DNA from: Candidatus Methanoperedens sp. | Lineage (GTDB): Archaea > Halobacteriota > Methanosarcinia > Methanosarcinales > Methanoperedenaceae | Length of the DNA: 64,000 bases | Reading direction: 5' to 3' | Assembly (NCBI GenBank): GCA_026552955.1 | Contig: JAPMTS010000014.1 | Location: 1 to 64,000 of the forward strand | Shown: in pieces, positions 1-64,000 of the stretch | How positions within the stretch are numbered: the first letter of the stretch is position 1 | Layout of the letters: the number at the start of each line of letters is the position of its first letter | The notes under the pieces: generated by a model | The model's database searches: none | The model's input: the letters and a program-made list of their open reading frames with translations, nothing else | What the model was told of the DNA's origin: nothing | Position numbers and translations under genes: made by a program

Positions 1-118
1 GGGATTTATGCCCAAGATTGTTAAATGGGGATTTTTATCCCGCTGAAAATGGGGAAAATTAGACCGCTATTGACAACCACATATTACCCTCACATATTTT
101 CTTGGAGTTTTTGCGTTT
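1..118. other. Window edge, possible junction upstream of truncated gene
   Basis: No gene is recognised here. The frame of the following gene stays open back to a TGA at 71-73. From about 80 it reads as a hydrophobic stretch (ITLTYFLGVFAFVALVPYIW) that would form a membrane segment. This suggests the coding region once continued upstream and was cut near position 70. Confidence 0.4.
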
Positions 119-1051
119 GTGGCTTTAGTTCCTTATATTTGGAATACAGTAAGATTACTTAAACCAGCCCCACTATTCGATAGATTAACAGAAGAAATAA
201 CAAATAAAAGCATTTTAGATACTATCCATAATGAACAAATAAAAACGGATAAAGAAAGCACCCTTCAACCCATTCTAGACATAGTAAATGGTTCGATAAT
301 GAAATATGATTATGGAACGGCAAAATATGGATTGAGAGCTATTGGTAATAAAGCAAACGATATTTTGAAAAACAGGGATATTGACAAAAAAGAAAAAAAA
401 GAAATATCCGAACATATTTTTAGTCATATAGTCAGTGCTGGTCAATTGGCAATAAGTAAAGATAACGAACGTTCCACCAGTGAAATAATAGCCATTCTGT
501 GTTCAAATGGAATAACTTCTGTTGAACAGGAGCTTGAAGAGGTAGCATTTAAAACAATTATATCGATTAGACTCCTCGGAGTAAATGCGTTAAATAATAA
601 ATTGGAATTTTTAGCAACTGACGCATGTTCTTCTCTTCGTAAAGTTGGAGAAAAATCAGTTGAAAAAGACTTGAAAATCTTAACTAAGCAAGGAGGATGG
701 TGGGAGATTCGTTCTATAAAAGATATTGGAATGATATCGGCAAAGTACAAATTAGAATACAGTATAATGGTAGTGGCAAATTCTATAGACCTTATTGGAA
801 TTGCAGCAGTAAAACATAGATTAAAGGGTACAATTCAGATGACGATAGACTCTCTGGAAGAGGTTGGCATGGAGGCGGCAAAATATAAGTTCATCGGTGG
901 AATACGAAATGTATCCGCATCTCTTGGTATCATGAAAGATGAAATGTTCGGAAAAGAAGAATTCAAGAACGAAGAACAAAAAGCAATTAATTCTCATATT
1001 AATATTCTCAACATTCTCAAAAAATTAGAACAAAATATTGAGCAAGAATAA
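119..1051 (+). CDS. Probable 5'-truncated membrane protein, soluble C-terminal part (DUF2254-like)
   Basis: This is a 310-residue protein if translation starts at the GTG at 119; a GGAG stands at 104-107. The N-terminus runs directly out of a membrane-segment-like stretch encoded upstream in the same frame (83-130). The rest is soluble and helix-rich, with loosely repeated units of the type IGxxAxKxxL that resemble HEAT-like repeats. Proteins annotated DUF2254 have this order, an N-terminal membrane part followed by a helical cytoplasmic part, but I cannot confirm the family. The stop at 71-73 just before the membrane segment makes a decayed or rearranged gene likely, although a shortened protein could still be made. 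No functional partner is visible nearby. Confidence 0.55.
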   Translation: MALVPYIWNTVRLLKPAPLFDRLTEEITNKSILDTIHNEQIKTDKESTLQPILDIVNGSIMKYDYGTAKYGLRAIGNKANDILKNRDIDKKEKKEISEHIFSHIVSAGQLAISKDNERSTSEIIAILCSNGITSVEQELEEVAFKTIISIRLLGVNALNNKLEFLATDACSSLRKVGEKSVEKDLKILTKQGGWWEIRSIKDIGMISAKYKLEYSIMVVANSIDLIGIAAVKHRLKGTIQMTIDSLEEVGMEAAKYKFIGGIRNVSASLGIMKDEMFGKEEFKNEEQKAINSHINILNILKKLEQNIEQE

Positions 1052-1228
1052 GATATGAAGGACTGTTTATCCTTTTATCCTCTGTAAAAAGCCTAAATAA
1101 TATAGGAAACGAAACCAAGATAACACAGGGAATTTACTATAAAAGTGTTTAATTCTCTAAAATTAATAGGTTTTGTGTTAAATCATTTCCAAAGCTTTTT
1201 ATTGGAATACCCTGTCTTTTGAAGGAAT

Positions 1229-1873
1229 ATGAGGGCAATCATTCCATTCAAGAAAAGCAATGCAAAGTCAAGATTAAGTTCATTGTTATCGAAAACAGAG
1301 CGTGAGGAACTTGCAATGGCAATGCTCAACGACGTAGCCGGGACGCTTACCAGTTCTGGATGCTTTGAGGTGATCGATATATTATCCGCATCAATGATAG
1401 AAGTCGAGGGCGCCAATACGGTGCTCACAGAGATGGGATTAAATGAAGCCCTGAATGAATACCTGGACAAAATGTCCTCGCATAATATCATTGACCCAGT
1501 CCTGATTATTATGGCAGATATCCCCCTGGTCTCAAAAAAGAATATCAAAGACATTGTGTCCACAAATGCCGATATCGTGATCGCACCCGGCAGGATGGGA
1601 GGAACAAACGCTATTTTTATCCGTGATCCTTCAAGTTTCCATGTGGATTATTACGATGCAAGTTTCCTCAAGCATCGTGAGATCGCATCCGGCCTTCGCA
1701 CGGAAATCTTTGATTCATTTAATATCAGTACTGACATAGATGAAGTATCTGACCTTACAGAAGTCCTTCTCCACGGGAAAGGGCATTCACAGGAATACCT
1801 GGCGAAAATCGGGATAACTATCTTAGCTAACAGTGGTCGTGTGGGAGTGAAAAGGCAGACCTTTAAGGAATAG
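1229..1873 (+). CDS. cofC: 2-phospho-L-lactate guanylyltransferase CofC
   Basis: This 214-residue nucleotidyltransferase makes the GDP-activated phospholactate (or phosphoenolpyruvate) intermediate of coenzyme F420 synthesis. The N-terminus MRAIIPFKKSNAKSRL is the nucleotide-binding start of the MobA/CofC fold with the family Lys-Ser-Arg pattern. MADIPLV around residue 91 supplies the metal-binding aspartate, and PGRMGGTNA follows in the middle. The length is normal for the family. A GAAGGA sequence at 1219-1224 supports the ATG at 1229. It stands alone, between a decayed gene and terC. F420 use fits the F420H2-oxidase-type flavodiiron gene at 17787. Confidence 0.93.
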   Translation: MRAIIPFKKSNAKSRLSSLLSKTEREELAMAMLNDVAGTLTSSGCFEVIDILSASMIEVEGANTVLTEMGLNEALNEYLDKMSSHNIIDPVLIIMADIPLVSKKNIKDIVSTNADIVIAPGRMGGTNAIFIRDPSSFHVDYYDASFLKHREIASGLRTEIFDSFNISTDIDEVSDLTEVLLHGKGHSQEYLAKIGITILANSGRVGVKRQTFKE

Positions 1874-2024
1874 AGTATTAATACACACCATATTTTCGTG
1901 ACCGTTACATTACATGTTGGTGTTAGCAGTCTCCTGAATTTCATGAATAGATGTCTTTTTGCGTTCATGTCTTGATAATCCTGCATCTGCGCCTCATTGG
2001 GTATATCATGTTTTCACGTTTCAC

Positions 2025-2984
2025 CTACTTATACTCCTGAAGCTTCTTTAACTCCTTTGCCCTGTATTCCAGCATACGGGCACGTACAACTGATAACGCT
2101 ATTGATGCGATGAGAATTGCAGCTACGACCCCCAGGGAGACCATGATCGGGACTTTATAATAATCCGAGATCAGCATCTTTGTACCCACAAAGGCAAGTA
2201 TGGCTGAAAGCCCGTAATTGAGATAGTAGAACATGGGCATGATCCCTGCAAGAGCGAAATAGAGCGCCCGCAGACCCAGGATAGCGAACACGTTTGAGGT
2301 ATATATGATGAAAGGGTCTGTCGTGATCGCAAGGATGGCAGGTATGGAATCCACTGCAAAGAGGACATCAGTGCTCTCGATAACGACAAGTACGACGAAC
2401 AGCGGCGTAGCAACATATTTCCCTGCTCTTTTTATGAAGAACTTATCCTCATGGTAATCTTCTGCAACAGGCATTACCTTGCGTAAGTACTTGAGCACCG
2501 GATTTTTCTCAGGATCTATCTTTTTATCACCCACAAGTGCCATCTTGATGCCTGTAATGACCAGGAACGCTCCGAAGATGTAGATGACTGCATGGAACTG
2601 CTCGATAAGCGTTATGCCGGCGGCGATGAATAGTGCACGCATGACCAGGGCGCCCAGGATGCCCCAGAAAAGGATCTTATGCTGGTGAGCCGATGGCACA
2701 TGAAAATAGGAAAAAATCATCAAAAACACAAACAGGTTGTCAACGCTAAGTGCTTTTTCTATCACATACCCTGTCAGGAACTCAAAGGCTTTTTGCTCGC
2801 CGAACTGGAAATATATCCATATGTTGAACATGACAGATATCGATATCCAGAAAAGGCTCAGCAAAAGGGCTTCTTTTATCTTGATGGTATGGGCTTTCCT
2901 GTTGAAAACACCCAGATCCAGAGCCAGCAATATGAATATGAGTACAATAAATCCTATCCAAAATAGGGTCTGTTGATCTACCAT
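2025..2984 (-). CDS. TerC/Alx family integral membrane protein
   Basis: This 319-residue protein has about seven to nine hydrophobic segments and clear TerC signatures: TGYVIEKALSVDNLFVF near residue 90 and STDVLFAVDSIPAILAI near residue 205. The acidic residues in these segments are conserved in the family, whose members are linked to manganese export and to metal loading of secreted proteins. A GGAG about 8 bases before the ATG supports the start. The name TerC comes from tellurite resistance, but no other ter genes are here, so a metal-ion role is more likely. The upstream reading frame (2987-3145) ends within a few bases of this start. Confidence 0.92.
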   Translation of the reverse strand: MVDQQTLFWIGFIVLIFILLALDLGVFNRKAHTIKIKEALLLSLFWISISVMFNIWIYFQFGEQKAFEFLTGYVIEKALSVDNLFVFLMIFSYFHVPSAHQHKILFWGILGALVMRALFIAAGITLIEQFHAVIYIFGAFLVITGIKMALVGDKKIDPEKNPVLKYLRKVMPVAEDYHEDKFFIKRAGKYVATPLFVVLVVIESTDVLFAVDSIPAILAITTDPFIIYTSNVFAILGLRALYFALAGIMPMFYYLNYGLSAILAFVGTKMLISDYYKVPIMVSLGVVAAILIASIALSVVRARMLEYRAKELKKLQEYK

Positions 2985-2986
2985 TT

Positions 2987-3145
2987 TTATTTCTCCGGAA
3001 TAAACAATGCCACTTGCGCTTCACACCATCCTGAACTATGTTCAGGAAAAGCCAGGGTATTTTCTCTATCATCGAAAACTGAAGCCGTCTTTGCTGCCAG
3101 GATCAAAACCTGACCGCCTTGCCCATAAATACGTAATTTATCCAT
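2987..3145 (-). pseudogene. Possible N-terminal remnant of a 2-oxoacid:ferredoxin oxidoreductase gamma subunit
   Basis: This is a 52-codon frame starting at ATG 3145 behind an AGAGGT. It contains LRIYGQGGQ, then an alanine-lysine stretch and AFPE. This order resembles the start of PorG/KorG subunits (xIRIxGRGGQGxVTAA ... AFPxFG). The remaining 130 or so residues of that family are absent, and the glycine after the GGQ motif is lost. It ends at the ribosome-binding region of terC. I read it as a decayed fragment that may now act as a leader peptide for terC. The alternative is a chance frame. Confidence 0.35.
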
Positions 3146-3316
3146 AGTACCTCTAAAACCTGCGCTGGTACATTTATTGTAAGATATTCCAGCGAATAAT
3201 CCTAAGTGAAAATTGGACTTCACAATAACCTCAAAGTTTAAATATCTTGTCATATATTATCATAAAAATTAGGTTGTCCTGACAATTAACAATCATCATA
3301 AACAGGAGTAATGATA

Positions 3317-3862
3317 ATGCTATTGAAAAATCCGGCGGGAGGGATGCCCACAGTATGTGATACAGCGTATGTATCAGAATCGGCAGTAATTATAGGGAAC
3401 GTGGAGATAAAAGGGGACGTCTATATAGCGCCGAATACTACTATAAGGGCAGATGAACCCGGCTCTGCAATAATAATCGAAAGTGGCTGCAATATTCAGG
3501 ACAATGTCGTGATACATGCCCTTGGGGGTTCAACGGTAGTTGCAGGTGAAAATACTTCGATGGCACATGGTTGTATCGTGCACGGACCATGTACTTTTGG
3601 CAATAACTGCTTTATTGGATTTGGATCTGTGGTTTTTAACTGTACGTTGGGAGATGATTGTGTTATCCTTCACAGAACCCTGGTAAAGGATGTTATAATT
3701 TCTCCACGCCGCCTTATAGAGGATGGGGCTGTTGTGAATAAACAGGGCATTGCAGACTATCTCGGTGAAGTTACCGTGGAAATCTCTGATTTTGTCAAAA
3801 GAGTTGTGGGCACAAATCTTATGCTGGTAAAATCGTATTCTGAATTGAGATTATTAGGATAA
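3317..3862 (+). CDS. Gamma-class carbonic anhydrase family protein
   Basis: The protein has about 181 residues and hexapeptide repeats of the left-handed beta-helix type (for example VIIGNVEIKGDVYIAPN). The metal site of gamma carbonic anhydrases is recognisable: an Arg in TTIRADE, one His in NVVIHAL and two in TSMAHGCIVHG. The family hydrates CO2 as a homotrimer with zinc or iron between subunits, although many members have unproven activity. AGGAG at 3304-3308 fits the ATG at 3317 better than the one at 3311. Its stop overlaps the ATG of the next gene (TAATG), so the two are probably translated together. Confidence 0.85.
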   Translation: MLLKNPAGGMPTVCDTAYVSESAVIIGNVEIKGDVYIAPNTTIRADEPGSAIIIESGCNIQDNVVIHALGGSTVVAGENTSMAHGCIVHGPCTFGNNCFIGFGSVVFNCTLGDDCVILHRTLVKDVIISPRRLIEDGAVVNKQGIADYLGEVTVEISDFVKRVVGTNLMLVKSYSELRLLG

Positions 3863-4137
3863 TGAACATAGATGAACTTACAAAATGGATTTTGAGTGTG
3901 GATAGACGATTACTGGTAATGAAAGAAATCCACGAAAATGAGTTAATAAAAGCATCAGAAATTGCCGAAAAGACGGGCAGATCGTTGCAGAATATCAGCC
4001 ATGCTATAAGGGAACTTGAGGAAGAGGGTCTCATTGAGTGCCTCACCCCTGAAAAACATACGTGGAAGAGGTATATTCTAACGGAAAATGGCCTCCAGAT
4101 ATTCGAAAAACTCAAGAAAAAACACTTATTCAACTAA
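3862..4137 (+). CDS. Small winged-helix DNA-binding protein
   Basis: This 91-residue protein is almost entirely one winged-helix domain. Helix-turn-helix residues are about 30-65 (ASEIAEKTGRSLQNISHAI), and a wing follows (EEGLIECLTPEKHTWKRY). It resembles the MarR/ArsR-like small archaeal regulators. It shares one base with the end of the gamma carbonic anhydrase gene, so it probably lies in the same transcript and may regulate it. No ligand-binding domain or cysteine cluster is present, so the signal cannot be inferred. Confidence 0.8.
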   Translation: MNIDELTKWILSVDRRLLVMKEIHENELIKASEIAEKTGRSLQNISHAIRELEEEGLIECLTPEKHTWKRYILTENGLQIFEKLKKKHLFN

Positions 4138-4239
4138 GGATATAAATTTCAATTTTTAAAAATGCCCTGCTAGATATCCGTGATTTTGCCTTATTTTTTC
4201 GCCCATTATCATTCGTGTAAGTGACCGCCTTTTCAAACC

Positions 4240-4264
4240 ATATTGTGCACTTTTTGCACAATAT
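4240..4264. promoter_or_regulatory. Perfect 10-bp inverted repeat overlapping a TATA box
   Basis: ATATTGTGCA (4240-4249), a 5-base spacer and TGCACAATAT (4255-4264) form a perfect inverted repeat. It runs directly into ATATTTAAATA (4261-4271), which reads as an archaeal TATA box. The position suits a repressor-type operator. The same 10-mer occurs once more at 48363-48372, upstream of a winged-helix gene. Confidence 0.6.
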
Positions 4265-4276
4265 TTAAATACTAGG

Positions 4277-4471
4277 ATGAACATATATGGTAATTGTGAT
4301 AAAGTTGCACAAATACAAGAAAGAATAATAAAAAGAAGTGATTTAAATATGATATTAAATTTTTTTGGAAAAAGTATAAAAATACTTGAAAAATCAGAAG
4401 AACAAAAACGAGAAATCGAAAGAAAAGAAGTGGTTGAATCGTGGAAGTTCTGGAAACAAGGTGGAATATAA
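4277..4471 (+). CDS. Small charged hypothetical protein
   Basis: The frame has 64 codons. The C-terminal half is rich in Glu and Lys (EEQKREIERKEVVESWKFW) and could form one helix. The first ATG lies only about 10 bases after the presumed TATA box. The real start may therefore be the internal ATG at 4349, giving 40 residues. No good ribosome-binding site is seen for either. It is included because the palindromic operator directly upstream argues that something is transcribed here. Function is unknown. Confidence 0.35.
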   Translation: MNIYGNCDKVAQIQERIIKRSDLNMILNFFGKSIKILEKSEEQKREIERKEVVESWKFWKQGGI

Positions 4472-4475
4472 TATA

Positions 4476-5336
4476 TTAATCCTTATATCCAAAATACACG
4501 ACCATTAATCCGATGAATGTCAGAATTGAAATAACATAGGCTGGAAGATTGATCCTATAAAATCGTTCAAATCTTATCTCATTTCCACCATGTTCAAAAG
4601 CATTTACCACTCCATAAGCATTCAAAGGTGATCTCCCATCTAATTTCCATTCTGTGGAAAATGGCTCTGTAAAGACCAAATATTTCTTACTCACGTTTTC
4701 TTCCAATTTATAACTTACAGGATTTAATTGTTCATAGTACAATTCAATCTTTTCAGCACTGATATTATCGATATCATCAGTTTGATAAATTTTTTTAATG
4801 TCGTATTTATTTTTAAATATGAAAAAATTTTCAGTCTGCTTCACTAATTCCAGGTCGGTCTGATTAAATAAGAAAGAATATTTCTTATAATCTGATTCAC
4901 CTGTTAAAATTACATATTTGACATTTAATATGGATATTAATTTACCAAAATCAGTAATATTGTCCCTTTCATTTAATAAAGAATCTATATAAACCTGCTC
5001 AGGTGTATTTACTTCCCTGTAAATATCCCCTATTTGCGCATTTGTACCACTTATTACTTCTTTGTCAAAGAAATATCCGGCGGGATTTACTATTCTCTTA
5101 TTTGTATTATTTACCCATCCAAAGTCCATATACTGATGCCATGGAAAAAAAAGGATTTTAGAATCTTGTTTATCTTCGTTTATATAATTATTTGCTTCAT
5201 ACCAATCCCCAGGGTAGTCTGTTGGATTTATCTGTCCTGCAAATCCATTGAAGAACGTGAAAGAGTATACTAAAGGAGTAATTAAAGAGATCCAAACGAC
5301 TGCCAACAATAAGAATCTGGTGATCTTTTTATTCAT
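4476..5336 (-). CDS. C-terminal half of a split GT-C-like surface-glycan membrane protein
   Basis: This 286-residue protein has a membrane segment at each end (about residues 8-28 and 260-282) around an outward-facing domain containing DYPGDWYEANNYI and ILNVKYVIL. The same order, external domain then last membrane helix, forms the C-terminal part of the 723-residue neighbour at 6396. I therefore read this gene and the one at 5329 as the two halves of one such protein. The start is the ATG at 5336 after GAGGT, not the GTG four codons upstream. It overlaps the stop of the upstream half in ATGAATAA, which points to coupled translation. Its enzymatic role, if any, depends on the other half. Confidence 0.6.
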   Translation of the reverse strand: MNKKITRFLLLAVVWISLITPLVYSFTFFNGFAGQINPTDYPGDWYEANNYINEDKQDSKILFFPWHQYMDFGWVNNTNKRIVNPAGYFFDKEVISGTNAQIGDIYREVNTPEQVYIDSLLNERDNITDFGKLISILNVKYVILTGESDYKKYSFLFNQTDLELVKQTENFFIFKNKYDIKKIYQTDDIDNISAEKIELYYEQLNPVSYKLEENVSKKYLVFTEPFSTEWKLDGRSPLNAYGVVNAFEHGGNEIRFERFYRINLPAYVISILTFIGLMVVYFGYKD

Positions 5337-6399
5337 CCAAAACCTCACTTTTGATCTTCTTTATTCCCAATCCCCCAAGCACTGCATACGCCAGAACCAT
5401 CATCGCAACGAACTTATGCGAATCCCTGAATCCTTTCAAGAGCGTATTATCAAATAACCATCTCACAATATCTCCAAATGGTCCATTGACCCCGCTTGCC
5501 AGAATAAATCCAAGTATTCCGATCACTGCAAATGCTTTGACATAAATTCCAATTTCCTGATCTTTAGAATAAGATATAAATCCAATAATCGCTAAAGCTA
5601 AAATGACTAAATATAGAATTTGCCACCCCGGAAGAAAATCTTTTGGAGATAAATATCCCTCATTCCAGAATCCATACATAGATGCGATATCCACTAACCC
5701 TCCTTTTGGCGCAAATGCTTCGTAATCTTTCTCCCCGATGTTCTCAATTTGGGTATTCTGTGCAGTCAACACAGGCAAGATCCAGTAGGAATTTAGGAGA
5801 ATAAATAATATTAAGGATGATATAATAATTTGAAAAATCCTGATATCCCTGTTTTTATTGTACCAAGATAAAAATATTATACCGATAATTATAAAGGATA
5901 TTATCAGGATGTGAATATTGAAAGCTATTATTGATAAAATAAAAACAAATTTTATCATTTCCTTTTTTTTTTTTTTTTCCAGAAGATCCATAAACGTTTT
6001 TAGCAGGAATGGAAGTACGGCATAGGAAAATAACATTGGCCAATGGCCTGAAACCAATCTTATATATACATATGGATTGAATATATATAAGGTACTTGCA
6101 TATAATTGTGAAGCTTTTGAGGAAGAAATCTTTTGAAATAAATGAGATATCGAGTAACCACTCAAGAATAATATTAGGAAAATCATGATTTTCTGGAAAT
6201 TCATTATTCTGCTATAAACAAAATCAAAGAAAAGAGTGCCTCCATATACAGGAACTATTTCTCCATAAAATGAATCAAAATGAATTTTTGGAATAGAATC
6301 AAATGCAAAAATATATTTGCCAGATAGTAAAGGGATTATTATGATCAATATAGGAATTAAAAAGTAAATAATGTAAGAATATTTATTCAGATTCTTCAT
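5329..6399 (-). CDS. N-terminal multi-spanning half of a split GT-C-like protein, with an A16 tract
   Basis: This 356-residue protein has about ten hydrophobic segments. An acidic first external loop (FAFDSIPKIHFDS) follows the first helix, as in membrane GT-C glycosyltransferases that use lipid-linked sugars. LKGFRDSHKF near residue 325 matches FIIRSPLKF in the 723-residue neighbour, where the external domain follows in the same chain. Here the chain stops after LDE and the next gene continues. Codons for five lysines near residue 142 are part of an uninterrupted run of 16 adenines (5963-5978 on the other strand), a slippage-prone site. The start overlaps the stop of the upstream gene (ATGA). 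Confidence 0.6.
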   Translation of the reverse strand: MKNLNKYSYIIYFLIPILIIIIPLLSGKYIFAFDSIPKIHFDSFYGEIVPVYGGTLFFDFVYSRIMNFQKIMIFLILFLSGYSISHLFQKISSSKASQLYASTLYIFNPYVYIRLVSGHWPMLFSYAVLPFLLKTFMDLLEKKKKKEMIKFVFILSIIAFNIHILIISFIIIGIIFLSWYNKNRDIRIFQIIISSLILFILLNSYWILPVLTAQNTQIENIGEKDYEAFAPKGGLVDIASMYGFWNEGYLSPKDFLPGWQILYLVILALAIIGFISYSKDQEIGIYVKAFAVIGILGFILASGVNGPFGDIVRWLFDNTLLKGFRDSHKFVAMMVLAYAVLGGLGIKKIKSEVLDE

Positions 6400-8567
6400 T
6401 TTTTATTATTTCTCCAATCGTATAATATATATCCAATACAACTGATTAAAACGATCATGGAAATTAGTATTCCAACCTCAAACCAATCCTGGGGTTTATA
6501 TCTTATTACAATGTCAAGATTTCCCGTCTCGCTAATCCAAAACCCATTAATAACTGAGTTTAAAGGGACTGGATCGATCACTTCCATCTTTTTACCATTT
6601 TTATATACTGTCGCCTTCCACAACTTATCGTATGTTTCAGAAAATGATAACAAGAACGGCTTTGATGTATGTACGTTCACTTTCCATAATGTGGGTTTTA
6701 TTTTAGTATAATTTGTTATTTGAGTATCCCCTTTATGTTCTGCCAATATAATTTTAGTGATAATGTCTTTATTTTTTATTTGTTCCATATCTGATACATT
6801 AATTAGTCCATTGGTTGGGGACGCATACTTGAAGATGTCTTCCGTTAAACTGATATTATGGCGCGCATCTATCATATTTGAAGGTTTATTTTTAATTTCG
6901 AATAAGAACCAATTATCCTTATTATAAATTATATCCGATTGTGCTTTCATATCTTTTAACGTAGTATTGTCCATCGAATACCCCCTGTCATTATGGAATA
7001 CTATATATTTTACACTTATAGATAATAAAAAGTTATAATATTCTTTTTTCTTGAACATTTTTAATTTATAAGGTAAATCAAATAAATAATAATTTATAAA
7101 ATTATAATTTGTCGCCGTGTTAAATGTTGGCTTTCTTGAAGATTTCATATCAAAGGCTGCTATTTTATGTCCTTCACTCCAATTTGTTGCTATTTCGTTA
7201 TATCTCGGATACCACATGACTTTGTATGTATCATTTTTTCCCTCTAAAATCTCATTAATTTTAAAGAATTGATCTGGAATATTAATAGGTTTTAAGGAGT
7301 TCATATTGGCGTCTATTATACCATAAGAAGATACACCTAAAAAAATCAAGATCAATAAAATCAAAGGATATTGGCTATGGGATATGTTATTATACTTTTT
7401 CAAAAAAATTGACACGCTTACAATAAAAAGTGATATTAAAAAGAACGATTGATAAAGCTGGAATTTTAAGGGCGATCTTATTATGAATCCAATTGGTGTG
7501 GATGAGACAAAATACCAGTATAATTCTCCTATGGGTGATTGTGTTCCAAGAGATAATAATGATGTAAATAAGTACCCCATACTTACAAATAATATTAATT
7601 TTCTTATAAATACTGGCAGCGATCGAAAACCAATTAAATAAATAGAGAATGATATAGCCAGCAGGACGCCCAGAGACAAAATGTGTATTATGTTATGAGG
7701 CTCATCAGTTGGAAAAGTATTTACATAAATGAACCTGTCTCTTTCTAAAGATAAAATTTTATATATAGTATTATTTGAAACAGTTTCAAATGTTTTTCTT
7801 TCCAGATTTGAGGAGTGACCTATATCAACACTGGATACACCAATGTACAAATATGGGATCATATACCATAAAAACAATAAACTAAACAATATAGTTATAA
7901 AAAAATATTTTTTTATCACAGACCATATATTTGAATTAATGACAAATATTGAGAATAAGAATGATATTACCATATTTATAACAAAAACAAATGGATGCCC
8001 CAGGGAGAATAAAAGACATATCGAGAATAATAATATAAATTTAATATTATTGTCTTCCTGGTATCTTAATATGAGAAACAAAAGCAAAGGGAGAATCCCC
8101 AGGGAAAAGAGTAATGAAATTCCCCCGGAAAACTGTAATGAGACCGGATTATAAGCAAAAAGGAGTGAGGCAATCAAGGCAACATTTCTGTTTCCAACTC
8201 CTGAAATTTTAAAAATCTCGCAGATAAAAATGAAAAATGAAATACTGATAAATGTATAGGTGACAAGGATCATTAATTTTAATATTATGTCGATTTCTAT
8301 TCCAAAATATGCTAAAAGTATAAATGGAAACCTTATAAATAATCTTAAACTCTGTTCAATATTTGACTGGGATGCAAGGTCGTTCCACATGTAAGAAGAG
8401 TAAGTTATAAAATTCTCGTTAAATAAAGGAAAATTGAAATCTCTTTGAATAATTGTTCCATTTGGAGCAATAATACCAAATAAAAATATAATATTTATGA
8501 TTATCAGGCAAATAATATGCTTATATTTTCTTGCAAATTTTCTTATATCTATCATATATTTATTCAT
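6396..8567 (-). CDS. Large GT-C-like / YfhO-like membrane protein
   Basis: The 723-residue protein has about twelve to thirteen membrane segments in the first 420 residues, an external domain and one last helix near the C-terminus. IIQRDFNFPLF after the first helix holds the acidic loop typical of GT-C folds. SPLKFQLYQSFFL is the segment before the external domain. The architecture resembles AftD-like arabinosyltransferases and YfhO-type proteins that add sugars outside the membrane. The exact family is uncertain. It overlaps the upstream pyruvyl transferase in ATGAATAA and the downstream gene in ATGA, so it sits in a tightly coupled operon. The DNA is clearly richer in A+T than the housekeeping genes. 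Confidence 0.65.
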   Translation of the reverse strand: MNKYMIDIRKFARKYKHIICLIIINIIFLFGIIAPNGTIIQRDFNFPLFNENFITYSSYMWNDLASQSNIEQSLRLFIRFPFILLAYFGIEIDIILKLMILVTYTFISISFFIFICEIFKISGVGNRNVALIASLLFAYNPVSLQFSGGISLLFSLGILPLLLFLILRYQEDNNIKFILLFSICLLFSLGHPFVFVINMVISFLFSIFVINSNIWSVIKKYFFITILFSLLFLWYMIPYLYIGVSSVDIGHSSNLERKTFETVSNNTIYKILSLERDRFIYVNTFPTDEPHNIIHILSLGVLLAISFSIYLIGFRSLPVFIRKLILFVSMGYLFTSLLSLGTQSPIGELYWYFVSSTPIGFIIRSPLKFQLYQSFFLISLFIVSVSIFLKKYNNISHSQYPLILLILIFLGVSSYGIIDANMNSLKPINIPDQFFKINEILEGKNDTYKVMWYPRYNEIATNWSEGHKIAAFDMKSSRKPTFNTATNYNFINYYLFDLPYKLKMFKKKEYYNFLLSISVKYIVFHNDRGYSMDNTTLKDMKAQSDIIYNKDNWFLFEIKNKPSNMIDARHNISLTEDIFKYASPTNGLINVSDMEQIKNKDIITKIILAEHKGDTQITNYTKIKPTLWKVNVHTSKPFLLSFSETYDKLWKATVYKNGKKMEVIDPVPLNSVINGFWISETGNLDIVIRYKPQDWFEVGILISMIVLISCIGYILYDWRNNKK

Positions 8568-9648
8568 AAATATTTGTTACAATGTTATCTTCTAAAAATT
8601 TTAGCAGGTATTTTTCATCGAGATTATCCAAAGTTACCACATTTTGAAGGTTTACATCTTTAATAAAATTCAAGACCTTATTTTCATATGGTATTGCCAG
8701 AAGGGTTATGTTATTGACAAAAGCAAAAATTATGGAATGGAATCTCATTCCAATGAAAATATTTACAGATCTGGTAAGAAGAAACCAAATAATCGGATTA
8801 TTTCGCGATATCACAGTTATATTTTCTTTAAAATCAACCTTCTTTATAATTTCATCAGTCAGCAATTCATCATTTTCTATATCTGAGTTCGTTCCTGCGA
8901 ACGGAAAAAATGCAAAATGAATCCTAGGATTGTATTTGGTATTGGCAATATTAATAAATTTTGAGGTGATGTCGATCAGTTCTCTAGTTTTATCCAAATT
9001 TTTTAACGGTTTTATGGATAATCCTATAATATATTTATCTTGATCCTTGATATGACTAAGAATATTATACTCCGGCGTCTCTTTTAGTAAACTTTCATAT
9101 TTTTGGCCAAGTTCCTGTTTTGAGAGAAATGCGGGCAATTCCAGAGCTAAATCGTTGTCAATGTTTACCTTTTTGTTCAAACTCCAAATATTTTTAAATG
9201 ATTCCTCATCCCTGACACTGCATTGATCAACGAAAAAGAAACTTAAATTGACCAATATTTTTTCAATTCCTGGCGCTGTATTATATAAACCTACACTTTT
9301 AACTATGACTTCTTTTCCAAGGATTTTTGATATTATTAAGAAGAAGGGTATCAACTTAGCGAGTTTTCCCGTATATCCGCTCCAGATCCCTCCCCCTCCT
9401 ACAATAACTTTATCCGAACGGATTAGACAATTTAGCAGTTCTTTAATATCATATACATTGAAACTTTTCAAGGAACGGGATATATCTGCATGATAAATAT
9501 CAATAAATTCCGGATTACGGACAGGTATAGATATTTTTGCCTGATCGTCTTTTTCTAATAAACCCAATACAATGACTTTTAAGAGTGTCTCGTCTCCGAT
9601 ATTGTAATTTCCGTAGTTTCCTATCAGTAAAATGTTTTTATTTTTCAT
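8560..9648 (-). CDS. Polysaccharide pyruvyl transferase family protein
   Basis: The protein has 362 residues. The N-terminus (ILLIGNYGNYNIGDETLL) is the signature start of the CsaB/polysaccharide pyruvyl transferase family. GGGGIWSGYTG near residue 80 and GMRFHSIIFAF near residue 300 are further conserved blocks. Members transfer pyruvate from phosphoenolpyruvate to sugars of surface polymers. Pyruvylated glycans bind S-layer and other wall proteins in bacteria; in this organism the target is inferred only. The start codon overlaps the stop of the deacetylase gene (ATGA). Confidence 0.85.
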   Translation of the reverse strand: MKNKNILLIGNYGNYNIGDETLLKVIVLGLLEKDDQAKISIPVRNPEFIDIYHADISRSLKSFNVYDIKELLNCLIRSDKVIVGGGGIWSGYTGKLAKLIPFFLIISKILGKEVIVKSVGLYNTAPGIEKILVNLSFFFVDQCSVRDEESFKNIWSLNKKVNIDNDLALELPAFLSKQELGQKYESLLKETPEYNILSHIKDQDKYIIGLSIKPLKNLDKTRELIDITSKFINIANTKYNPRIHFAFFPFAGTNSDIENDELLTDEIIKKVDFKENITVISRNNPIIWFLLTRSVNIFIGMRFHSIIFAFVNNITLLAIPYENKVLNFIKDVNLQNVVTLDNLDEKYLLKFLEDNIVTNIYE

Positions 9649-10478
9649 TGTGGATATAGTTTTTCCTTATATGCATCATGTCCATCTTTTATAGTTCGCA
9701 CCGTAATATTGCCATCATTCATTATTTTAAGAATTTCTTTAAAATTTTTACTACTTAATTCAAAATTACTTTGTGTAACATTATCTACAATTTTATGAAA
9801 ATGGAAATCAAGCCATACTGGTTGCTTTTGGTAATTTGCATTTGATAATATTGATTTCAATTCTAGAGGAGAGTATACCCTATCCGAGAGACCTATACTT
9901 TTTATCTTAAGGTCTGATATATTATTGGTGTTTATACATTGTTTCTCTATTTGATCATATGATAATCCTTTTCGATATATGAAAACACTATTTTCATCAT
10001 TGAAACAGGTCGCTCTTCCAATATTATAATATTTTTTCGCAATCCTGGCAACCGTATCATTTATCTTGCCGGATGGATATATGTATGTGTCAACACTAAT
10101 ATTAAGTTTTTCAAAAATTTTTTTCGATTCCCTTAGCTCATATTCTATTTGTTCTTCATCTATTTTTGACATATCTTTATGAAGCATGCTATGCGATGCT
10201 ATTTCCCACCCACTGGATTTGAATCGATTAATATCATCAATCGTTAATGTATAGTTCTGATTGACATTAAGTGTTCCAACTATTATTCCTATTGTACCAT
10301 TATAGCCATATTTTTGCATCTCGTTGAGTGCCATGATATGAGTTTTGAAATTATCATCAAATGAGAAACTTATAATCGCATTGTCTTTTTGAATAGCTTC
10401 TCTTTCTGATTTTTGAATTTGCACCAATACTGAAGTTATTATAAGTCCAAAAATTAAATAGGGGTAAACTTTATTCAT
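9645..10478 (-). CDS. Membrane-anchored polysaccharide deacetylase (NodB domain)
   Basis: The 277-residue protein begins with a hydrophobic helix (VYPYLIFGLIITSVLV) that would act as signal or anchor. The NodB domain follows: SFDDNF near residue 40 carries the catalytic/metal aspartates, EIASHSMLH near residue 93 the two metal-binding histidines, and YIYPSGK near residue 133 the third motif. The enzyme removes N- or O-acetyl groups from a surface glycan. The later motifs of the family are weaker, so substrate cannot be stated. It is coupled to the pyruvyl transferase gene downstream. Confidence 0.8.
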   Translation of the reverse strand: MNKVYPYLIFGLIITSVLVQIQKSEREAIQKDNAIISFSFDDNFKTHIMALNEMQKYGYNGTIGIIVGTLNVNQNYTLTIDDINRFKSSGWEIASHSMLHKDMSKIDEEQIEYELRESKKIFEKLNISVDTYIYPSGKINDTVARIAKKYYNIGRATCFNDENSVFIYRKGLSYDQIEKQCINTNNISDLKIKSIGLSDRVYSPLELKSILSNANYQKQPVWLDFHFHKIVDNVTQSNFELSSKNFKEILKIMNDGNITVRTIKDGHDAYKEKLYPQ

Positions 10479-10520
10479 ATTCTGTCCTTATTTTATGGAA
10501 CTGCCACCCCCACCTCTCAA

Positions 10521-11603
10521 TCACCCATTATGAAAAAATCGGATCGCCTTCAAAAACTCCTCCGCGCTCCTGTCCCAGTTGAACTCTCCAGCCGATGCCA
10601 GCGCATTTCTGGAAAGCTTCTCCCGAAGATCATTATTTTGCAGGAGCTCAAATGCTCTTTGTGCCATTGCGTCCGGATTATTATCGCAAAGCATTCCTGT
10701 ATCCCCTATCGAATCCCTCAATCCATGAACATTATATCCGATAGCCGGCGTTCCCATAGCATTAGCTTCAGTAACGATCAATCCCCATCCTTCCCTGATT
10801 CCCGGAACAAGTATAGCCCAGGCTCTGCTCATTAATTTTAATTTCTTATCGCTGCTTACTCTTCCAAAAAACTCTACGCCCTCACAATCAATCTTCTCCA
10901 GTTCATTCCTGTAATAACCCTCTCCAACGACCCATAATTTCGCACTGGGTACTTTTCCTTTTATTGTTTTGAAGGCCTTAATAGCATGATGGGGCAATTT
11001 TGCTTTTTTCAATCTGCCAACAAATATAAATGTAGGATCTGTTTCTTTCTCGCCAACTTTCTCCAGAGGCTTGAAATTTATTCCTTCTGGAACAATAGAT
11101 ACTTTCCTGAATCCTAAATCCAACAGATCTTTCTTCGTTGATTCAGAAACTGTTATTGTAGGAATATCTATGTATTTCTTTAGCCACCGATCCTCAAAGA
11201 AATAACGTCCCAGATAATTTATTGGAAATTTTGTCTCATAGAACCAGAACTCTCTGGCAAGTTGATGAATCAATACAATCACTTTCTCCCCGTTATTTAC
11301 AAACTCCGGAGTAAAAAACGGTACTGTATTGATTTCATCGATAATAACATCAAAATCTTGTTTAGAAAAATATTTCTTATAATATTCTTTGGCTTTCAGA
11401 TAGACCGTATATTTTCCACCATCCCTGATTATTCTTATTCCATCGACAAATTCTTCTTTATTACAGCCCGGGTATGATGATGTAAACCACGTGATTTTGT
11501 GTCCTTTTTCTATCCATCTTTTTGCATTTTCATGAGTAAATACTTCGGCGCCTCCAGCATCCGGATTTTTTATATCTCTCCAGTTATAAATAAGGATGTT
11601 CAT
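10521..11603 (-). CDS. GT4-family glycosyltransferase
   Basis: The 360-residue enzyme has a GT-B fold. The N-terminal nucleotide-fold domain includes NPDAGGAEVFTHENAKRW, the loop that contacts the acceptor and donor phosphate. The C-terminal donor domain includes FIFVGRLKKAKLPHHAI, and the E-x7-E element reads REGWGLIVTEANAMGTP. The ATG at 11603 follows GTGGA and is preferred to an upstream frame extension. Cytoplasmic, it would add a nucleotide-activated sugar to the growing lipid-linked glycan exported by the flippase at 11697. Confidence 0.88.
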   Translation of the reverse strand: MNILIYNWRDIKNPDAGGAEVFTHENAKRWIEKGHKITWFTSSYPGCNKEEFVDGIRIIRDGGKYTVYLKAKEYYKKYFSKQDFDVIIDEINTVPFFTPEFVNNGEKVIVLIHQLAREFWFYETKFPINYLGRYFFEDRWLKKYIDIPTITVSESTKKDLLDLGFRKVSIVPEGINFKPLEKVGEKETDPTFIFVGRLKKAKLPHHAIKAFKTIKGKVPSAKLWVVGEGYYRNELEKIDCEGVEFFGRVSSDKKLKLMSRAWAILVPGIREGWGLIVTEANAMGTPAIGYNVHGLRDSIGDTGMLCDNNPDAMAQRAFELLQNNDLREKLSRNALASAGEFNWDRSAEEFLKAIRFFHNG

Positions 11604-11696
11604 AATTTCCACACTTCATTTATATAAATATTTTACTTTCTTCGGTTTTATTAAATCCCGGCAATCATTATAATGATAATGCAAATTATTCCCCCA

Positions 11697-12995
11697 TCAT
11701 ATAAATAATATCGCATATTTCAACCCGGCAAAATTTGATTTAGAAATTTTTCGTTTAAAAGTATACACGATACTCAAGACCAGGAATACCAGATTAGCAA
11801 TGAGCAACACATCAACCATGCCAGACATTGACGAATTAAATATTACCAGCAATATAACCTCAATTATTGTAAATCCTGTGAAAAAGGCAATGTACCTCAT
11901 ATTTCTAATGGCCAGGTGATAACTCATTACAATAGCAGTAATTGAGACAAAGAACATGGCCACCCCATAGGGGGCTACTAAATCTATGGCATCAAAATAT
12001 TTTTCCCCGAATATTTCCACAACTATCCGCGGGTATAACACAAATATCGATACCAGGCCTCCAGATAAGGCCCCTGCGCATACCAGGCTCTTCGTTAATA
12101 TTCCCCTTGTATCTTCTCCTTTTGTAAATTTCTCAGTTATCATAGGAAACATGACCGTACCCACTGCCCCGGAGAAGAAGAACACTATTTTCCCCAGGAC
12201 TGATACTGATGTATATATCCCGGCCTCAGAAGGGGAAAAGAAATATTTTGCCAATATTACATCCAGATTAGACGGAATGGAAAGGCTGATCATAGCAAAC
12301 ATCACAGGCAAAGAATAAGAATAAAACGATGAATACGACAAGTCGGGTTCATGGGGATTATTCGGCCTGATATGTGGTTTTAGAAAGGCAAAAGATATGA
12401 AAAGACCCAGGATCGCACCCATTGCTACTCCGAATAACGCACCACTTACCCCGAATCCGGCAATCACAAGACCAACTCCAAAGATCAGTTTAAATGATGC
12501 ATTGGATATGCTGGAAAATGCAAGACCAGAAAATATTTTCAATCCCCTCAGGGAACCGTCAATTATTGGGATAATCCACGAAAGGGAAAGTATCAGTATG
12601 AGGATCAGTATTGGCTGGACATCAGGTAATTTAAGTAAGTTCATCAGGTCATTTCTAAAAACCAGGAAGATAATAGATACTGCAGTCCCGGACAGGATTG
12701 TCAGTTTCAACATACCTTTTATAAAGAAACCAATCTGTTTACCTTCTCCAACAAACCTGGAGACGAACTGTGTTGTACTGGTACCTAATGTCTGTGAAAT
12801 AATCCCTATCATGTAAAAGATTGCAAAAAGAGCACCAAAAACACCATACTCTTCGGGTCCAAGGGCTCTTCCTATATAGACCTGGTAACTATAATTGAGA
12901 ATGCCAACGATGGTGCCAGATACGAACATGATTGTCCCCTTTTTGACAAGTTCGTCGTTTTTCAGGTATCTGGCTGCTTTTTGTATTCGATCCAT
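11697..12995 (-). CDS. Flippase of the polysaccharide/oligosaccharide exporter family (Wzx-like)
   Basis: This 432-residue polytopic protein has about twelve hydrophobic segments. The start GTIMFVSGTIVGILNYSYQVYIGRALGPEEYGVFG carries the conserved family pattern of a helix followed by LGPEEYG (seen here around residues 35-55). It belongs to the MOP superfamily and would flip lipid-linked glycans outward. It sits between GT4 and GT2 genes. This is the usual place for a flippase in a glycan cluster. Confidence 0.88.
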   Translation of the reverse strand: MDRIQKAARYLKNDELVKKGTIMFVSGTIVGILNYSYQVYIGRALGPEEYGVFGALFAIFYMIGIISQTLGTSTTQFVSRFVGEGKQIGFFIKGMLKLTILSGTAVSIIFLVFRNDLMNLLKLPDVQPILILILILSLSWIIPIIDGSLRGLKIFSGLAFSSISNASFKLIFGVGLVIAGFGVSGALFGVAMGAILGLFISFAFLKPHIRPNNPHEPDLSYSSFYSYSLPVMFAMISLSIPSNLDVILAKYFFSPSEAGIYTSVSVLGKIVFFFSGAVGTVMFPMITEKFTKGEDTRGILTKSLVCAGALSGGLVSIFVLYPRIVVEIFGEKYFDAIDLVAPYGVAMFFVSITAIVMSYHLAIRNMRYIAFFTGFTIIEVILLVIFNSSMSGMVDVLLIANLVFLVLSIVYTFKRKISKSNFAGLKYAILFI

Positions 12996-13021
12996 TCTAG
13001 ATTATTTTGATAATGCCAGTA

Positions 13022-13837
13022 TCAGCATGTTTCTGAAGATGTCGTTTCAACATATTTCTTCTTTTCATGTTTGAGGGTTGCTATTTTGTTCTTGTTCATC
13101 ACTAACTTATCATCATAATAATGGATGACCTTCATCCTATAAAAAATAGCGCATGTATCCCAGAACATATGCCAGATAGCTTTCTTATTAATATGGCTCT
13201 TGAAGTTCATGTTGATCTCAACCGGAGCATCTCTTATCTTATATCCCAATCTATATGCATTTGCCAATATCTCAATATCAAAAGCATATTTCTTGACCAC
13301 AACCATTGGACATATATCTTCCAGGACTTTTCTTTTGTATAATTTCAACCCAACCTGGGTATCTTTTACCTGGATTCCAAATAATATCTTTACGAACCGA
13401 TAATAAATTTCGCTAAATATTTTCCTGTTGATGGGATAATTTATTTTTGAATCAGGATGTCTCTTCGATCCTACAACAACATCTGCAGCAGTCCTTTCCA
13501 TTTCTTTGATAAATGCCAATATCTGTCTTGGGTGGATATTCATATCTGCATCTATGAATACCACAAAGGTACCTTTTGTATGCTTGAATCCGTATCTTAA
13601 GGCAAATCCCTTTCCACGATTACACCCATAATTCACTATTCTTACATTATTATTTCCTCTGGCAAATTCCTGCACCTTTTCATAAGTCCCATCAAGACTG
13701 CCATCATCCACAATTATTATCTCATGGTCTATTCCGGTTAAGGAAATTTCACATTCTTTAATGGTATCAAGAATTATTTCATTCTCATTATATGCTGGAA
13801 TTACAACAGATACACTCTTCAATGTCTTATTTATCAT
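13022..13837 (-). CDS. GT2-family glycosyltransferase (dolichyl-phosphate sugar synthase type)
   Basis: The 271-residue protein has a GT-A domain: VVIPAYNENEIILDTI at the start, then IIVDDGSLDGTYE with the first nucleotide-binding aspartates, and FVVFIDADMNIHPRQI with the DxD-type metal site. This order, and GCNRGKGFALRYG, match Alg5/DPM1-like enzymes that load a sugar onto dolichyl phosphate. No membrane segments follow. The ATG at 13837 is preferred because AAAGGT lies 10 bases upstream. Its product would serve the membrane GT-C-like proteins downstream in the operon. Confidence 0.88.
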   Translation of the reverse strand: MINKTLKSVSVVIPAYNENEIILDTIKECEISLTGIDHEIIIVDDGSLDGTYEKVQEFARGNNNVRIVNYGCNRGKGFALRYGFKHTKGTFVVFIDADMNIHPRQILAFIKEMERTAADVVVGSKRHPDSKINYPINRKIFSEIYYRFVKILFGIQVKDTQVGLKLYKRKVLEDICPMVVVKKYAFDIEILANAYRLGYKIRDAPVEINMNFKSHINKKAIWHMFWDTCAIFYRMKVIHYYDDKLVMNKNKIATLKHEKKKYVETTSSETC

Positions 13838-13887
13838 TAATAACACAACCTTTATTTAATTAATTGATTTTTCAACCTGGTAGCATT

Positions 13888-14856
13888 CTACAAATCTATT
13901 TCACCGTTCGATGCCCGTTTCATGAGAACCAGATCGCCAGCATCTGCAGATATTCCATTGGTGTTCAAATCATATGTTGAATCAGAAGTGATTTCACCTG
14001 TTGACGCCTGCTCCATAAGATCCAGATCATCGGAATCTGCTGATATGCCATTTCCATTCAGGTCACCTCTATGGATGGGGACCGGAGACTTTGGTCTTAT
14101 ATAAAATTTTTTGGTTGTTATCGTTTCGATCCTGACCTTTCCTGAAGAAGGATCTTTGTTTGAATATTCTGCGGTTACATCATATTTTCCAGGAACTACC
14201 TGATTTCCTTTACTATCTTTCTGATCCCATGTTCTTTCAATGGTTTTCAGGAACTTGAGGGGTTCAAAAGAATCTGCACATCCGCTATATCCATAGGTAC
14301 AATCCTGCGATGGCCTGAACACGACTTTCCCTGTATCCCGATTTCTTATCTTCCAATTATTAACATTTACATAGATTGTATAGGTGCCCATATTTGTGAA
14401 GGCAATATCTATTTCTTCCCCATATTTGTAGAATTTACTACCCGTATACAAAATCGGTTTATTCTGCCTTTTTCCCCTCAAGAAATCAAATGAAATTGCT
14501 CTCAGATTTCTCTTATCATCTCCCTGATAGATCTTCTGTGTATAGTTACCCTCGGGGACACCATCAATATCATATTTGAATGCGTACGATACGCCAGGAT
14601 CGATTTTCAATAATTCTGCTGAAGATTTCTCTTGGGAGGTATATACACTTTTTCCCTTTTCATCTGATACTGTCAGGGAATTGAGTATATAAGTTGGTTT
14701 ATCTCCAATATTCTTTACTTCGAATCTCACACTATCATCTTGCTGATCCATGCTTACATCCACTTTTGCAGATGTCATAGCGGGGAACAGCATTAGTGCA
14801 AGTGCTAACAGGACTAATATCCACGTTTTTGCATTTGATCTGACTTCATTTTTCAT
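13888..14856 (-). CDS. Secreted protein with C-terminal dockerin domain
   Basis: This 322-residue protein has a signal peptide (about residues 10-30, ending PAMTSA). The middle region is beta-rich and begins KVDVSMDQQDDSVRFEVKN, similar to cell-adhesion-related Ig-like folds. The last 60 residues hold two calcium-loop repeats, DLNGNGISADSDDLDLM and DLNTNGISADAGDLVLMKR, typical of a type I dockerin. Dockerins bind cohesin domains. A cohesin protein is encoded divergently at 15561, so the two probably pair at the cell surface. There is no sorting tail or anchor of its own, so attachment through a cohesin is plausible. Confidence 0.8.
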   Translation of the reverse strand: MKNEVRSNAKTWILVLLALALMLFPAMTSAKVDVSMDQQDDSVRFEVKNIGDKPTYILNSLTVSDEKGKSVYTSQEKSSAELLKIDPGVSYAFKYDIDGVPEGNYTQKIYQGDDKRNLRAISFDFLRGKRQNKPILYTGSKFYKYGEEIDIAFTNMGTYTIYVNVNNWKIRNRDTGKVVFRPSQDCTYGYSGCADSFEPLKFLKTIERTWDQKDSKGNQVVPGKYDVTAEYSNKDPSSGKVRIETITTKKFYIRPKSPVPIHRGDLNGNGISADSDDLDLMEQASTGEITSDSTYDLNTNGISADAGDLVLMKRASNGEIDL

Positions 14857-14914
14857 ATATTATCCGCCCTTTTATATTATAATTTTTGCAAATATAATGG
14901 TATTTACGCCTGAT

Positions 14915-15244
14915 TTACCGTTTTTTTCTGATGTTGACAATCGCAGTAGTCAGAATTACCAAAGAAATTAGTGAGGTCACCGTACCTGTTAATCCAAATC
15001 CGGGGGAAGACTTCTTTTGATCTTCTTTTATTATTGATTCGATTACAGTTGTCTCGTTCGAATTTTCCGTTATGTTTATAACATTTGTAGTTTCACTAAT
15101 TTCAATTGCATCTTCTGTGCCGACGGGATTGGCTATTGTCTCATTTATAGAGAAATTTCCGTCCGTGTCGGATGCCAGTGCGTGTCCTAATGTGGTCATT
15201 GAAAATATCGCTAAGATCAATAACGCCATATTCTTTTTCTTCAT
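14915..15244 (-). CDS. Small secreted protein with PGF-CTERM sorting signal
   Basis: The 109-residue protein has a signal peptide (MALLILAIFSMTTLGHALA), a short acidic Asn/Thr-rich stretch that could be glycosylated (several NxT/S sites), and a tail. The tail reads PGFGLTGTVTSLISLVIL followed by IRKKR. A PGF motif, hydrophobic helix and basic end is the archaeosortase substrate signal known as PGF-CTERM. The processed protein would be only about 60 residues, perhaps a surface anchor or spacer. It is the first gene of the minus-strand surface run. Archaeosortase itself is not in the window. Confidence 0.8.
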   Translation of the reverse strand: MKKKNMALLILAIFSMTTLGHALASDTDGNFSINETIANPVGTEDAIEISETTNVINITENSNETTVIESIIKEDQKKSSPGFGLTGTVTSLISLVILTTAIVNIRKKR

Positions 15245-15560
15245 CTCAACTTCTCTCTTCTAATTTCATCCTAAGACTTACCTAACATCTGCGGTATATT
15301 TAAAGATTATCATAAGTATTGTTATTATCATAGAATAAAAAGGAACATGTCAACTGTATTCATATATTATGATTGATAACATAGATAAAAAAATAATAAT
15401 CATAAATAAAATACCAGCATAATTATATACTTCCAGAGGTATATTCTCCCAATGGGAGAATTAAGGATGCTATTAATACCTTAAGAAACATTTTCGTATT
15501 TCCGGGGTATTAATCAAGCGTGCTTTAATTCGTGAAAAAATTGTGTGAGGAGATTGTAAA
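15245..15560. promoter_or_regulatory. Divergent promoter region between PGF-CTERM and cohesin genes
   Basis: This 316-base A+T-rich stretch separates two divergent surface genes. It holds an 8-bp inverted repeat, ATTCTCCC (15443-15450) and GGGAGAAT (15454-15461). TTAAGG (15461-15466) pairs with CCTTAA (15479-15484) immediately after it. Both lie about 80-120 bases before the cohesin start and could be operator or 5'-UTR structures. No further gene was found. Confidence 0.45.
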
Positions 15561-17498
15561 ATGAAAAGAAATATGAAAAGAATTAGAGAATTAGCAATAG
15601 CTCTGGCAGCGTTAATTCTACTTGCATCGTCTATAAGTGCACAGCCTATGGCAATTGATTTTGGTGTGAATGATACTTCAGGATATCCAGGCACATTTGT
15701 TAAAGTCCCTGTGAATATAACAAATGTACAGAATGAATCTATTGCAGGTATCATATTTGATATTAGCTTCAATTCGAGTGTCATTAATTTGACCATGGAT
15801 CATGTGCAAAAAGGAGATTTGACTTCTGCATGGGATTCTCCCCGGTTCAATCCGGATAACGGTCGAATATCTATTCACCTTTCAAACAACGGGACGGAAA
15901 TTTCAAAAGGTAAAACCGGCTCAGTAGTTATACTTAATTTCAGTGTGGTTGGTATTCCGGGGGCAAAGAGTGCAATGAATATCAGTAGAATACAACTGAG
16001 TGATCTATCAGGAGCTATAGGAACAGCTTCAGCCAGGAATGGCACCTTTACTATAGAGGGGCAGCAAGGTGCCATCTCAGGTATGAAATTCAATGACTCA
16101 AATGGTGATGGGACAAAAGATCTTGAAGACATCGGAATTGCCAACTGGACTATCGTGCTTAAAAATAGCACAGGTTCTCTAGTAAGGACAATAACCACGG
16201 ATTTGAATGGCAATTATAGCTTCAATGGACTTACAGCAGGCAATTACTCTGTGGAAGAAGTCCTTCATGCGGATTGGAAGCAAACATTCCCGGAAGCGCC
16301 TGGAATTTATAATGTGACTCTTGCGGCAGGAGAAAACGTCACTTATAGGGACTTTGGCAATTTTATGAATGATACACCTGCAGAACCACCGGGAAAACCC
16401 CTTATCACAAACTTCACTCCGGAAATATCGAATGTGACTGATATCATAGGGGGCCCGACAAGAACCTTTACAATACATGTTAATCAGACTGTTAATGTAT
16501 CATGGCAGATAGACGGAAAGGAAGTATCCAACCAGACAAGTGTAAATGTATCCTCATATTCTAATGACAGTGCAGCTGCAGGGATATGGAATATATCTGC
16601 TTTAGCCCGGAATGCTAACGGCAGCGACATGCAAACGTGGATATGGAACGTAGAACAGCAAATACCGGGCAGTATATCCGGAATGAAGTTCAATGACTCA
16701 AATGCCAATGGAATAAAAGATCAGGGGGAATCCGGCCTTTTGAATTGGACCATCTTGTTGAAAAACAGCACAGGATATATATTGGATAGTATGATTACGG
16801 ACATCGGAGGCAATTATACATTCGCTGGTCTGGCCGCCGGGAATTACACTGTGGAAGAAGTTCTTCAGGCAGGGTGGAACCAGACATTCCCTGAAGCGCC
16901 AGGAATTTACAATGTGACTCTGGCAGCTGGGGAAAGTGTAAAGGACAGGGACTTTGGCAATATTCTGTTACCCGAAATGCCAACCGGAGTAACTGTTACT
17001 CGTGAGATTGAGAAAGAGTCACTCCGCTTTGGCGAATCTACAAATATTACAATCAGGATAAATAGCGATGTAACTCAAGCATTAGTCCTTCAAGAATCAA
17101 TCCCCCCGGGATGGAATTTAGGGAGGATTTCAGATGATGCCCAGGGTTTCAAGAATAGCTCCAATGAATGGGTCTGGTCCAATGTCACGCCGGGAGCAAC
17201 TATAACAGTTATCTATCAGCTCACCAATTCTACAGGTGCCAATATCGGAACGTATTATATCAACGGGACAATAGGGAACCCGGATGGGATAATTGCAAAT
17301 GTAAGTGGAGATAACATGATCACACTTGGCATAAATGAATATTACGCAAGACTTGGAAGCGATCCCGATAGGTTAGAGACCAGGGACCTGTTAAAAGCTA
17401 TGGATGACTGGAGAAGCGGGAAAGTACCTGTTGGATTTGCACGTCCAATAACAATCAACGAACTTTCTGCTTTAATCGATGAATGGACAAGGACATAA
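15561..17498 (+). CDS. Secreted cohesin and SdrD-B-repeat surface protein
   Basis: This 645-residue protein has a signal peptide ending near SSISAQP. Residues about 32-160 form a cohesin domain (GVNDTSGYPGTFVKVPVNI ... GIIFDISFNSSVINL). SdrD-B-like Ca-binding repeats follow at about 172-270 and 370-470, both starting ISGMKFNDSN and sharing FPEAPGIYNVTLAAGE. An Ig-like stretch lies between them. Another beta domain follows, and the C-terminus (ETRDLLKAMDDWRSGKVPVGF) is a compact helical module of unknown role. The two repeats are duplicated at DNA level (16079-16370, 16675-16970). Many NxS/T sites suggest glycosylation. Divergent from the dockerin gene run, it is the likely binding partner. 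Confidence 0.85.
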   Translation: MKRNMKRIRELAIALAALILLASSISAQPMAIDFGVNDTSGYPGTFVKVPVNITNVQNESIAGIIFDISFNSSVINLTMDHVQKGDLTSAWDSPRFNPDNGRISIHLSNNGTEISKGKTGSVVILNFSVVGIPGAKSAMNISRIQLSDLSGAIGTASARNGTFTIEGQQGAISGMKFNDSNGDGTKDLEDIGIANWTIVLKNSTGSLVRTITTDLNGNYSFNGLTAGNYSVEEVLHADWKQTFPEAPGIYNVTLAAGENVTYRDFGNFMNDTPAEPPGKPLITNFTPEISNVTDIIGGPTRTFTIHVNQTVNVSWQIDGKEVSNQTSVNVSSYSNDSAAAGIWNISALARNANGSDMQTWIWNVEQQIPGSISGMKFNDSNANGIKDQGESGLLNWTILLKNSTGYILDSMITDIGGNYTFAGLAAGNYTVEEVLQAGWNQTFPEAPGIYNVTLAAGESVKDRDFGNILLPEMPTGVTVTREIEKESLRFGESTNITIRINSDVTQALVLQESIPPGWNLGRISDDAQGFKNSSNEWVWSNVTPGATITVIYQLTNSTGANIGTYYINGTIGNPDGIIANVSGDNMITLGINEYYARLGSDPDRLETRDLLKAMDDWRSGKVPVGFARPITINELSALIDEWTRT

Positions 17499-17519
17499 TA
17501 CATAAAATATCAAATATCC

Positions 17520-17583
17520 GACACCGGTAAGCAAATCAGCGATCCTGCAGCTCAATACCGATTTTCCGGTGTCTTATTTTTTG
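17520..17583 (+). terminator. Stem-loop followed by T-rich tract after the cohesin gene
   Basis: GACACCGG (17520-17527) pairs with CCGGTGTC (17566-17573), and TTATTTTTT follows. It lies 20 bases after the cohesin stop codon, so it is a likely transcription end or 3'-UTR structure. Confidence 0.55.
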
Positions 17584-17643
17584 CAGGGTGAATACAACCG
17601 AAACAAATAATACTGATCTCCAATATCATATCTCCAGATTCAT

Positions 17644-17790
17644 ATGCCATTTGAAAAATGCAGCCACTGCTCAGGTGAGAAATGCACTGCTTCGGACCTT
17701 GAGCCATGCGATTTCACGGGAGATGATTTCGAGAAATGCCTTCGATACAGGCTTTATACCTTAAGACCACAGTTAATGCAGTTGCGTTAG
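17644..17790 (+). CDS. Small cysteine-rich protein (48 aa)
   Basis: This short frame encodes 48 residues starting MPFEKCSHCSGEKC and continuing with cysteines in EPCDF and EKCLRY, five cysteines in all. The spacing (CxxC, then C at +5, +8 and +10) suggests a small metal- or Fe-S-binding or redox protein. It ends four bases into the convergent flavodiiron gene. No strong ribosome-binding site is visible, so expression is uncertain, but the ordered cysteines argue against a random frame. Confidence 0.5.
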   Translation: MPFEKCSHCSGEKCTASDLEPCDFTGDDFEKCLRYRLYTLRPQLMQLR

Positions 17791-18986
17791 CCCGCTTTTA
17801 CCATCGAACCTATTTTCTGTCCCAGGGCATAACATTTCTCCAGATCTTTCTCATCCGGCCTGAAATTTACTTCTATCGACTCTCCAGGCTCATATCCGCC
17901 CGATTTTAATTTCTCATTTACTGCTTTGACCGCCCCGCCAGCCCAGCCATAGGAACCAAAGGTCGCCCAGAGCTTGTTCTTTGGGTGAAGCCCCATAAGA
18001 TACGTCAAGAATCCCCCTACTGTTGGGAACATGCCATTATTCAAAGTAGGTGAGCCTATAAGAACCGCTTTTGACTCGAGAACTTCTTTGACTATTTCAC
18101 TCCAATCAGTCTTTCTCAGGTGAAATAGGGCTACCTCAACACCTGAGTCCGAAGCTCCTCTTAAGATCTCATCGGCCATCGTTTGGGTACTGTTCCACAT
18201 GGTATCATAAATTACAAGCACTTTCGGCTTTGACTCACCTTTTGCCCATTTCAGGTATGCTTCGATGATCTTTATGGGATTTGTCCAAATCATGCCATGA
18301 GAAGGAGCGATCATCTTAATCTCGATGCCAAGTTTCTGAACCTCCTCGATCTTTTTGAGGATTATTCCGCCAAAGGGCATGAGGATATTAGCATAATATT
18401 TCGCCGCCTCTTCCATCACGGTATCACAATCATACCCGGTGAGACTGCAAACATCCTCATCAAAACGGAATGAAGATGCAAGGTGCTGGCCGAAACCATC
18501 ATTTGAAAGAAGTATCTTGTCCTCTTTTATGTATGTGAACATATTGTCCGGCCAGTGAAGCATCGACGCATTCATGAAGAAAAGTGTCTTCTTGCCGATT
18601 TTCAATTCGTCCCCGGTTTTGACCGTCCTGAAATTCCATGTACCCCTAAAATGCCTGATCAGCCCTTCCTTTCCTTTTTCGGTACATAGTACCTGGGCAT
18701 TCGGAACAATTCTCATGATAGCAGGAAGAGAACCTGAATGGTCCATTTCACCATGGTTTGAAATCACATAATCGATTTTTTCAGGATCTATTATCTCCCT
18801 TATCCTGTTTAGCATCTCACCCGAAAAACCATGTTTTACGGTATCCACAAGTGCAATCTTTTCATCAACGATAAGATATGCGTTGTATGTCGCTCCCCTC
18901 AACGTGGTGTATCCATGAAAATCCCGAAGGTTCCAGTCCACAGCCCCCACCCAGTAAACTCCTGCTGCAAGTTCGATTTTTGTCAT
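17787..18986 (-). CDS. fprA: Flavodiiron protein, FprA (F420H2 oxidase) type
   Basis: This 399-residue protein has an N-terminal metallo-beta-lactamase-like diiron domain with SNHGEMDHSGSLP (the HxExDH iron ligands) near residue 80. A flavodoxin domain follows, with the FMN loop VIYDTMWNSTQTMA near residue 255 and GSYGWAGGAVKAV near residue 350. In methanogens FprA reduces O2 to water with F420H2. Presence of cofC supports F420 as donor. It is divergent from a multiheme cytochrome and close to rubredoxin, so an oxygen-detoxification group is likely. Confidence 0.94.
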   Translation of the reverse strand: MTKIELAAGVYWVGAVDWNLRDFHGYTTLRGATYNAYLIVDEKIALVDTVKHGFSGEMLNRIREIIDPEKIDYVISNHGEMDHSGSLPAIMRIVPNAQVLCTEKGKEGLIRHFRGTWNFRTVKTGDELKIGKKTLFFMNASMLHWPDNMFTYIKEDKILLSNDGFGQHLASSFRFDEDVCSLTGYDCDTVMEEAAKYYANILMPFGGIILKKIEEVQKLGIEIKMIAPSHGMIWTNPIKIIEAYLKWAKGESKPKVLVIYDTMWNSTQTMADEILRGASDSGVEVALFHLRKTDWSEIVKEVLESKAVLIGSPTLNNGMFPTVGGFLTYLMGLHPKNKLWATFGSYGWAGGAVKAVNEKLKSGGYEPGESIEVNFRPDEKDLEKCYALGQKIGSMVKAG

Positions 18987-19084
18987 TTATATTATCCTGC
19001 AAATCACAATGTTCCTATGATATCTCACCAATACCTATATACCTCATAGAAATAATAATTTTCGGTAGGATAGGAGGATTTGAA

Positions 19085-20455
19085 ATGTTCAAGTTGAAGA
19101 GCATTGCTCTAGGGATAATTGGATTATCTCTTTTACTGACGCTTCCAGGTATGTTTATCAATCAATCGGAGCCTGATGATTATTTGCAGCCGGAGGTATG
19201 TTCCGAATGTCACGCTGATATCTATGAACAATGGAACGGCTCCATGCATTCGAATTCGCATAAGGACCCGGTTTATGAAAAACTTTTTATAATGGCCAGC
19301 AGGGAAACGAATAGCTCATTTGATGCTTTTTGCTCAAAATGTCATATACCGATCGATTTCCTTACGGGAAACATACCTTCAGCGGATAACTATAAAGTAA
19401 GTGAGATATCAGAAAAGGGAATAAGCTGTGATTTCTGCCATACGGTTAATGCTACAAACGGCAACGGTGGTTTCATATCTTCACCCGGTAGTATAAAAAG
19501 AGGACCTCTGGAGGATTCGAATTATTCTACATTTCATGGAACCACGTATTCTGAACTTCATACAAAATCAGAGTTCTGTGGAATGTGCCATAATGTGAAC
19601 CATCCCTTCAATGGATTAATTCTTGAAAATACATATACGGAATGGAAAGAAGGAGAATATAATGAAACTACGACCTGCCAGGACTGCCACATGACTCCGG
19701 GTGTGACCGGGTACAAGGCAAATCCAGGCAGAGCATCACCAGGAGCGCCAATGAGGGATAATATATACACTCATTATTTCGTGGGAGGCAACTCAATGCT
19801 TCCAGGATTATTAGGTTCACCCAAGCATGAGCGGCTTGCAAAAGAACGATTGCAGGCGGCAGCCATGGTTGAGATCATAAGATTGGAAAGAACTAATGAT
19901 AACAAGACCATGAATCTTACGATAAAAGTCACAAATATCGGGGCTGGCCACAAGATCCCCACAGGCCTGACAGAAGCAAGACTAATATGGCTTGAAGTCG
20001 ATGCAAAAGATTTATCCGGTAAAACGATTTTCGGGTCAGGTCGGATCGATAAGGACGGATATATCGACCCTGGAGCAGTAAAATATCATACGATTTTCGG
20101 GGATTCAGATAATAAGCCCACTGAGAAAGTATGGATGGCGGAGAAAATACTTATGGATAACAGGATACCGCCAAAGGGATATTCAATAGAAAACTATTCT
20201 TTTGATATTCCCACTGATCTGAAAGGCCCGCTGAATGTTGATGTCAGGCTAAATTATGTCAGTGCTTCACAGGAACTTTCGGATTTGCTGTTCGGAAAAG
20301 GCGAAATCAAGCCACCAGTAGTAGAAATGGCATCGGTAAGTGCGAAAATAGAAGTTACGCCGTATGTTCCGATCAAGAAAACACCAGGGTTTACATCTGT
20401 CTTCTTATTGATGGCAATCCTTATCTTATATGCACGAATAAAAAGTATTAAATAA
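19085..20455 (+). CDS. Pentaheme c-type cytochrome with PGF-like C-terminal anchor
   Basis: The ATG at 19085 follows AGGAGG (19072-19077); the frame extends further upstream but without support. The protein has 456 residues. A signal helix covers about residues 5-22. Five CxxCH heme sites follow at about residues 39, 83, 115, 165 and 198 (CSECH, CSKCH, CDFCH, CGMCH, CQDCH). The fold resembles the cytochrome c554-like group. The last third is a beta-rich domain without hemes. The tail reads TPGFTSVFLLMAILILYARI and then a basic end, resembling a PGF-CTERM signal. It probably carries electrons outside the membrane, and rubredoxin follows 15 bases later. Confidence 0.9.
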   Translation: MFKLKSIALGIIGLSLLLTLPGMFINQSEPDDYLQPEVCSECHADIYEQWNGSMHSNSHKDPVYEKLFIMASRETNSSFDAFCSKCHIPIDFLTGNIPSADNYKVSEISEKGISCDFCHTVNATNGNGGFISSPGSIKRGPLEDSNYSTFHGTTYSELHTKSEFCGMCHNVNHPFNGLILENTYTEWKEGEYNETTTCQDCHMTPGVTGYKANPGRASPGAPMRDNIYTHYFVGGNSMLPGLLGSPKHERLAKERLQAAAMVEIIRLERTNDNKTMNLTIKVTNIGAGHKIPTGLTEARLIWLEVDAKDLSGKTIFGSGRIDKDGYIDPGAVKYHTIFGDSDNKPTEKVWMAEKILMDNRIPPKGYSIENYSFDIPTDLKGPLNVDVRLNYVSASQELSDLLFGKGEIKPPVVEMASVSAKIEVTPYVPIKKTPGFTSVFLLMAILILYARIKSIK

Positions 20456-20470
20456 ACAAGGGAGGAAACT

Positions 20471-20626
20471 ATGGATAAATACAGCTGTACAGTGTGCGGA
20501 TATGTTTACGATCCGGAAGTAGGAGATACCCCCAAGATCAAACCAGGGACTGCATTTGATGATTTGCCCGATGATTGGGTATGTCCCCAGTGCGGCGTTG
20601 GGAAGGAAATGTTTGAAAAAATGTAA
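20471..20626 (+). CDS. Rubredoxin
   Basis: This 51-residue protein has the two iron-binding knuckles CTVCGY (residues 6-11) and CPQCGV (38-43), plus the conserved DPEVGD and [16 protein letters not shown] lies six bases before the ATG. It is a cytoplasmic one-electron carrier with a mononuclear Fe(Cys)4 site. In other anaerobes rubredoxin passes electrons to flavodiiron proteins and peroxide reductases, which fits the flavodiiron gene 1.5 kb away. It starts 15 bases after the cytochrome gene, so they probably share a transcript. Confidence 0.96.
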
Positions 20627-20704
20627 ATGTTATTTAAAATATATATTTTTTTATTACTAATATCGATTTAAATCTTTAATACGGATGAAGAATCAATTAA
20701 CATA

Positions 20705-21412
20705 ATGAATTCTGTTCCAGACGATAAGGAATTGCCCCTTGGGGAACATATTTTGGAACTGCGGTCAAGAATGCTGGTAGTGGCGATTCCAATTATTCTA
20801 ATTACAGCTATTGTTTTCATTTATTCAGGTGAGCTCTTGAAAATGATCTGGAATAATGCCATCCCTTTGCCCATGACCATATACTCTCCAATGGAACTGA
20901 TGCTGACACGGTTTAAAATCTCTTTAGTCACCGCACTTTTTATAGGGATACCACTCCTTATTTATGAAGTATTTATGTTCATAGGAAAAGGACTTTATCC
21001 ACATGAAAAAATGTTTTTCATCAAAGTCGTGCCATTATCATTTTTATTATTCACATCCGGGGCGTTCCTGGCTTATTTTCTGGTATTACCCATTATATTT
21101 AATTACACGATATTTTACTCAACTAATGTTGCAGATCCGCAGGTCTCAGTAAAAAGAACAATAGACACCATAATTACACTTGCACTAGGTTTTGGACTTG
21201 TGTTCCAGTTTCCTTTACTCCTGATATCTGCGATCAAGATGGGTATTTTGAAACCCGGGTTCATTGAGGGAAAACGTAAATTCGTGTATGGGGCACTTCT
21301 TGCATTTGCATTTTTCATTACTCCCGATCCAACCGCAATTTCAGAATTGATAGTAGCGGTCGTTCTCCTGGTATTGTTTGAATCCAGCCTGGTAATTGCC
21401 AGGTATTTTTGA
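20705..21412 (+). CDS. tatC: Sec-independent protein translocase TatC
   Basis: This 235-residue protein has six membrane segments. The N-terminal cytoplasmic motif LPLGEHILELRSRML matches the TatC signal-peptide-binding region, and FLAYFLVLPIIFNY and FAFFITPDPTAISEL are later conserved blocks. TatC recognises twin-arginine signals and exports folded proteins. No tatA is in the window. No ribosome-binding site is evident, so the message may be leaderless. Confidence 0.95.
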   Translation: MNSVPDDKELPLGEHILELRSRMLVVAIPIILITAIVFIYSGELLKMIWNNAIPLPMTIYSPMELMLTRFKISLVTALFIGIPLLIYEVFMFIGKGLYPHEKMFFIKVVPLSFLLFTSGAFLAYFLVLPIIFNYTIFYSTNVADPQVSVKRTIDTIITLALGFGLVFQFPLLLISAIKMGILKPGFIEGKRKFVYGALLAFAFFITPDPTAISELIVAVVLLVLFESSLVIARYF

Positions 21413-21462
21413 TCCGTTTTCACGCAAACCTTTATCTTCCTGCGCCCTGAAATCAGCATGTA

Positions 21463-22722
21463 ATGATACTTAGATCCATTTCCGGACTTACAAATACTGA
21501 GATTGAAAATCTGCTAAAGCGCAGGAGTGAGTTGCTGGAGGTAATGCCTGCCGTAACAACCATTCTCAATGATATAAGAGATAACGGTGACCCGGCCCTA
21601 TTGAAATACACAGCGCAGTTTGATAAAGCAACATTTGAAGAGATCGAAGTCTCCCATAAGGAAATACATGAGGCTGTGTATTCCCTTGATAAAAAGATCC
21701 TGGCACATTTGAAAAAGGCCTCTTCCAATATCCGTTCATTCCATGAGGCCCAGGTCACAAAGGACTGGATAAAGGAGTTTTCCCCGGGCATCAGGTTGGG
21801 ACAGCGTATTTCACCCCTTGAATCAGTGGGTGTCTATGTCCCGGGCGGCAGGGCGACGTATCCCAGTACTGCCCTTATGACGATCATACCGGCAAAAGTT
21901 GCAGGTGTCAGGCAGGTCATCATGTGCACTCCGCCGAATCCTGATGGTAAAGTAAACCCATTGACACTGGCAGCGGCCCATATCGCGGGCGTTGACCGTA
22001 TTTTTCGTGTGGGAGGCGTCCAGGGAATAGCTGCTATGGCTTATGGGACAAAGACCATTCCAAAAGTGGATAAGATCGTAGGCCCTGGAAATGTATATGT
22101 CACGGCCGCCAAAATGGCATGTGGAACAGCTATTGATTTTCCAGCAGGCCCAAGTGAAGTGCTGATAATAGCGGATGAATCGGCAAGAGCGGATTTTATC
22201 GCCTCCGATATGATAGCCCAGGCAGAGCACGATCCGAATGCTGTTTCTGTGCTTGTAACCACATCATCCGACCTTCCGGGACGTGTAAAGCAAGAGATAG
22301 AGCTCCAGATCAAAAATGTTGTGCGGGGAGAAATCATTAATAAATCGCTTGAGAATGCAGCTATACTCACCGGAACACTTGATGAATGTATTGATTTTTC
22401 AAACAAATTTGCTCCGGAACACCTTGAAATCATGATCCGTGAGGATATCCTGGGCAGGATCAAGCATGCAGGTTCGATATTTATCGGCCCTTATGCTCCC
22501 GTATCTGCGGGGGATTATGCTTCAGGCACAAACCATGTGCTTCCAACAGCCGGATATGCAGGAATGTTCTCAGGCTTAAATATTGATCATTTCATAACAA
22601 AATCAAGCGTGCAGATAATAGAAAAGAAAGCGCTAATGGAAATAAGTGAAACAATTATTGGGCTTGCCGAAGCCGAAGGGTTCCTCGCCCATGCAAATGC
22701 TGTGAAGATAAGGAAGATATAA
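21463..22722 (+). CDS. hisD: Histidinol dehydrogenase
   Basis: This 419-residue enzyme catalyses the last two oxidations of histidine synthesis, from L-histidinol to L-histidine, using NAD and zinc. Typical blocks are [46 protein letters not shown] and FAPEHLEI (a conserved Glu-His pair). The length is normal for the family. It is not linked to other his genes here. The short leader (no ribosome-binding site) suggests leaderless translation. Confidence 0.97.
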
Positions 22723-22748
22723 CGTTAACTGGATTCCTTTTATTTCAA

Positions 22749-24698
22749 TTGGCACAACCTGAAGGGATAGAACTGTCATTTAAACTCACATCAGTATTCG
22801 AACCAAAAGGCGACCAGGTTAAAGCGATCGAAAAACTGACTTTTGGTCTCAAACAGGGTATGAAGCACCAGACCTTGCTGGGCGTCACAGGTTCCGGGAA
22901 AACTTTCACGATCGCCAACGTTATCCGGAATGTCGAACGCCCGACGCTTGTAATTTCCCACAACAAGACCCTTGCGGCTCAGCTTTATTCCGAATTCAAG
23001 GCGTTTTTTCCCGAAAATGCTGTTGAATATTTTGTGAGCTATTACGATTACTATCAGCCTGAAGCTTATATCCCGCAGACTGATACCTATATAGAAAAAG
23101 ACGCATCCATAAACGAGGAGATAAACAGGATGCGGCTCTCTGCCACAAGGTCACTTTTCGAGCGCCAGGATGTTATCGTGGTGGCAAGCGTTTCCTGTAT
23201 TTACGGTATCGGGTCACCGCAGGAATGGCATGATATGTCCATTCTTTTCAGGAAGGGGGATGAATCGCCTCGAAAAAAAATACTTTCAAGGCTTGTGGAT
23301 ATGCAGTATGAGCGAAATGATCTTGATTTTAGTACAGGAAAATTCCGGGCGCGGGGTGATACGATAGAAGTATTTCCTTCCTATGCATCAACAGGGGTCA
23401 GGATAGAGCTTTTCGGCGATGAGATTGAACGAATTTCGGAATTTGATCCCCTGACAGGGAAAACGCTTCTTGAAAAAGATGCCCTGGTCATCTATCCGGC
23501 AAAGCATTTCGTTATGCCGCAGGAGAAGATAGACCTGGCTATCGAATCAATAGAAGATGAACTCAAAGAAAGATTACAGGAACTGAAGAGAACAGGAAAG
23601 ATACTGGAAGCAGCCCGCCTGGAGCAGCGCACAAGATTTGATATCGAGATGATGCATGAGATCGGATACTGCCAGGGGATCGAAAACTACAGCCGCCATA
23701 TGGACGGGCGAAGAGCCGGTGAGCCGGCATATACGCTGATAGATTATTTCCCCAGGGATTTTCTTATCGTTATCGATGAATCGCATGTTACTATTCCACA
23801 GATCCGCGGCATGCACGCAGGAGATCATGCAAGAAAGGAATCTCTTGTTGATTATGGGTTCAGGATGCCATCTGCATACGATAACCGTCCGCTCACCTTT
23901 GATGAATTCAGTGAACGTGTAAACCAGATCTTATATATTTCTGCGACCCCGGCAGATTATGAGATCACAAGGAGTGCACAGGTCGTTGAACAGATAATCC
24001 GCCCCACAGGGCTTGTTGATCCTGAGATCGTAATAAAACCAATAACTGGACAGATCGATGACCTGATCGGTGAAATCCATGCAAAAACAGCTAAAAAATT
24101 CAGGGTCCTTGTCACAACACTTACAAAACGAATGGCTGAAGACCTGACAGAATATCTTCTTGGTGTGGGGATCAAGGCAAGGTACATGCATTCTGAGATC
24201 GAGACACTTGAACGCATAGAGATTATCAGGAGCTTACGCCTTGGTGAATTCGATGTGCTCGTAGGTATCAATCTCCTCCGGGAAGGTCTTGACCTGCCCG
24301 AAGTTGCCCTTGTTGCCATACTTGACGCTGACAAGGAGGGTTTCCTGCGTTCTGACCGCTCGCTTTTGCAGACGATAGGAAGGACATCAAGGAATATCGA
24401 GGGAAGAGTGGTTATGTATGCGGACAGGATGACAGGTTCGATGAAAAGGGCTATAGATGAGACGAACCGGCGCCGTGAGAAGCAGATAGAATATAATAAG
24501 GAGCATAACATCACGCCTCAGACCATACGAAAAGCTGTTGAGCCGCGTGCGATCACCGAAGAAGCACCGCCAAGAGAGGAGATTTTCAATTATATTGTGG
24601 AGATGGAGGCACAGATGCACCGGGCTGCGAAGAACCAGGAGTTTGAGAAGGCAGCAAAGATAAGGGATCGAATAGCGGCGTTAAGGAAAGAGATATGA
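22749..24698 (+). CDS. uvrB: UvrABC system protein B
   Basis: This 649-residue nucleotide-excision repair helicase starts with TTG. Walker A is GVTGSGKTF near residue 40. The beta-hairpin region ([16 protein letters not shown]) inserts at DNA damage. Later helicase motifs are [31 protein letters not shown] and [13 protein letters not shown]-terminal UVR motif ([19 protein letters not shown]) binds UvrC. UvrABC in archaea was acquired from bacteria and is common in Methanosarcinales. uvrA and uvrC are not in this window. Confidence 0.97.
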
Positions 24699-24713
24699 GT
24701 TCTTTCTGATATC

Positions 24714-25298
24714 TTAACCCGAAATCCACATTACAATTGCCGGTGTAATAAAGGTCTCGATCATTGCAGATATGAACAGGAGAGGCATGATCAGCCTCAT
24801 ATATATCCGCAAACTCCCGGCCAATTCGGACCTCATATCTTTCCTTTCACCTCTCAGCGAGAGATACATGAAATAGCCCAGGCGAAGCCCAAAGCCTGCG
24901 CTGATAAGTATCATGGGAATTTCTATAATGCCGTGTGGTATAAGTGCAGCTAGTACAAAAATTACACCCTGTTGCTTTGAAACCTCATTCGCGATCAAAC
25001 CCAATATTATTCCGTTCCCTCCCACAAAAATGATCGGGACGATCCCAAATCCTGTGCCAAGCACGATCGCAAACAGGCTTTTGACAGCGTTGTTCAGGAA
25101 AATGACCAGCATTATCGATAGAGGGGAAAGAGTCTTCATCCATCCAAAAGAGTTCTTGAACATCTCAAGGTAATTTTCCTGCAATCCGAGATCCTTTAAA
25201 GATACAAACAATCCTGCAATTACCGAAATAATGAATATGCCGGAAATTATACCAATATATTTCCATGAAGATCTAATATATTCAATGTTATTTTGCAT
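24714..25298 (-). CDS. SpoIIM-like (DUF95) membrane protein
   Basis: This 194-residue protein has five or six membrane segments. IFLNNAVKSLFAIVLGTGFG and ALIPHGIIEIPMILISAGFGL match the core of the stage II sporulation protein M-like family, with the conserved HGIxEIP motif. Archaeal members are widespread and uncharacterised. It begins one base after the stop of the DUF63 gene and is surely co-transcribed with it. Confidence 0.87.
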   Translation of the reverse strand: MQNNIEYIRSSWKYIGIISGIFIISVIAGLFVSLKDLGLQENYLEMFKNSFGWMKTLSPLSIMLVIFLNNAVKSLFAIVLGTGFGIVPIIFVGGNGIILGLIANEVSKQQGVIFVLAALIPHGIIEIPMILISAGFGLRLGYFMYLSLRGERKDMRSELAGSLRIYMRLIMPLLFISAMIETFITPAIVMWISG

Positions 25299-25299
25299 T

Positions 25300-26160
25300 T
25301 TATACTCCCATCAGGATCCTGAGTGTATTTCGAACAGCAGGTGAAAGCCCGAGCACCATTATCGCAAGTTTCATAATTCCGATAAGCTTCTTTTCTTTTT
25401 CATCTTCTAATTTGTTATCAAGTATATATAAGACTGGTATGAATACCAGCAATTTTAGTGGAAACATGACAAGAGATGGATGATCAGTAAAATTTCCTGC
25501 AAGATCGATAAAAAATGTAGGAGCTACATGCTTTTCATAATAATTGAGCCAATCCATTCCGATAAATGTGGAAGAAGCATCCAGGAGATGAGTAAAAAGG
25601 ATGGATATATTAACCCTGTCCGTGAGAAGCGCGAAATTAAGTTGGCGGGATATGAAATAAACAATACCAGTGGATACTATGCCTAAGGTCAGTATAACAG
25701 CTGCAGGAAATACATTCTCAACAGTGCCATACACCAGCAGCGCGCAGATATTCAAGAATGCCCATGCTGTTCCGGCATATCCGAAAAACGTATGATAGTC
25801 CCTGATCTTTCTTTTTCGCTCAAGGTTAATCGCGATAGCAAGTATGCTCATCGTAACTGCGAACATGAAAAAATAGATTATGGGTGTCACGAAGAGATAC
25901 TTTAACGGGGGAGTGAATACTCTTAAATCTTCCAGAACACGAAGAGATGAACCGGCAATGATATACGGCGTGACAGAAATCATGAACTTTACATCTATCT
26001 TCACGTTGAGTTTCTCCAATAACTTTAAGACTCCAAAAAGGCTTATACCAAGCACGATTGCATAAGTGAGCGTATCAACAGGATTATAAGATGTGTCGTT
26101 GATTATACCGCTTAAGTAATACTTATCTATATAATGCCAGACGCTATCTATTATACTCAT
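25300..26160 (-). CDS. DUF63 family archaeal membrane protein
   Basis: This 286-residue protein has about eight membrane segments. The order YTIVLG-like first segments, [18 protein letters not shown] and [24 protein letters not shown] are typical of the DUF63 family, which is confined to Euryarchaeota and has no known function. HLLDASSTF holds conserved His/Asp residues within the membrane, suggesting an enzyme or transporter active on lipid-like substrates. The start lies 11 bases from the divergent egsA start, so the two promoters overlap the opposite coding regions. Confidence 0.85.
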
Positions 26161-26171
26161 ATTGTAACCTT

Positions 26172-27239
26172 ATGAAAGAGACAAACCAAAACTATAAGAA
26201 CAAATGGATGCAACTGCCCAGGAACGTTGTAGTAGGTCATGGTGTGATCAACGACACAGGTAAGGTTTGTAAAGACCTTAAACTTAATGGGAGTGCGTTG
26301 ATAGTGGCAGGAGCCACAACGCTTAAGATGGCGGGAAAAACGGTAATTGTCTCACTTGAAGATTCAGGCTTTAATGTTAATACGGCTATAGTTGAAAAAC
26401 CCACAATCGACACAGTTAAAAAAGTAGAAAGTCTTGCCAGCGAGGCAAAAGCTTCGTTCCTGCTTGGGGTTGGTGGCGGGAAATCCATTGACATAGCCAA
26501 GCTTGCTTCCATGCATCTTGACATCCCTTTTATAAGTGTCCCGACGGCGGCATCTCATGATGGTATTGTTTCATCAAGAGCGTCAATTATCAGGGATAAT
26601 CGGACTGCATCCGAATCGGCGCATACCCCTCTTGGAGTAGTTGCCGATACAACCATTATAGCTGCAGCACCTTACCGCTTGCTTGCAGCAGGATGCGCAG
26701 ACATCATATCCAATTATACTGCGGTGCGGGATTGGGAACTCGCCCACAGGCTTCGCGATGAACCTTTCAGCGAATATGCATCCATAATATCAAAGCTCAC
26801 CGCAAAAATACTCATCGACTCGGCCGAGCTGATAAAACCCGGTCTTGAAGAGTCGGCATGGACAGTGATGAAAGCTCTTGTTGCAAGCGGCGTTGCCATG
26901 AGTATAGCTGGTTCTTCGCGTCCTGCAAGCGGTTCCGAGCATAAATTCAGCCATGCGCTTGATGAAATTGCCCCGAATCCGGCGCTGCATGGGGAACAGT
27001 GCGGCGTAGGGACTATTATGATGATGTACCTTCATGGCGGGAACTGGCAGGAGATCAGGTCAGCCTTAAAGTTGATCGGAGCACCCACAAATGCATCCGA
27101 CCTCGGGATAGAGGAAGAGTATATTATAAAAGCACTCCTTCATGCCCATAAGATTCGCCCTGAGAGATACACTATACTTGGTACAGGATTAACACGTGAA
27201 GCGGCAGAAAAGACCGCGAAAATTACAAAAGTAATATAG
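26172..27239 (+). CDS. egsA: sn-glycerol-1-phosphate dehydrogenase
   Basis: This 355-residue enzyme reduces dihydroxyacetone phosphate to sn-glycerol-1-phosphate, the archaeal lipid backbone, with NAD(P)H. The nucleotide loop [14 protein letters not shown] lies near residue 97. [17 protein letters not shown] carries the first metal-site region. The zinc histidines lie in [14 protein letters not shown] and near [20 protein letters not shown]. The gene is a strong marker that the DNA is archaeal. It is divergent from the DUF63 gene across only 11 bases. Confidence 0.96.
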
Positions 27240-27284
27240 CGATAATATAATCATAACTATTAATATAAAATTAGGTGAAATTAT

Positions 27285-27734
27285 ATGGAAGAATCTGATA
27301 CAATAATAACGTTGATAGGAACAAGACTGGCAAAAGTAGGAAATGAATTTATTTTTAAAAATGCAGCAAAAGAATGCCAGCCGTGTAAATTCAATAAAAC
27401 TTGCCTGAGCCTTAATCCCGGAAGCAGGTATAAGATAGTGAATCTTCGCAACTCTGCAAAGCTTGAGTGTTTTGTGCATGATTCCGGTGTTTTAGCAGTA
27501 GAAGTTATAGAGACTCCTATCAGGATAGCTGTCGAATCAAGGAAAGCAATAAATGGTTCAAAAATAGTTTATGAACCGCCGCCTTGCAACAACCAGGATT
27601 GCGAAAATTATCAGATTTGCCGGCCTTCGGGTCTTCGTGCAGGTGACAAATTCAGTATTGTAGAGGTCATAGGCGAAATATCCGAACCATGCAGGAAAGG
27701 TTTTGCAATGAAAATCGTAGATGTTAAAAGGTAA
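27285..27734 (+). CDS. UPF0179 family zinc-binding-like protein
   Basis: This 149-residue archaeal protein of unknown function belongs to UPF0179. Two cysteine clusters stand out: ECQPCKFNKTC (about residues 31-42) and CNNQDCENYQICRPSG (about 105-120). Together they could bind a zinc or Fe-S cluster. The region between forms a beta-rich domain. It lies 45 bases after egsA on the same strand. Confidence 0.85.
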   Translation: MEESDTIITLIGTRLAKVGNEFIFKNAAKECQPCKFNKTCLSLNPGSRYKIVNLRNSAKLECFVHDSGVLAVEVIETPIRIAVESRKAINGSKIVYEPPPCNNQDCENYQICRPSGLRAGDKFSIVEVIGEISEPCRKGFAMKIVDVKR

Positions 27735-27821
27735 CTTGAAAATGCGGACTTCGAAGCCCATATAAAAGCAAAATATTGTTTGGCAAATTATATAACAAAG
27801 TGATTCCTATAAACACTAGAA

Positions 27822-28463
27822 ATGATTAAGAAATGCCACAATCACGGGTTTTTTAGAAGCGACACATGCGCATGCGGTGAGGCGGGAACGCTCATGCTTA
27901 ACGACGAACAGACAGAAAGGCTCGGGCGTTTCATCTCAGGAGCACTTCGGCATTTTCCGGATGACTTAGGACTTGCCATGAACCAGCACGGCTGGGTGGG
28001 TGTTGATGTGCTTGTGGATGCCATGATGACCCGGTATAAATGGTCAAACAAGGAAAAGCTCTATTCGATCATTGAGTCCGACGAGAAAGGCAGGTATGAA
28101 ATAAAAGGGACAAAGATCAGGGCGCGATATGGTCATTCTGTGGATGTTGATCTTGATTATGATGAAAATACCCTTCCGGAACTGTTTTATGGGGCGAGCA
28201 GGGAAGAAGTGGATATCCTGCTTGAGAAAGGGATAAGGCCCATGAAGCAGAGGTACGTTCATCTTAGCACATCAGCGCAAAAAGCAAAAGAAGTGGCAAA
28301 AATCCATACGGAAGACCCGGTCTTGCTTTCTGTAAATGCCCAACTGGCACAGGATGAAGGTGTTGCTATGCTTTCTGCCACTGAAAATATTGTACTTGCA
28401 GAGGAGATCCCGCCTGAGTACCTGAGTGTGGTGCAGGAATTACCTCCGGATGCCGCAGATTAA
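27822..28463 (+). CDS. kptA: RNA 2'-phosphotransferase (Tpt1/KptA)
   Basis: This 213-residue enzyme transfers a 2'-phosphate from RNA to NAD+, giving ADP-ribose 1'',2''-cyclic phosphate. The N-terminal cysteines (KKCHNHGFFRSDTCACG) resemble a small zinc knuckle. The core begins RLGRFISGALRHFP and NQHGWVGVDVLV. YGHSVDVDL contains the catalytic RxxHS-like element, and YVHLSTSAQKAKEVA holds the NAD-binding His. In organisms with 5'-OH ligation the enzyme repairs RNA ends. A possible substrate type, an intron-containing tRNA, is in this window at 55525. Confidence 0.94.
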   Translation: MIKKCHNHGFFRSDTCACGEAGTLMLNDEQTERLGRFISGALRHFPDDLGLAMNQHGWVGVDVLVDAMMTRYKWSNKEKLYSIIESDEKGRYEIKGTKIRARYGHSVDVDLDYDENTLPELFYGASREEVDILLEKGIRPMKQRYVHLSTSAQKAKEVAKIHTEDPVLLSVNAQLAQDEGVAMLSATENIVLAEEIPPEYLSVVQELPPDAAD

Positions 28464-28526
28464 CGTTTTTCAATAGAAATGCAAAATAAAAGATCCACTG
28501 AATTCTAATTTTAATACAAAATCAGG

Positions 28527-29066
28527 TTAATCTTTCAGTTTTATTTCCGCCAGCGTCTCATATAACGGCCCCTGGGGTCTTAGCGTACTTTTCTTGAGGA
28601 AAATAGACCCAACTTTCATCGTACCCAGGTCAATAAGTTCCAGTTTTTCCAGTTTCCCAAGCAGTGAGGCCTTATCCCTCACTTGCTTCACCCGGGCAAG
28701 TGTGGCATGAGGTGAGAAATGGTGGTCTTTTTCGAATTTGAATGGCGAAAGGACATGTTCAACTTCATTATGCAGCATATCAAAATTACCTTCTGCGCCG
28801 AGCCAGACAACCTTAATATAAGCAGGCTTCGGGAACACACCCACGCCTTTGATCATTGCTTCAAATGGTTTGCAATTCACCTGTGATAAAGCAAGAACAA
28901 TGGGTTCAATATCACTTTCATTTATATCTCCCAGGAATTTTAGGGTTATATGGACCAATTTTGGCTCAACCAGTTTTATTCCCGGTGTATCAAGGATCGA
29001 TCCTATTTTTTCAATGTCAGGAATGAACCTGTCTGGCAAATCAACAGCTATGAATGTCCTTATCAT
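28527..29066 (-). CDS. thpR: RNA 2',3'-cyclic phosphodiesterase (LigT/ThpR family)
   Basis: This 179-residue protein of the 2H phosphoesterase superfamily has its two catalytic motifs HITLKFLG (near residue 44) and HATLARV (near residue 129). It opens 2',3'-cyclic phosphate RNA ends to 2'-phosphates. Family members can also join tRNA halves in vitro. It is convergent with kptA, whose enzyme removes 2'-phosphates, so the two adjacent genes make a coherent RNA-end-healing pair. Confidence 0.94.
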   Translation of the reverse strand: MIRTFIAVDLPDRFIPDIEKIGSILDTPGIKLVEPKLVHITLKFLGDINESDIEPIVLALSQVNCKPFEAMIKGVGVFPKPAYIKVVWLGAEGNFDMLHNEVEHVLSPFKFEKDHHFSPHATLARVKQVRDKASLLGKLEKLELIDLGTMKVGSIFLKKSTLRPQGPLYETLAEIKLKD

Positions 29067-29156
29067 ACTGGTGAATACTCATTTAAGCAATAAAAATCAT
29101 TTGATTCGATACCTTGATTATAATAAAGGTGTTTTAGGGATAAAGGTGTAATCAAA

Positions 29157-29339
29157 ATGAAAAGAGACCTGATGGATATTCTGTGTTGCCCGATGTGTAA
29201 AGGAGATCTGGTACTAGAAGTAACTGAAGAAAATGAAAAAGAGATCATTAAAGGTTCGCTTTTTTGCGGAAAATGTAATGAGTATTATCCGATCGATGAT
29301 GGTATTCCAAATATGCTGCCCCCGGAATTAAGGGAATAG
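29157..29339 (+). CDS. Trm112-like zinc-ribbon protein
   Basis: This 60-residue protein is a complete Trm112-like domain. It has MDILCCPMCKGDLVL near the start and CGKCNEYYPIDDGIPNMLP at the end, giving a CxxC/CxxC zinc site followed by the conserved Y-P-I-x-D-G-I-P motif. In archaea and eukaryotes Trm112 activates several RNA and protein methyltransferases by forming heterodimers. It is divergent from thpR. Confidence 0.9.
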   Translation: MKRDLMDILCCPMCKGDLVLEVTEENEKEIIKGSLFCGKCNEYYPIDDGIPNMLPPELRE

Positions 29340-29452
29340 CCTTATAAAAAATTGGTATTATATTGGAATGCACTGGTTTATCGGGATGAGAACACACTTT
29401 GAAAACTCTATTATTTTTTTTTGGGTAGCCCCACTTTGCAGGTGGTAGTTCA

Positions 29453-29617
29453 CTACCTCAACAGAGTTTCCTCAATAGTAAAAGCCTCTTTTCCGCAATC
29501 CATGCATGATACCATCGCAATTCCTTTGATAAAATCAGCGTTTCTTAGCTGTATTAAATGCTTGCATTTAGGGCATTTCTTCATCACAAATTCTGATTGA
29601 ATTAAAGTCTCCATCAT
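29453..29617 (-). CDS. Small zinc-ribbon protein (54 aa)
   Basis: This short frame starts with two ATG codons (29617, 29614). The protein has KKCPKCKH near residue 15 and VSCMDCGKEAF near residue 38, a CxxC-x20-CxxC zinc ribbon of the rubredoxin/zinc-beta-ribbon type. No other domain is present. It lies between the Trm112-like gene and copA and is transcribed away from copA. A short inverted repeat (GGTAGT/ACTACC, 29444-29457) overlaps its stop codon. Confidence 0.65.
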   Translation of the reverse strand: MMETLIQSEFVMKKCPKCKHLIQLRNADFIKGIAMVSCMDCGKEAFTIEETLLR

Positions 29618-29757
29618 AATAATCAATTCTTAATGATTATTCATTGATATAAGACTTGTCATGATATTCCGCTTGATTTTTTCATATCTTAAACCGATAT
29701 GCACATAAATGATAAAGTATATTACTATATTATTAAAATTTTTCAGGAGATTTTCCC

Positions 29758-32505
29758 TTGGACGACGTTATAATAAAAATTAAAGGCATGATGTGCAGTC
29801 ATTGTGAAAAAACTGTGACCGAGGCAGCAAAGAGTGTCAAAGGGGTCACAAAAGCATCATCTGATTTCAAGAAAGGCGAGGTAAAATTCTCATTTGATTC
29901 TTCAATGACAACTCTTGAAACAATCAAGAAAGCCATATTGGATGCAGGTTATGAGGTCATAGATGAAGATGAAGCCTGCCCCGTGCCGGTAAAATCCCCG
30001 GTTTCAAAATCGGAAGTTGTTGTAAAAGAGAGCGGTATAAAGAAAAGTTCAATAAAGATCACGGGAATGACCTGCGCCTCATGCGCCCAGAATATCGAGA
30101 AGGGGCTCAATAAACTGGATGGCGTCATAAAAGCATCTGTTAATTTTTCATTTGAAAAAGCTGCCATCGAATACGATTCTTCAAAAGTGGGCACCGTGGA
30201 ACTTGAAAATACGATAACTTCACTGGGTTATGGAGTGGCAAAGAGTGAAGTAACGCTGAAGGTCGGTCTGATGCACTGCGCATCGTGTGCTCTCAACATT
30301 GAGACAGCGCTTAAGAAAACAAAAGGAATAACTTCAGCTAACGTGAGTTTTCCCCTTGAGCGGGCGAAGATATCGTATGATCCCGAACAAATCTCAGTTC
30401 AGGAGATCATTAAAGTCATAGAAAATGTAGGGTATAGCGCCTCTTTGAAATTAGAAAAATCCGATGCTGACAGGGAGCAAAGGGCTCGTGAGGAGGAGAT
30501 CAAGAATCAAAAGACAAACCTGATAATCGCCCTGGTTCTGGCAATACCCATCTCCCTTGGTGATATGGGACGAAACCTTGGATGGGCATTCGTACCTGAT
30601 TTCCTGAAAAACGATTATCTGCTTTTCATTCTTGCAACGATCGTAATGCTGCTCCCGGGGCGGCAGTTCTTCGAAGGGACTTACAAAGGCCTCAAACATG
30701 GCATGACCGATATGAACCTGCTGATAGCTACAGGAACGGGCGCAGCATATATTATCAGTGTTGCGGCAACCTTCCTTGATCTTGGCGATGCATACAAACA
30801 CACCTATTATGACACTGCAGCGCTGCTTATTATGTTCATCGTTCTTGGGAGATATCTTGAGGCGCTGACCAAGGGAAAGACATCCGAAGCCATAAGGAAG
30901 CTCATGGGACTTGCCGCAAAGACGGCGCGCATCATGGTGAATGATGAGGAGAAGGAAATTCCTGTTGAGGACGTAAAGATCAATGATATCGTGGTCGTAA
31001 GACCCGGTGAGAAAATACCTGTTGACGGAAAAGTCGTTAACGGCCTCACGGCAGTTGATGAGTCCATGCTTACAGGCGAGAGCATACCTGTCGAGAAAAC
31101 AGTGGGCGCGCAAGTCATTGGCGCCACTATGAACAAGACAGGCATGATACAATTCACCGCTACTAAAGTCGGTTCTGACACTGCGCTTTCCCAGATAATT
31201 AAGCTAGTTGAAGACGCACAGACGCAGAAAGCGCCTATTCAGAAACTTGCAGACATCGTTGCAGGGCATTTCATACTTGCAGTGCATGTGCTTGCTCTTG
31301 GAACCTTCTTTTTCTGGTTCTTTATAGGATTTGAAAAATTCAACGTCCCTTCGACTTTCGGGATGGGAATGGTTTCTCCTTTCCTTTTCTCGCTCTTGAT
31401 ATCCATAACTGTTCTTATCATCTCCTGCCCATGCGCCGTGGGGCTTGCAACACCCATTGCCATAATGGTGGGCACAGGCAAAGGCGCAGAGAACGGCATT
31501 CTCATCAAGGGCGGTGAAGTGCTTGAAAAAGCGCAGAAACTGGATACCATCGTTTTCGATAAGACCGGGACGCTCACAAAAGGTGAGCCTGCACTTACCG
31601 ATGTGATAGCTGTGAAGAGTACTGAGAACGAAGTATTAAGACTTGCAGCAATAGCAGAAAAGGGATCAGAACATCCTCTTGGCGAAGCGATACTCAAAGG
31701 AGCAAAAGCAAGAGGTATCGATGTACCGGATGCGCAGGGTTTTAAAGCGATACCTGGCCGTGGAGTGGAAGTAGAATATGGCGGTAAGAGAGTGCTTATA
31801 GGAACCCGTAAGCTTATGTCAGAAAACGGTATGGATATCACGCCTCTCATGGGAAAACTGGAAGAACTGGAACACAATGGAAAGACAGCAATGTTCGTGG
31901 CAGAGAATAACGAAATAGCTGGCATCATAGCGGTTGCCGATACCCTTAAGGAACATTCAAAGGAAGCTGTTGCCAATCTGCATAAAATGGGTTTTTCGGT
32001 CGCCATGATAACGGGTGATAACAAAAGGACAGCAGAAGCTATCGCAAAACAGGTTGGTATCGACAGGGTATTGTCTGAAGTGCTTCCTGAGGATAAGGCA
32101 TCTGAAATAAAGAAACTCCAGGAGCAAGGCTTGGAAGTGGCAATGGTGGGGGACGGCATTAACGATGCTCCTGCGCTTACCCAATCGGATGTTGGCATAG
32201 CAATAGGAAGCGGCACGGATGTGGCGATCGAATCAGCGCAAATTGTGCTTATAAAGAATGATGTGAGAGATGTTGCAAAGTCCATACGCTTGAGCAAACT
32301 TACCCTTAACAAAATAAAACAGAACCTTTTCTGGGCTTTCTTCTATAACTCAGTGGGAATACCCATAGCTATGGGTATCCTGTATCCTTTCACCAATCCT
32401 CCGTACCTTATCAATCCGGCTCTTGCTGCTGCAGCGATGGCTGCAAGTTCGGTTACGGTCACAGTGAATACACTCCTTATGAAGCGCATAAAATTACAGG
32501 AGTGA
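29758..32505 (+). CDS. copA: Copper-transporting P1B-type ATPase with three HMA domains
   Basis: The protein has 915 residues from a TTG start behind AGGAG (29743-29747). Three heavy-metal-associated domains come first, with metal sites GMMCSHC, GMTCASC and LMHCASC at about residues 11, 104 and 171. The membrane CPC motif ([12 protein letters not shown]), the phosphorylation site [11 protein letters not shown], the TGES actuator loop and [10 protein letters not shown] are all intact. The CPC/CxxC set points to Cu(I) export. Three HMA domains are more than the one or two usual in archaeal CopA. A small membrane gene follows after 3 bases. Confidence 0.95.
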
Positions 32506-32508
32506 ATT

Positions 32509-32730
32509 ATGGAAAAAAAATCAGGGATTTATAGTCTGGCTGCAAGTATCGCCACTTCGATCGTTATAGTTTTATTATTCTCTATCCTTGCCGCAGGCAA
32601 AGTGAGCACAAATCCTGAAATGTACAAAACCATTGATATATATGCGGGAATGGTGTATGTATTTGTGCTTTCTATGATAGTGTCGGCATCGATATGGCCG
32701 GGGATCATTGAGAAAAAAATGAAGGGATAA
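32509..32730 (+). CDS. Small two-helix membrane protein coupled to copA
   Basis: This 73-residue protein has two membrane helices (about residues 8-29 and 44-65). The ATG is three bases from the copA stop and the GGAG ribosome-binding site lies inside the end of copA, so translation is coupled. No cysteine or CxxC is present, so direct copper binding by thiols is unlikely. Methionines are few. It could be an accessory subunit or stabiliser of CopA, but this rests only on position. Confidence 0.7.
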   Translation: MEKKSGIYSLAASIATSIVIVLLFSILAAGKVSTNPEMYKTIDIYAGMVYVFVLSMIVSASIWPGIIEKKMKG

Positions 32731-33077
32731 AATTTTTCCTGGTTGGGGAAATCACAAGGGAGAACACAGTGGAAGGCTCTAATACAGGCTGCATGAAAAG
32801 AATTAACAACTAACTCGCACGAAGTCAATATGGACTCACATCCCTTATTCTACCCTTATTAGGAATTGCAAAATAATTTTATTGCGCATGGTTTTAAAAT
32901 ATAACATTGTATATATGTTTTTGTATATCTTTTATAAAAAATACGAGATTTTTCAATTTATAGGTAAAGTAGGTTTATTAAGCACCCTCGATTATTTATA
33001 CTTTGTTTACATTATATGTAAAGTAGAGGGTAGTCCCCTAATCAATGAATAGATAATAGGAAGGAAGTTAAAAACAA
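32731..33077. other. Intergenic region with repeat copy and ccdA promoter
   Basis: No gene is seen in these 347 bases. A 45-base stretch at 32795-32839 resembles 48074-48117 and appears to be a dispersed repeat. The 3' part is A+T-rich, with a TATA-like TTTATA near 32995-33000 and the palindrome at 33006-33022, then the ribosome-binding region of ccdA. Confidence 0.5.
33006..33022. promoter_or_regulatory. Operator-like palindrome upstream of ccdA
   Basis: TTTACAT, a 3-base spacer and ATGTAAA form a perfect 7-bp inverted repeat just after a TATA-like element. The same pattern with one changed base stands at 33827-33843 before the Lrp-like regulator gene, in the same position relative to its TATA box. 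Confidence 0.65.
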
Positions 33078-33806
33078 ATGCAGCCATCAGATCTTTCAAT
33101 TTTTATAGTTTTTTTAGCAGGAGTAGTTACGATCATGAAACCCTGCTGTCTCCCGCTTGTACCCATCATATTTTCAGGTTCAGGAGGACACAGGCTTCGG
33201 CCTCTTGCTATCGTATCCGGCCTGACCGTAAGCTTTACGACCATGGGGGTGCTGGTATCTGCTTTTGGTGCTACGTTCGGTGTATATACTGATTATTTAC
33301 GCAACATTGCGATCCTTTTCATAATAAGTATGGGTCTTGTACTTTTTGATGAAGATGTAAATATGGAGTTCATGAAGATATCGGGTTCAATAACACAGCG
33401 TTTGCGAGGAATCGGATTCTTAAATAAGTCCTCTTCGCGAATGCCGCAAGGAAGCCTCATAGGTGGATTTTTCCTGGGCATGTCGCTTGGTATCCTCTGG
33501 ATCCCGTGCGTCGGCCCGATCCTTGGGGCTGTGCTTGCTTTAGTTGCAACAGTAGGAAATTTGACATATGGTGCATCGATGCTATTTGTTTATTCCATAG
33601 GTATGAGCCTACCCATGCTTTCTATTGCCTATTATGGAAAGAAGATAACCAACAGGTACAAATGGTTTTCAAGGAACGGGGAACTTCTTAAGAAATTGTC
33701 CGGTCTGGTATTGATTTTTATTGGAGTAATGCTGCTATTTGGTATCGATAAGCTTATCATTAAGTGGCTGTCCCCCTATTTCCCGACAACTTTCTATGGA
33801 ATTTAA
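33078..33806 (+). CDS. ccdA: CcdA/DsbD-type transmembrane thiol-redox protein
   Basis: This 242-residue protein has six membrane helices. The two redox cysteine motifs are in helices 1 and 4: TIMKPCCLPLVPIIF near residue 22 and ILWIPCVGPILGA near residue 145. Such proteins carry reducing equivalents across the membrane for cytochrome c maturation or for thiol repair of exported proteins. Both uses fit a cytochrome-rich organism. The placement after copA and before a regulator with a shared operator suggests control with metal or redox stress. Confidence 0.9.
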   Translation: MQPSDLSIFIVFLAGVVTIMKPCCLPLVPIIFSGSGGHRLRPLAIVSGLTVSFTTMGVLVSAFGATFGVYTDYLRNIAILFIISMGLVLFDEDVNMEFMKISGSITQRLRGIGFLNKSSSRMPQGSLIGGFFLGMSLGILWIPCVGPILGAVLALVATVGNLTYGASMLFVYSIGMSLPMLSIAYYGKKITNRYKWFSRNGELLKKLSGLVLIFIGVMLLFGIDKLIIKWLSPYFPTTFYGI

Positions 33807-33826
33807 GAAACCCCAAACGACTTATA

Positions 33827-33843
33827 TTTACACCGTATGTAAA
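33827..33843. promoter_or_regulatory. Operator-like palindrome upstream of the Lrp-like regulator
   Basis: TTTACAC, CGT and ATGTAAA: six of seven arm positions pair. It overlaps a TATA-like CTTATA (33821-33826) and ends eight bases before the regulator's ATG, as expected for autorepression. It matches the site at 33006-33022. Confidence 0.65.
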
Positions 33844-33850
33844 CTACGAT

Positions 33851-34321
33851 ATGATAGAACTTGATAATCTCGATGGTAAGACACTGGCTTATCTGCAGGG
33901 CAACAGCAGGGAGTCATTCCAGGAGATAGCAAAGTGCTGTCTTACAAGCGTTCCCACGGTCAAGAGCCGTATTGACAGGATGCTTGAACTGGGTGTTATC
34001 AGGAAATTCACTATAGATATCGATAATATTAAGCTGGGAATAACCGAAGCAATACTCATTGTAAATGCAAAGCCAGGCGCTGTTGGCAGGATAGCTGAAG
34101 AGCTCCGGGGGCTTGAAGAGGTTAAGGAGTTGTATGTAACCTCTGATTCTGACACAGCCATAGTATCAAGGGTAGCAGGAGATATGCAGCGCATCCTTGC
34201 AATACAGGAAAGGATAGATCTTACTGATGTGAATAATATTCGCATATTATCAGTAAAAAATGCATTCCGAAAGGATTCAAAGACTATTTCTTTTGCTGCA
34301 CTATCTGTCAGGGTGAGTTAA
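33851..34321 (+). CDS. Lrp/AsnC-like transcriptional regulator
   Basis: The protein has 156 residues from the ATG at 33851; an upstream frame extension is unlikely because it would run through the promoter. Residues 5-50 form a helix-turn-helix (SFQEIAKCCLTSVPTVKSRIDRMLELGVI), as in Lrp/AsnC regulators. An alpha-beta ligand domain follows (EAILIVNAKPGAVGRIAEEL). An adjacent cysteine pair lies in the recognition region, and there is no TRASH metal domain as in CopR/CopT regulators. It probably controls itself and ccdA through the two similar palindromes. Confidence 0.8.
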   Translation: MIELDNLDGKTLAYLQGNSRESFQEIAKCCLTSVPTVKSRIDRMLELGVIRKFTIDIDNIKLGITEAILIVNAKPGAVGRIAEELRGLEEVKELYVTSDSDTAIVSRVAGDMQRILAIQERIDLTDVNNIRILSVKNAFRKDSKTISFAALSVRVS

Positions 34322-34454
34322 AAGACATCAAAGGAGACCTGGAGGATATTCAAATCAATGAAGGATTAACGTTCTGTTCAATTGCATTGATATTCAATGT
34401 TGGTAGCAAGAACAAATTAATGTCATGAAAAGTGGATTCTAGATTAAGAGAAGA

Positions 34455-35072
34455 ATGTTTTTCAAAGTATTAGGCAGCTCAAATCCCACCAGACTTTTCG
34501 TGGCTGGTATTCATGGTGATGAAGAAGCGATAACCAGACCTATCTTTGAAATGATGATCAAAGATATCAAAATCACAAGTGGCAGGCTTATCGTGGTAAG
34601 TCTTTCCAGAGATTGTCCCTATATTAGCACCCTCAATGAAGCCTATTATGATTCGACAAATGGAAAGAAACTCCTAGAACTCATTCAAGAATATAGACCA
34701 GAAATCTATGGTGAACTGCATACCTATAAAAGGGATAATCATTTGAATTTAATAGACCCAGAAAGGAGAAAAAATATCGGTGTCCCGCCTTTTACCGAGC
34801 TTGAAGAAAAAGTTCTCATCGGTTCTGTTTCACCTTTTATCCGCACTTGCGAATTTAAGAAAGAAGATTTTTGCTTTACCCTGGAAATGCCTGATCCTTA
34901 TTCTGAAAAGGCGCTACAGATTGTGCTTCATATCCTGAGGTCAATATCGTTATCTTCCAGCAGAGATGAGATACTCGAAAAACTCCGGGAACACTATCCC
35001 CGGCAGATCCGGGACGTTGAGAAGAATTTTCGTGAATTCTTCAGGGATATGAAAAATATATTATTCTTCTAG
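34455..35072 (+). CDS. DUF2119 family protein
   Basis: This 205-residue protein is typical of DUF2119, found in methanogenic Euryarchaeota. FVAGIHGDEEAITRPIF near the start and YGELHTYKRDNHLNLIDP in the middle recall the zinc-peptidase (succinylglutamate desuccinylase/M14-like) pattern HGDE ... H. A hydrolase role is therefore possible but unproven. Its last codons recur in a 21-bp copy at 39178-39198. A dead IS605-family element begins directly after the stop. Confidence 0.8.
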   Translation: MFFKVLGSSNPTRLFVAGIHGDEEAITRPIFEMMIKDIKITSGRLIVVSLSRDCPYISTLNEAYYDSTNGKKLLELIQEYRPEIYGELHTYKRDNHLNLIDPERRKNIGVPPFTELEEKVLIGSVSPFIRTCEFKKEDFCFTLEMPDPYSEKALQIVLHILRSISLSSSRDEILEKLREHYPRQIRDVEKNFREFFRDMKNILFF

Positions 35073-35090
35073 CTTGAAAAGAACCGTGAA

Positions 35091-36258
35091 CTACCCCACG
35101 CTTTCGCATGGGGATTCCTGCGAGTGTACTTCTCGCGTTCCCGAAGCACCTGTTGAGTAGCTCCTTGGAACAAGAAGACCTGTGTTTCGCAGATTACCAA
35201 CAAACCGCTGGTAGCCAGTCCACATGGCGTTCTGTGATAGAAACCGTGACATGATAGAGATAGTGCTATTCCTATCCCTGTCAATCAGGTTCCCACAATC
35301 ACATTCCATAGTACGCTTCCAGAGAGGCATGTCGTGTTTCTTTCCACAAACATAGCATTTCTTTTACATCAAGGTCTCCCACGATGAGCGTGTTGGCTCT
35401 GGTATTATCCACCATCTTTCTTGACAGTTTATGCTGATGGTTTTTTATCTGGTTGCTGCACTTCTTTTTCTTTTTTTTCATCGTTTTGTGGAGATGTCTC
35501 CATTTGTTGCTTCCTTTCTTGCAATGGTCTCTCCTCGATTGTATTGCATCTGTTTGAGGATTCCAGTATTTATCAGGTCTGGGATTTTTGGCTTCAAAGA
35601 ACTTTCCCTGTATATTTACTGCTGTTATGGTTTTTGTTATCCCCAGATCAATCGCCTGGTACAAACCATTATCTTCATATGGCTTTTCTGGAGCTTCATG
35701 AACCATCGAGAGATAGTACTTCCCCCGGTCATAAGATACTACCACCTGATAGATCCTCCCCAGATTCTTTGTAATATAATCCGCGGATATATCAAAAACA
35801 AGAGAAACATCCTTCTTATAATACTGAGCAAGAGCGATTCTTCCATCCCGTAACCTGAACCCGCTTTGATTGTATACCATTGTGGTGAAGTGGCTCTTGC
35901 TTTTGAATCCTGGCGGCTGAGCATCTTTGTCTCCGTTTGATCGCAGTGCCATGAATGACCTGTAGTCTGCATCCAGCGTTCTCAGTACCATTTGAAGTAC
36001 TTTGGAATTGACGCATGCATACCGGGGATACTTTTCTTTTATCCATGGAAGGTCGTTCTGCTGCTTGGTGTACCCTATCCACTCCTGTTTTCCCCATGGA
36101 AATACCTGAAATCCGAATCTGAGATTATTTAGTTCCCACTGCTTTTTTCTTTCTGCAAGGGCAAAGTTGTAGATGAGTCTGCACTACTCTGATAAGTGCC
36201 TTAATACCTCTTCCTGTTCTATTGTAGGGGATATCCTGACCTTTTCAGTTAGCTGCAT
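35091..36258 (-). pseudogene. tnpB: tnpB pseudogene (RuvC-like RNA-guided nuclease, internally deleted)
   Basis: The frame starts MQLTEKVRISPTIEQEE at ATG 36258 and meets an in-frame TAG at 36184-36186. It then continues open from there to about 35350 with TnpB features (AIDLGITKTITAV with the first RuvC aspartate, and IVGDLDVKEM). There a frame change joins directly to KCYVCGKKHD ... MECDCGNLIDRDRNS, the zinc ribbon and last RuvC aspartate. The 50-60 residues normally between GDLDVKEM and the zinc ribbon are missing, including a catalytic-core segment. It is a nonfunctional nuclease remnant. Confidence 0.85.
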
Positions 36259-36284
36259 CTGGTTCTCCCTGCCCATCTACATAT

Positions 36285-36476
36285 CTTTTCAATTGTTCCA
36301 ATGGACCTGACCGCTTGTTGCAAGAAAATATGATGGAGACTAGAATGCCTCACCCCACAATTTCTGTTTTACTTCTGGAAAGTTCCTCTTTATTTCCCTC
36401 GACGTTATCGTCTTAATAGCATTCATGTATTTTGGAATATCAAGTGTAGGCTTTGCTCTGAATAACATGTAATATT
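36285..36476 (-). pseudogene. tnpA: tnpA (IS200 Y1 transposase) C-terminal remnant
   Basis: Reading on the minus strand gives YYMLFRAKPTLDIPKYMNAI and then REIKRNFPEVKQKLWGEAF, followed by a TAG where the family has tryptophan (FWSPSY). SPSYFLATSGQV continues after it. The HUH and tyrosine part of the N-terminus is not recognisable. This is an IS200-type transposase fragment with a nonsense mutation and a lost 5' end. Confidence 0.75.
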
Positions 36477-36693
36477 TCAAGGAAGCTATATCTGCTTATA
36501 CCATGCAGAGTGAAAGTATTTCTCCAAAGGGTTCGCTGTATCCCCTACCTTTCGGAAGGGGACTTAGCTCACCCTTTGAACCCAACGAAGTTAAAGTGGG
36601 AAGGCCTGCTCCGGATTTCTGTCACGTTTTCAAACCTGTTCAATTCATGTGAGGAACTATTAGTATTGATAATATCATACTTCTGATACTGAA

Positions 36694-37173
36694 TCATTGT
36701 TTAAGTCCTGTGATCTTCCTGACATCGGTAAGCTTCCAGATAATATTTCTCTCTTCGCGGATGAGGGCTTCTGGCGGATCCTGTGATGAATGACCAAAAG
36801 CGATCATTACATTGTTTGAAAGATCTCTGTCTTTTATCATTCGGATAAAAGAATCTCTTATCTCCTTTTTATTTTCAAGATCTATCACTTCCACGATGCG
36901 TCCTGAAAGGGTGATAAAAGCATAATTTGACATATCTGGGCTGTATTTCTCCACCTCGACTGAAACAAAAGGATTTTTCATAAAATTTTCGATCTTTTTG
37001 CCATATTTCGTTGAAAGGAAATACATATGATTTCCATCAAAAAAATATATGAACGGTGCTATGTATGGATATTTTTCCCCGGGAAAGGCAATTCTGGCAA
37101 CATATTGTTCCCGGATCAACCGGTCGTATTCAGGTTGGTCCATTTTCGGTATTTTCACTATTTCTTCAGTCAT
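36694..37173 (-). CDS. Pyridoxamine 5'-phosphate oxidase-like flavin-binding protein
   Basis: This 159-residue split-barrel protein has YVARIAFPGEKYPYIAPFIYFF at residues 28-49, then MYFLSTKYGKKIENFMKNPFVSVEVE and FITLSGRIVEV. This pattern is the PNPOx-like/F420- or FMN-binding fold of small general stress proteins. In archaea such proteins may use F420 or FMN. Substrate cannot be told from sequence. The DJ-1/PfpI gene precedes it on the same strand. Confidence 0.8.
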   Translation of the reverse strand: MTEEIVKIPKMDQPEYDRLIREQYVARIAFPGEKYPYIAPFIYFFDGNHMYFLSTKYGKKIENFMKNPFVSVEVEKYSPDMSNYAFITLSGRIVEVIDLENKKEIRDSFIRMIKDRDLSNNVMIAFGHSSQDPPEALIREERNIIWKLTDVRKITGLKQ

Positions 37174-37237
37174 TTTAAATCTTTATTATCTGATGCTTAT
37201 TTTCTGCATAATTGAAACATTTTGCATTCATGTTCTT

Positions 37238-37978
37238 TTACAATCCCAGAGCTTCAATAATTAATCTGGCAGTTGCTTTTCCTGAATACTGCTGCTGTCC
37301 GGTGATCAATCTTCCATCGCGGATCGCAAATTCTTTCCAGAGCCCGGCGCTCACAAAGTTGGCGCCGATTTTTCTTGCTTCATCTTCGATCCTGAAAGGC
37401 ATCACTTTCTGCTGCATGAGATTATCGACAAAATCCTCTTCAACATTCGAAAAACCGGTTATTGTTTTTCCTTGTATCATATGAGTTCCATCTGATAATT
37501 TGACTTCAAGGAAGGCACTCACGCCATGACATAATGCAGCGGTGATTTTTTCTGCCTCATAAAACTCTGCCAGGATCCTACACAGGTTTTCATCACCAGG
37601 AAAGGTAAACATCGGGCTTTGACCACCGCATATAACCACGGCATCATAATCCTGTGTATTCACTTTTGAGAGTTTTTCAGTGTTCTCAAGCATTATTGAT
37701 AGCGTGGGTGTGGTTAGGAATCCCATGCTGATCAGATCATGTGATGAATACCCGCTTTCATGACGTGGATCGCTATATGCATCCAGTTCAACCTTACCCC
37801 CTTTTGGGCTTGCGATGTCGACTTCATAGCCAACTTCCCTGAATTCATAATAGGGGTGGGTTAATTCAGATACCCAGAAACCTACCGGGAATTTTGTTGT
37901 TTTGGCTATTGATGGATTTGCTACGACCATCACGATCTTCTTTGGTTCAGTTCTCAACGCATTGATAGTTTTCACCAT
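37238..37978 (-). CDS. DJ-1/PfpI (class I glutamine amidotransferase-like) protein
   Basis: The protein has 246 residues from the ATG at 37978, chosen because GGAGGT lies seven bases upstream; an ATG five codons earlier overlaps that site. AALCHGVSAFLEV around residue 155 is the nucleophile elbow with the reactive cysteine and next histidine. VVICGGQSPMFTFPGDENL holds the preceding conserved block. The long insert (GFWVSELTHPYYEFREVGYEVDIASPKGG) is the Hsp31/YhbO-type. Members act as deglycases, chaperones or glyoxalases. It lies between two flavin-protein genes, so stress protection is likely. Confidence 0.85.
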   Translation of the reverse strand: MVKTINALRTEPKKIVMVVANPSIAKTTKFPVGFWVSELTHPYYEFREVGYEVDIASPKGGKVELDAYSDPRHESGYSSHDLISMGFLTTPTLSIMLENTEKLSKVNTQDYDAVVICGGQSPMFTFPGDENLCRILAEFYEAEKITAALCHGVSAFLEVKLSDGTHMIQGKTITGFSNVEEDFVDNLMQQKVMPFRIEDEARKIGANFVSAGLWKEFAIRDGRLITGQQQYSGKATARLIIEALGL

Positions 37979-38020
37979 GAATGGTACCTCCACCTAATCT
38001 TTATCAAATAATTGATTTCT

Positions 38021-38224
38021 TTACCTTAATGCTTTTCTTTTTTGAATGCCTTGTACCGTATGATGGACTTTGCCAACACCAACTCCCATTAAGGGAGGAT
38101 CGGCATTGATCCTCGACACCCAGCCAAGTGGCATGAAGTTAGCTCTGTGTTCAACATGCGTGCCTAATAACGTCACAGGATTTGGATACACAAAAATGTT
38201 CTGGCCAATATTGATTTTTTCCAT
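38021..38224 (-). pseudogene. Truncated flavin reductase-like protein fragment
   Basis: The 67 codons read as the N-terminal third of a flavin reductase/flavoredoxin: QNIFVYPNPVTLLGTHVE, NFMPLGWVSRINADPPLMG and VGVGKVHHT. Full-length members have about 190 residues, but the frame stops right after HTVQGIQKRKALR. The missing remainder contains most of the FMN site. It is probably a gene fragment left by deletion. Confidence 0.7.
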
Positions 38225-38321
38225 AACTTACAACCCCTATCTCATAATAAGATAATTTACTATATAATTATTTGCAATTCCTCCTAACTGATAAAGATAA
38301 AGGAAATTCACTTTATCCTCA

Positions 38322-38693
38322 TTAAAATTTTCTCTGGTTCTTTTTTTTGCGCCAGCCAACAATAAGGGGCAGAACAAAGGTCAAGGTGTAATACAGATAC
38401 ACATCCAGTTTATAATATCCATCCTCCGGCTTGAATACTTTGACGAGGAAAAAGTAATCAAAAACAACAGCAATGAGCGCCCAAATAACAGCCAGCAAAG
38501 CAAAATACCGAAATGAATCCGCTTTGATTTTCTTAACCAATACCCAGATCGTGATAATTGTCCCGATCGGCATAATGATCCAGCCAACTAAAGAAAGCGG
38601 CACAACGGTAAAAAGCAGTATCCCAAGTGCGTAGCCGATGAGCCAAAGAATGAATCCCCAGCCAAAAGCGTCTTTGGCGAATTGTTTCGTCAT
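38322..38693 (-). CDS. Small four-helix membrane protein
   Basis: The protein has 123 residues from the ATG at 38693 (AAGGAAATG upstream); a start 14 codons earlier is possible but less well supported. Four membrane helices are seen (about residues 12-35, 40-57, 62-82, 97-115). There are no catalytic motifs, and the C-terminal end is basic. I do not recognise the family. It lies between decayed genes. Confidence 0.6.
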   Translation of the reverse strand: MTKQFAKDAFGWGFILWLIGYALGILLFTVVPLSLVGWIIMPIGTIITIWVLVKKIKADSFRYFALLAVIWALIAVVFDYFFLVKVFKPEDGYYKLDVYLYYTLTFVLPLIVGWRKKKNQRKF

Positions 38694-38816
38694 AAAATCA
38701 TTTCCTTTTTTTTTGTATAAATCTTTTTGTATCATTGAAAAACATTTCTATCTTCGTAAATAATGTTCTTATATAAAATTCAAAAGGTCTCATAAAATTT
38801 AGACGTGGTGGAGAAC

Positions 38817-39139
38817 ATGGAACATTCAGATAAGTGCGTTATAAATGAATTGGATATCGGGAAAGGAATATCCAGTAAGAGAAAAATTGTGCATTGTGCC
38901 GTTGCGGGCAATCAAAGAACAAACCCTTCTGTGATGGGTCAGGAGAAGTCTGGGAACAGATTCCCCGATCCGACGATCCGGATATAAAGAAAAATGCCAC
39001 CAGGAATGCATGCTATTGTCCTTCAGGCCGCCTTTTACTCACGGATACAAGAACAGGGGAGAGTATTGAGCCTGAACTTGGACGTTCAATCGCATGGGTT
39101 GAAGACGCTTTTCGGGGGTACATTATCCGATCTGGGTGA
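38817..39139 (+). pseudogene. Frameshifted CDGSH iron-sulfur domain protein
   Basis: The reading starts MEHSDKCVINELDIGKG in one frame. YPVREK lies in another, and NCALCRCGQSKNKPFCDGS then NACYCPSGRLLLTD in a third. A CDGSH protein needs C-x-C-x2-S/T-x3-P-x-C-D-G-S-H. All but the final His is present, and it is replaced by a deletion joint (GSGE). The C-terminal half (IEPELGRSIAWVEDAF) also matches the family. With at least two frame changes and a lost cluster ligand, the gene is dead. Confidence 0.7.
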
Positions 39140-39155
39140 GAGGAATAAGATTGAG

Positions 39156-39211
39156 AGATGAAATATTTTTCCATCAAGGATATGAAAAATATATTATTTT
39201 TTTTAGGTTGA
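39156..39211 (+). pseudogene. Short relic matching the 3' end of the DUF2119 gene
   Basis: A 21-bp stretch (39178-39198) is identical to 35045-35065, the last codons of the DUF2119 gene (reading DMKNILFF). The bases before it read EMKYFSIK, comparable to FREFFR. It seems to be the end of a second copy of that gene, or a rearrangement joint. Confidence 0.4.
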
Positions 39212-39296
39212 AAATCAAATCACAATGTTTATATTTTCGAACTCTCGTTAAAATATATGGGAATATCAAAGCTGAATAATGGGAGGAAATAAAATA

Positions 39297-39827
39297 ATGA
39301 AGAAAAAAATATTGATAATATTGTTGATAACAATGGTATCCTTGATAGGACTTCACCAGGCCCAGGCAAATAATAATATTAAGAATAATTTTACGACATT
39401 TTATAATGTGCCTAATGTTTCAGAAGCAAAGTTGAATACATGCAAGACATGTATGGCATCAACTTCCCCTCCAAATTGGAATAAATATGGTTTAGATTTG
39501 AGGAGCAATGCTGCATTTGATAGAAATAATCCGATCCAGGCTATGAAAAATATTGAGCTTTTAGACTCTGATGGAGATAAATTCATAAACATCGATGAGA
39601 TCCACAATTCTACTCTACCAGGCAACGAAAGTGATTTCCCAGCTGTATCATCTCTATCAGTAACCGCATCTGCGACCAGTACATCTCCCCAAACCCCAAC
39701 AATAACTCAAACATCAACTTCGGCCGGGACTGAACCAAAACCATCTTATACCATTATGAATGGTTTTTCAACCATTCTTGTGTTTGCGATTTTGTACATA
39801 TTCGCTACCGGAAAAAGAAGGGAATAA
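39297..39827 (+). CDS. Secreted, C-terminally anchored protein with a heme-like CxxC and EF-hand-like loop
   Basis: The ATG at 39297 follows GGGAGG (39281-39286). The protein has 176 residues. A signal peptide ends at QAQA. LNTCKTCMASTSPPNWNKYG resembles the CxxCH site of small cytochromes followed by a YG motif, but methionine stands where the heme histidine should be. LLDSDGDKFINIDEIHN is an EF-hand/thrombospondin-type calcium loop. A Thr/Ser-rich spacer leads to NGFSTILVFAILYIFATGKRR, a PGF-CTERM-like anchor variant. Related proteins with CNTCH are usually cytochromes; this one may have lost heme. Confidence 0.65.
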   Translation: MKKKILIILLITMVSLIGLHQAQANNNIKNNFTTFYNVPNVSEAKLNTCKTCMASTSPPNWNKYGLDLRSNAAFDRNNPIQAMKNIELLDSDGDKFINIDEIHNSTLPGNESDFPAVSSLSVTASATSTSPQTPTITQTSTSAGTEPKPSYTIMNGFSTILVFAILYIFATGKRRE

Positions 39828-39901
39828 CATTAATATCCCTGCTTTTTTTTTGGCCAGGTTGAATGCACTTGACTGGTGGTGTGCAACAAATCGTGATCCT
39901 T

Positions 39902-39961
39902 GACAGGATTTACAGGATCGACAGGATACGGTTTGTGGGGAGAAATCCTGTAAATCCTGTC
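39902..39961. repeat. 17-bp inverted repeat, intergenic
   Basis: GACAGGATTTACAGGAT (39902-39918) is perfectly complementary to 39945-39961. A T-run (TTATTTTTTTT) follows the second arm. It lies after the anchored protein gene and may end transcription. It resembles other intergenic inverted repeats in this window. Confidence 0.7.
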
Positions 39962-40092
39962 GATTATTTTTTTTATAATAACAATCCTGATCGGTAGCAG
40001 GATTATAAAATCAGAATTAGAAATCTTGAATCCGGAGATTTTACGTATGTAAAATTTATTTTGGATAAAGTGGAATACACCACCAGATTCAC

Positions 40093-41613
40093 ATGACAAA
40101 CAAATCTATTATTATCATCGGGGCAGGCCTGGCGGGTCTTTCCACAGGTTGCTACTCGCAGATGAACGGTTATCAAACACAAATATTTGAGCACCATGCC
40201 ACACCGGGCGGAGTGGCAACCTGCTGGAAACGCAAAGGCTACACTATCGATGGAGGCATTCATTTCCTGATGTGCCACAGGCCAGGTCAATCGATCTATG
40301 AATTATATCGCGAACTTGGAACAGCTCAATCCAATCGTTTCCTTGACATGACCTCATATTGTCGTTTTATTGATGAAGCCAGCGGACGCAGCGTACAGAT
40401 CACCAAGGATTTAGACCTCCTGGCAAAGGAGTTAAAAGCTATCTCGCCTGCTGATTCACGAATCATCGATGATCTGATCGCCGGCGCCAGGGCCATGCAG
40501 GGAACCGATAGGGGGGATATGGGTATGAGCCAGCCCCAGGAGCTTTTGGGCTGCCTGGAAAAAGTCAAACAGATGTGGAAGATGCGCGGTTTTTTCAAAT
40601 ATTTCACTGGCAGATATGCCAGGTCAGCCGCAGATTATGGAAAAGCCATTCATGATCCATGGCTGCGCTATATCATCGAGAACATGTTCTTGCCAGAAGT
40701 ACCCATCTGGTTCAACCTGATGCTCCTTGGACTGTTGGCAGATGGGCAGCTGGCATCACTTGAGGGGGGTTCGCTCAACTTTGTTCTTCCTATCGAGAAG
40801 CATTACAGGAACCTGGGCGGACAAATTACTTACGGGGCTGCTGTAGAGAAGATCCTTGTCGAAAACGACCGGGCTGTGGGAGTGCGCCTTAATGACGGCA
40901 GCGAGCACCGCGCAGATATCGTGGTTTCTGCCGCTGATGGATATAGCACTATCTACAAGATGCTGGATGGACGCTATGTGGATGGGGAGATCGAAAATCG
41001 ATACAAGAACTGGAAGCTGACACGTCCTCTCATTATGATAAGCTTGGGGGTTGCCCGTGAATTCAAAGGTGAACCGGATATGAATACTATAAAACTGGAG
41101 CACCCCTTCACAACAGGCAGTAAAGATGTTAATGGAATTTCGGTACGAATTTTCAACTACACTGACAGGCTTGCTCCACCTGGCAAGACCGTGGTCCAGG
41201 TAATGTTCGAGACCGAGTGGGACTGGTGGAACGAGCTGCAAAAGGATCGACCCGGCTACGAGGCTGAAAAAAAGCGAGGTGCTGATCAAGTACTGGAACG
41301 GCTTGAGGCGCACTATCCCGGAATTTCTTCGCAGGTGGAGATGATCGATGTTGCCACTCCCTGCACATGGTGGCGTTATACCCGTAATTTTAGAGGAGCA
41401 TATATGGGGTGGTTAATGTCTTCGGAGATAATTAATGCTCAGATCAAAAAGACCCTTCCCGGTCTTGGGAATTTTTATATGGCCGGACAGTGGGTGACTT
41501 CAGGCGGGGGAGTCGTGTCAAGTCTGTATTCTGGGCGGCATGTGGTGCAGATATTGTGTCATGGGGAGGGGAAGGAATTTTCGGCCGTGAGCCATGCGCT
41601 AGCCTCCGGATGA
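40093..41613 (+). CDS. CrtI/phytoene desaturase-like FAD-dependent oxidoreductase
   Basis: This 506-residue protein has an N-terminal FAD motif IIIIGAGLAGLSTGCYSQMNGY (GxGxxG) followed by FEHHATPGGVATCWKRKGYTID, as in phytoene desaturases and retinol saturases. The C-terminal FAD block is NFYMAGQWVTSGGGVVSSLYSGR. Such enzymes desaturate or isomerise polyenes. No carotenoid genes are nearby, so the substrate could be another isoprenoid, for example a menaquinone side chain or archaeal lipid, which is only a guess. It overlaps nothing and has its own upstream region. Confidence 0.83.
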   Translation: MTNKSIIIIGAGLAGLSTGCYSQMNGYQTQIFEHHATPGGVATCWKRKGYTIDGGIHFLMCHRPGQSIYELYRELGTAQSNRFLDMTSYCRFIDEASGRSVQITKDLDLLAKELKAISPADSRIIDDLIAGARAMQGTDRGDMGMSQPQELLGCLEKVKQMWKMRGFFKYFTGRYARSAADYGKAIHDPWLRYIIENMFLPEVPIWFNLMLLGLLADGQLASLEGGSLNFVLPIEKHYRNLGGQITYGAAVEKILVENDRAVGVRLNDGSEHRADIVVSAADGYSTIYKMLDGRYVDGEIENRYKNWKLTRPLIMISLGVAREFKGEPDMNTIKLEHPFTTGSKDVNGISVRIFNYTDRLAPPGKTVVQVMFETEWDWWNELQKDRPGYEAEKKRGADQVLERLEAHYPGISSQVEMIDVATPCTWWRYTRNFRGAYMGWLMSSEIINAQIKKTLPGLGNFYMAGQWVTSGGGVVSSLYSGRHVVQILCHGEGKEFSAVSHALASG

Positions 41614-42066
41614 AAAGGTTAATATAAGGACACAGACTCAAAATATGATATTATTACATCACCCTTTATCGTTTTTAGGGGGGATAGCTTTCAGGGAGTA
41701 TTAGCCAGACCTGAGGAAGCTCTCAAAGCTACAGTAATTATTCGTGCCAGTTTACTATCCAGGTTTAAGGGGAAACGAACACGGATGGCAGGATTGGTTG
41801 GTTGGAACGCTTTTTACTCGGAACGAGAGTCAAAGTCAAATTCGTTGATAAAAATAAATTTGGTATTCTGGATCATGACGTTACTTTGCCATCAGGCGTC
41901 AAATAGAAATAGGGATTGTGAACCACCACTCCTCAACCCGCCGATTCGAAAACCACCGAAATATATCAATGGTTATCAGGTTAAAATGGTTTTTCCCAAA
42001 CATTACCCAATTAAACGATTATATCTTACAGAATCTCTTAAAATCAATGCTCTTTCTCTGAATTCT
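41614..42066. other. Gene-poor stretch with coding debris
   Basis: No intact gene is seen. Bases 41820-41906 read GTRVKVKFVDKNKFGILDHD and then VTLPSGVK before a stop, a plausible tail fragment of a lost protein. The longer frame at 41785-42126 is not convincing, since its composition is poor and it lacks a ribosome-binding site. Confidence 0.4.
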
Positions 42067-42258
42067 TTAGAAATCATTGGGCTTGACCAGATAATCCCTC
42101 AGTTTAATATCAAAAAACCTATTTGAGGAATTTGCCTTAATGATGGCAGCAGTATCTGCTCCCCTGCCTGTTCCAGCTACTGCAATAACATCTGAGAATG
42201 GAATCAATCCGGCATCTGCACTCATAGCCACGATCTCAACTTCTTTAGCAATTTGCAA
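42067..42258 (-). pseudogene. Fragment of a pyruvate kinase alpha/beta domain-like protein
   Basis: The 63 codons read VEIVAMSADAGLIPFSDVI, AVAGTGRGADTAAIIK and FFDIKLRDYLVKP. This matches the C-terminal half of the archaeal stand-alone pyruvate-kinase alpha/beta-domain proteins (GTGRGADTA is the diagnostic loop). The N-terminal half is missing. No ribosome-binding site is present. Confidence 0.65.
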
Positions 42259-42312
42259 AATTTTTTGGGGACCCTCTCATATACTTGTAACGGATTCATG
42301 TTAAAAAACGTG

Positions 42313-42360
42313 GGTATCAATTCATCGCCCGCCTTCGAAAGGCTGGGGGTTCTTGATACC
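42313..42360. repeat. Hairpin resembling an IS605-family end
   Basis: GGTATCAA (42313-42320) pairs with TTGATACC (42353-42360). Inside, GCCCGCC TTCGAAA GGCTGGG gives a second stem. This is the form of IS605/TnpB guide-RNA ends (outer arms, TTCATC, G+C-rich stem). No transposase gene adjoins it. Confidence 0.45.
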
Positions 42361-42410
42361 TGTTAACTAAATATATGATTATATAAGTATTATAATTCAG
42401 ACAACGCCAA

Positions 42411-42656
42411 TTAATCCCTCTTTTTATTCTTCTGTTGGTCTTTTGTCAGTATGTTCAGTGTGTAAAGTCCATACATTCCGATCAATAAGAATAATATTGT
42501 TTCAAACCAACCTTCTTGAAAGCTGTTTATGTCTGCAATTCGAGAATGTTCAGGGAGATATGATATTCCCCCGTTGCTGGAAAAAATCATTGTTAATAAG
42601 AACATGACACCCATGGATAATGATACAACGGTAGTCAGAAATAAAGCGAATTTCAC
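42411..42656 (-). CDS. Small two-helix membrane protein
   Basis: This 81-residue protein starts with GTG behind GAGG. Membrane helices lie at about residues 3-25 and 50-68, and the tail is basic (KDQQKNKKRD). No family is recognised. It is isolated, 186 bases from the folD end. Confidence 0.55.
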   Translation of the reverse strand: MKFALFLTTVVSLSMGVMFLLTMIFSSNGGISYLPEHSRIADINSFQEGWFETILFLLIGMYGLYTLNILTKDQQKNKKRD

Positions 42657-42842
42657 GCTACTACCTCTTTGAATCTCTTTCCGTTTTTGCCCAATAGAAC
42701 TTTTATCATTTTTTTTACACCAGTGCTAATTAAAAGGTGTGTTTTCGTTAATGGTATATAAAAATTTCTAAAATTATTTCAACAGTATAATGGTTATAAT
42801 TATCAACGGTTTTGTTTATTCTCTCATAAAAAAATAATTACT

Positions 42843-43706
42843 TTATTTTTTGGCCGCTTGCAGGGTATGTTCCATAAGAATAGCTATGGTAATGGGACCC
42901 ACACCTCCCGGTACCGGGGATATTAATTTCACTTTTGGCAATACATCCTCAAAATCCACATCCCCGTAAACTTTCTCATCCTGCCAGGTTATCCCTACAT
43001 CGAAAACTATCGCCCCTTCTTTAACCATATCAGCTTTTATCAATCCCCGTACACCGGTAGCCACAATGAGGATATCGGCAAGTTGCGTCTGGCTCTTAAG
43101 ATCCTTTGAGAACACATGACATATCTTTACCGTTGCGTTGCGGTTCAGAAGCATCATTGCAGCGGGTTTCCCCACAACATTGCTGTGCCCGACCACTACT
43201 ACTTCCATTCCTTGTGGGTCTATATTGAATTCGGACAGCGCCCTCATTATCCCTTTGGGAGTACATGGAACAAAACCTTCTTTTCCTATGAGCATTTTAC
43301 CCATATTGAGCGGATTGAAACCATCCACATCTTTTTCGGGTGCTATATGCATCATCACGGCCCGCTCATCAATATGTTTTGGCAGTGGCAGCTGTACAAG
43401 TATCCCGTGTATCTCAGGACGCAGGTTCAATTTCCCGATGAGTCCGATTATCTCTTCCTGTTTTGTTTCCTGCGGATATTTGTGATCTTCGGATACGATG
43501 CCAACACGTTTGCATGCCCAATGTTTAAGTTTTACATAGAGTTTGGATGGAGGATGTTCCCCAACAAGAATTGTGGCAAGAGCCGGCTTGATGCCATGCT
43601 CTTTTACAAATATTTCTACATCTTTCTTTACTCTGGACTCTATGTCCTGGGCGATCTTTCGCCCATCTATGACTCTGGGGTCTGTAACCTCGGGAAGCGG
43701 TTCCAT
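42843..43706 (-). CDS. folD: Bifunctional methylene-tetrahydrofolate dehydrogenase/cyclohydrolase
   Basis: The start at ATG 43706 (GTGAGG upstream) gives 287 residues. An upstream frame extension overlaps glyA and is not used. VGEHPPSKLYVKLKHWACKRVGI carries the catalytic Lys, VQLPLPKHI the substrate loop, and VVGHSNVVGKPAAMMLL and PVPGGVGPITIAILMEHT the NADP part. It interconverts methylene-, methenyl- and formyl-tetrahydrofolate. FolD is rare in archaea, and its presence beside glyA suggests folate-dependent one-carbon chemistry as well as methanopterin. Confidence 0.94.
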   Translation of the reverse strand: MEPLPEVTDPRVIDGRKIAQDIESRVKKDVEIFVKEHGIKPALATILVGEHPPSKLYVKLKHWACKRVGIVSEDHKYPQETKQEEIIGLIGKLNLRPEIHGILVQLPLPKHIDERAVMMHIAPEKDVDGFNPLNMGKMLIGKEGFVPCTPKGIMRALSEFNIDPQGMEVVVVGHSNVVGKPAAMMLLNRNATVKICHVFSKDLKSQTQLADILIVATGVRGLIKADMVKEGAIVFDVGITWQDEKVYGDVDFEDVLPKVKLISPVPGGVGPITIAILMEHTLQAAKK

Positions 43707-43714
43707 CAGTGTCC

Positions 43715-44950
43715 TCACTCGTATGGGATCGGGAACTGATTGCACAGGTCAAGAATAGTCCTCTTGACTTCCTTGATCTTATTAGCATCATTGATGTTCC
43801 GGATGACCTCATCAATAGCATCTGCAATAATTATCATTTCTTTTTCCTTCATTCCCCGTGTGGTTGCAGCGGGTGTCCCTATGCGGATACCGCTTGTGAT
43901 GAAGGGACTTTTTGTTTCAAAAGGAATGGTATTCTTATTCAGGATTATCCCGGCTTCACCAAGTTTTGCCTCAGCTTCCTTACCTGTTATACCAAGAGTC
44001 GTCAGGTCAACCAGCATCAAGTGGTTATCCGTACCGCCTGATACAAGTTCATTGCCCCTGATCATCAGTTCACCTGCTATTTTTTTTCCATTTTTCACTA
44101 TTTGTTTCTGGTAATCGATAAATTCCCTGCTCATGGCTTCTTTGAAGGCAACTGCCTTTGCCGCTATTACATGCATAAGCGGCCCTCCCTGGATCCCGGG
44201 GAAAACTGTCTTATCGATATCTTTTGCGTATTCTTCCCTGCACATTATCATTCCGCCGCGCGGTCCCCGCAGTGTCTTATGCGTTGTTGTTGTCACAAAA
44301 TCCGAATATGGGACAGGGTCACAATGCATGCCCGCAACAACCAATCCCGCAATATGCGCAATATCCGAAAGCAAAAACGCTCCAACATCATCGGCAATTT
44401 CCCGGAATCTCTTAAAATCAATTTCACGGGGATATGCGCTTGCCCCTGCAACGATGATCTTTGGTTTGTGTTCCTTTGCTATTTTAGACAAATCATCGTA
44501 ATCTATCGTTCTTGTCTCCCTTGAAACACCATAGGGGACTATCTTATACAGTTTTCCGGAAAAATTCACCGGACTTCCATGAGAAAGATGTCCACCGTGT
44601 GATAAATCCATGCTCATTATTGTATCCCCATACTTGAGCATTGCAAAATAAACGGCCATATTAGCCTGGGACCCTGAATGCGGCTGCACATTGATATGTT
44701 CTGCCTTGAAAAGTTCCTTTGCCCTATCTATTGCAAGGTTTTCCGCAGCATCTACGAACTCACAACCCCCATAATATCTCTTGCCGGGATAACCTTCTGC
44801 ATATTTATTTGTCATTACGGAACCCTGGGCCTGCAGGACTGCTCGGCTTGCATAGTTCTCAGAAGCTATCAGGTTCAGTTTTGTTCTTTGCCTATCGATC
44901 TCATGTCTCATTATTTCATAAATTTCAGGGTCAATTGTTTTTAATGGCAT
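43715..44950 (-). CDS. glyA: Serine hydroxymethyltransferase
   Basis: This 411-residue PLP enzyme converts serine to glycine, passing the carbon to a folate or pterin. [15 protein letters not shown] holds the PLP lysine. [15 protein letters not shown] and [18 protein letters not shown] are further family blocks. The length is normal. It lies between purN and folD on the same strand, with gaps of 33 and 8 bases. Confidence 0.97.
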
Positions 44951-44983
44951 ATTTCCTCTTTCATTGTTTTCATTATCTGATAA

Positions 44984-45589
44984 TTATCCGATTATCTTCA
45001 CTTTACGTCCTTCAAGATGGAGCTTATTTTCGACAAACAATTTAACAGCTTCGGGATATATCTTATGTTCCTGCTCAAGTATCCTCCCGGCAAGAGTTTC
45101 GGCAGTGTCGCAGTCTTTCACTTCTACACATTCTTGGAGTATTATGGCTCCGCCGTCAAGTTCCTCGTCCACGAAATGAACCGTGCATCCTGCTACTTTT
45201 ACACCGTAGTCAAATGCCTGTTGTTGTGCATGAAGTCCGGGAAAAGCAGGAAGCAGAGCAGGATGGATGTTAAGAATTCGGTTCTTATACGTGGATAGAA
45301 GGGTTTTCCCTATGATCTTCATATATCCCGCAAGAAGTACAAGTTCGACTTTTTTGTTCCTTAGAACTCCCAGAACCTCTTCCTCATACGATTCTTTAGT
45401 TTCAAATCCTTTTGGATCTATATGAACAGCATTTAATCCGTGTTTCTTTGCCCGTTCCAGCGCATAAGCACCTGCGATATCGCTTATCACAACAGATATT
45501 TCAGCTTTCAGATAGCCATTTTCAATACTATCAATGATAGCCTGCAGGTTTGAACCTCTTCCTGATACAAGCACTGCTATGTTAGTCAC
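44984..45589 (-). CDS. purN: Phosphoribosylglycinamide formyltransferase
   Basis: This 201-residue purine enzyme adds formyl from 10-formyl-tetrahydrofolate. It has IAVLVSGRGSNLQAIID at the start and LNIHPALLPAFPGLHAQQQA with catalytic His in the middle. HFVDEELDGGAIILQ follows. It starts with GTG. The grouping purN-glyA-folD forms a complete route from serine to formyl transfer. Confidence 0.95.
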   Translation of the reverse strand: MTNIAVLVSGRGSNLQAIIDSIENGYLKAEISVVISDIAGAYALERAKKHGLNAVHIDPKGFETKESYEEEVLGVLRNKKVELVLLAGYMKIIGKTLLSTYKNRILNIHPALLPAFPGLHAQQQAFDYGVKVAGCTVHFVDEELDGGAIILQECVEVKDCDTAETLAGRILEQEHKIYPEAVKLFVENKLHLEGRKVKIIG

Positions 45590-45630
45590 GAGATGCCCAT
45601 ATAACCTTCAGGAATATAATAGGTTTTGGT

Positions 45631-45792
45631 TTATTTGTGTTTATAAAATTCGGTTAATAAATCGTTTGTACAGGTGATTTTCGCTTTTGCCATCCCCACT
45701 GGGCAATCCGGTTGATGTTTGTCACCACAATTCAAACAACTCTTTTCCAGAGCGCGTAAATAATCTATTTTAGATGTAAAATATTCGGTCAC
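45631..45792 (-). CDS. Small cysteine-containing protein (53 aa)
   Basis: The GTG at 45792 is used because GAGGTG lies nine bases before it. The protein contains SCLNCGDKHQPDCPVGMAKAKITC, four to five cysteines that could bind a metal (written here in pieces: CLNC, DCPV, TC). It precedes purN by 41 bases on the same strand. Function is unknown. Confidence 0.55.
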   Translation of the reverse strand: MTEYFTSKIDYLRALEKSCLNCGDKHQPDCPVGMAKAKITCTNDLLTEFYKHK

Positions 45793-45921
45793 ACTATTCA
45801 CCTCAATATTTATTATATAACACAAGTATGAATAAATGTTTTGTTTTGCAGGATTTTGGAATTACCACAGAAAACTCGTAAGGTTTTAATATATCCTGTT
45901 GTTATTAGGTTGATTTGGAAT

Positions 45922-46239
45922 ATGGCTTCAGAATTAAAAATCAAGAGCGACGATGAATATTCGTTATCTGCTATCAACACAAAGAATGAAGCAATTAATG
46001 TACTGGTTCGAAAATGCCATCACTGCAATGAAATTGTCCCGATAGTCGGAATGTGTTCTGACTGCAGCACAGAATATGAGCATAAAAATACGGTAGAGAA
46101 CCCTGAGACTGGTTTTATCCATTTTATATATGAATGTTCAGGTTGCCCCCCGGCAAAAAGGAAAGCCCAGAAAATAATCAGAATAAACGATGGTAATAAC
46201 AGGCAGTCAAACGACGAATTGATAAAGAATTTCCTTTAA
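45922..46239 (+). CDS. Zinc-ribbon hypothetical protein
   Basis: The protein has 105 residues from the ATG at 45922. Cysteine pairs occur in KCHHCNE, MCSDCSTE and YECSGCPP, so it probably binds one or two zinc ions. The N- and C-termini are charged and have no clear domain. It ends four bases inside the convergent mqnD gene. No family is recognised. Confidence 0.65.
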   Translation: MASELKIKSDDEYSLSAINTKNEAINVLVRKCHHCNEIVPIVGMCSDCSTEYEHKNTVENPETGFIHFIYECSGCPPAKRKAQKIIRINDGNNRQSNDELIKNFL

Positions 46240-47066
46240 TCAACAAAAATCGTTTTTTCAGAACGGGGTATCAGGTTTAATTCTTCAGCAATTTTCAGCA
46301 ATTTTTCTACTGCGACTATCCCCTCCCCGATATCCAAAGTATGATCATTTACATACAGTTTAATATGCTGGTCAATAACATCGTCATCCATTTCCTGTGC
46401 ATTCTTTTTGATATATTCCCTGGGTTCTCCGGGATGTGCGAATGCATATTCGATACTTTGTCTAATTAGAATGTCAATTTTTCGAATCACGGGCACACCC
46501 AGATCTCTTCGTGCAAGTATCCCCCCCAGAGGAATCGGTAAACCTGTTTCTTTTTCCCACCATTCACCCAGGTCCATTATCTTTACAAGACCATATTGAA
46601 GATAAGTAAAACGGCTTTCATGGATGATCAAACCCGCATCTACAGTACCCATGCCAACAGCATTCATGATCCTGTCAAAAGGCATCTCCACAATATTTTT
46701 TGCATCAGGCGCGAACAACTGGAGCAACAGGTAAGCTGTTGTCATTCTGCCGGGGATAGCTATCTTTTTATTGGCAAGGTCTTTTTGATCTATTCCACCC
46801 CTGGCCACTATCAGGGGTCCACAACCGCTTCCAAGAGCGCTGCCCGAATGCAGGAGACAATAATCGTCTCTCAAGAAGCCAAATCCGTGATATGAGGCTT
46901 TTGTTACATCCAATTTTTTAAGCAGAGCCATGCAGTTCAGGTATTCCACATCTTTTAAAACCTCCCTGAATCCAATATCGCATGCCAGCCTGCAATGGGT
47001 CAGGGCATAGAAAATGAAGGTATCATTTGGACATGGTGAATAACCTAACGAGAATTCTTTCATCAT
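46236..47066 (-). CDS. mqnD: 1,4-dihydroxy-6-naphthoate synthase
   Basis: This 276-residue enzyme of the futalosine menaquinone pathway converts cyclic dehypoxanthine futalosine to dihydroxynaphthoate. LGYSPCPNDTFIFYAL is its characteristic start and contains the catalytic region. GPLIVARGGI, IPGRMTTAYLLLQLF and LIIHESRFTY are conserved. The fold is that of periplasmic-binding proteins. Its start overlaps the stop of mqnB (ATGA), so the two are coupled. Confidence 0.93.
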   Translation of the reverse strand: MMKEFSLGYSPCPNDTFIFYALTHCRLACDIGFREVLKDVEYLNCMALLKKLDVTKASYHGFGFLRDDYCLLHSGSALGSGCGPLIVARGGIDQKDLANKKIAIPGRMTTAYLLLQLFAPDAKNIVEMPFDRIMNAVGMGTVDAGLIIHESRFTYLQYGLVKIMDLGEWWEKETGLPIPLGGILARRDLGVPVIRKIDILIRQSIEYAFAHPGEPREYIKKNAQEMDDDVIDQHIKLYVNDHTLDIGEGIVAVEKLLKIAEELNLIPRSEKTIFVD

Positions 47067-47767
47067 AGCCTCTTAATAATTTCACTGACTGCTTTCCAGC
47101 AATTCGATGCCGCAAGGGGTATGTTCCATTTGTTCAGGTTCCTGTCCCCGATCATATTGCTTATTCCCCTTATCTCGATCATGGGTATCCCGTAAATGGC
47201 ACAAATATGAGATACGGCAGCACCCTCCATGTTTTCACATAAGCCGTTAAATCGCTTTTGCATGATCTCACCGCTAACTCTTGTTCCGGAACACTGTGAT
47301 ACGGTTATGAAATTTCCCGGGATCGTATGCAACCCCACATCTTTTGAAGCATTTATCGCAAGCTGCATCAATTTCCTGTCCATTGGGAACGTATTGAAAT
47401 ATTCAATCTCATTCTTCAACAATGCAAATCCTGTGAAATCCATTGGTTTCCAGCCTTCACCAATAATTACCCCTTCCTCAGCATAATTCTCGTTTCTGGC
47501 AACCACAACATCCCCGACCGTTGCATCAGAATAGGCACCACCGACACCGAAAAGGATCAAATAATCTATGTCGTTTCTTTCAAGGACAACTGTTGTCAGG
47601 TGCGCAGCATTCACTTTGCCTACCCCACAATGGGAAAAAACGATGGATTTCCCATGCAAATACCCTTTTGAAATAACTCCCTGTTTTTCATCCGGTGAGG
47701 TTTTGAACTCACGCCTCAAATCTTCCGATTCGAGGGACGTAGGTGTGATGAGGGCAATGTTTGGCAT
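47063..47767 (-). CDS. mqnB: Futalosine hydrolase
   Basis: This 234-residue nucleosidase of the MTA/SAH phosphorylase fold has LFGVGGAYSDATVGDVVVA near residue 80, and CENMEGAAVSHICAIYGIP with the purine-binding Glu near residue 185. It removes the base from futalosine in menaquinone synthesis. With mqnD it forms a two-gene operon. Menaquinone, unlike methanophenazine, is typical of Methanoperedens among Methanosarcinales relatives. Confidence 0.93.
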   Translation of the reverse strand: MPNIALITPTSLESEDLRREFKTSPDEKQGVISKGYLHGKSIVFSHCGVGKVNAAHLTTVVLERNDIDYLILFGVGGAYSDATVGDVVVARNENYAEEGVIIGEGWKPMDFTGFALLKNEIEYFNTFPMDRKLMQLAINASKDVGLHTIPGNFITVSQCSGTRVSGEIMQKRFNGLCENMEGAAVSHICAIYGIPMIEIRGISNMIGDRNLNKWNIPLAASNCWKAVSEIIKRL

Positions 47768-48014
47768 ATGGAAGTGATATTCATTTCATGGGATATAGCT
47801 TATCCGAGCCATCAGAAAAAAAAAGAGGAAGGTTGCAGCATGGAGGGCGGATGAAGAGGCGTTATTGTGCAACTTCCTCACAGTTATACAATATACGCGT
47901 GAAAGTATATATATTTTGTGCAAAAGGGCAACAATTTGTTTCATTACATGAAAATCGACATAGTATAATCCCTGATGAAATCAAAAGAAACAAAATATGG
48001 TATGGATAATCAAC

Positions 48015-48064
48015 CACAGAGGACTCAGAGATCACAGAGTTAATGTTTCTCTGTGTCCTCTGTG
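48015..48064. repeat. 16-bp inverted repeat of CACAGAGGACnCAGAG type
   Basis: The left arm (48015-48030) and right arm (48049-48064) pair with one mismatch. The arms are built of the words CACAGAG and GGACTCAGAG, a style shared by other intergenic repeats of this window. Confidence 0.65.
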
Positions 48065-48073
48065 TGCTGGTAT

Positions 48074-48157
48074 GAAAGAATAAACAACGAACTGCGTACG
48101 AACTGAAACGAACTCACGGTGCAGGAGTATGTTTCAGTTCGTTTTAGTTAGTTGTTT
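48074..48157. repeat. Imperfect long inverted repeat, second copy of a dispersed repeat
   Basis: ACGAACTGAAAC (48098-48109) is exactly complementary to 48131-48142, and AAACAACGAACT (48083-48094) to 48146-48157 with one mismatch. Bases 48074-48117 also resemble 32795-32839 (shared AACAAC, AACT and GACTCAC-type pieces in order). Confidence 0.55.
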
Positions 48158-48362
48158 TCTAGATGTTTATCGATATTTTTTTCATGTTCATTTATGAACC
48201 GCAGATTCCGAGTCGCGCCTCGGAAGGGCGCAGACACGTATGCTCCGCAGGCATAGGTGGATTCCCGCTCCCGAAGGGTAATCGGGACGCGGATGAACAC
48301 AGATTAAATGCTTTGTTTTATATTTGAGCTATAGATTTATATAGTCCTTATGCCCTATTAGT

Positions 48363-48422
48363 ATATTGTGCAAAGATTGCTCAGTGTTTTCAAAATACTG
48401 TGATTAACTTGCACATGTGCAA
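48363..48422. promoter_or_regulatory. Operator-like sequences before the winged-helix gene
   Basis: ATATTGTGCA at 48363-48372 repeats one arm of the palindrome at 4240. TTGCACATGTGCAA at 48409-48422 is a perfect 14-bp palindrome of the same TGTGCA core, 10 bases before the GTG start. Autoregulation by the gene product is plausible. Confidence 0.5.
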
Positions 48423-48432
48423 TGGAGATAAT

Positions 48433-48837
48433 GTGAATTCAACTATGGAAATCCGCACAAATAATGATCTAAGAGCTTTTGAAAGAAGGATCCAGTCACT
48501 CGAACAAAGGGTAGGGGAAATTGAATCGCGGCTCCATCCTGTCGTGGAAGACCAGATCGCTTTATATCTTACAATTCCTGACAGTCTAAGAAAATCCCTT
48601 TTTGCGGTCTCGGAATTATTAAAAGCTACAGCCGATGAAGTATGCATTCGAACAGGCCGCCACAGGTCAATTGAGAACAAATACCTCAACGAACTTGTAC
48701 GGTCGGGCTGGCTGAAACGTGAACGTATCGGGAAGAAAGTGTATTATTCATCGAAAAAAAGGAAAGAGGAAGAGTCTCCTGAAGTAATAGGATCAATAGA
48801 TGAATTGGATAAAAAACTTGAAAAGATACTGGGTTGA
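48433..48837 (+). CDS. Coiled-coil plus winged-helix DNA-binding protein
   Basis: The GTG at 48433 lies five bases after GGAG, giving 134 residues; earlier in-frame codons overlap the palindrome. Residues about 8-40 form a likely coiled coil (LRAFERRIQSLEQRVGEIES). Residues 60-110 form a winged helix (SLFAVSELLKATADEVCIRTGRHRSIENKYLNELVR; then GKKVYYSSKK as wing). A charged tail follows. It lies 34 bases before the MinD-like gene. The role is likely a regulator of that neighbourhood. Confidence 0.7.
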   Translation: MNSTMEIRTNNDLRAFERRIQSLEQRVGEIESRLHPVVEDQIALYLTIPDSLRKSLFAVSELLKATADEVCIRTGRHRSIENKYLNELVRSGWLKRERIGKKVYYSSKKRKEEESPEVIGSIDELDKKLEKILG

Positions 48838-48871
48838 TTATGCTTAGAATTATTAATTTAAGGTGGAAGAA

Positions 48872-49612
48872 ATGTGGATAAGTTTTCATTCATATAAAGG
48901 TGGGACCGGCAAGACGAATATTTCAGGAAATCTTGCCTGCTATCTTGTTAGCAAGGGATATAAGGTCGGCCTGGTAGACACAGATTTTTCCGGGCCGGGC
49001 ATCCATGCACTTTTCAGCCTTAAAACAAAAAAGACATTAGTGGATTATCTTCAGAATAAAGCCGGTCTTGAAGATATTGTGTACAAGCAAGTTGGTGGAG
49101 AACTCTATATAATACCATCGAATGCCACAGAAGAAGATATTGTCAGTTTCTCAAAAGATCCCGCACAGGCAAAGGAAAAGCTCCAGGCGTTGCTTCGGGA
49201 TTTCCAATCAAGGTATAATCCCGATCATATCATCTTCGATTGCAGTCCCGGCCTGAACAGGTCAAGCCTGCTGATCATGGGTACCACAGAAATCAGTATC
49301 GTGGTATGTACTCTGGATAAGCAGGATATCCGCGGGACTTATGTTATTTCTGGAGTTGCCCAGCGTTTGAAATCCAGACCCAGGATCTTATTCAACAAAC
49401 TTCCAAAAAATAAGTATGAAGCTTCTAAAGGAACACTCGAAGACCTGAGCCGGGAATTAGGGCTTGAGCCTATTGGAGTGATCCTGTATGATGAAGCAAT
49501 GGCTGGTGCATGGTCAAGAAAGATAATGGTGCATACGTATCCCAACTCGGAATACAGTAAGCAGATCACAGAACTATGGGAACGTATCAATCAATCGGTT
49601 GGTTCCCCATAA
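48872..49612 (+). CDS. MinD/ParA-like ATPase
   Basis: The protein has 246 residues from ATG 48872 (AGGTGG upstream). The deviant Walker A motif is SYKGGTGKTNISGNLA near residue 8, with the signature lysine of the MinD/ParA group. GLVDTDFSGPGIHALF is the switch I region, and HIIFDCSPGLNRSSLL the Walker B/switch II region. Such ATPases dimerise on membranes or DNA and place other proteins. No membrane-targeting helix is obvious at the C-terminus. The 3' end overlaps by 22 bases the convergent RecA-like gene. Confidence 0.88.
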   Translation: MWISFHSYKGGTGKTNISGNLACYLVSKGYKVGLVDTDFSGPGIHALFSLKTKKTLVDYLQNKAGLEDIVYKQVGGELYIIPSNATEEDIVSFSKDPAQAKEKLQALLRDFQSRYNPDHIIFDCSPGLNRSSLLIMGTTEISIVVCTLDKQDIRGTYVISGVAQRLKSRPRILFNKLPKNKYEASKGTLEDLSRELGLEPIGVILYDEAMAGAWSRKIMVHTYPNSEYSKQITELWERINQSVGSP

Positions 49613-50337
49613 AGATGTGCTTTCTCATCCACCTCAAGCTCTAGCTTTTTCTTTTCATCAGATGTCAGGCTGAATAGATCCTTTAATTCTTTATCCGCAT
49701 CAACGCTTCCAAGGATCAGTTCGCTTCCTGTGAAACAAAAGGGGATACTCAATTCTTTGCTTCCCACTTGTGCATGGATATTCTCTTCATCTACCCTGAT
49801 TATTACATCAATGAGCCCCAACAGTTCGGCTTCAATGCTCCCCGGTATTGCCTTATTTGCCAGAAGGGTTACAAAACCACCTCCTTGCGCACGTATTCTT
49901 GTATCGAGATATTTGAGGGGACGCACTATCGCATCCAAGCGATCAAGAGCCGCAAGAATGCCTATATTGTCAAGCATCACCAGGGAATTGGGGTATTTAT
50001 TCAACAATTTTACTACTTCCATTATTATGCATGCATAGTCCAGGGATGGGCACCTGTAAGTCCGTGGCGTTATGGTACTATCCCCTATTATAGTGGAATC
50101 TACAAACCATACATTTTCCTCAAATCCTTCCATGGGAAGCTCATAGGAGGAGAATTTGGAAAAAATTGTATTTGGTGTGTCCCTCAGGCATATCCATATA
50201 ACGTTTTTGCCCGCCCGGACAGTTTCATACAATATATGGTACACAATGCGTTCTGTAGGTGTATCCATAGAACCCACGAAAACATTGCTCCGCCCATAGA
50301 GGGCATTTCTTAATTCAGCAGTCATATCCTTCGACAT
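49591..50337 (-). CDS. RecA/KaiC-superfamily-like protein with a degenerate P-loop
   Basis: The protein has 248 residues from ATG 50337. The order NVFVGSMDTPTERIVYHIL (where a P-loop GxxGxGKT would stand), VIWICLRDTPNTIF, SLVMLDNIGIL (Walker B-like) and GFVTLLANKAIP resembles KaiC/RAD55-type ATPases. The Lys-Thr of Walker A is missing, so nucleotide hydrolysis is doubtful. Haloarchaeal proteins of this type are described as inactivated RecA-superfamily ATPases in signalling. It is convergent with the MinD-like gene. Confidence 0.6.
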   Translation of the reverse strand: MSKDMTAELRNALYGRSNVFVGSMDTPTERIVYHILYETVRAGKNVIWICLRDTPNTIFSKFSSYELPMEGFEENVWFVDSTIIGDSTITPRTYRCPSLDYACIIMEVVKLLNKYPNSLVMLDNIGILAALDRLDAIVRPLKYLDTRIRAQGGGFVTLLANKAIPGSIEAELLGLIDVIIRVDEENIHAQVGSKELSIPFCFTGSELILGSVDADKELKDLFSLTSDEKKKLELEVDEKAHLYGEPTD

Positions 50338-50376
50338 AATATTCCAATTCTTGAACATGAACAGCATTAAACATTA

Positions 50377-50398
50377 CTGTTATGTCTGATGATAACAG
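50377..50398. promoter_or_regulatory. 7-bp inverted repeat upstream of the RecA-like gene
   Basis: CTGTTAT (50377-50383) and ATAACAG (50392-50398) form a perfect inverted repeat with an 8-base spacer, 40 bases before the start codon. It could be an operator. No second copy was recognised. Confidence 0.35.
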
Positions 50399-50601
50399 GA
50401 TTTCACATAATTATCACACATTTGTATATATATAACACATTATTATCATGACGTTCTCGCAAGTAATAATATGCTGTTAGTTCATATATATTATGCTCAC
50501 CTTGAAATCCGTTCTCGCAAACGCTTTTTGGGTGAGCGTCGTATTCATGCAAAGGTCAATTCAATTTTTGCATGTTGTCATATCCACCCTATTCCTGACG
50601 A

Positions 50602-51177
50602 TTAAGAAATATACGGGTGCAGGTCAAAATTGTATTCTTTCTGCTTCCCATTTGCGGTCACTCCAAGATACATTACCGGGGTATCTGCTTTGCTGATTAT
50701 CGGGAAACATATCCCTACCTTTTTATTTGCATTAGGGAAAAGTTTGAAAAAATTTTCAGTGTCGCAAAGATTATTCAATTGTTTGGTATTATAGATCCCG
50801 CCGTATTTGTCAAATTGTTTTCCATCTTTCGTAACTATCGTTCTTCCTGTAAGTTCAAAGGTTATACTATCATTCTGATTATTTTTAATATCCAGATTAA
50901 CAAGAAGGCATGGCGCTTTAGCGTCCAGGGAAATATCAAAACAGTCTTTCAGGATAACGGCCTCTGTTACAGTTATCTCATAATTCGGTGGTTTAAAGTT
51001 CTTATCCTTGAAATCATTAAAAGCCTTCATTACATCCGTATAGGCATCATTGTATAATTTCAAAACTTTTTCCAGAATCCCCTGAATACCGGATTTTTCA
51101 TCGCCTTGTCCAGTACTTCCTGAACTGGCCACTAATACTATAGATACAAAGAGAATGATGTGTATTGATTTCGTTAT
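50602..51177 (-). CDS. Secreted hypothetical protein with non-AUG start
   Basis: The first ordinary start codon (GTG 51132) gives 176 residues beginning ASSGSTG. The frame is open 15 codons further, and these read ITKSIHIILFVSIVLVASSG, an ideal signal peptide. The true start is therefore probably an unusual codon (ATA at 51175-51177 or ACG next to it), behind GGTGA. The mature protein has a helical part, then a beta-rich domain (VNLDIKNNQNDSITFELTG) resembling DUF4352-type extracellular domains. Alternatively the start codon was lost by mutation. Confidence 0.6.
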   Translation of the reverse strand: MTKSIHIILFVSIVLVASSGSTGQGDEKSGIQGILEKVLKLYNDAYTDVMKAFNDFKDKNFKPPNYEITVTEAVILKDCFDISLDAKAPCLLVNLDIKNNQNDSITFELTGRTIVTKDGKQFDKYGGIYNTKQLNNLCDTENFFKLFPNANKKVGICFPIISKADTPVMYLGVTANGKQKEYNFDLHPYIS

Positions 51178-51271
51178 TTCACCAGCTTATCAGCAAATTG
51201 CCTATTTTAAGGATAAAATATTCATAACTAGATAAGCTTCTTTGTGAACATGGTGTGACATCTGGCGGAAA

Positions 51272-51886
51272 TCACTTTTCAAGATTCTTTTTTGTTTCAA
51301 CTTCTATTGATTCTGCTTTTGTATCCTTTCTTGTTTCAACTTCTATTGATTCTGCTTTTGCATACTTCTTCTTCCGGCTTTTTTTTCTTTTTTTCAGATG
51401 ATCTTTTTCAATGATCTTCGCATCTGGTTTTTTGGCAACAGCTTTTTTTCGTTCCTTTTTTTCGCCTTCGATATCAATCAACGTATCTTCAAGCTTAAGG
51501 CTTGAATAATCTTCTGCCAGTGGTTCATTATCATCCCCGTGAGGTTCTATGATTTTTGGTTCTGCTATCAAGATTTCCTCCAATTCTTTATCATGGGTTT
51601 TCAGGTCTTTATCTTCAGATGGAATTGTTTTCTTGATTTCCGTTGTTGCTGCAGTATCCTTTTTAGGTTTCAATATTTCATCAACGGATGGAATATCCGG
51701 GGTCTTAAATCCCGGTTCTTCAAATTTGAATTCCGGGGTTATATTGACAATATCCTTATAATCAAATTTCTTTTGTTCCAGCAGTTTCTTTTTTTCAAAA
51801 GATTTCCTTAACAAAACAAACATGAAAATCGCTATGGTGAATAAAAAAACAATAATAGTGAAAAGCACTATTTCAGTAGAATTCAT
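51272..51886 (-). CDS. Single-pass membrane protein with charged tail and duplicated end
   Basis: This 204-residue protein has one N-terminal membrane helix (IVLFTIIVFLFTIAIFMFVLL) and a long, low-complexity, Lys/Glu-rich cytoplasmic tail, with a strongly basic stretch (KKRKKSRKKKY). The C-terminus contains AESIEVETRKDTK and AESIEVETKKN, from two identical 30-bp units at 51292-51321 and 51331-51360. No enzymatic domain is present. It may be a scaffold or adaptor. Confidence 0.6.
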   Translation of the reverse strand: MNSTEIVLFTIIVFLFTIAIFMFVLLRKSFEKKKLLEQKKFDYKDIVNITPEFKFEEPGFKTPDIPSVDEILKPKKDTAATTEIKKTIPSEDKDLKTHDKELEEILIAEPKIIEPHGDDNEPLAEDYSSLKLEDTLIDIEGEKKERKKAVAKKPDAKIIEKDHLKKRKKSRKKKYAKAESIEVETRKDTKAESIEVETKKNLEK

Positions 51887-51944
51887 GATGTTTCCGTATT
51901 ATATAATAATAATTATGATATTTAATTCTTTTGATTGCAGCATA

Positions 51945-52883
51945 TCAAATTTTCATTTTTCTCATATCCCCTAATTCCCATCCCAGGCATTCCCTGATGA
52001 TAATATATGCCATTTCAGGAGGTATGGCCCCCACTTCGGTGCAAATAAGGTCGATATATTCTCGCGGAGTTACATCAAAAGCTGGATTTTTTACGGATAC
52101 ATTTGAGAATTTCTTCAATTCATCATCCGCCAGAACTTCAGAACTGCTTCGTTCTTCAATTTCAATAAGCTCGCCCAATAATGAATTAGGGCTAAATTTA
52201 TAAGTCTCGGCCGCGATTATTACATTTTTCCTCGCCTCATGTGCGGCGAGGGCAAGCTGGGAAGTCCCAATCTTATTGATAACAGAGCCATTTACAGTAA
52301 CGGCATCCGCACCCATTACTACAAGGTCGACTTCTTTCATGAAATACCGGACCGCCGAGTCTACTATTAATGATGTTTTTATTCCTTTCTCACCAAGCTG
52401 TTTTACCGTCAGATGCCCCTGCCATCTTGGACGAGATTCCGTAGCCAGGACACGGATATTTTTCCCGTCATCATGTGCTGCAGTCATTATTGAAATTGCA
52501 GCAGATGAATTACAGTGCGTCATGATAGTATCGCCATCACGCACTCTTCGTGCGCCTATCTCGCCGATCTTGCTTACTGCGTCCTCGGAATTCAGGATAA
52601 ATCCATCTGCAAGTTCCTTTATACTGGCTTTTGCCTCATCGACTGTATCTCCTTCATACCTCATCACAGCGCGCACAGCATTGGGTAATGATACTGCCGT
52701 GGGACGCGTATTAACAAGAATCCGGGCAGCCTGTTTCATCTGCCTGTTGAATTCTTCAAGCTGCACTCCTTTAATCCGCATGCTCAGGTCGCGAAGCTGG
52801 GCTGCCGCTACTCGTGCTATCTTTCCCGCGCCCCGTATCTCCATGCTTTTTATTTTTTGCGCTGTTTCCTCGAGCTGTTTCAT
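51945..52883 (-). CDS. Ribose 1,5-bisphosphate isomerase
   Basis: This 312-residue enzyme of the eIF-2B/R15Pi family converts ribose 1,5-bisphosphate to ribulose 1,5-bisphosphate in the archaeal AMP/RuBisCO route. GDTIMTHCNSSAAISIMTAA contains the catalytic Cys region, VLATESRPRWQGHLT the substrate part and VVMGADAVTVNGSVINKIGT the conserved Asp. The start overlaps the stop of cobQ (ATGA). No RuBisCO gene is in the window. Confidence 0.9.
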   Translation of the reverse strand: MKQLEETAQKIKSMEIRGAGKIARVAAAQLRDLSMRIKGVQLEEFNRQMKQAARILVNTRPTAVSLPNAVRAVMRYEGDTVDEAKASIKELADGFILNSEDAVSKIGEIGARRVRDGDTIMTHCNSSAAISIMTAAHDDGKNIRVLATESRPRWQGHLTVKQLGEKGIKTSLIVDSAVRYFMKEVDLVVMGADAVTVNGSVINKIGTSQLALAAHEARKNVIIAAETYKFSPNSLLGELIEIEERSSSEVLADDELKKFSNVSVKNPAFDVTPREYIDLICTEVGAIPPEMAYIIIRECLGWELGDMRKMKI

Positions 52884-54340
52884 TGTTCCTCCAGCATGCG
52901 GTAAATTGAATCCATATTCACATGCGATCCAATGAATCCTGCAAGCTCCTCAATTCCATCTCTATGAATTTTATTTTTATAGGTTAATCCTTTTTTCTCA
53001 TATAAATAGGCAAGGAAAGAGTTCCGGAAATTATCATTCTCAAATAGCCCGTGAAGATATGTGCCTATTACCATCCCGTTCTCACTCACGCTTCCGTCAT
53101 CCCCGAATGCAGGCTCTTCTCCCTGTGTTTCACCCATATGGATCTCATATCCGGTTATCAACTGGCCTTTTATGGGCCCAAGTATCCGTCCTGTCCCTGT
53201 AACAAGTTTTTCTATCTGTCGTGTTTGTTTCTCGTATTTCTCAAATCGCGTGGAAACATTAAGAAGTCCAAGTCCTTTCAGGGAACAAGATGTGCCTGTT
53301 CCTTCTATCCCGCTGTCAATTATTTCCATGCCAAGCATCTGGTAACCCCCGCAGATACCCAGCACCGGAGTTCCTTTTTTTGATTCCATTACAATCTTTC
53401 TTGCCATGCCGCTCGCTTCAAGAACTGACATGTCAAAAATTGTGTTTTTTGTTCCCGGCAATATTATCGCATCATGCCCGGAAAGTTCTTCATAAGGTTC
53501 AACATATTCAATATTTGCACAATGTTCAAGGGGTTCAAAATCAGTAAAATTGGAAATGTGAGGAAGCCTTATTATTGCGATCCTGACGGGATTACCGTTA
53601 CTGATCTTGTCTTTTATTGATACGGAATCCTCAGATGGTATCCTCATATCCGTATAAGGAATTACACCAAGTACGGGAAGTCCTGTGAGCTCTTCAAGTT
53701 GTTTAATGCCTGAATCAAGCAATTTCATATCCCCCCTGAACTTGTTTATGATCAATCCGGCAACAAGGGGTTTGATATCAGGAGGGAGCAATTCCAGGGT
53801 CCCATAAATGCTTGCAAAAACCCCCCCGCGTTCGATATCCCCCACCAGTATTATCGGGGGCTTAACTAGCCTTGCCATGCCTGTATTCACGATATCGCGA
53901 TGATAAAGGTTTATTTCGGCCGCTCCTCCTGCTCCTTCGATTATTATTATTTCATGCAGGCTGCAAAGGCGGTCATATGCGCCTGCAACGATTGAAAAAA
54001 CATCATCGATCGAATCATAATATTCCCCAGCTTCCTTATCAGCTACAGGTTTTCCAAGGATGATGACCTGCGACCTGTGATCCCCTTTTGGTTTTAGCAG
54101 CACAGGGTTCATATCCGCTGTTGGTTCAACTCCCGCCGCTTTAGCCTGTATTGCCTGAGCTATGCCAATTTCGTCTCCCTCTCGTGTTACCCACGAGTTC
54201 AGGCTCATATTCTGGGCCTTAAATGGCGCAACAGAATATCTTTTTGAGAGAATCCTGCATAGAGCCGTAACAAGTATGCTTTTTCCCACGTGTGAGCCGG
54301 TGCCCACGACCATAAGGCTTTTAGTCTTTTTTTTTACCAT
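52880..54340 (-). CDS. cobQ: Cobyric acid synthase
   Basis: This 486-residue amidotransferase adds amide groups to adenosyl-cobyrinic acid diamide in cobamide synthesis. The N-terminal domain has VVGTGSHVGKSILVTALCRI (P-loop-like) and FKAQNMSLNSWVT. The glutaminase domain has VLGICGGYQMLG with the catalytic cysteine, and a GTYLHGLFE block with His near residue 430. Cobamides are needed for methyl transfer in methane metabolism. It starts three bases after the stop of gfcR. Confidence 0.95.
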   Translation of the reverse strand: MVKKKTKSLMVVGTGSHVGKSILVTALCRILSKRYSVAPFKAQNMSLNSWVTREGDEIGIAQAIQAKAAGVEPTADMNPVLLKPKGDHRSQVIILGKPVADKEAGEYYDSIDDVFSIVAGAYDRLCSLHEIIIIEGAGGAAEINLYHRDIVNTGMARLVKPPIILVGDIERGGVFASIYGTLELLPPDIKPLVAGLIINKFRGDMKLLDSGIKQLEELTGLPVLGVIPYTDMRIPSEDSVSIKDKISNGNPVRIAIIRLPHISNFTDFEPLEHCANIEYVEPYEELSGHDAIILPGTKNTIFDMSVLEASGMARKIVMESKKGTPVLGICGGYQMLGMEIIDSGIEGTGTSCSLKGLGLLNVSTRFEKYEKQTRQIEKLVTGTGRILGPIKGQLITGYEIHMGETQGEEPAFGDDGSVSENGMVIGTYLHGLFENDNFRNSFLAYLYEKKGLTYKNKIHRDGIEELAGFIGSHVNMDSIYRMLEEQ

Positions 54341-54343
54341 TCG

Positions 54344-54970
54344 TTATTCGGTTTTGTCAACTCTTGTTACCCGCAGTAATGCATTAAGAGGAACACCTGA
54401 AATCTCATCAATTCCTTTCTTGTCAATAAGTACGGCTATAGCTACAGGTTTTGCCCCAAGGTTCTCAAGAAGGGCTACCGCTTCGGTAATAGTTGTACCG
54501 GATGTTACAACATCATCAATAAGGACGCAATTCTTTCCTGCTACTTTTGCGAAGTTCTGGCTTATTGTCCCACCGATTTCTTTTGATTCGGGTTCCCATT
54601 TCTGTTTATTCGGATGATAGGTGGCAAATTCCACTCCGAGTTCATCAGCTACCATATTTGCAAGGGGGATTCCCGAAAGCGCAATCCCCACTATAACGTC
54701 AATATCCTTTTCCGTTTTGCTGAGGCATTCTATTATCATATCGGTCAATGAGCTTGCGATCAGCCTTTGCCTGTTTGCGCTTCTTCCAATGTTGCTCCAG
54801 TCTATGTAAATGTCCTTGGGTGCAGCGGTATGATCGCCCTTTTTTGAATGGACAAGAAGCCATGTTGCTGTTTCACGGGAAACATTCAATTCATCTGCTA
54901 TCTGGCCTGTCAAAAGTCCGCCAGCCTGGAGTTCTACAGCTTTTTGAATTAATTCATCGATTGTTTTCAT
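54344..54970 (-). CDS. gfcR: Orotate phosphoribosyltransferase-like regulator (GfcR type)
   Basis: This 208-residue protein has an N-terminal helix-turn-helix (LLTGQIADELNVSRETATWLLV, residues about 18-40) fused to a type I PRTase domain with the PRPP loop NCVLIDDVVTSGTTITEA near residue 150. In haloarchaea the GfcR protein of this form regulates sugar metabolism. In methanogens it is annotated as a PyrE-like protein. It heads an operon with cobQ and r15Pi, so control of phosphoribose use is an attractive inference. Confidence 0.85.
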   Translation of the reverse strand: MKTIDELIQKAVELQAGGLLTGQIADELNVSRETATWLLVHSKKGDHTAAPKDIYIDWSNIGRSANRQRLIASSLTDMIIECLSKTEKDIDVIVGIALSGIPLANMVADELGVEFATYHPNKQKWEPESKEIGGTISQNFAKVAGKNCVLIDDVVTSGTTITEAVALLENLGAKPVAIAVLIDKKGIDEISGVPLNALLRVTRVDKTE

Positions 54971-55126
54971 AATGATTTCACCGGAAATGATAGTAATTCT
55001 ATTTCTTTGTATTTAATAGATTGTCTGGTCTTTTGTGATACTTTGAATTGCAGATGGAGTCAAATGGCTGGAGTTAGACAAAAAATACGGATAAAATATA
55101 TCGTTATAGAAAGTAAACAATCTAAT

Positions 55127-55414
55127 ATGGAAGTGGACGAATCAATAAATAAAATCATTACCAGCTTTCGAAGCAGCCTCAAGGAGGATGGCGGGGACAT
55201 TGAACTCGTAGACTTTAAAAATGGGATAATAAAGGTTAGAATTAAAAGAACCACTGTGCCTGTTACGTTCAGTAAGTTCCTCAGAGAATATAAAACAAGA
55301 GAAGGAATAAGCTGTGGAAGGTGCCGAATACCTACAAGTACAATTGTTTCAGCATTGGAATTCGAATTGAAACAAAAGATTCCCATGATAATAAAGGTGG
55401 AAGTAGAGAAATGA
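55127..55414 (+). CDS. NifU C-terminal-domain-like protein
   Basis: The protein has 95 residues from ATG 55127. INKIITSFRSSLKEDGGDIELVDFKNGIIKVRI is the start of the NifU-like Fe-S scaffold fold (the LxxDGGDIELV signature is clear within it). A CxxC motif follows later (GISCGRCR), about 17 residues further on than in usual members. The end (KQKIPMIIKVEVEK) again matches. It may carry or deliver an Fe-S cluster. A TATA-like AAAATATAT about 25-35 bases upstream and no ribosome-binding site suggest a leaderless message. Confidence 0.75.
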   Translation: MEVDESINKIITSFRSSLKEDGGDIELVDFKNGIIKVRIKRTTVPVTFSKFLREYKTREGISCGRCRIPTSTIVSALEFELKQKIPMIIKVEVEK

Positions 55415-55492
55415 GATAGATGATACCTGAAGACCGTGTTTGTTTCCTCGTAGAGAGGGTCTCAACGAAAGGTTAAATAAACAACGATTATC

Positions 55493-55500
55493 TTTATATC
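55493..55500 (+). promoter_or_regulatory. TATA box for tRNA-Gly
   Basis: TTTATATC lies 25-32 bases before the tRNA 5' end, the usual archaeal spacing. Confidence 0.6.
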
Positions 55501-55524
55501 GCTTGAATCATTATTTAGCATGAC

Positions 55525-55626
55525 GCGGTTGTGGTCTAGTGGCTATGACAGGGGCTTCCCAACAATTTTTGCATAGCAAAGATCAGGAAACAGCCTCTAA
55601 CCCGGGTTCGAATCCCGGCAGCCGCA
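55525..55626 (+). tRNA. tRNA-Gly(CCC) with 30-nt intron
   Basis: The acceptor stem GCGGTTG pairs with CAGCCGC and the discriminator base is A. The anticodon stem GGGGC pairs with GCCTC, and the loop reads TTCCCA-A with anticodon CCC. The T arm CCGGG TTCGAAT CCCGG is perfect. An intron at 55562-55591 interrupts the loop after position 37, the canonical site cut by archaeal splicing endonuclease; its edges could shift by a base or so. The mature tRNA has 72 nucleotides without CCA. Confidence 0.93.
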
Positions 55627-55904
55627 TCTAATTATAGGGTTATAGCTAAGGCGGAAAAACGCCACTTTCAATAAAATAACAGATTGTTGGAAATATCTCG
55701 AAAAAAGGTTAGGGAAGATTTTTATAAAGTTACATGAACCTAAAAAATGAATATTACAAAATTTTTTCGTCGGAATTGAAACGGTCTCATTACTTCAGGC
55801 ATTTGATTTCCCTGCTTTTTACTATTCCTTCTTGAAATATCGAAAGACTATCCAATATTTTGACTATTTGACTTACTTTACACCGCCATACCGGATATTA
55901 AAAC
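55627..55904. other. Intergenic region after tRNA
   Basis: No gene, repeat or clear structure was recognised in these 278 A+T-rich bases. Confidence 0.5.
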
Positions 55905-56066
55905 TTAAACGTCCTTGAAGAATTTATGTGTGGAAACTTGCGTATCAACATATCTTAAAGTCATATTTACGCTTCTTTCGATAATAGCCACTACGTCCTT
56001 TTCTTCCGTATTGTTCTTCACATTATCAAATATTTCTATTTTTAGTTGTTGTATATATTTATCCAT
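55905..56066 (-). CDS. Small hypothetical protein (53 aa)
   Basis: The ATG at 56064-56066 lies behind AGAGGT with five bases between. The protein reads MDKYIQQLKIEIFDNV and continues with ERSVNMTLRYVDTQVS. It is hydrophilic, probably helical, without cysteines or membrane segments. The good ribosome-binding site supports it being a real gene. Family unknown. Confidence 0.5.
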   Translation of the reverse strand: MDKYIQQLKIEIFDNVKNNTEEKDVVAIIERSVNMTLRYVDTQVSTHKFFKDV

Positions 56067-56097
56067 TTTAACCTCTTTTCTTTCCCCTATAAGATAG

Positions 56098-56202
56098 TCC
56101 CTTAAAGTCGGCTTTGATGATATAATCTCCCATCCTGAAAGGCAACAGAGAAAAGTGGTAGAAGATGAACAAGCTAAGATTGAAAGGTTGAAGGAGAAAT
56201 AG
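56098..56202 (+). pseudogene. Short coding relic
   Basis: A frame without start codon reads VGFDDIISHPERQQRKVV and then EDEQAKIERLKEK before a stop. The composition is protein-like, with an amphipathic charged tail. It looks like the 3' end of a lost gene. Confidence 0.3.
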
Positions 56203-56264
56203 ATGGTAAATTGGACATTAAAAAAAGGACAATATCGACAAAACCATATGCAAAAGCCGGTATA

Positions 56265-58199
56265 TTATTCCTTCCCTCCAATCCTTTCAATCGCAAGAGC
56301 CCCCAGCCGGGCAATGGTATCAATCACAATCTTATTTTCAGGGGTAAGGATCTGCCCGGGATTATCGAAATGAAAACCCACAACACCATTTAAAGCATCT
56401 GTGGTTTTCATGGGAAGATAGTATGCCCATGCTTCAGGGAGCGTATCTGTACCCACACCAGCAGGTTCACCATTTTGCCAGACCCAGGTCGCTATGCCAA
56501 GTTCTTTCGGATTTATCTGAAACCTGTCCGTAGAAGCCCTTACTGAAACCTGTCCAATTTCGGGAAGAAAAATAGCCATTTCGCAGGGGAAAATTTGTCT
56601 TGTATGATGGATCATAAGATGCAAAACCTGATCGATGTTTTGGGAAGTGACCAGGTCCAGGCTTAATTCATATAAAGTTGTATTCCGGGACTCGCTTTTC
56701 TGAAGTTGCTGTACTTTATATTGAAGATCGGATGCAAGATTGCTAATTATAAATGCAAATGCAATAAACATGAGATACGATAAAAAATATCTCACATCTG
56801 CAATGGCAAAGGTGAAATATGGTGGAATAAACAAAAAATCAAAAATGAGAACGCTTAAGACCGCAGCAAAGATAGATGGCCCTCGCCCCTTGAAAATAGC
56901 GATCAATACAACGGGTAGAAGCATTAAGAATAATAAGTTAATCTGACCAAGAATATCCCGAAAGAGAAAACCGATTAAAGAACCAATAATAACAGCAACT
57001 GCGCTTATGACAAAATTTAGGGGACTGATCATACCTATTTTTTTCTTAGGTATTGTTTGTTCGCTCTTGCCTGCGAAGAGGAAGATATCAATGTCTCTTG
57101 TATGAACCATGATCTTCCGGGCAAGAGATGGGAACAATCCAAAACGCCTGGGTTTGCCCATTACGATCTTTGTCACATTATGGCTCTTGGCATAACGGGC
57201 TATCTCTTCGGCAATATCATCCCCTTTGATCCAGACGACTCTTGCACCCAGCTTTTCAGCAAGATTGAGCGCATTTTTAAGCCATTCCCGTTCTTTATCG
57301 GATAATTGCGTATGTTTGGCAGTTTCTACATATAGTGCAATACATTCTGCATCCATTTCAGAGGCTAATCGAAAAGCTGAGCGAACCAGCTGCTCCGCAT
57401 AAGGACTGGCTAATACTCCTACCAGGATTCGCTCAGTAGCAGACCAGGGGCCTGCAATTGCATGTACCCTCATGTATTGAAGCATTTTTTCATCCACATT
57501 GCCTGCCACAAGCCGCAGCGACATTTCACGCAGTGCAAGCAAATTCCCGGGTTTAAAGAAACGCTTCACAGCATTTTCTGCCATATCCTTTGCATAAACC
57601 TTTCCTTCTTTCAATCTCTTGAGCAGTTCCTCAAAAGGAAGATCTACAAGCTTTATCTCATCCGCTAACTGGAAAAAAGTGTCCGGGATAGTTTCACTGA
57701 CACGAACTCCTGTTATACGAAAGACGATGTCATTTAAACTTTCAAGATGCTGTACGTTCAGGGTTGAATATACATCAATTCCTGCATTCAGAAGCTCCTC
57801 TACATCCTGATAGCGTTTAACATGGCGGGAATTAGGGGCATTTGTATGGGCCAATTCATCAACAAGTACTATCCTGGGCTGACGCGCCAGAACCCTATCC
57901 AAATCCATCTCCGCAAGCCTTACGCCTTTATATTCGGTAATAATGGAAGGAATAGTTTCCAGGCCCTTGAGAAGTATTTCGGTCTCTGCCCTGCCGTGTG
58001 TTTCAACATAACCAACAATAACATCTATTCCATCCTGTTTACGCATTCTGGCATCAGATAGCATGGAATAAGTTTTCCCGACACCAGGTGCAGCGCCAAA
58101 ATATATGGTCAATTTTCCACGTTTTTTGGCTGTTTCTTCCTTTTGGGCAATTTCCAGAAGAGATTCCGGTTCCGGTCTTTTATGTTCTGTATCTATCAT
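56265..58199 (-). CDS. kdpD: KdpD-like sensor lacking the histidine kinase domains
   Basis: The protein has 644 residues from ATG 58199; an upstream frame extension runs through a repeat. It has the KdpD N-terminal domain with Walker A FGAAPGVGKTYSML and Walker B IVLVDELAHTNAPNSRH, a universal-stress-protein domain (ERILVGVLASPYAEQLVR ... CIALYVET), four membrane helices (about 410-510) and a GAF-like domain to the end. The HisKA and ATPase domains of full KdpD (about 890 residues) are absent, and no kdpE follows. It may sense K+ or c-di-AMP and act directly on KdpFABC. Confidence 0.88.
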   Translation of the reverse strand: MIDTEHKRPEPESLLEIAQKEETAKKRGKLTIYFGAAPGVGKTYSMLSDARMRKQDGIDVIVGYVETHGRAETEILLKGLETIPSIITEYKGVRLAEMDLDRVLARQPRIVLVDELAHTNAPNSRHVKRYQDVEELLNAGIDVYSTLNVQHLESLNDIVFRITGVRVSETIPDTFFQLADEIKLVDLPFEELLKRLKEGKVYAKDMAENAVKRFFKPGNLLALREMSLRLVAGNVDEKMLQYMRVHAIAGPWSATERILVGVLASPYAEQLVRSAFRLASEMDAECIALYVETAKHTQLSDKEREWLKNALNLAEKLGARVVWIKGDDIAEEIARYAKSHNVTKIVMGKPRRFGLFPSLARKIMVHTRDIDIFLFAGKSEQTIPKKKIGMISPLNFVISAVAVIIGSLIGFLFRDILGQINLLFLMLLPVVLIAIFKGRGPSIFAAVLSVLIFDFLFIPPYFTFAIADVRYFLSYLMFIAFAFIISNLASDLQYKVQQLQKSESRNTTLYELSLDLVTSQNIDQVLHLMIHHTRQIFPCEMAIFLPEIGQVSVRASTDRFQINPKELGIATWVWQNGEPAGVGTDTLPEAWAYYLPMKTTDALNGVVGFHFDNPGQILTPENKIVIDTIARLGALAIERIGGKE

Positions 58200-58240
58200 T
58201 GAAATTCCATTTGACTGGCATGTCCAATTTACTTCAAATA

Positions 58241-58323
58241 GAACACGGATGACACAGATTGCACGGATGCACACGGATTATTAGTATCCGTGAAAATCCG
58301 CGCCATCCGTGCAATCCGTGTTC
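58241..58323. repeat. Long inverted repeat between kdpC and kdpD
   Basis: GAACACGGAT (58241-58250) pairs with 58314-58323 and ATTGCACGGAT (58258-58268) with 58305-58315. The whole forms a long stem between the end of kdpC and the start of kdpD. It is built from short ACGGAT words, like other intergenic repeats here, and may reduce transcription into kdpD. Confidence 0.7.
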
Positions 58324-58348
58324 CATCACTAAACCATGATTAAAATTT

Positions 58349-58915
58349 CTACTTAATATTATCAATAGCAAGATTTAATTTTAAGACATTTATACGTTGC
58401 TCTCCTAAAAATCCGAACTGCCTCTCCTCAACGTGTTCAAGCACCAGTTTACGTAATGTTTCTTCGTCGAGATTGCGTGCTTTAGCAACGCGGGGTATTT
58501 GTATTAGGGCTGATTGCATACTGATATGAGGATCCAAACCACTTGCTGAAGCCTCCACAAGGTCTGAAGGTACCGGAGACTGGATGCCGGATGATTTTAA
58601 AAGCTCTGCTCTATTGGAAATTTGGTCTATCAAATCTTTATTCGTTGGTCCGAGATTTGAGCCTCCGGAAGCCAGGGGATTATATGGATAACCTGAAGTC
58701 GCTGAAGGACGCGACCAGAAGTATTTGGGGTCTGAAAAAGGCTGCCCTATCAGGGCTGAACCTGTGATATTTCCGCCGGAATCGTACAGGAGGCTTCCCC
58801 CTGCTTTTAGTGGGAAGAATAACTGAGACAGTACAGTTACTGCAACAGGGTAGATAATGCCGACAAGTATCATCAGGATTGCAAAGAGTTTTAGTGCTGT
58901 CGTAGTATATTTCAT
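58349..58915 (-). CDS. kdpC: Potassium-transporting ATPase subunit C
   Basis: This 188-residue protein has one N-terminal membrane helix (ALKLFAILMILVGIIYPVAVTVL) and an external domain with GSALIGQPFSDPKYFWSRPSAT and SGSGLDPHIS-like residues (ASASGLDPHISMQSA). KdpC stabilises the KdpAB complex. GAGAGGAAAAG precedes the ATG. Confidence 0.95.
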   Translation of the reverse strand: MKYTTTALKLFAILMILVGIIYPVAVTVLSQLFFPLKAGGSLLYDSGGNITGSALIGQPFSDPKYFWSRPSATSGYPYNPLASGGSNLGPTNKDLIDQISNRAELLKSSGIQSPVPSDLVEASASGLDPHISMQSALIQIPRVAKARNLDEETLRKLVLEHVEERQFGFLGEQRINVLKLNLAIDNIK

Positions 58916-58931
58916 TACTTTTCCTCTCTCA

Positions 58932-60995
58932 TTAGATAAACATGCTTATTACAATATCAATAATTTTTATTCCTATGAACGGAGCTATCATTCCGCCAAG
59001 ACCGTAGACGAGAAGGTTGTACATCAACAGTTCTTGCGCAGGCATCGGGCGGTATTTGACGCCTTTCAATGCGAGGGGTATCAGCATCGGAATAATGATC
59101 GCATTAAAAATGACTGCCGACAGGATCGCGCTGTACGGGTTCGCAAGATGCATGATATTGAGAATTTCAAGTTGAGGATAAATGGTTATCATGGTTGCGG
59201 GTATAATTGCAAAATATTTCGCCACGTCGTTGGCAATACTAAAAGTCGTCAGGGTCCCCCGCGTTATCAGTATTTGCTTGCCGATCTCAACAATATCCAT
59301 TAATTTTGTTGGATTACTATCCAGGTCAATTATATTTGCTGCTTCTCTTGCCGGCTGTGTTCCTGTGTTCATTGCCACAGCAACATCCGCCTGCGCCAGT
59401 GCAGGCGCGTCGTTCGTGCCGTCCCCTGTCATGGCTACCATATGACCCTGTTGCTGATTCTCCCGAATTAAATTAAGCTTATCCTCAGGTTTTGCCTCTG
59501 AAAGAAAATCATCAACACCCGCTTCTGCGGCAATGGCTGCTGCAGTAAGATAGTTATCTCCTGTGATCATGACAGTCTTGATCCCCATTTTCCGCAACTG
59601 AATAAATCGTTCTCGGATACCGCCTTTTAAGATATCCTTCAGGTATATTACGCCCAGAATTTGCGCGTTATGGCATACAACAAGTGGTGTCCCGCCCGAC
59701 TTTGCTATACTTTTGACTTTCTCTTCAAGCTCCGAGGGTGCATTTCCTCCTTTGTTTCTGACATACTCCATGATTGAAGAGGATGCGCCTTTTCGATATG
59801 ACTGCCCGTCGATATCAATCCCGCTCATGCGGGTTTGAGCAGTGAATGGAATTGATTTTGCACTGTGGGGGAGGTCTGTCAACCGCATCTGGTATTTCTT
59901 TTTTGCAAGTACTACAACACTTCTTCCTTCAGGCGTCTCATCCGTCATTGATGCAAATAATGCTGCATTGGCAACTTCCTGCTCGGAACTTCCCGTCAGT
60001 GGAATAAACTCCACTGCCTGTCTGTCACCCAGGGTAATTGTCCCAGTTTTATCAAGGAGAAGAATATCTACATCTCCGGAGGCTTCAATGGCTCTCCCCG
60101 ATAAGGCTATCACGTTTTTTGCAAAAAGCCTGTCCATACCCGCAATTCCAATCGCAGGCAGGAGCGCTGCAATTGTTGTGGGTGCCAGACAAACAAAAAG
60201 TGCAATTAGCACAGTAATGGAGACCGGCATACCCTGTCCAGCAGCCTTTACGCTGTACGTGATCAAGGAGTTGAAATTGACAACCACGAGCATAAAGACC
60301 GCTGTTAACGATATCAGCAATACTTCCAGTGCAATCTCGTTCGGCGTTTTACGGCGCTTTGCTCCTTCCACCATGGTGATCATCCTATCCAGGAATGCTT
60401 CCCCCGGATTTGCTGTTATGCGCACGATGATCTGGTTTGAAATGACTTTTGTCCCGCCGGTTACAGCACTTCGGTCTCCGCCTGATTCTCTCACAACAGG
60501 AGCCGACTCACCAGTGACAGAGGATTCGTTCACCAGGGCTGCGCCTTCAACCACTTCGCCATCACCGGGGATTATTTCCCCTGCTGCCACCAGGGCGCAA
60601 TCCCCTTTACGAAGATTTGCAGAAGAAATAAGCTCGTATTTTTCCTTTGACTCGGGATTAATAAGCTTCTTTGCCATTACTTCCGTGCGTGTTTTACGAA
60701 GAGATTCGGCGCGTGCCTTTCCACGGCCTTCTGCAAGAGACTCTGCAAAGGTTGAAAAAATCACCGTCAGCCATAGCCATAAGGATACACTGACGGTGAA
60801 CCAGGAAGGTTCACCTGTTTTAAAAAAAAAGCCTGCGAGGAAACCCATAGTTGTAATAATGCTTCCGATTTCTACGAGGAACATGACAGGATTTCGCCAG
60901 ATGCGCAGGGGATTAAGCTTTCTAAACGAGTCCAGCAAAGCCTGGCTTAAGAGTTCAGGTTTAAAGATAGTGTTTTCTTTTGCTATATCGCCCAT
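58932..60995 (-). CDS. kdpB: Potassium-transporting ATPase ATP-binding subunit
   Basis: The protein has 687 residues from ATG 60995, one base after the kdpA stop. It is the P-type ATPase of the Kdp system, with the actuator loop VTGESAPV (its Ser can be inhibitory when phosphorylated), the phosphorylation site [15 protein letters not shown] and the hinge [20 protein letters not shown]. The sequence is intact and of usual length. Confidence 0.97.
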
Positions 60996-60996
60996 A

Positions 60997-62733
60997 TTAT
61001 TGACCTGCAAACATGATCATATGCTCAACAATCGGTCCCAGTGACAGGGCGGGAAAGAATGTCAGAGCTCCCACGATCAGAATAACAACAGCAAGCCATA
61101 AGACGAAAGTGATCTGATGCGTTGGAAGCGTACCGATGCTCGGCGGGATATATTTTTTCTTAGCAAGAGACCCTGCCATTGCAAGCGCGGCCACTGCAGG
61201 AACAAATCTGCCGATAAGCATTGCAATGGCTGTCAAAAGATTATAGAAAAGAGTATTGGCATTAAGTCCTGCAAACGCACTTCCGTTGTTATTGGATGCA
61301 GAAGCAAAAGCATAAAGCACTTCACTTAAACCGTGTTGACCGGGATTCAAAATCGAGGAAATTCCCGCATATGTCACCAGTGCAATAGAAACAAAAAAGA
61401 GCACAAGAATGCCCGAAGTGAGGACAATCAACACCGACATTCGCATTTCAAAGACCTCTATTTTTTTGCCAAGATATTCCGGCGTTCTGCCTATCATAAG
61501 ACCTGCAATAAAAACCGCTACGATCGCAAAGGCAAGAATAGTGTAAAATCCGGACCCAACACCCCCTGGAACGACTTCTCCCAACAACATAAGCATCATC
61601 GCAACCATTCCACCTATGGGTGTTAATGAGTCGTGCATTGTGTTCACAGCGCCGGAGGAAGTGCCTGTTGTGCTGACTGCAAAAAGAACCGAGCCGATGA
61701 TCCCGAACCTGGCCTCTTTACCTTCCATATAAGAACCGTTGACACCCAGCTTCTGTACAACAGGGTTGCCATTATACTCAGCCGAGTACATCACTCCCAG
61801 GAATATAATGAACAGCATCATGATCGTTGCATATAAAGCCCACCCCTGCCCGGTATTGCCTGTGAAGCGTCCGAATGTGTAAGTAAGAGAAAAAGGAATA
61901 AGAAGGATAAGAAGTATTTCCAGAAAGTTGGTTAAAGGAGTAGGATTTTCAAAGGGATGCGCAGAGTTGGCATTGAAAAAACCACCGCCATTTGTTCCGA
62001 ACTCTTTTATCGCTTCCTGGGATGCAACCGGTCCCATAGGAAGCATCTGGTAGTTAATGTTTTGTCCATCCGGTATTTGAAATGATTGGAGCAAAGAACT
62101 ATTTGTATAAGGGTCAAAATTCTGAATAACGCCCTGGGAAACCAATAGCAGGGCTGCTATGATAGAAATTGGCAGAAGAATGTATAATACACTCTTGGTT
62201 ATATCCTGCCAGAAATTTCCGATGGTCTGGGAAGTATGTCTTGTAAAACCGCGGATTAAGGCGATCGCTATACACATACCCGTAGCAGCGGAAAGAAAGT
62301 TCTGTACCGACAGTCCCGACATTTGGGTGAGGTAACTTGCTGTTGTTTCACCGCTGTATGCCTGCCAGTTGGTATTTGTAACAAAGCTTATGGCTGTATT
62401 GAATGCAAGATCCAGAGGAAATCCTGGAAATCTTTGGGGATTTAGAGGAAGCATGCCCTGCAAAAGCAATATCAAGAATAAAACGATAAATCCCAGACCA
62501 TTAAATAAGAGCAGTGCCTTAGCATAATCTTTCCAGTCCATCTCTTCATCCTGCCTTATACCTGATGCCTTATAGATCAGATTTTCAATAGGTACCAGGA
62601 TAGGACTTAAAAAAGTACGCTTTCCCTGATATACATTTGTCATATATGCTCCCAAAGGCTTAGCAAGCAGGGTCAGGACTATCAGGAAGAATAACATCAC
62701 ACCGATGTCAAAAAGAATCCCCATAGCTGTCAT
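60997..62733 (-). CDS. kdpA: Potassium-transporting ATPase potassium-binding subunit
   Basis: This 578-residue channel-like subunit has ten or so membrane helices. [19 protein letters not shown] and [19 protein letters not shown] hold two of the K+ selectivity-loop motifs, and [15 protein letters not shown] another. AAGGAG six bases before the ATG supports the start. No kdpF was recognised. Kdp gives high-affinity K+ uptake under K+ limitation. Confidence 0.97.
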
Positions 62734-63050
62734 AACATGCTCCTTTATAGCTAATTATAATAACTCCATCTTTGTACTACTATGTCACTTTGAGTTCTCA
62801 TGTGGCCACCAGTGATGTGTATACTTAACTACATATATACTTTGTGAGGAGAAAATACTCTTCTCCAGAGATTTCATGATGAATACCAGAGTTCAATAAT
62901 TTATCATATGCAGAAAGATATATTAAGATAAGGAAACATCTGGACAGCCGCAACAATCAAACTAGCAGCGGGATTCTGCTCAAGATTTGTGGTTTCCCGC
63001 AGGGATGTGGCCTGACAAGGCTGAACCGTAAAACTTAATTGGAGAAAACA
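62734..63050. promoter_or_regulatory. Divergent promoter region of kdpA and rpl15e
   Basis: These 317 bases separate two divergent operons. TATA-like elements lie near 62750 (TTATAGCTAATTATAAT, towards kdpA) and near 62930 (TATATTAAGATAAG, towards rpl15e). An ATGATGA (62876-62882) followed later by CTGA was considered as a C/D RNA but the spacing is wrong. The rpl15e leader may be over 80 bases and G+C-richer. Confidence 0.45.
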
Positions 63051-63638
63051 ATGAAATCAATGTACGCGTACATCAGGGACGCATGGAAAAAACCCGACGA
63101 ATCAGATGTCGGTGAACTTTTATGGGAAAGGATGCAGGAATGGAGACGAGAACCCGCTGTAACAAGGCTGGACCATCCAACAAGACTTGACAGGGCAAGA
63201 GCCCTGGGTTTTAAGGCAAAACAGGGTATTGCTGTGGCGCGCGTGAGAATAAGGCGCGGCGGCAGGCGAAAATCAAGATGGCAGCGCGGAAGACGAACCA
63301 AGCACATGGGCGTAAACAAGATTACGCCGGGAAAGAGTATCCAGAGCATTGGTGAAGAGCGCGTTTCACGCAGATTCCCAAATATGCATGTATTGAACAG
63401 CTATTGGGTAGGACAGGATGGAAAACACAAATGGTATGAAGTAATTGTCGTTGATCCCAACCACCCTTCAATAAAGAGTGATAAAAACCTTAAATGGATG
63501 TGCAATAATACCCAGAAAGGCCGCGTATTCAGAGGAAAGACAAGCGCAGGCAGAAAGGGCAGGGGCCAGAGACGAAAGGGCAAAGGAACCGAGAAAACAA
63601 GACCCAGCCTGAGCTCGCACCACAATACTGGCAAATGA
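63051..63638 (+). CDS. rpl15e: 50S ribosomal protein L15e
   Basis: The protein has 195 residues from ATG 63051 behind [26 protein letters not shown] and the highly basic region [20 protein letters not shown] are typical of L15e, which occurs only in archaea and eukaryotes. The C-terminus ([20 protein letters not shown]) binds rRNA. The following gene starts inside its stop codon (ATGA). Confidence 0.97.
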
Positions 63639-64000
63639 ATGTACATTATATCACTTTTCGGGCAAGCGTTCATGCCACCGAAAGTGATGACAGGGTAAAA
63701 AGTGCCCTGTCGCTTTTTCTTTTAGATAATAAGATCAATGCAACAAAGACCGAAGGTCATTTTGGAAATCCCATCACTTTACTTCAGGGACAAATTAAAG
63801 GAAAAGACTGTATACGTTCTATCGATCTGATAAAATCAGGCCTTTTGGAACATGAACTCGAAAGGCTAAGAAATGAACGCTGTGAAAGAATTGATGATGA
63901 ATGTTGCCTTTATATAAGGTTCGATAAGCAGGCTGCTTTTGATGGAAAGGTCAGGCTTGCCAAGATCACGGATGCTATCACAGCAAAAATCAAGCTTAAA
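63635..64000 (+). CDS. COG1325-type RNA-binding (exosome-associated) protein, partial
   Basis: The frame opens with [18 protein letters not shown], overlapping the L15e stop, and continues past the window end for at least 122 codons. [21 protein letters not shown] and [12 protein letters not shown] match the small archaeal RNA-binding proteins of COG1325, usually found next to rpl15e and exosome/RNase P genes. The end of the gene is not seen. Confidence 0.85.

Follow-up and report, generated by a model that had tools for sequence, protein, structure and literature searches.

The window analysed here, the first 64 kb of a 215,858-base contig from a 'Candidatus Methanoperedens' genome (2.48 Mb, 95% complete), carries two genes for secreted proteins on opposite strands beside a run of surface-glycan genes. 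A sequence-only reading of this stretch had taken one of the two proteins to end in a dockerin and the other to begin with a cohesin, and had proposed that the pair is tied to glycan synthesis and assembles itself into an extracellular matrix. We therefore asked whether the two modules are a genuine cohesin and dockerin, whether they are matched to each other, and what such a pair might do in this organism.

The two proteins and their genomic setting

The cohesin half is straightforward. P0002 (15561..17498, + strand) is a secreted protein of 645 amino acids in which a signal peptide is followed by a cohesin domain, an SdrD_B repeat, a linker domain, another SdrD_B repeat and a C-terminal beta-sandwich with a helix pair. 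Pfam Cohesin (PF00963) matches residues 36-130 (E 1.3e-10; 42.1 bits against a cut-off of 24.1), and the domain, which spans 15648..16058 on the + strand (Pfam core 15666-15950), is also identified by its relatives and its position in a tree. Pfam recognises both SdrD_B repeats (E 2.4e-30), bearing out the description of a cohesin followed by SdrD-B repeats. P0002 has no second cohesin, and it contains 39 N-x-S/T sequons compared with 10.0 +/- 2.7 in shuffled sequences. No Pfam family covers its C-terminal module (residues 478-645; 16992..17495, + strand), which recurs in five further proteins of the genome and elsewhere in the genus and may be a surface-attachment domain. Those five proteins, all secreted, were named by eye as kelch-like, sugar-dehydrogenase-like, protease-like, a CxxCH protein and EB_dh-like. 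The helix pair was also considered as a degenerate dockerin and rejected: its model is confident, but the sequence has no calcium-loop residues, and a fold search returned only generic beta-sandwiches (TM at most about 0.5).

The dockerin half required more work. P0001 (13888..14856, - strand), a secreted protein of 322 amino acids, consists of a signal peptide, an Ig-like beta region with sub-threshold domain matches only, and a 61-residue C-terminal module (residues 262-322; 13891..14073, - strand) composed of two loop-helix repeats with the calcium loops GDLNGNGISADSDDL and YDLNTNGISADAGDL. Pfam Dockerin_1 (PF00404) gives no match in P0001 at permissive thresholds, short of its curated cut-off, and NCBIfam gives none to the module; the profile search that had been suggested for both halves thus succeeded for the cohesin and failed for the dockerin. 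A Pfam dockerin search of the whole genome likewise found none, and searching the genome with the module itself identified it as the sole copy of its kind. AlphaFold2, given nine aligned rows, produced a model with pLDDT 95.5, pTM 0.81 and helices at 14-24 and 45-55, while the set of five included two poor models (mean pLDDT near 50). When this model was compared to the PDB with Foldseek, the best 22 matches were all dockerin or cohesin-dockerin entries (TM 0.62-0.82), the first 20 at probabilities of 0.97-1.00, with E-values of only 0.01-0.9 because a query of 61 residues is short. A dockerin profile searched against PDB sequences yielded three matches, two of them dockerins, at E-values (0.3-0.5) that are not significant alone. 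Together, AlphaFold2 and Foldseek recover the duplicated calcium-loop and helix fold of the dockerin superfamily, and homologues of the module lie within or beside a cohesin gene at the loci examined. Judged by predicted fold, cohesin context and loop comparison, the module is a divergent dockerin, in line with the original assignment of two dockerin calcium loops to the end of this protein.

Immediately beyond the P0001 gene lies a glycan gene block (8560..13846, - strand), in which domain searches confirmed the flippase, pyruvyl transferase, deacetylase and glycosyltransferase neighbours noticed earlier: GT2 (13022-13846), flippase (11697-12995), GT4 (10521-11612), polysaccharide deacetylase (9645-10478) and CsaB-like pyruvyl transferase (8560-9648), all on the - strand. 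P0001 comes second in a gene series that runs from P0003 through P0001 and these five genes in the order given, with gaps of at most 84 bp, and this close spacing makes co-expression of P0001 with glycan synthesis likely. P0002 diverges from P0003 across 316 bp; as the P0001 and P0002 genes lie on different strands, their own co-expression is not implied. P0003 (14915..15244, - strand) is a small secreted protein with a signal peptide, a PGF motif, a C-terminal hydrophobic segment and a basic tail, the last three forming a putative CTERM anchor. Its earlier designation as a PGF-CTERM gene is plausible from the motif, segment and tail; the NCBIfam PGF-CTERM model (TIGR04126) gives no match to P0003 and scores its homologue in a congeneric genome (G004) at 7.5 bits against a cut-off of 24.5. 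Past the cohesin gene and a gene for an FprA-like flavoprotein, the window continues directly with a cytochrome c554-like multihaem protein with five CxxCH motifs (18878-20455) and then a TatC gene.

A thirteen-residue-loop class and its cohesins

Both repeats of the P0001 dockerin fit a 13-residue loop, D-x-[ND]-x-N-G-x-x-A-D-x-x-D, and not the canonical 12-residue form D-x-N-x-D-G-x5-D; the one extra residue per calcium loop is the likely reason that Pfam Dockerin_1 misses the module. The feature is characteristic of a class: in 28 of 30 strong modules both loops have 13 residues, with one inserted residue each, and no ORF among those examined mixes the two lengths. The weak matches of the dockerin profile that were inspected had the 12-residue form. 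The loop residues are kept in P0001, and calcium binding by a 13-residue loop is uncertain. Since InterPro-based counts (IPR016134, PMC5244752) may already cover such modules, we restrict our claim to Pfam: if it is correct, Pfam-based counts miss a class of archaeal dockerins.

Cohesins were present in 97 and canonical, Pfam-positive dockerins in 92 of 150 genomes sampled from the order, and cohesin-dockerin as such is therefore ordinary there. The 13-residue-loop dockerin is strong in only seven of these genomes, the window's included, and at every order locus of this dockerin that was examined a cohesin is encoded by the dockerin gene itself or by a neighbour. Conversely, a search of the order with only the P0002 cohesin placed cohesins from 13-residue-loop dockerin loci in the first nine non-self ranks; the locus of the tenth (in G076) is interrupted by a contig end. 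A P0002-like cohesin occurs in 6 of 6 dockerin genomes of the order compared with 10 of 149 (p 1.5e-8), and the association persists among cohesin-positive genomes (p 2e-7); both values ignore shared ancestry. The pattern is repeated among 393 genomes sampled across the phylum (392 without the window's own): all 15 non-self genomes with a strong match to the dockerin have such a cohesin, compared with 19 of 392 overall (Fisher p 8e-24, again ignoring shared ancestry).

Most of the phylum genomes with a 13-residue-loop dockerin are ANME-1, dominated by one family (f10) that corresponds to Methanophagales (ANME-1), as its loci in G339 and G382 match the records L128 and L129 by sequence identity. 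The best 14 relatives of each half, dockerin and cohesin, are from ANME-1. In the cohesin tree, P0002 groups with the cohesins of 13-residue-loop dockerin loci at a support of 99/99. This clade is separate from the order's remaining cohesins, those of the genus of P0002 included, and also takes in one long-branched other cohesin (from G054). The placement of P0002 inside the clade is supported at 85/38, and the tree does not single out a donor lineage. By these comparisons, 13-residue-loop dockerins and P0002-like cohesins are one matched archaeal class, best developed in ANME-1. Because the P0001 dockerin and the P0002 cohesin both belong to this co-occurring class, they are likely to be mutual partners.

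Two further observations concern the distribution of these modules. An ANME-1 (Methanophagales) locus, L128:4302-12244, is an eight-gene array encoding cohesins, 13-residue-loop dockerins or both, in which proteins of two sorts alternate: short, secreted ones with only a dockerin, and cohesin proteins with a CTERM-like tail. The window's own genome has two further cohesins, of other kinds (G000:C12:21611-21988 and G000:C39:28752-29138), with no 13-residue-loop dockerin near either.

Within the genus, the pair is confined to the window's organism, whose genome is the only one of about 31 sampled to carry the 13-residue-loop dockerin and a cohesin closely related to that of P0002; elsewhere in the genus, a single weak relative of the P0002 cohesin was found (G010, E 7e-7). 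The host proteins are native. The same gene order is present in G004, with identities of 61% for the PGF gene, 56-57% for the P0001 core, 68% for the flippase, 66% for GT2 and 75% for GT4; there the P0001 homologue ends before the dockerin, and no cohesin was detected in the genome. Similarly, the window's genome encodes a second protein that shares 68% identity with residues 273-643 of P0002. Because the genus and the genome itself contain close relatives of the P0001 core and of the C-terminal half of P0002, we rejected contamination as a source of the locus. Both modules thus appear to have been joined to native proteins at one locus, with loss in the relatives still an alternative to gain in the window's organism. 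A congeneric glycan cluster (L028:1193-18973) has homologues of P0003 and P0001 ahead of its flippase, with neither dockerin nor cohesin.

Proposed coupling of P0001 to P0002 and competing explanations

In the reading that we propose, with a probability of about 0.68, P0001 and P0002 each contribute one half of a specific extracellular coupling; the halves are matched by class and were both grafted, at a single locus, onto native proteins. The strongest argument for it is that matching halves have been joined to two native proteins at a single locus, from which we infer that they work together. Sharing a genome does not guarantee that a cohesin and a dockerin interact; for P0001 and P0002 an interaction is likely from their shared class. 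In the proposed mechanism, the 61-residue dockerin of P0001 would dock, extracellularly and probably with calcium, onto the cohesin at the N-terminus of P0002, and would tether the Ig-like protein native to the surface-glycan locus to a stalk protein built of SdrD_B repeats. P0002, rich in predicted N-glycosylation sites, would stand on the cell surface, with its C-terminal module holding it there. The alternating dockerin-only and CTERM-tailed cohesin proteins of the ANME-1 array would follow the same logic of an anchor and a docked partner. The paired set envisaged in the sequence-only reading is upheld insofar as a real cohesin and a divergent dockerin of one co-occurring class are both secreted, with the dockerin gene in the glycan series, while their binding stays a prediction. 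The proposed tie to glycan synthesis holds by location and is weakened by the same gene order in G004, with no dockerin and no cohesin found; a functional coupling to the glycan would go beyond this.

The partners might instead lie elsewhere, on neighbouring ANME-1 or other cells, making the two modules an interspecies adhesion device. Each half has its closest relatives among ANME-1 modules, which renders ANME-1 partners plausible, and adhesion roles for cohesins and dockerins in ANME consortia have already been proposed in the literature. Against this, the halves adjoin in one genome with a single detected dockerin of any kind, which makes the self-pair the simplest partner set, and we regard interspecies adhesion as unlikely. 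We consider it quite improbable that the pair cross-links many copies into a self-assembling matrix with the glycan of the locus. The adjacent glycan genes and the sequon excess of P0002 (39 against an expected 10) fit such a network, and ANME-1 loci of the class encode proteins with two cohesins and a dockerin that could build chains; the window, however, has one cohesin and one dockerin on separate proteins, no multi-cohesin protein of the class was detected in the genome, and the glycan gene order is present in a relative that has no such pair. Neither P0001 nor P0002 has a C-terminal transmembrane segment or CTERM anchor, and with one recognised module per protein the direct prediction is one-to-one tethering, contrary to the matrix first suggested. 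Sporadic presence, in 1 of about 31 genomes of the genus, would be expected of vestigial modules that arrived with transferred DNA and are unused, but both are intact and in frame, each is joined to a native secreted protein at the same locus, and the loop residues are conserved; we hold out very little chance for this explanation.

A broader form of the coupling model is tentative, and we lean against it. The halves of the class would move together between methane-oxidising lineages and be grafted as a matched pair, with the window's organism presumed a recipient; recipients could then dock their own or ANME-1 surface proteins, and adhesion specificity would itself be horizontally transferred.

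Relation to known cohesin-dockerin systems

A cohesin and a dockerin were reportedly described in Archaeoglobus fulgidus by Bayer et al. in 1999, as cited in PMC9012536. Likened by description only, that case resembles ours in placing both modules in an archaeon that has no cellulosome.

The closest counterparts are the ANME cohesin-dockerin proteins, which are likewise archaeal, secreted and non-cellulosomal. In the passages drawn on here, these modules are described as enriched in ANME-1 and ANME-2a, with a possible cell-contact role (Timmers et al., 2017; PMC5244752), and as abundant in the same groups, with a proposed role in adhesion (Chadwick et al., 2022; PMC9012536); the cell clustering raised in the sequence-only reading is accordingly an established proposal for these archaea. 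ANME-2d is reported there as poor in cohesin and dockerin (PMC5244752), and partner prediction for the ANME proteins is called for (PMC9012536). Their expression in consortia has been noted (PMC10553843), and dockerin-like proteins in 'Ca. Methanoperedens' have been mentioned (PMC12246660). The same passages of PMC5244752 and PMC9012536 count domains, with no definition of a class by loop insertion or of a cohesin clade that matches it; we found no description of the class, the clade or a grafted pair in the open-access texts consulted. The kind of system is known; the 13-residue-loop variant, with its matched cohesin clade and grafted pair, appears on this basis to be new. If this holds, cohesin partners would be recognisable by their distinct clade, and ANME partner prediction would become testable pair by pair.

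The canonical 12-residue dockerins of Methanosarcinales occur in the same order, and often in the same genomes, as the 13-residue class, and differ from it in that the two loop types are never combined in an examined ORF. With the type I pairs of cellulosomes (PDB 1ohz, 2ccl, 4fl4), the window pair shares two loop-helix repeats (TM 0.70-0.80) and a PF00963 cohesin. In contrast to those, the P0001 loops have 13 residues instead of 12 and fall below Pfam Dockerin_1 detection. The pair has a single cohesin, no scaffoldin and no cellulase, and Pfam detected no glycoside hydrolase domain in either protein; it is not a cellulosome. A genome with a single such pair may offer a simple system for learning what cohesin-dockerin pairs do outside cellulosomes.
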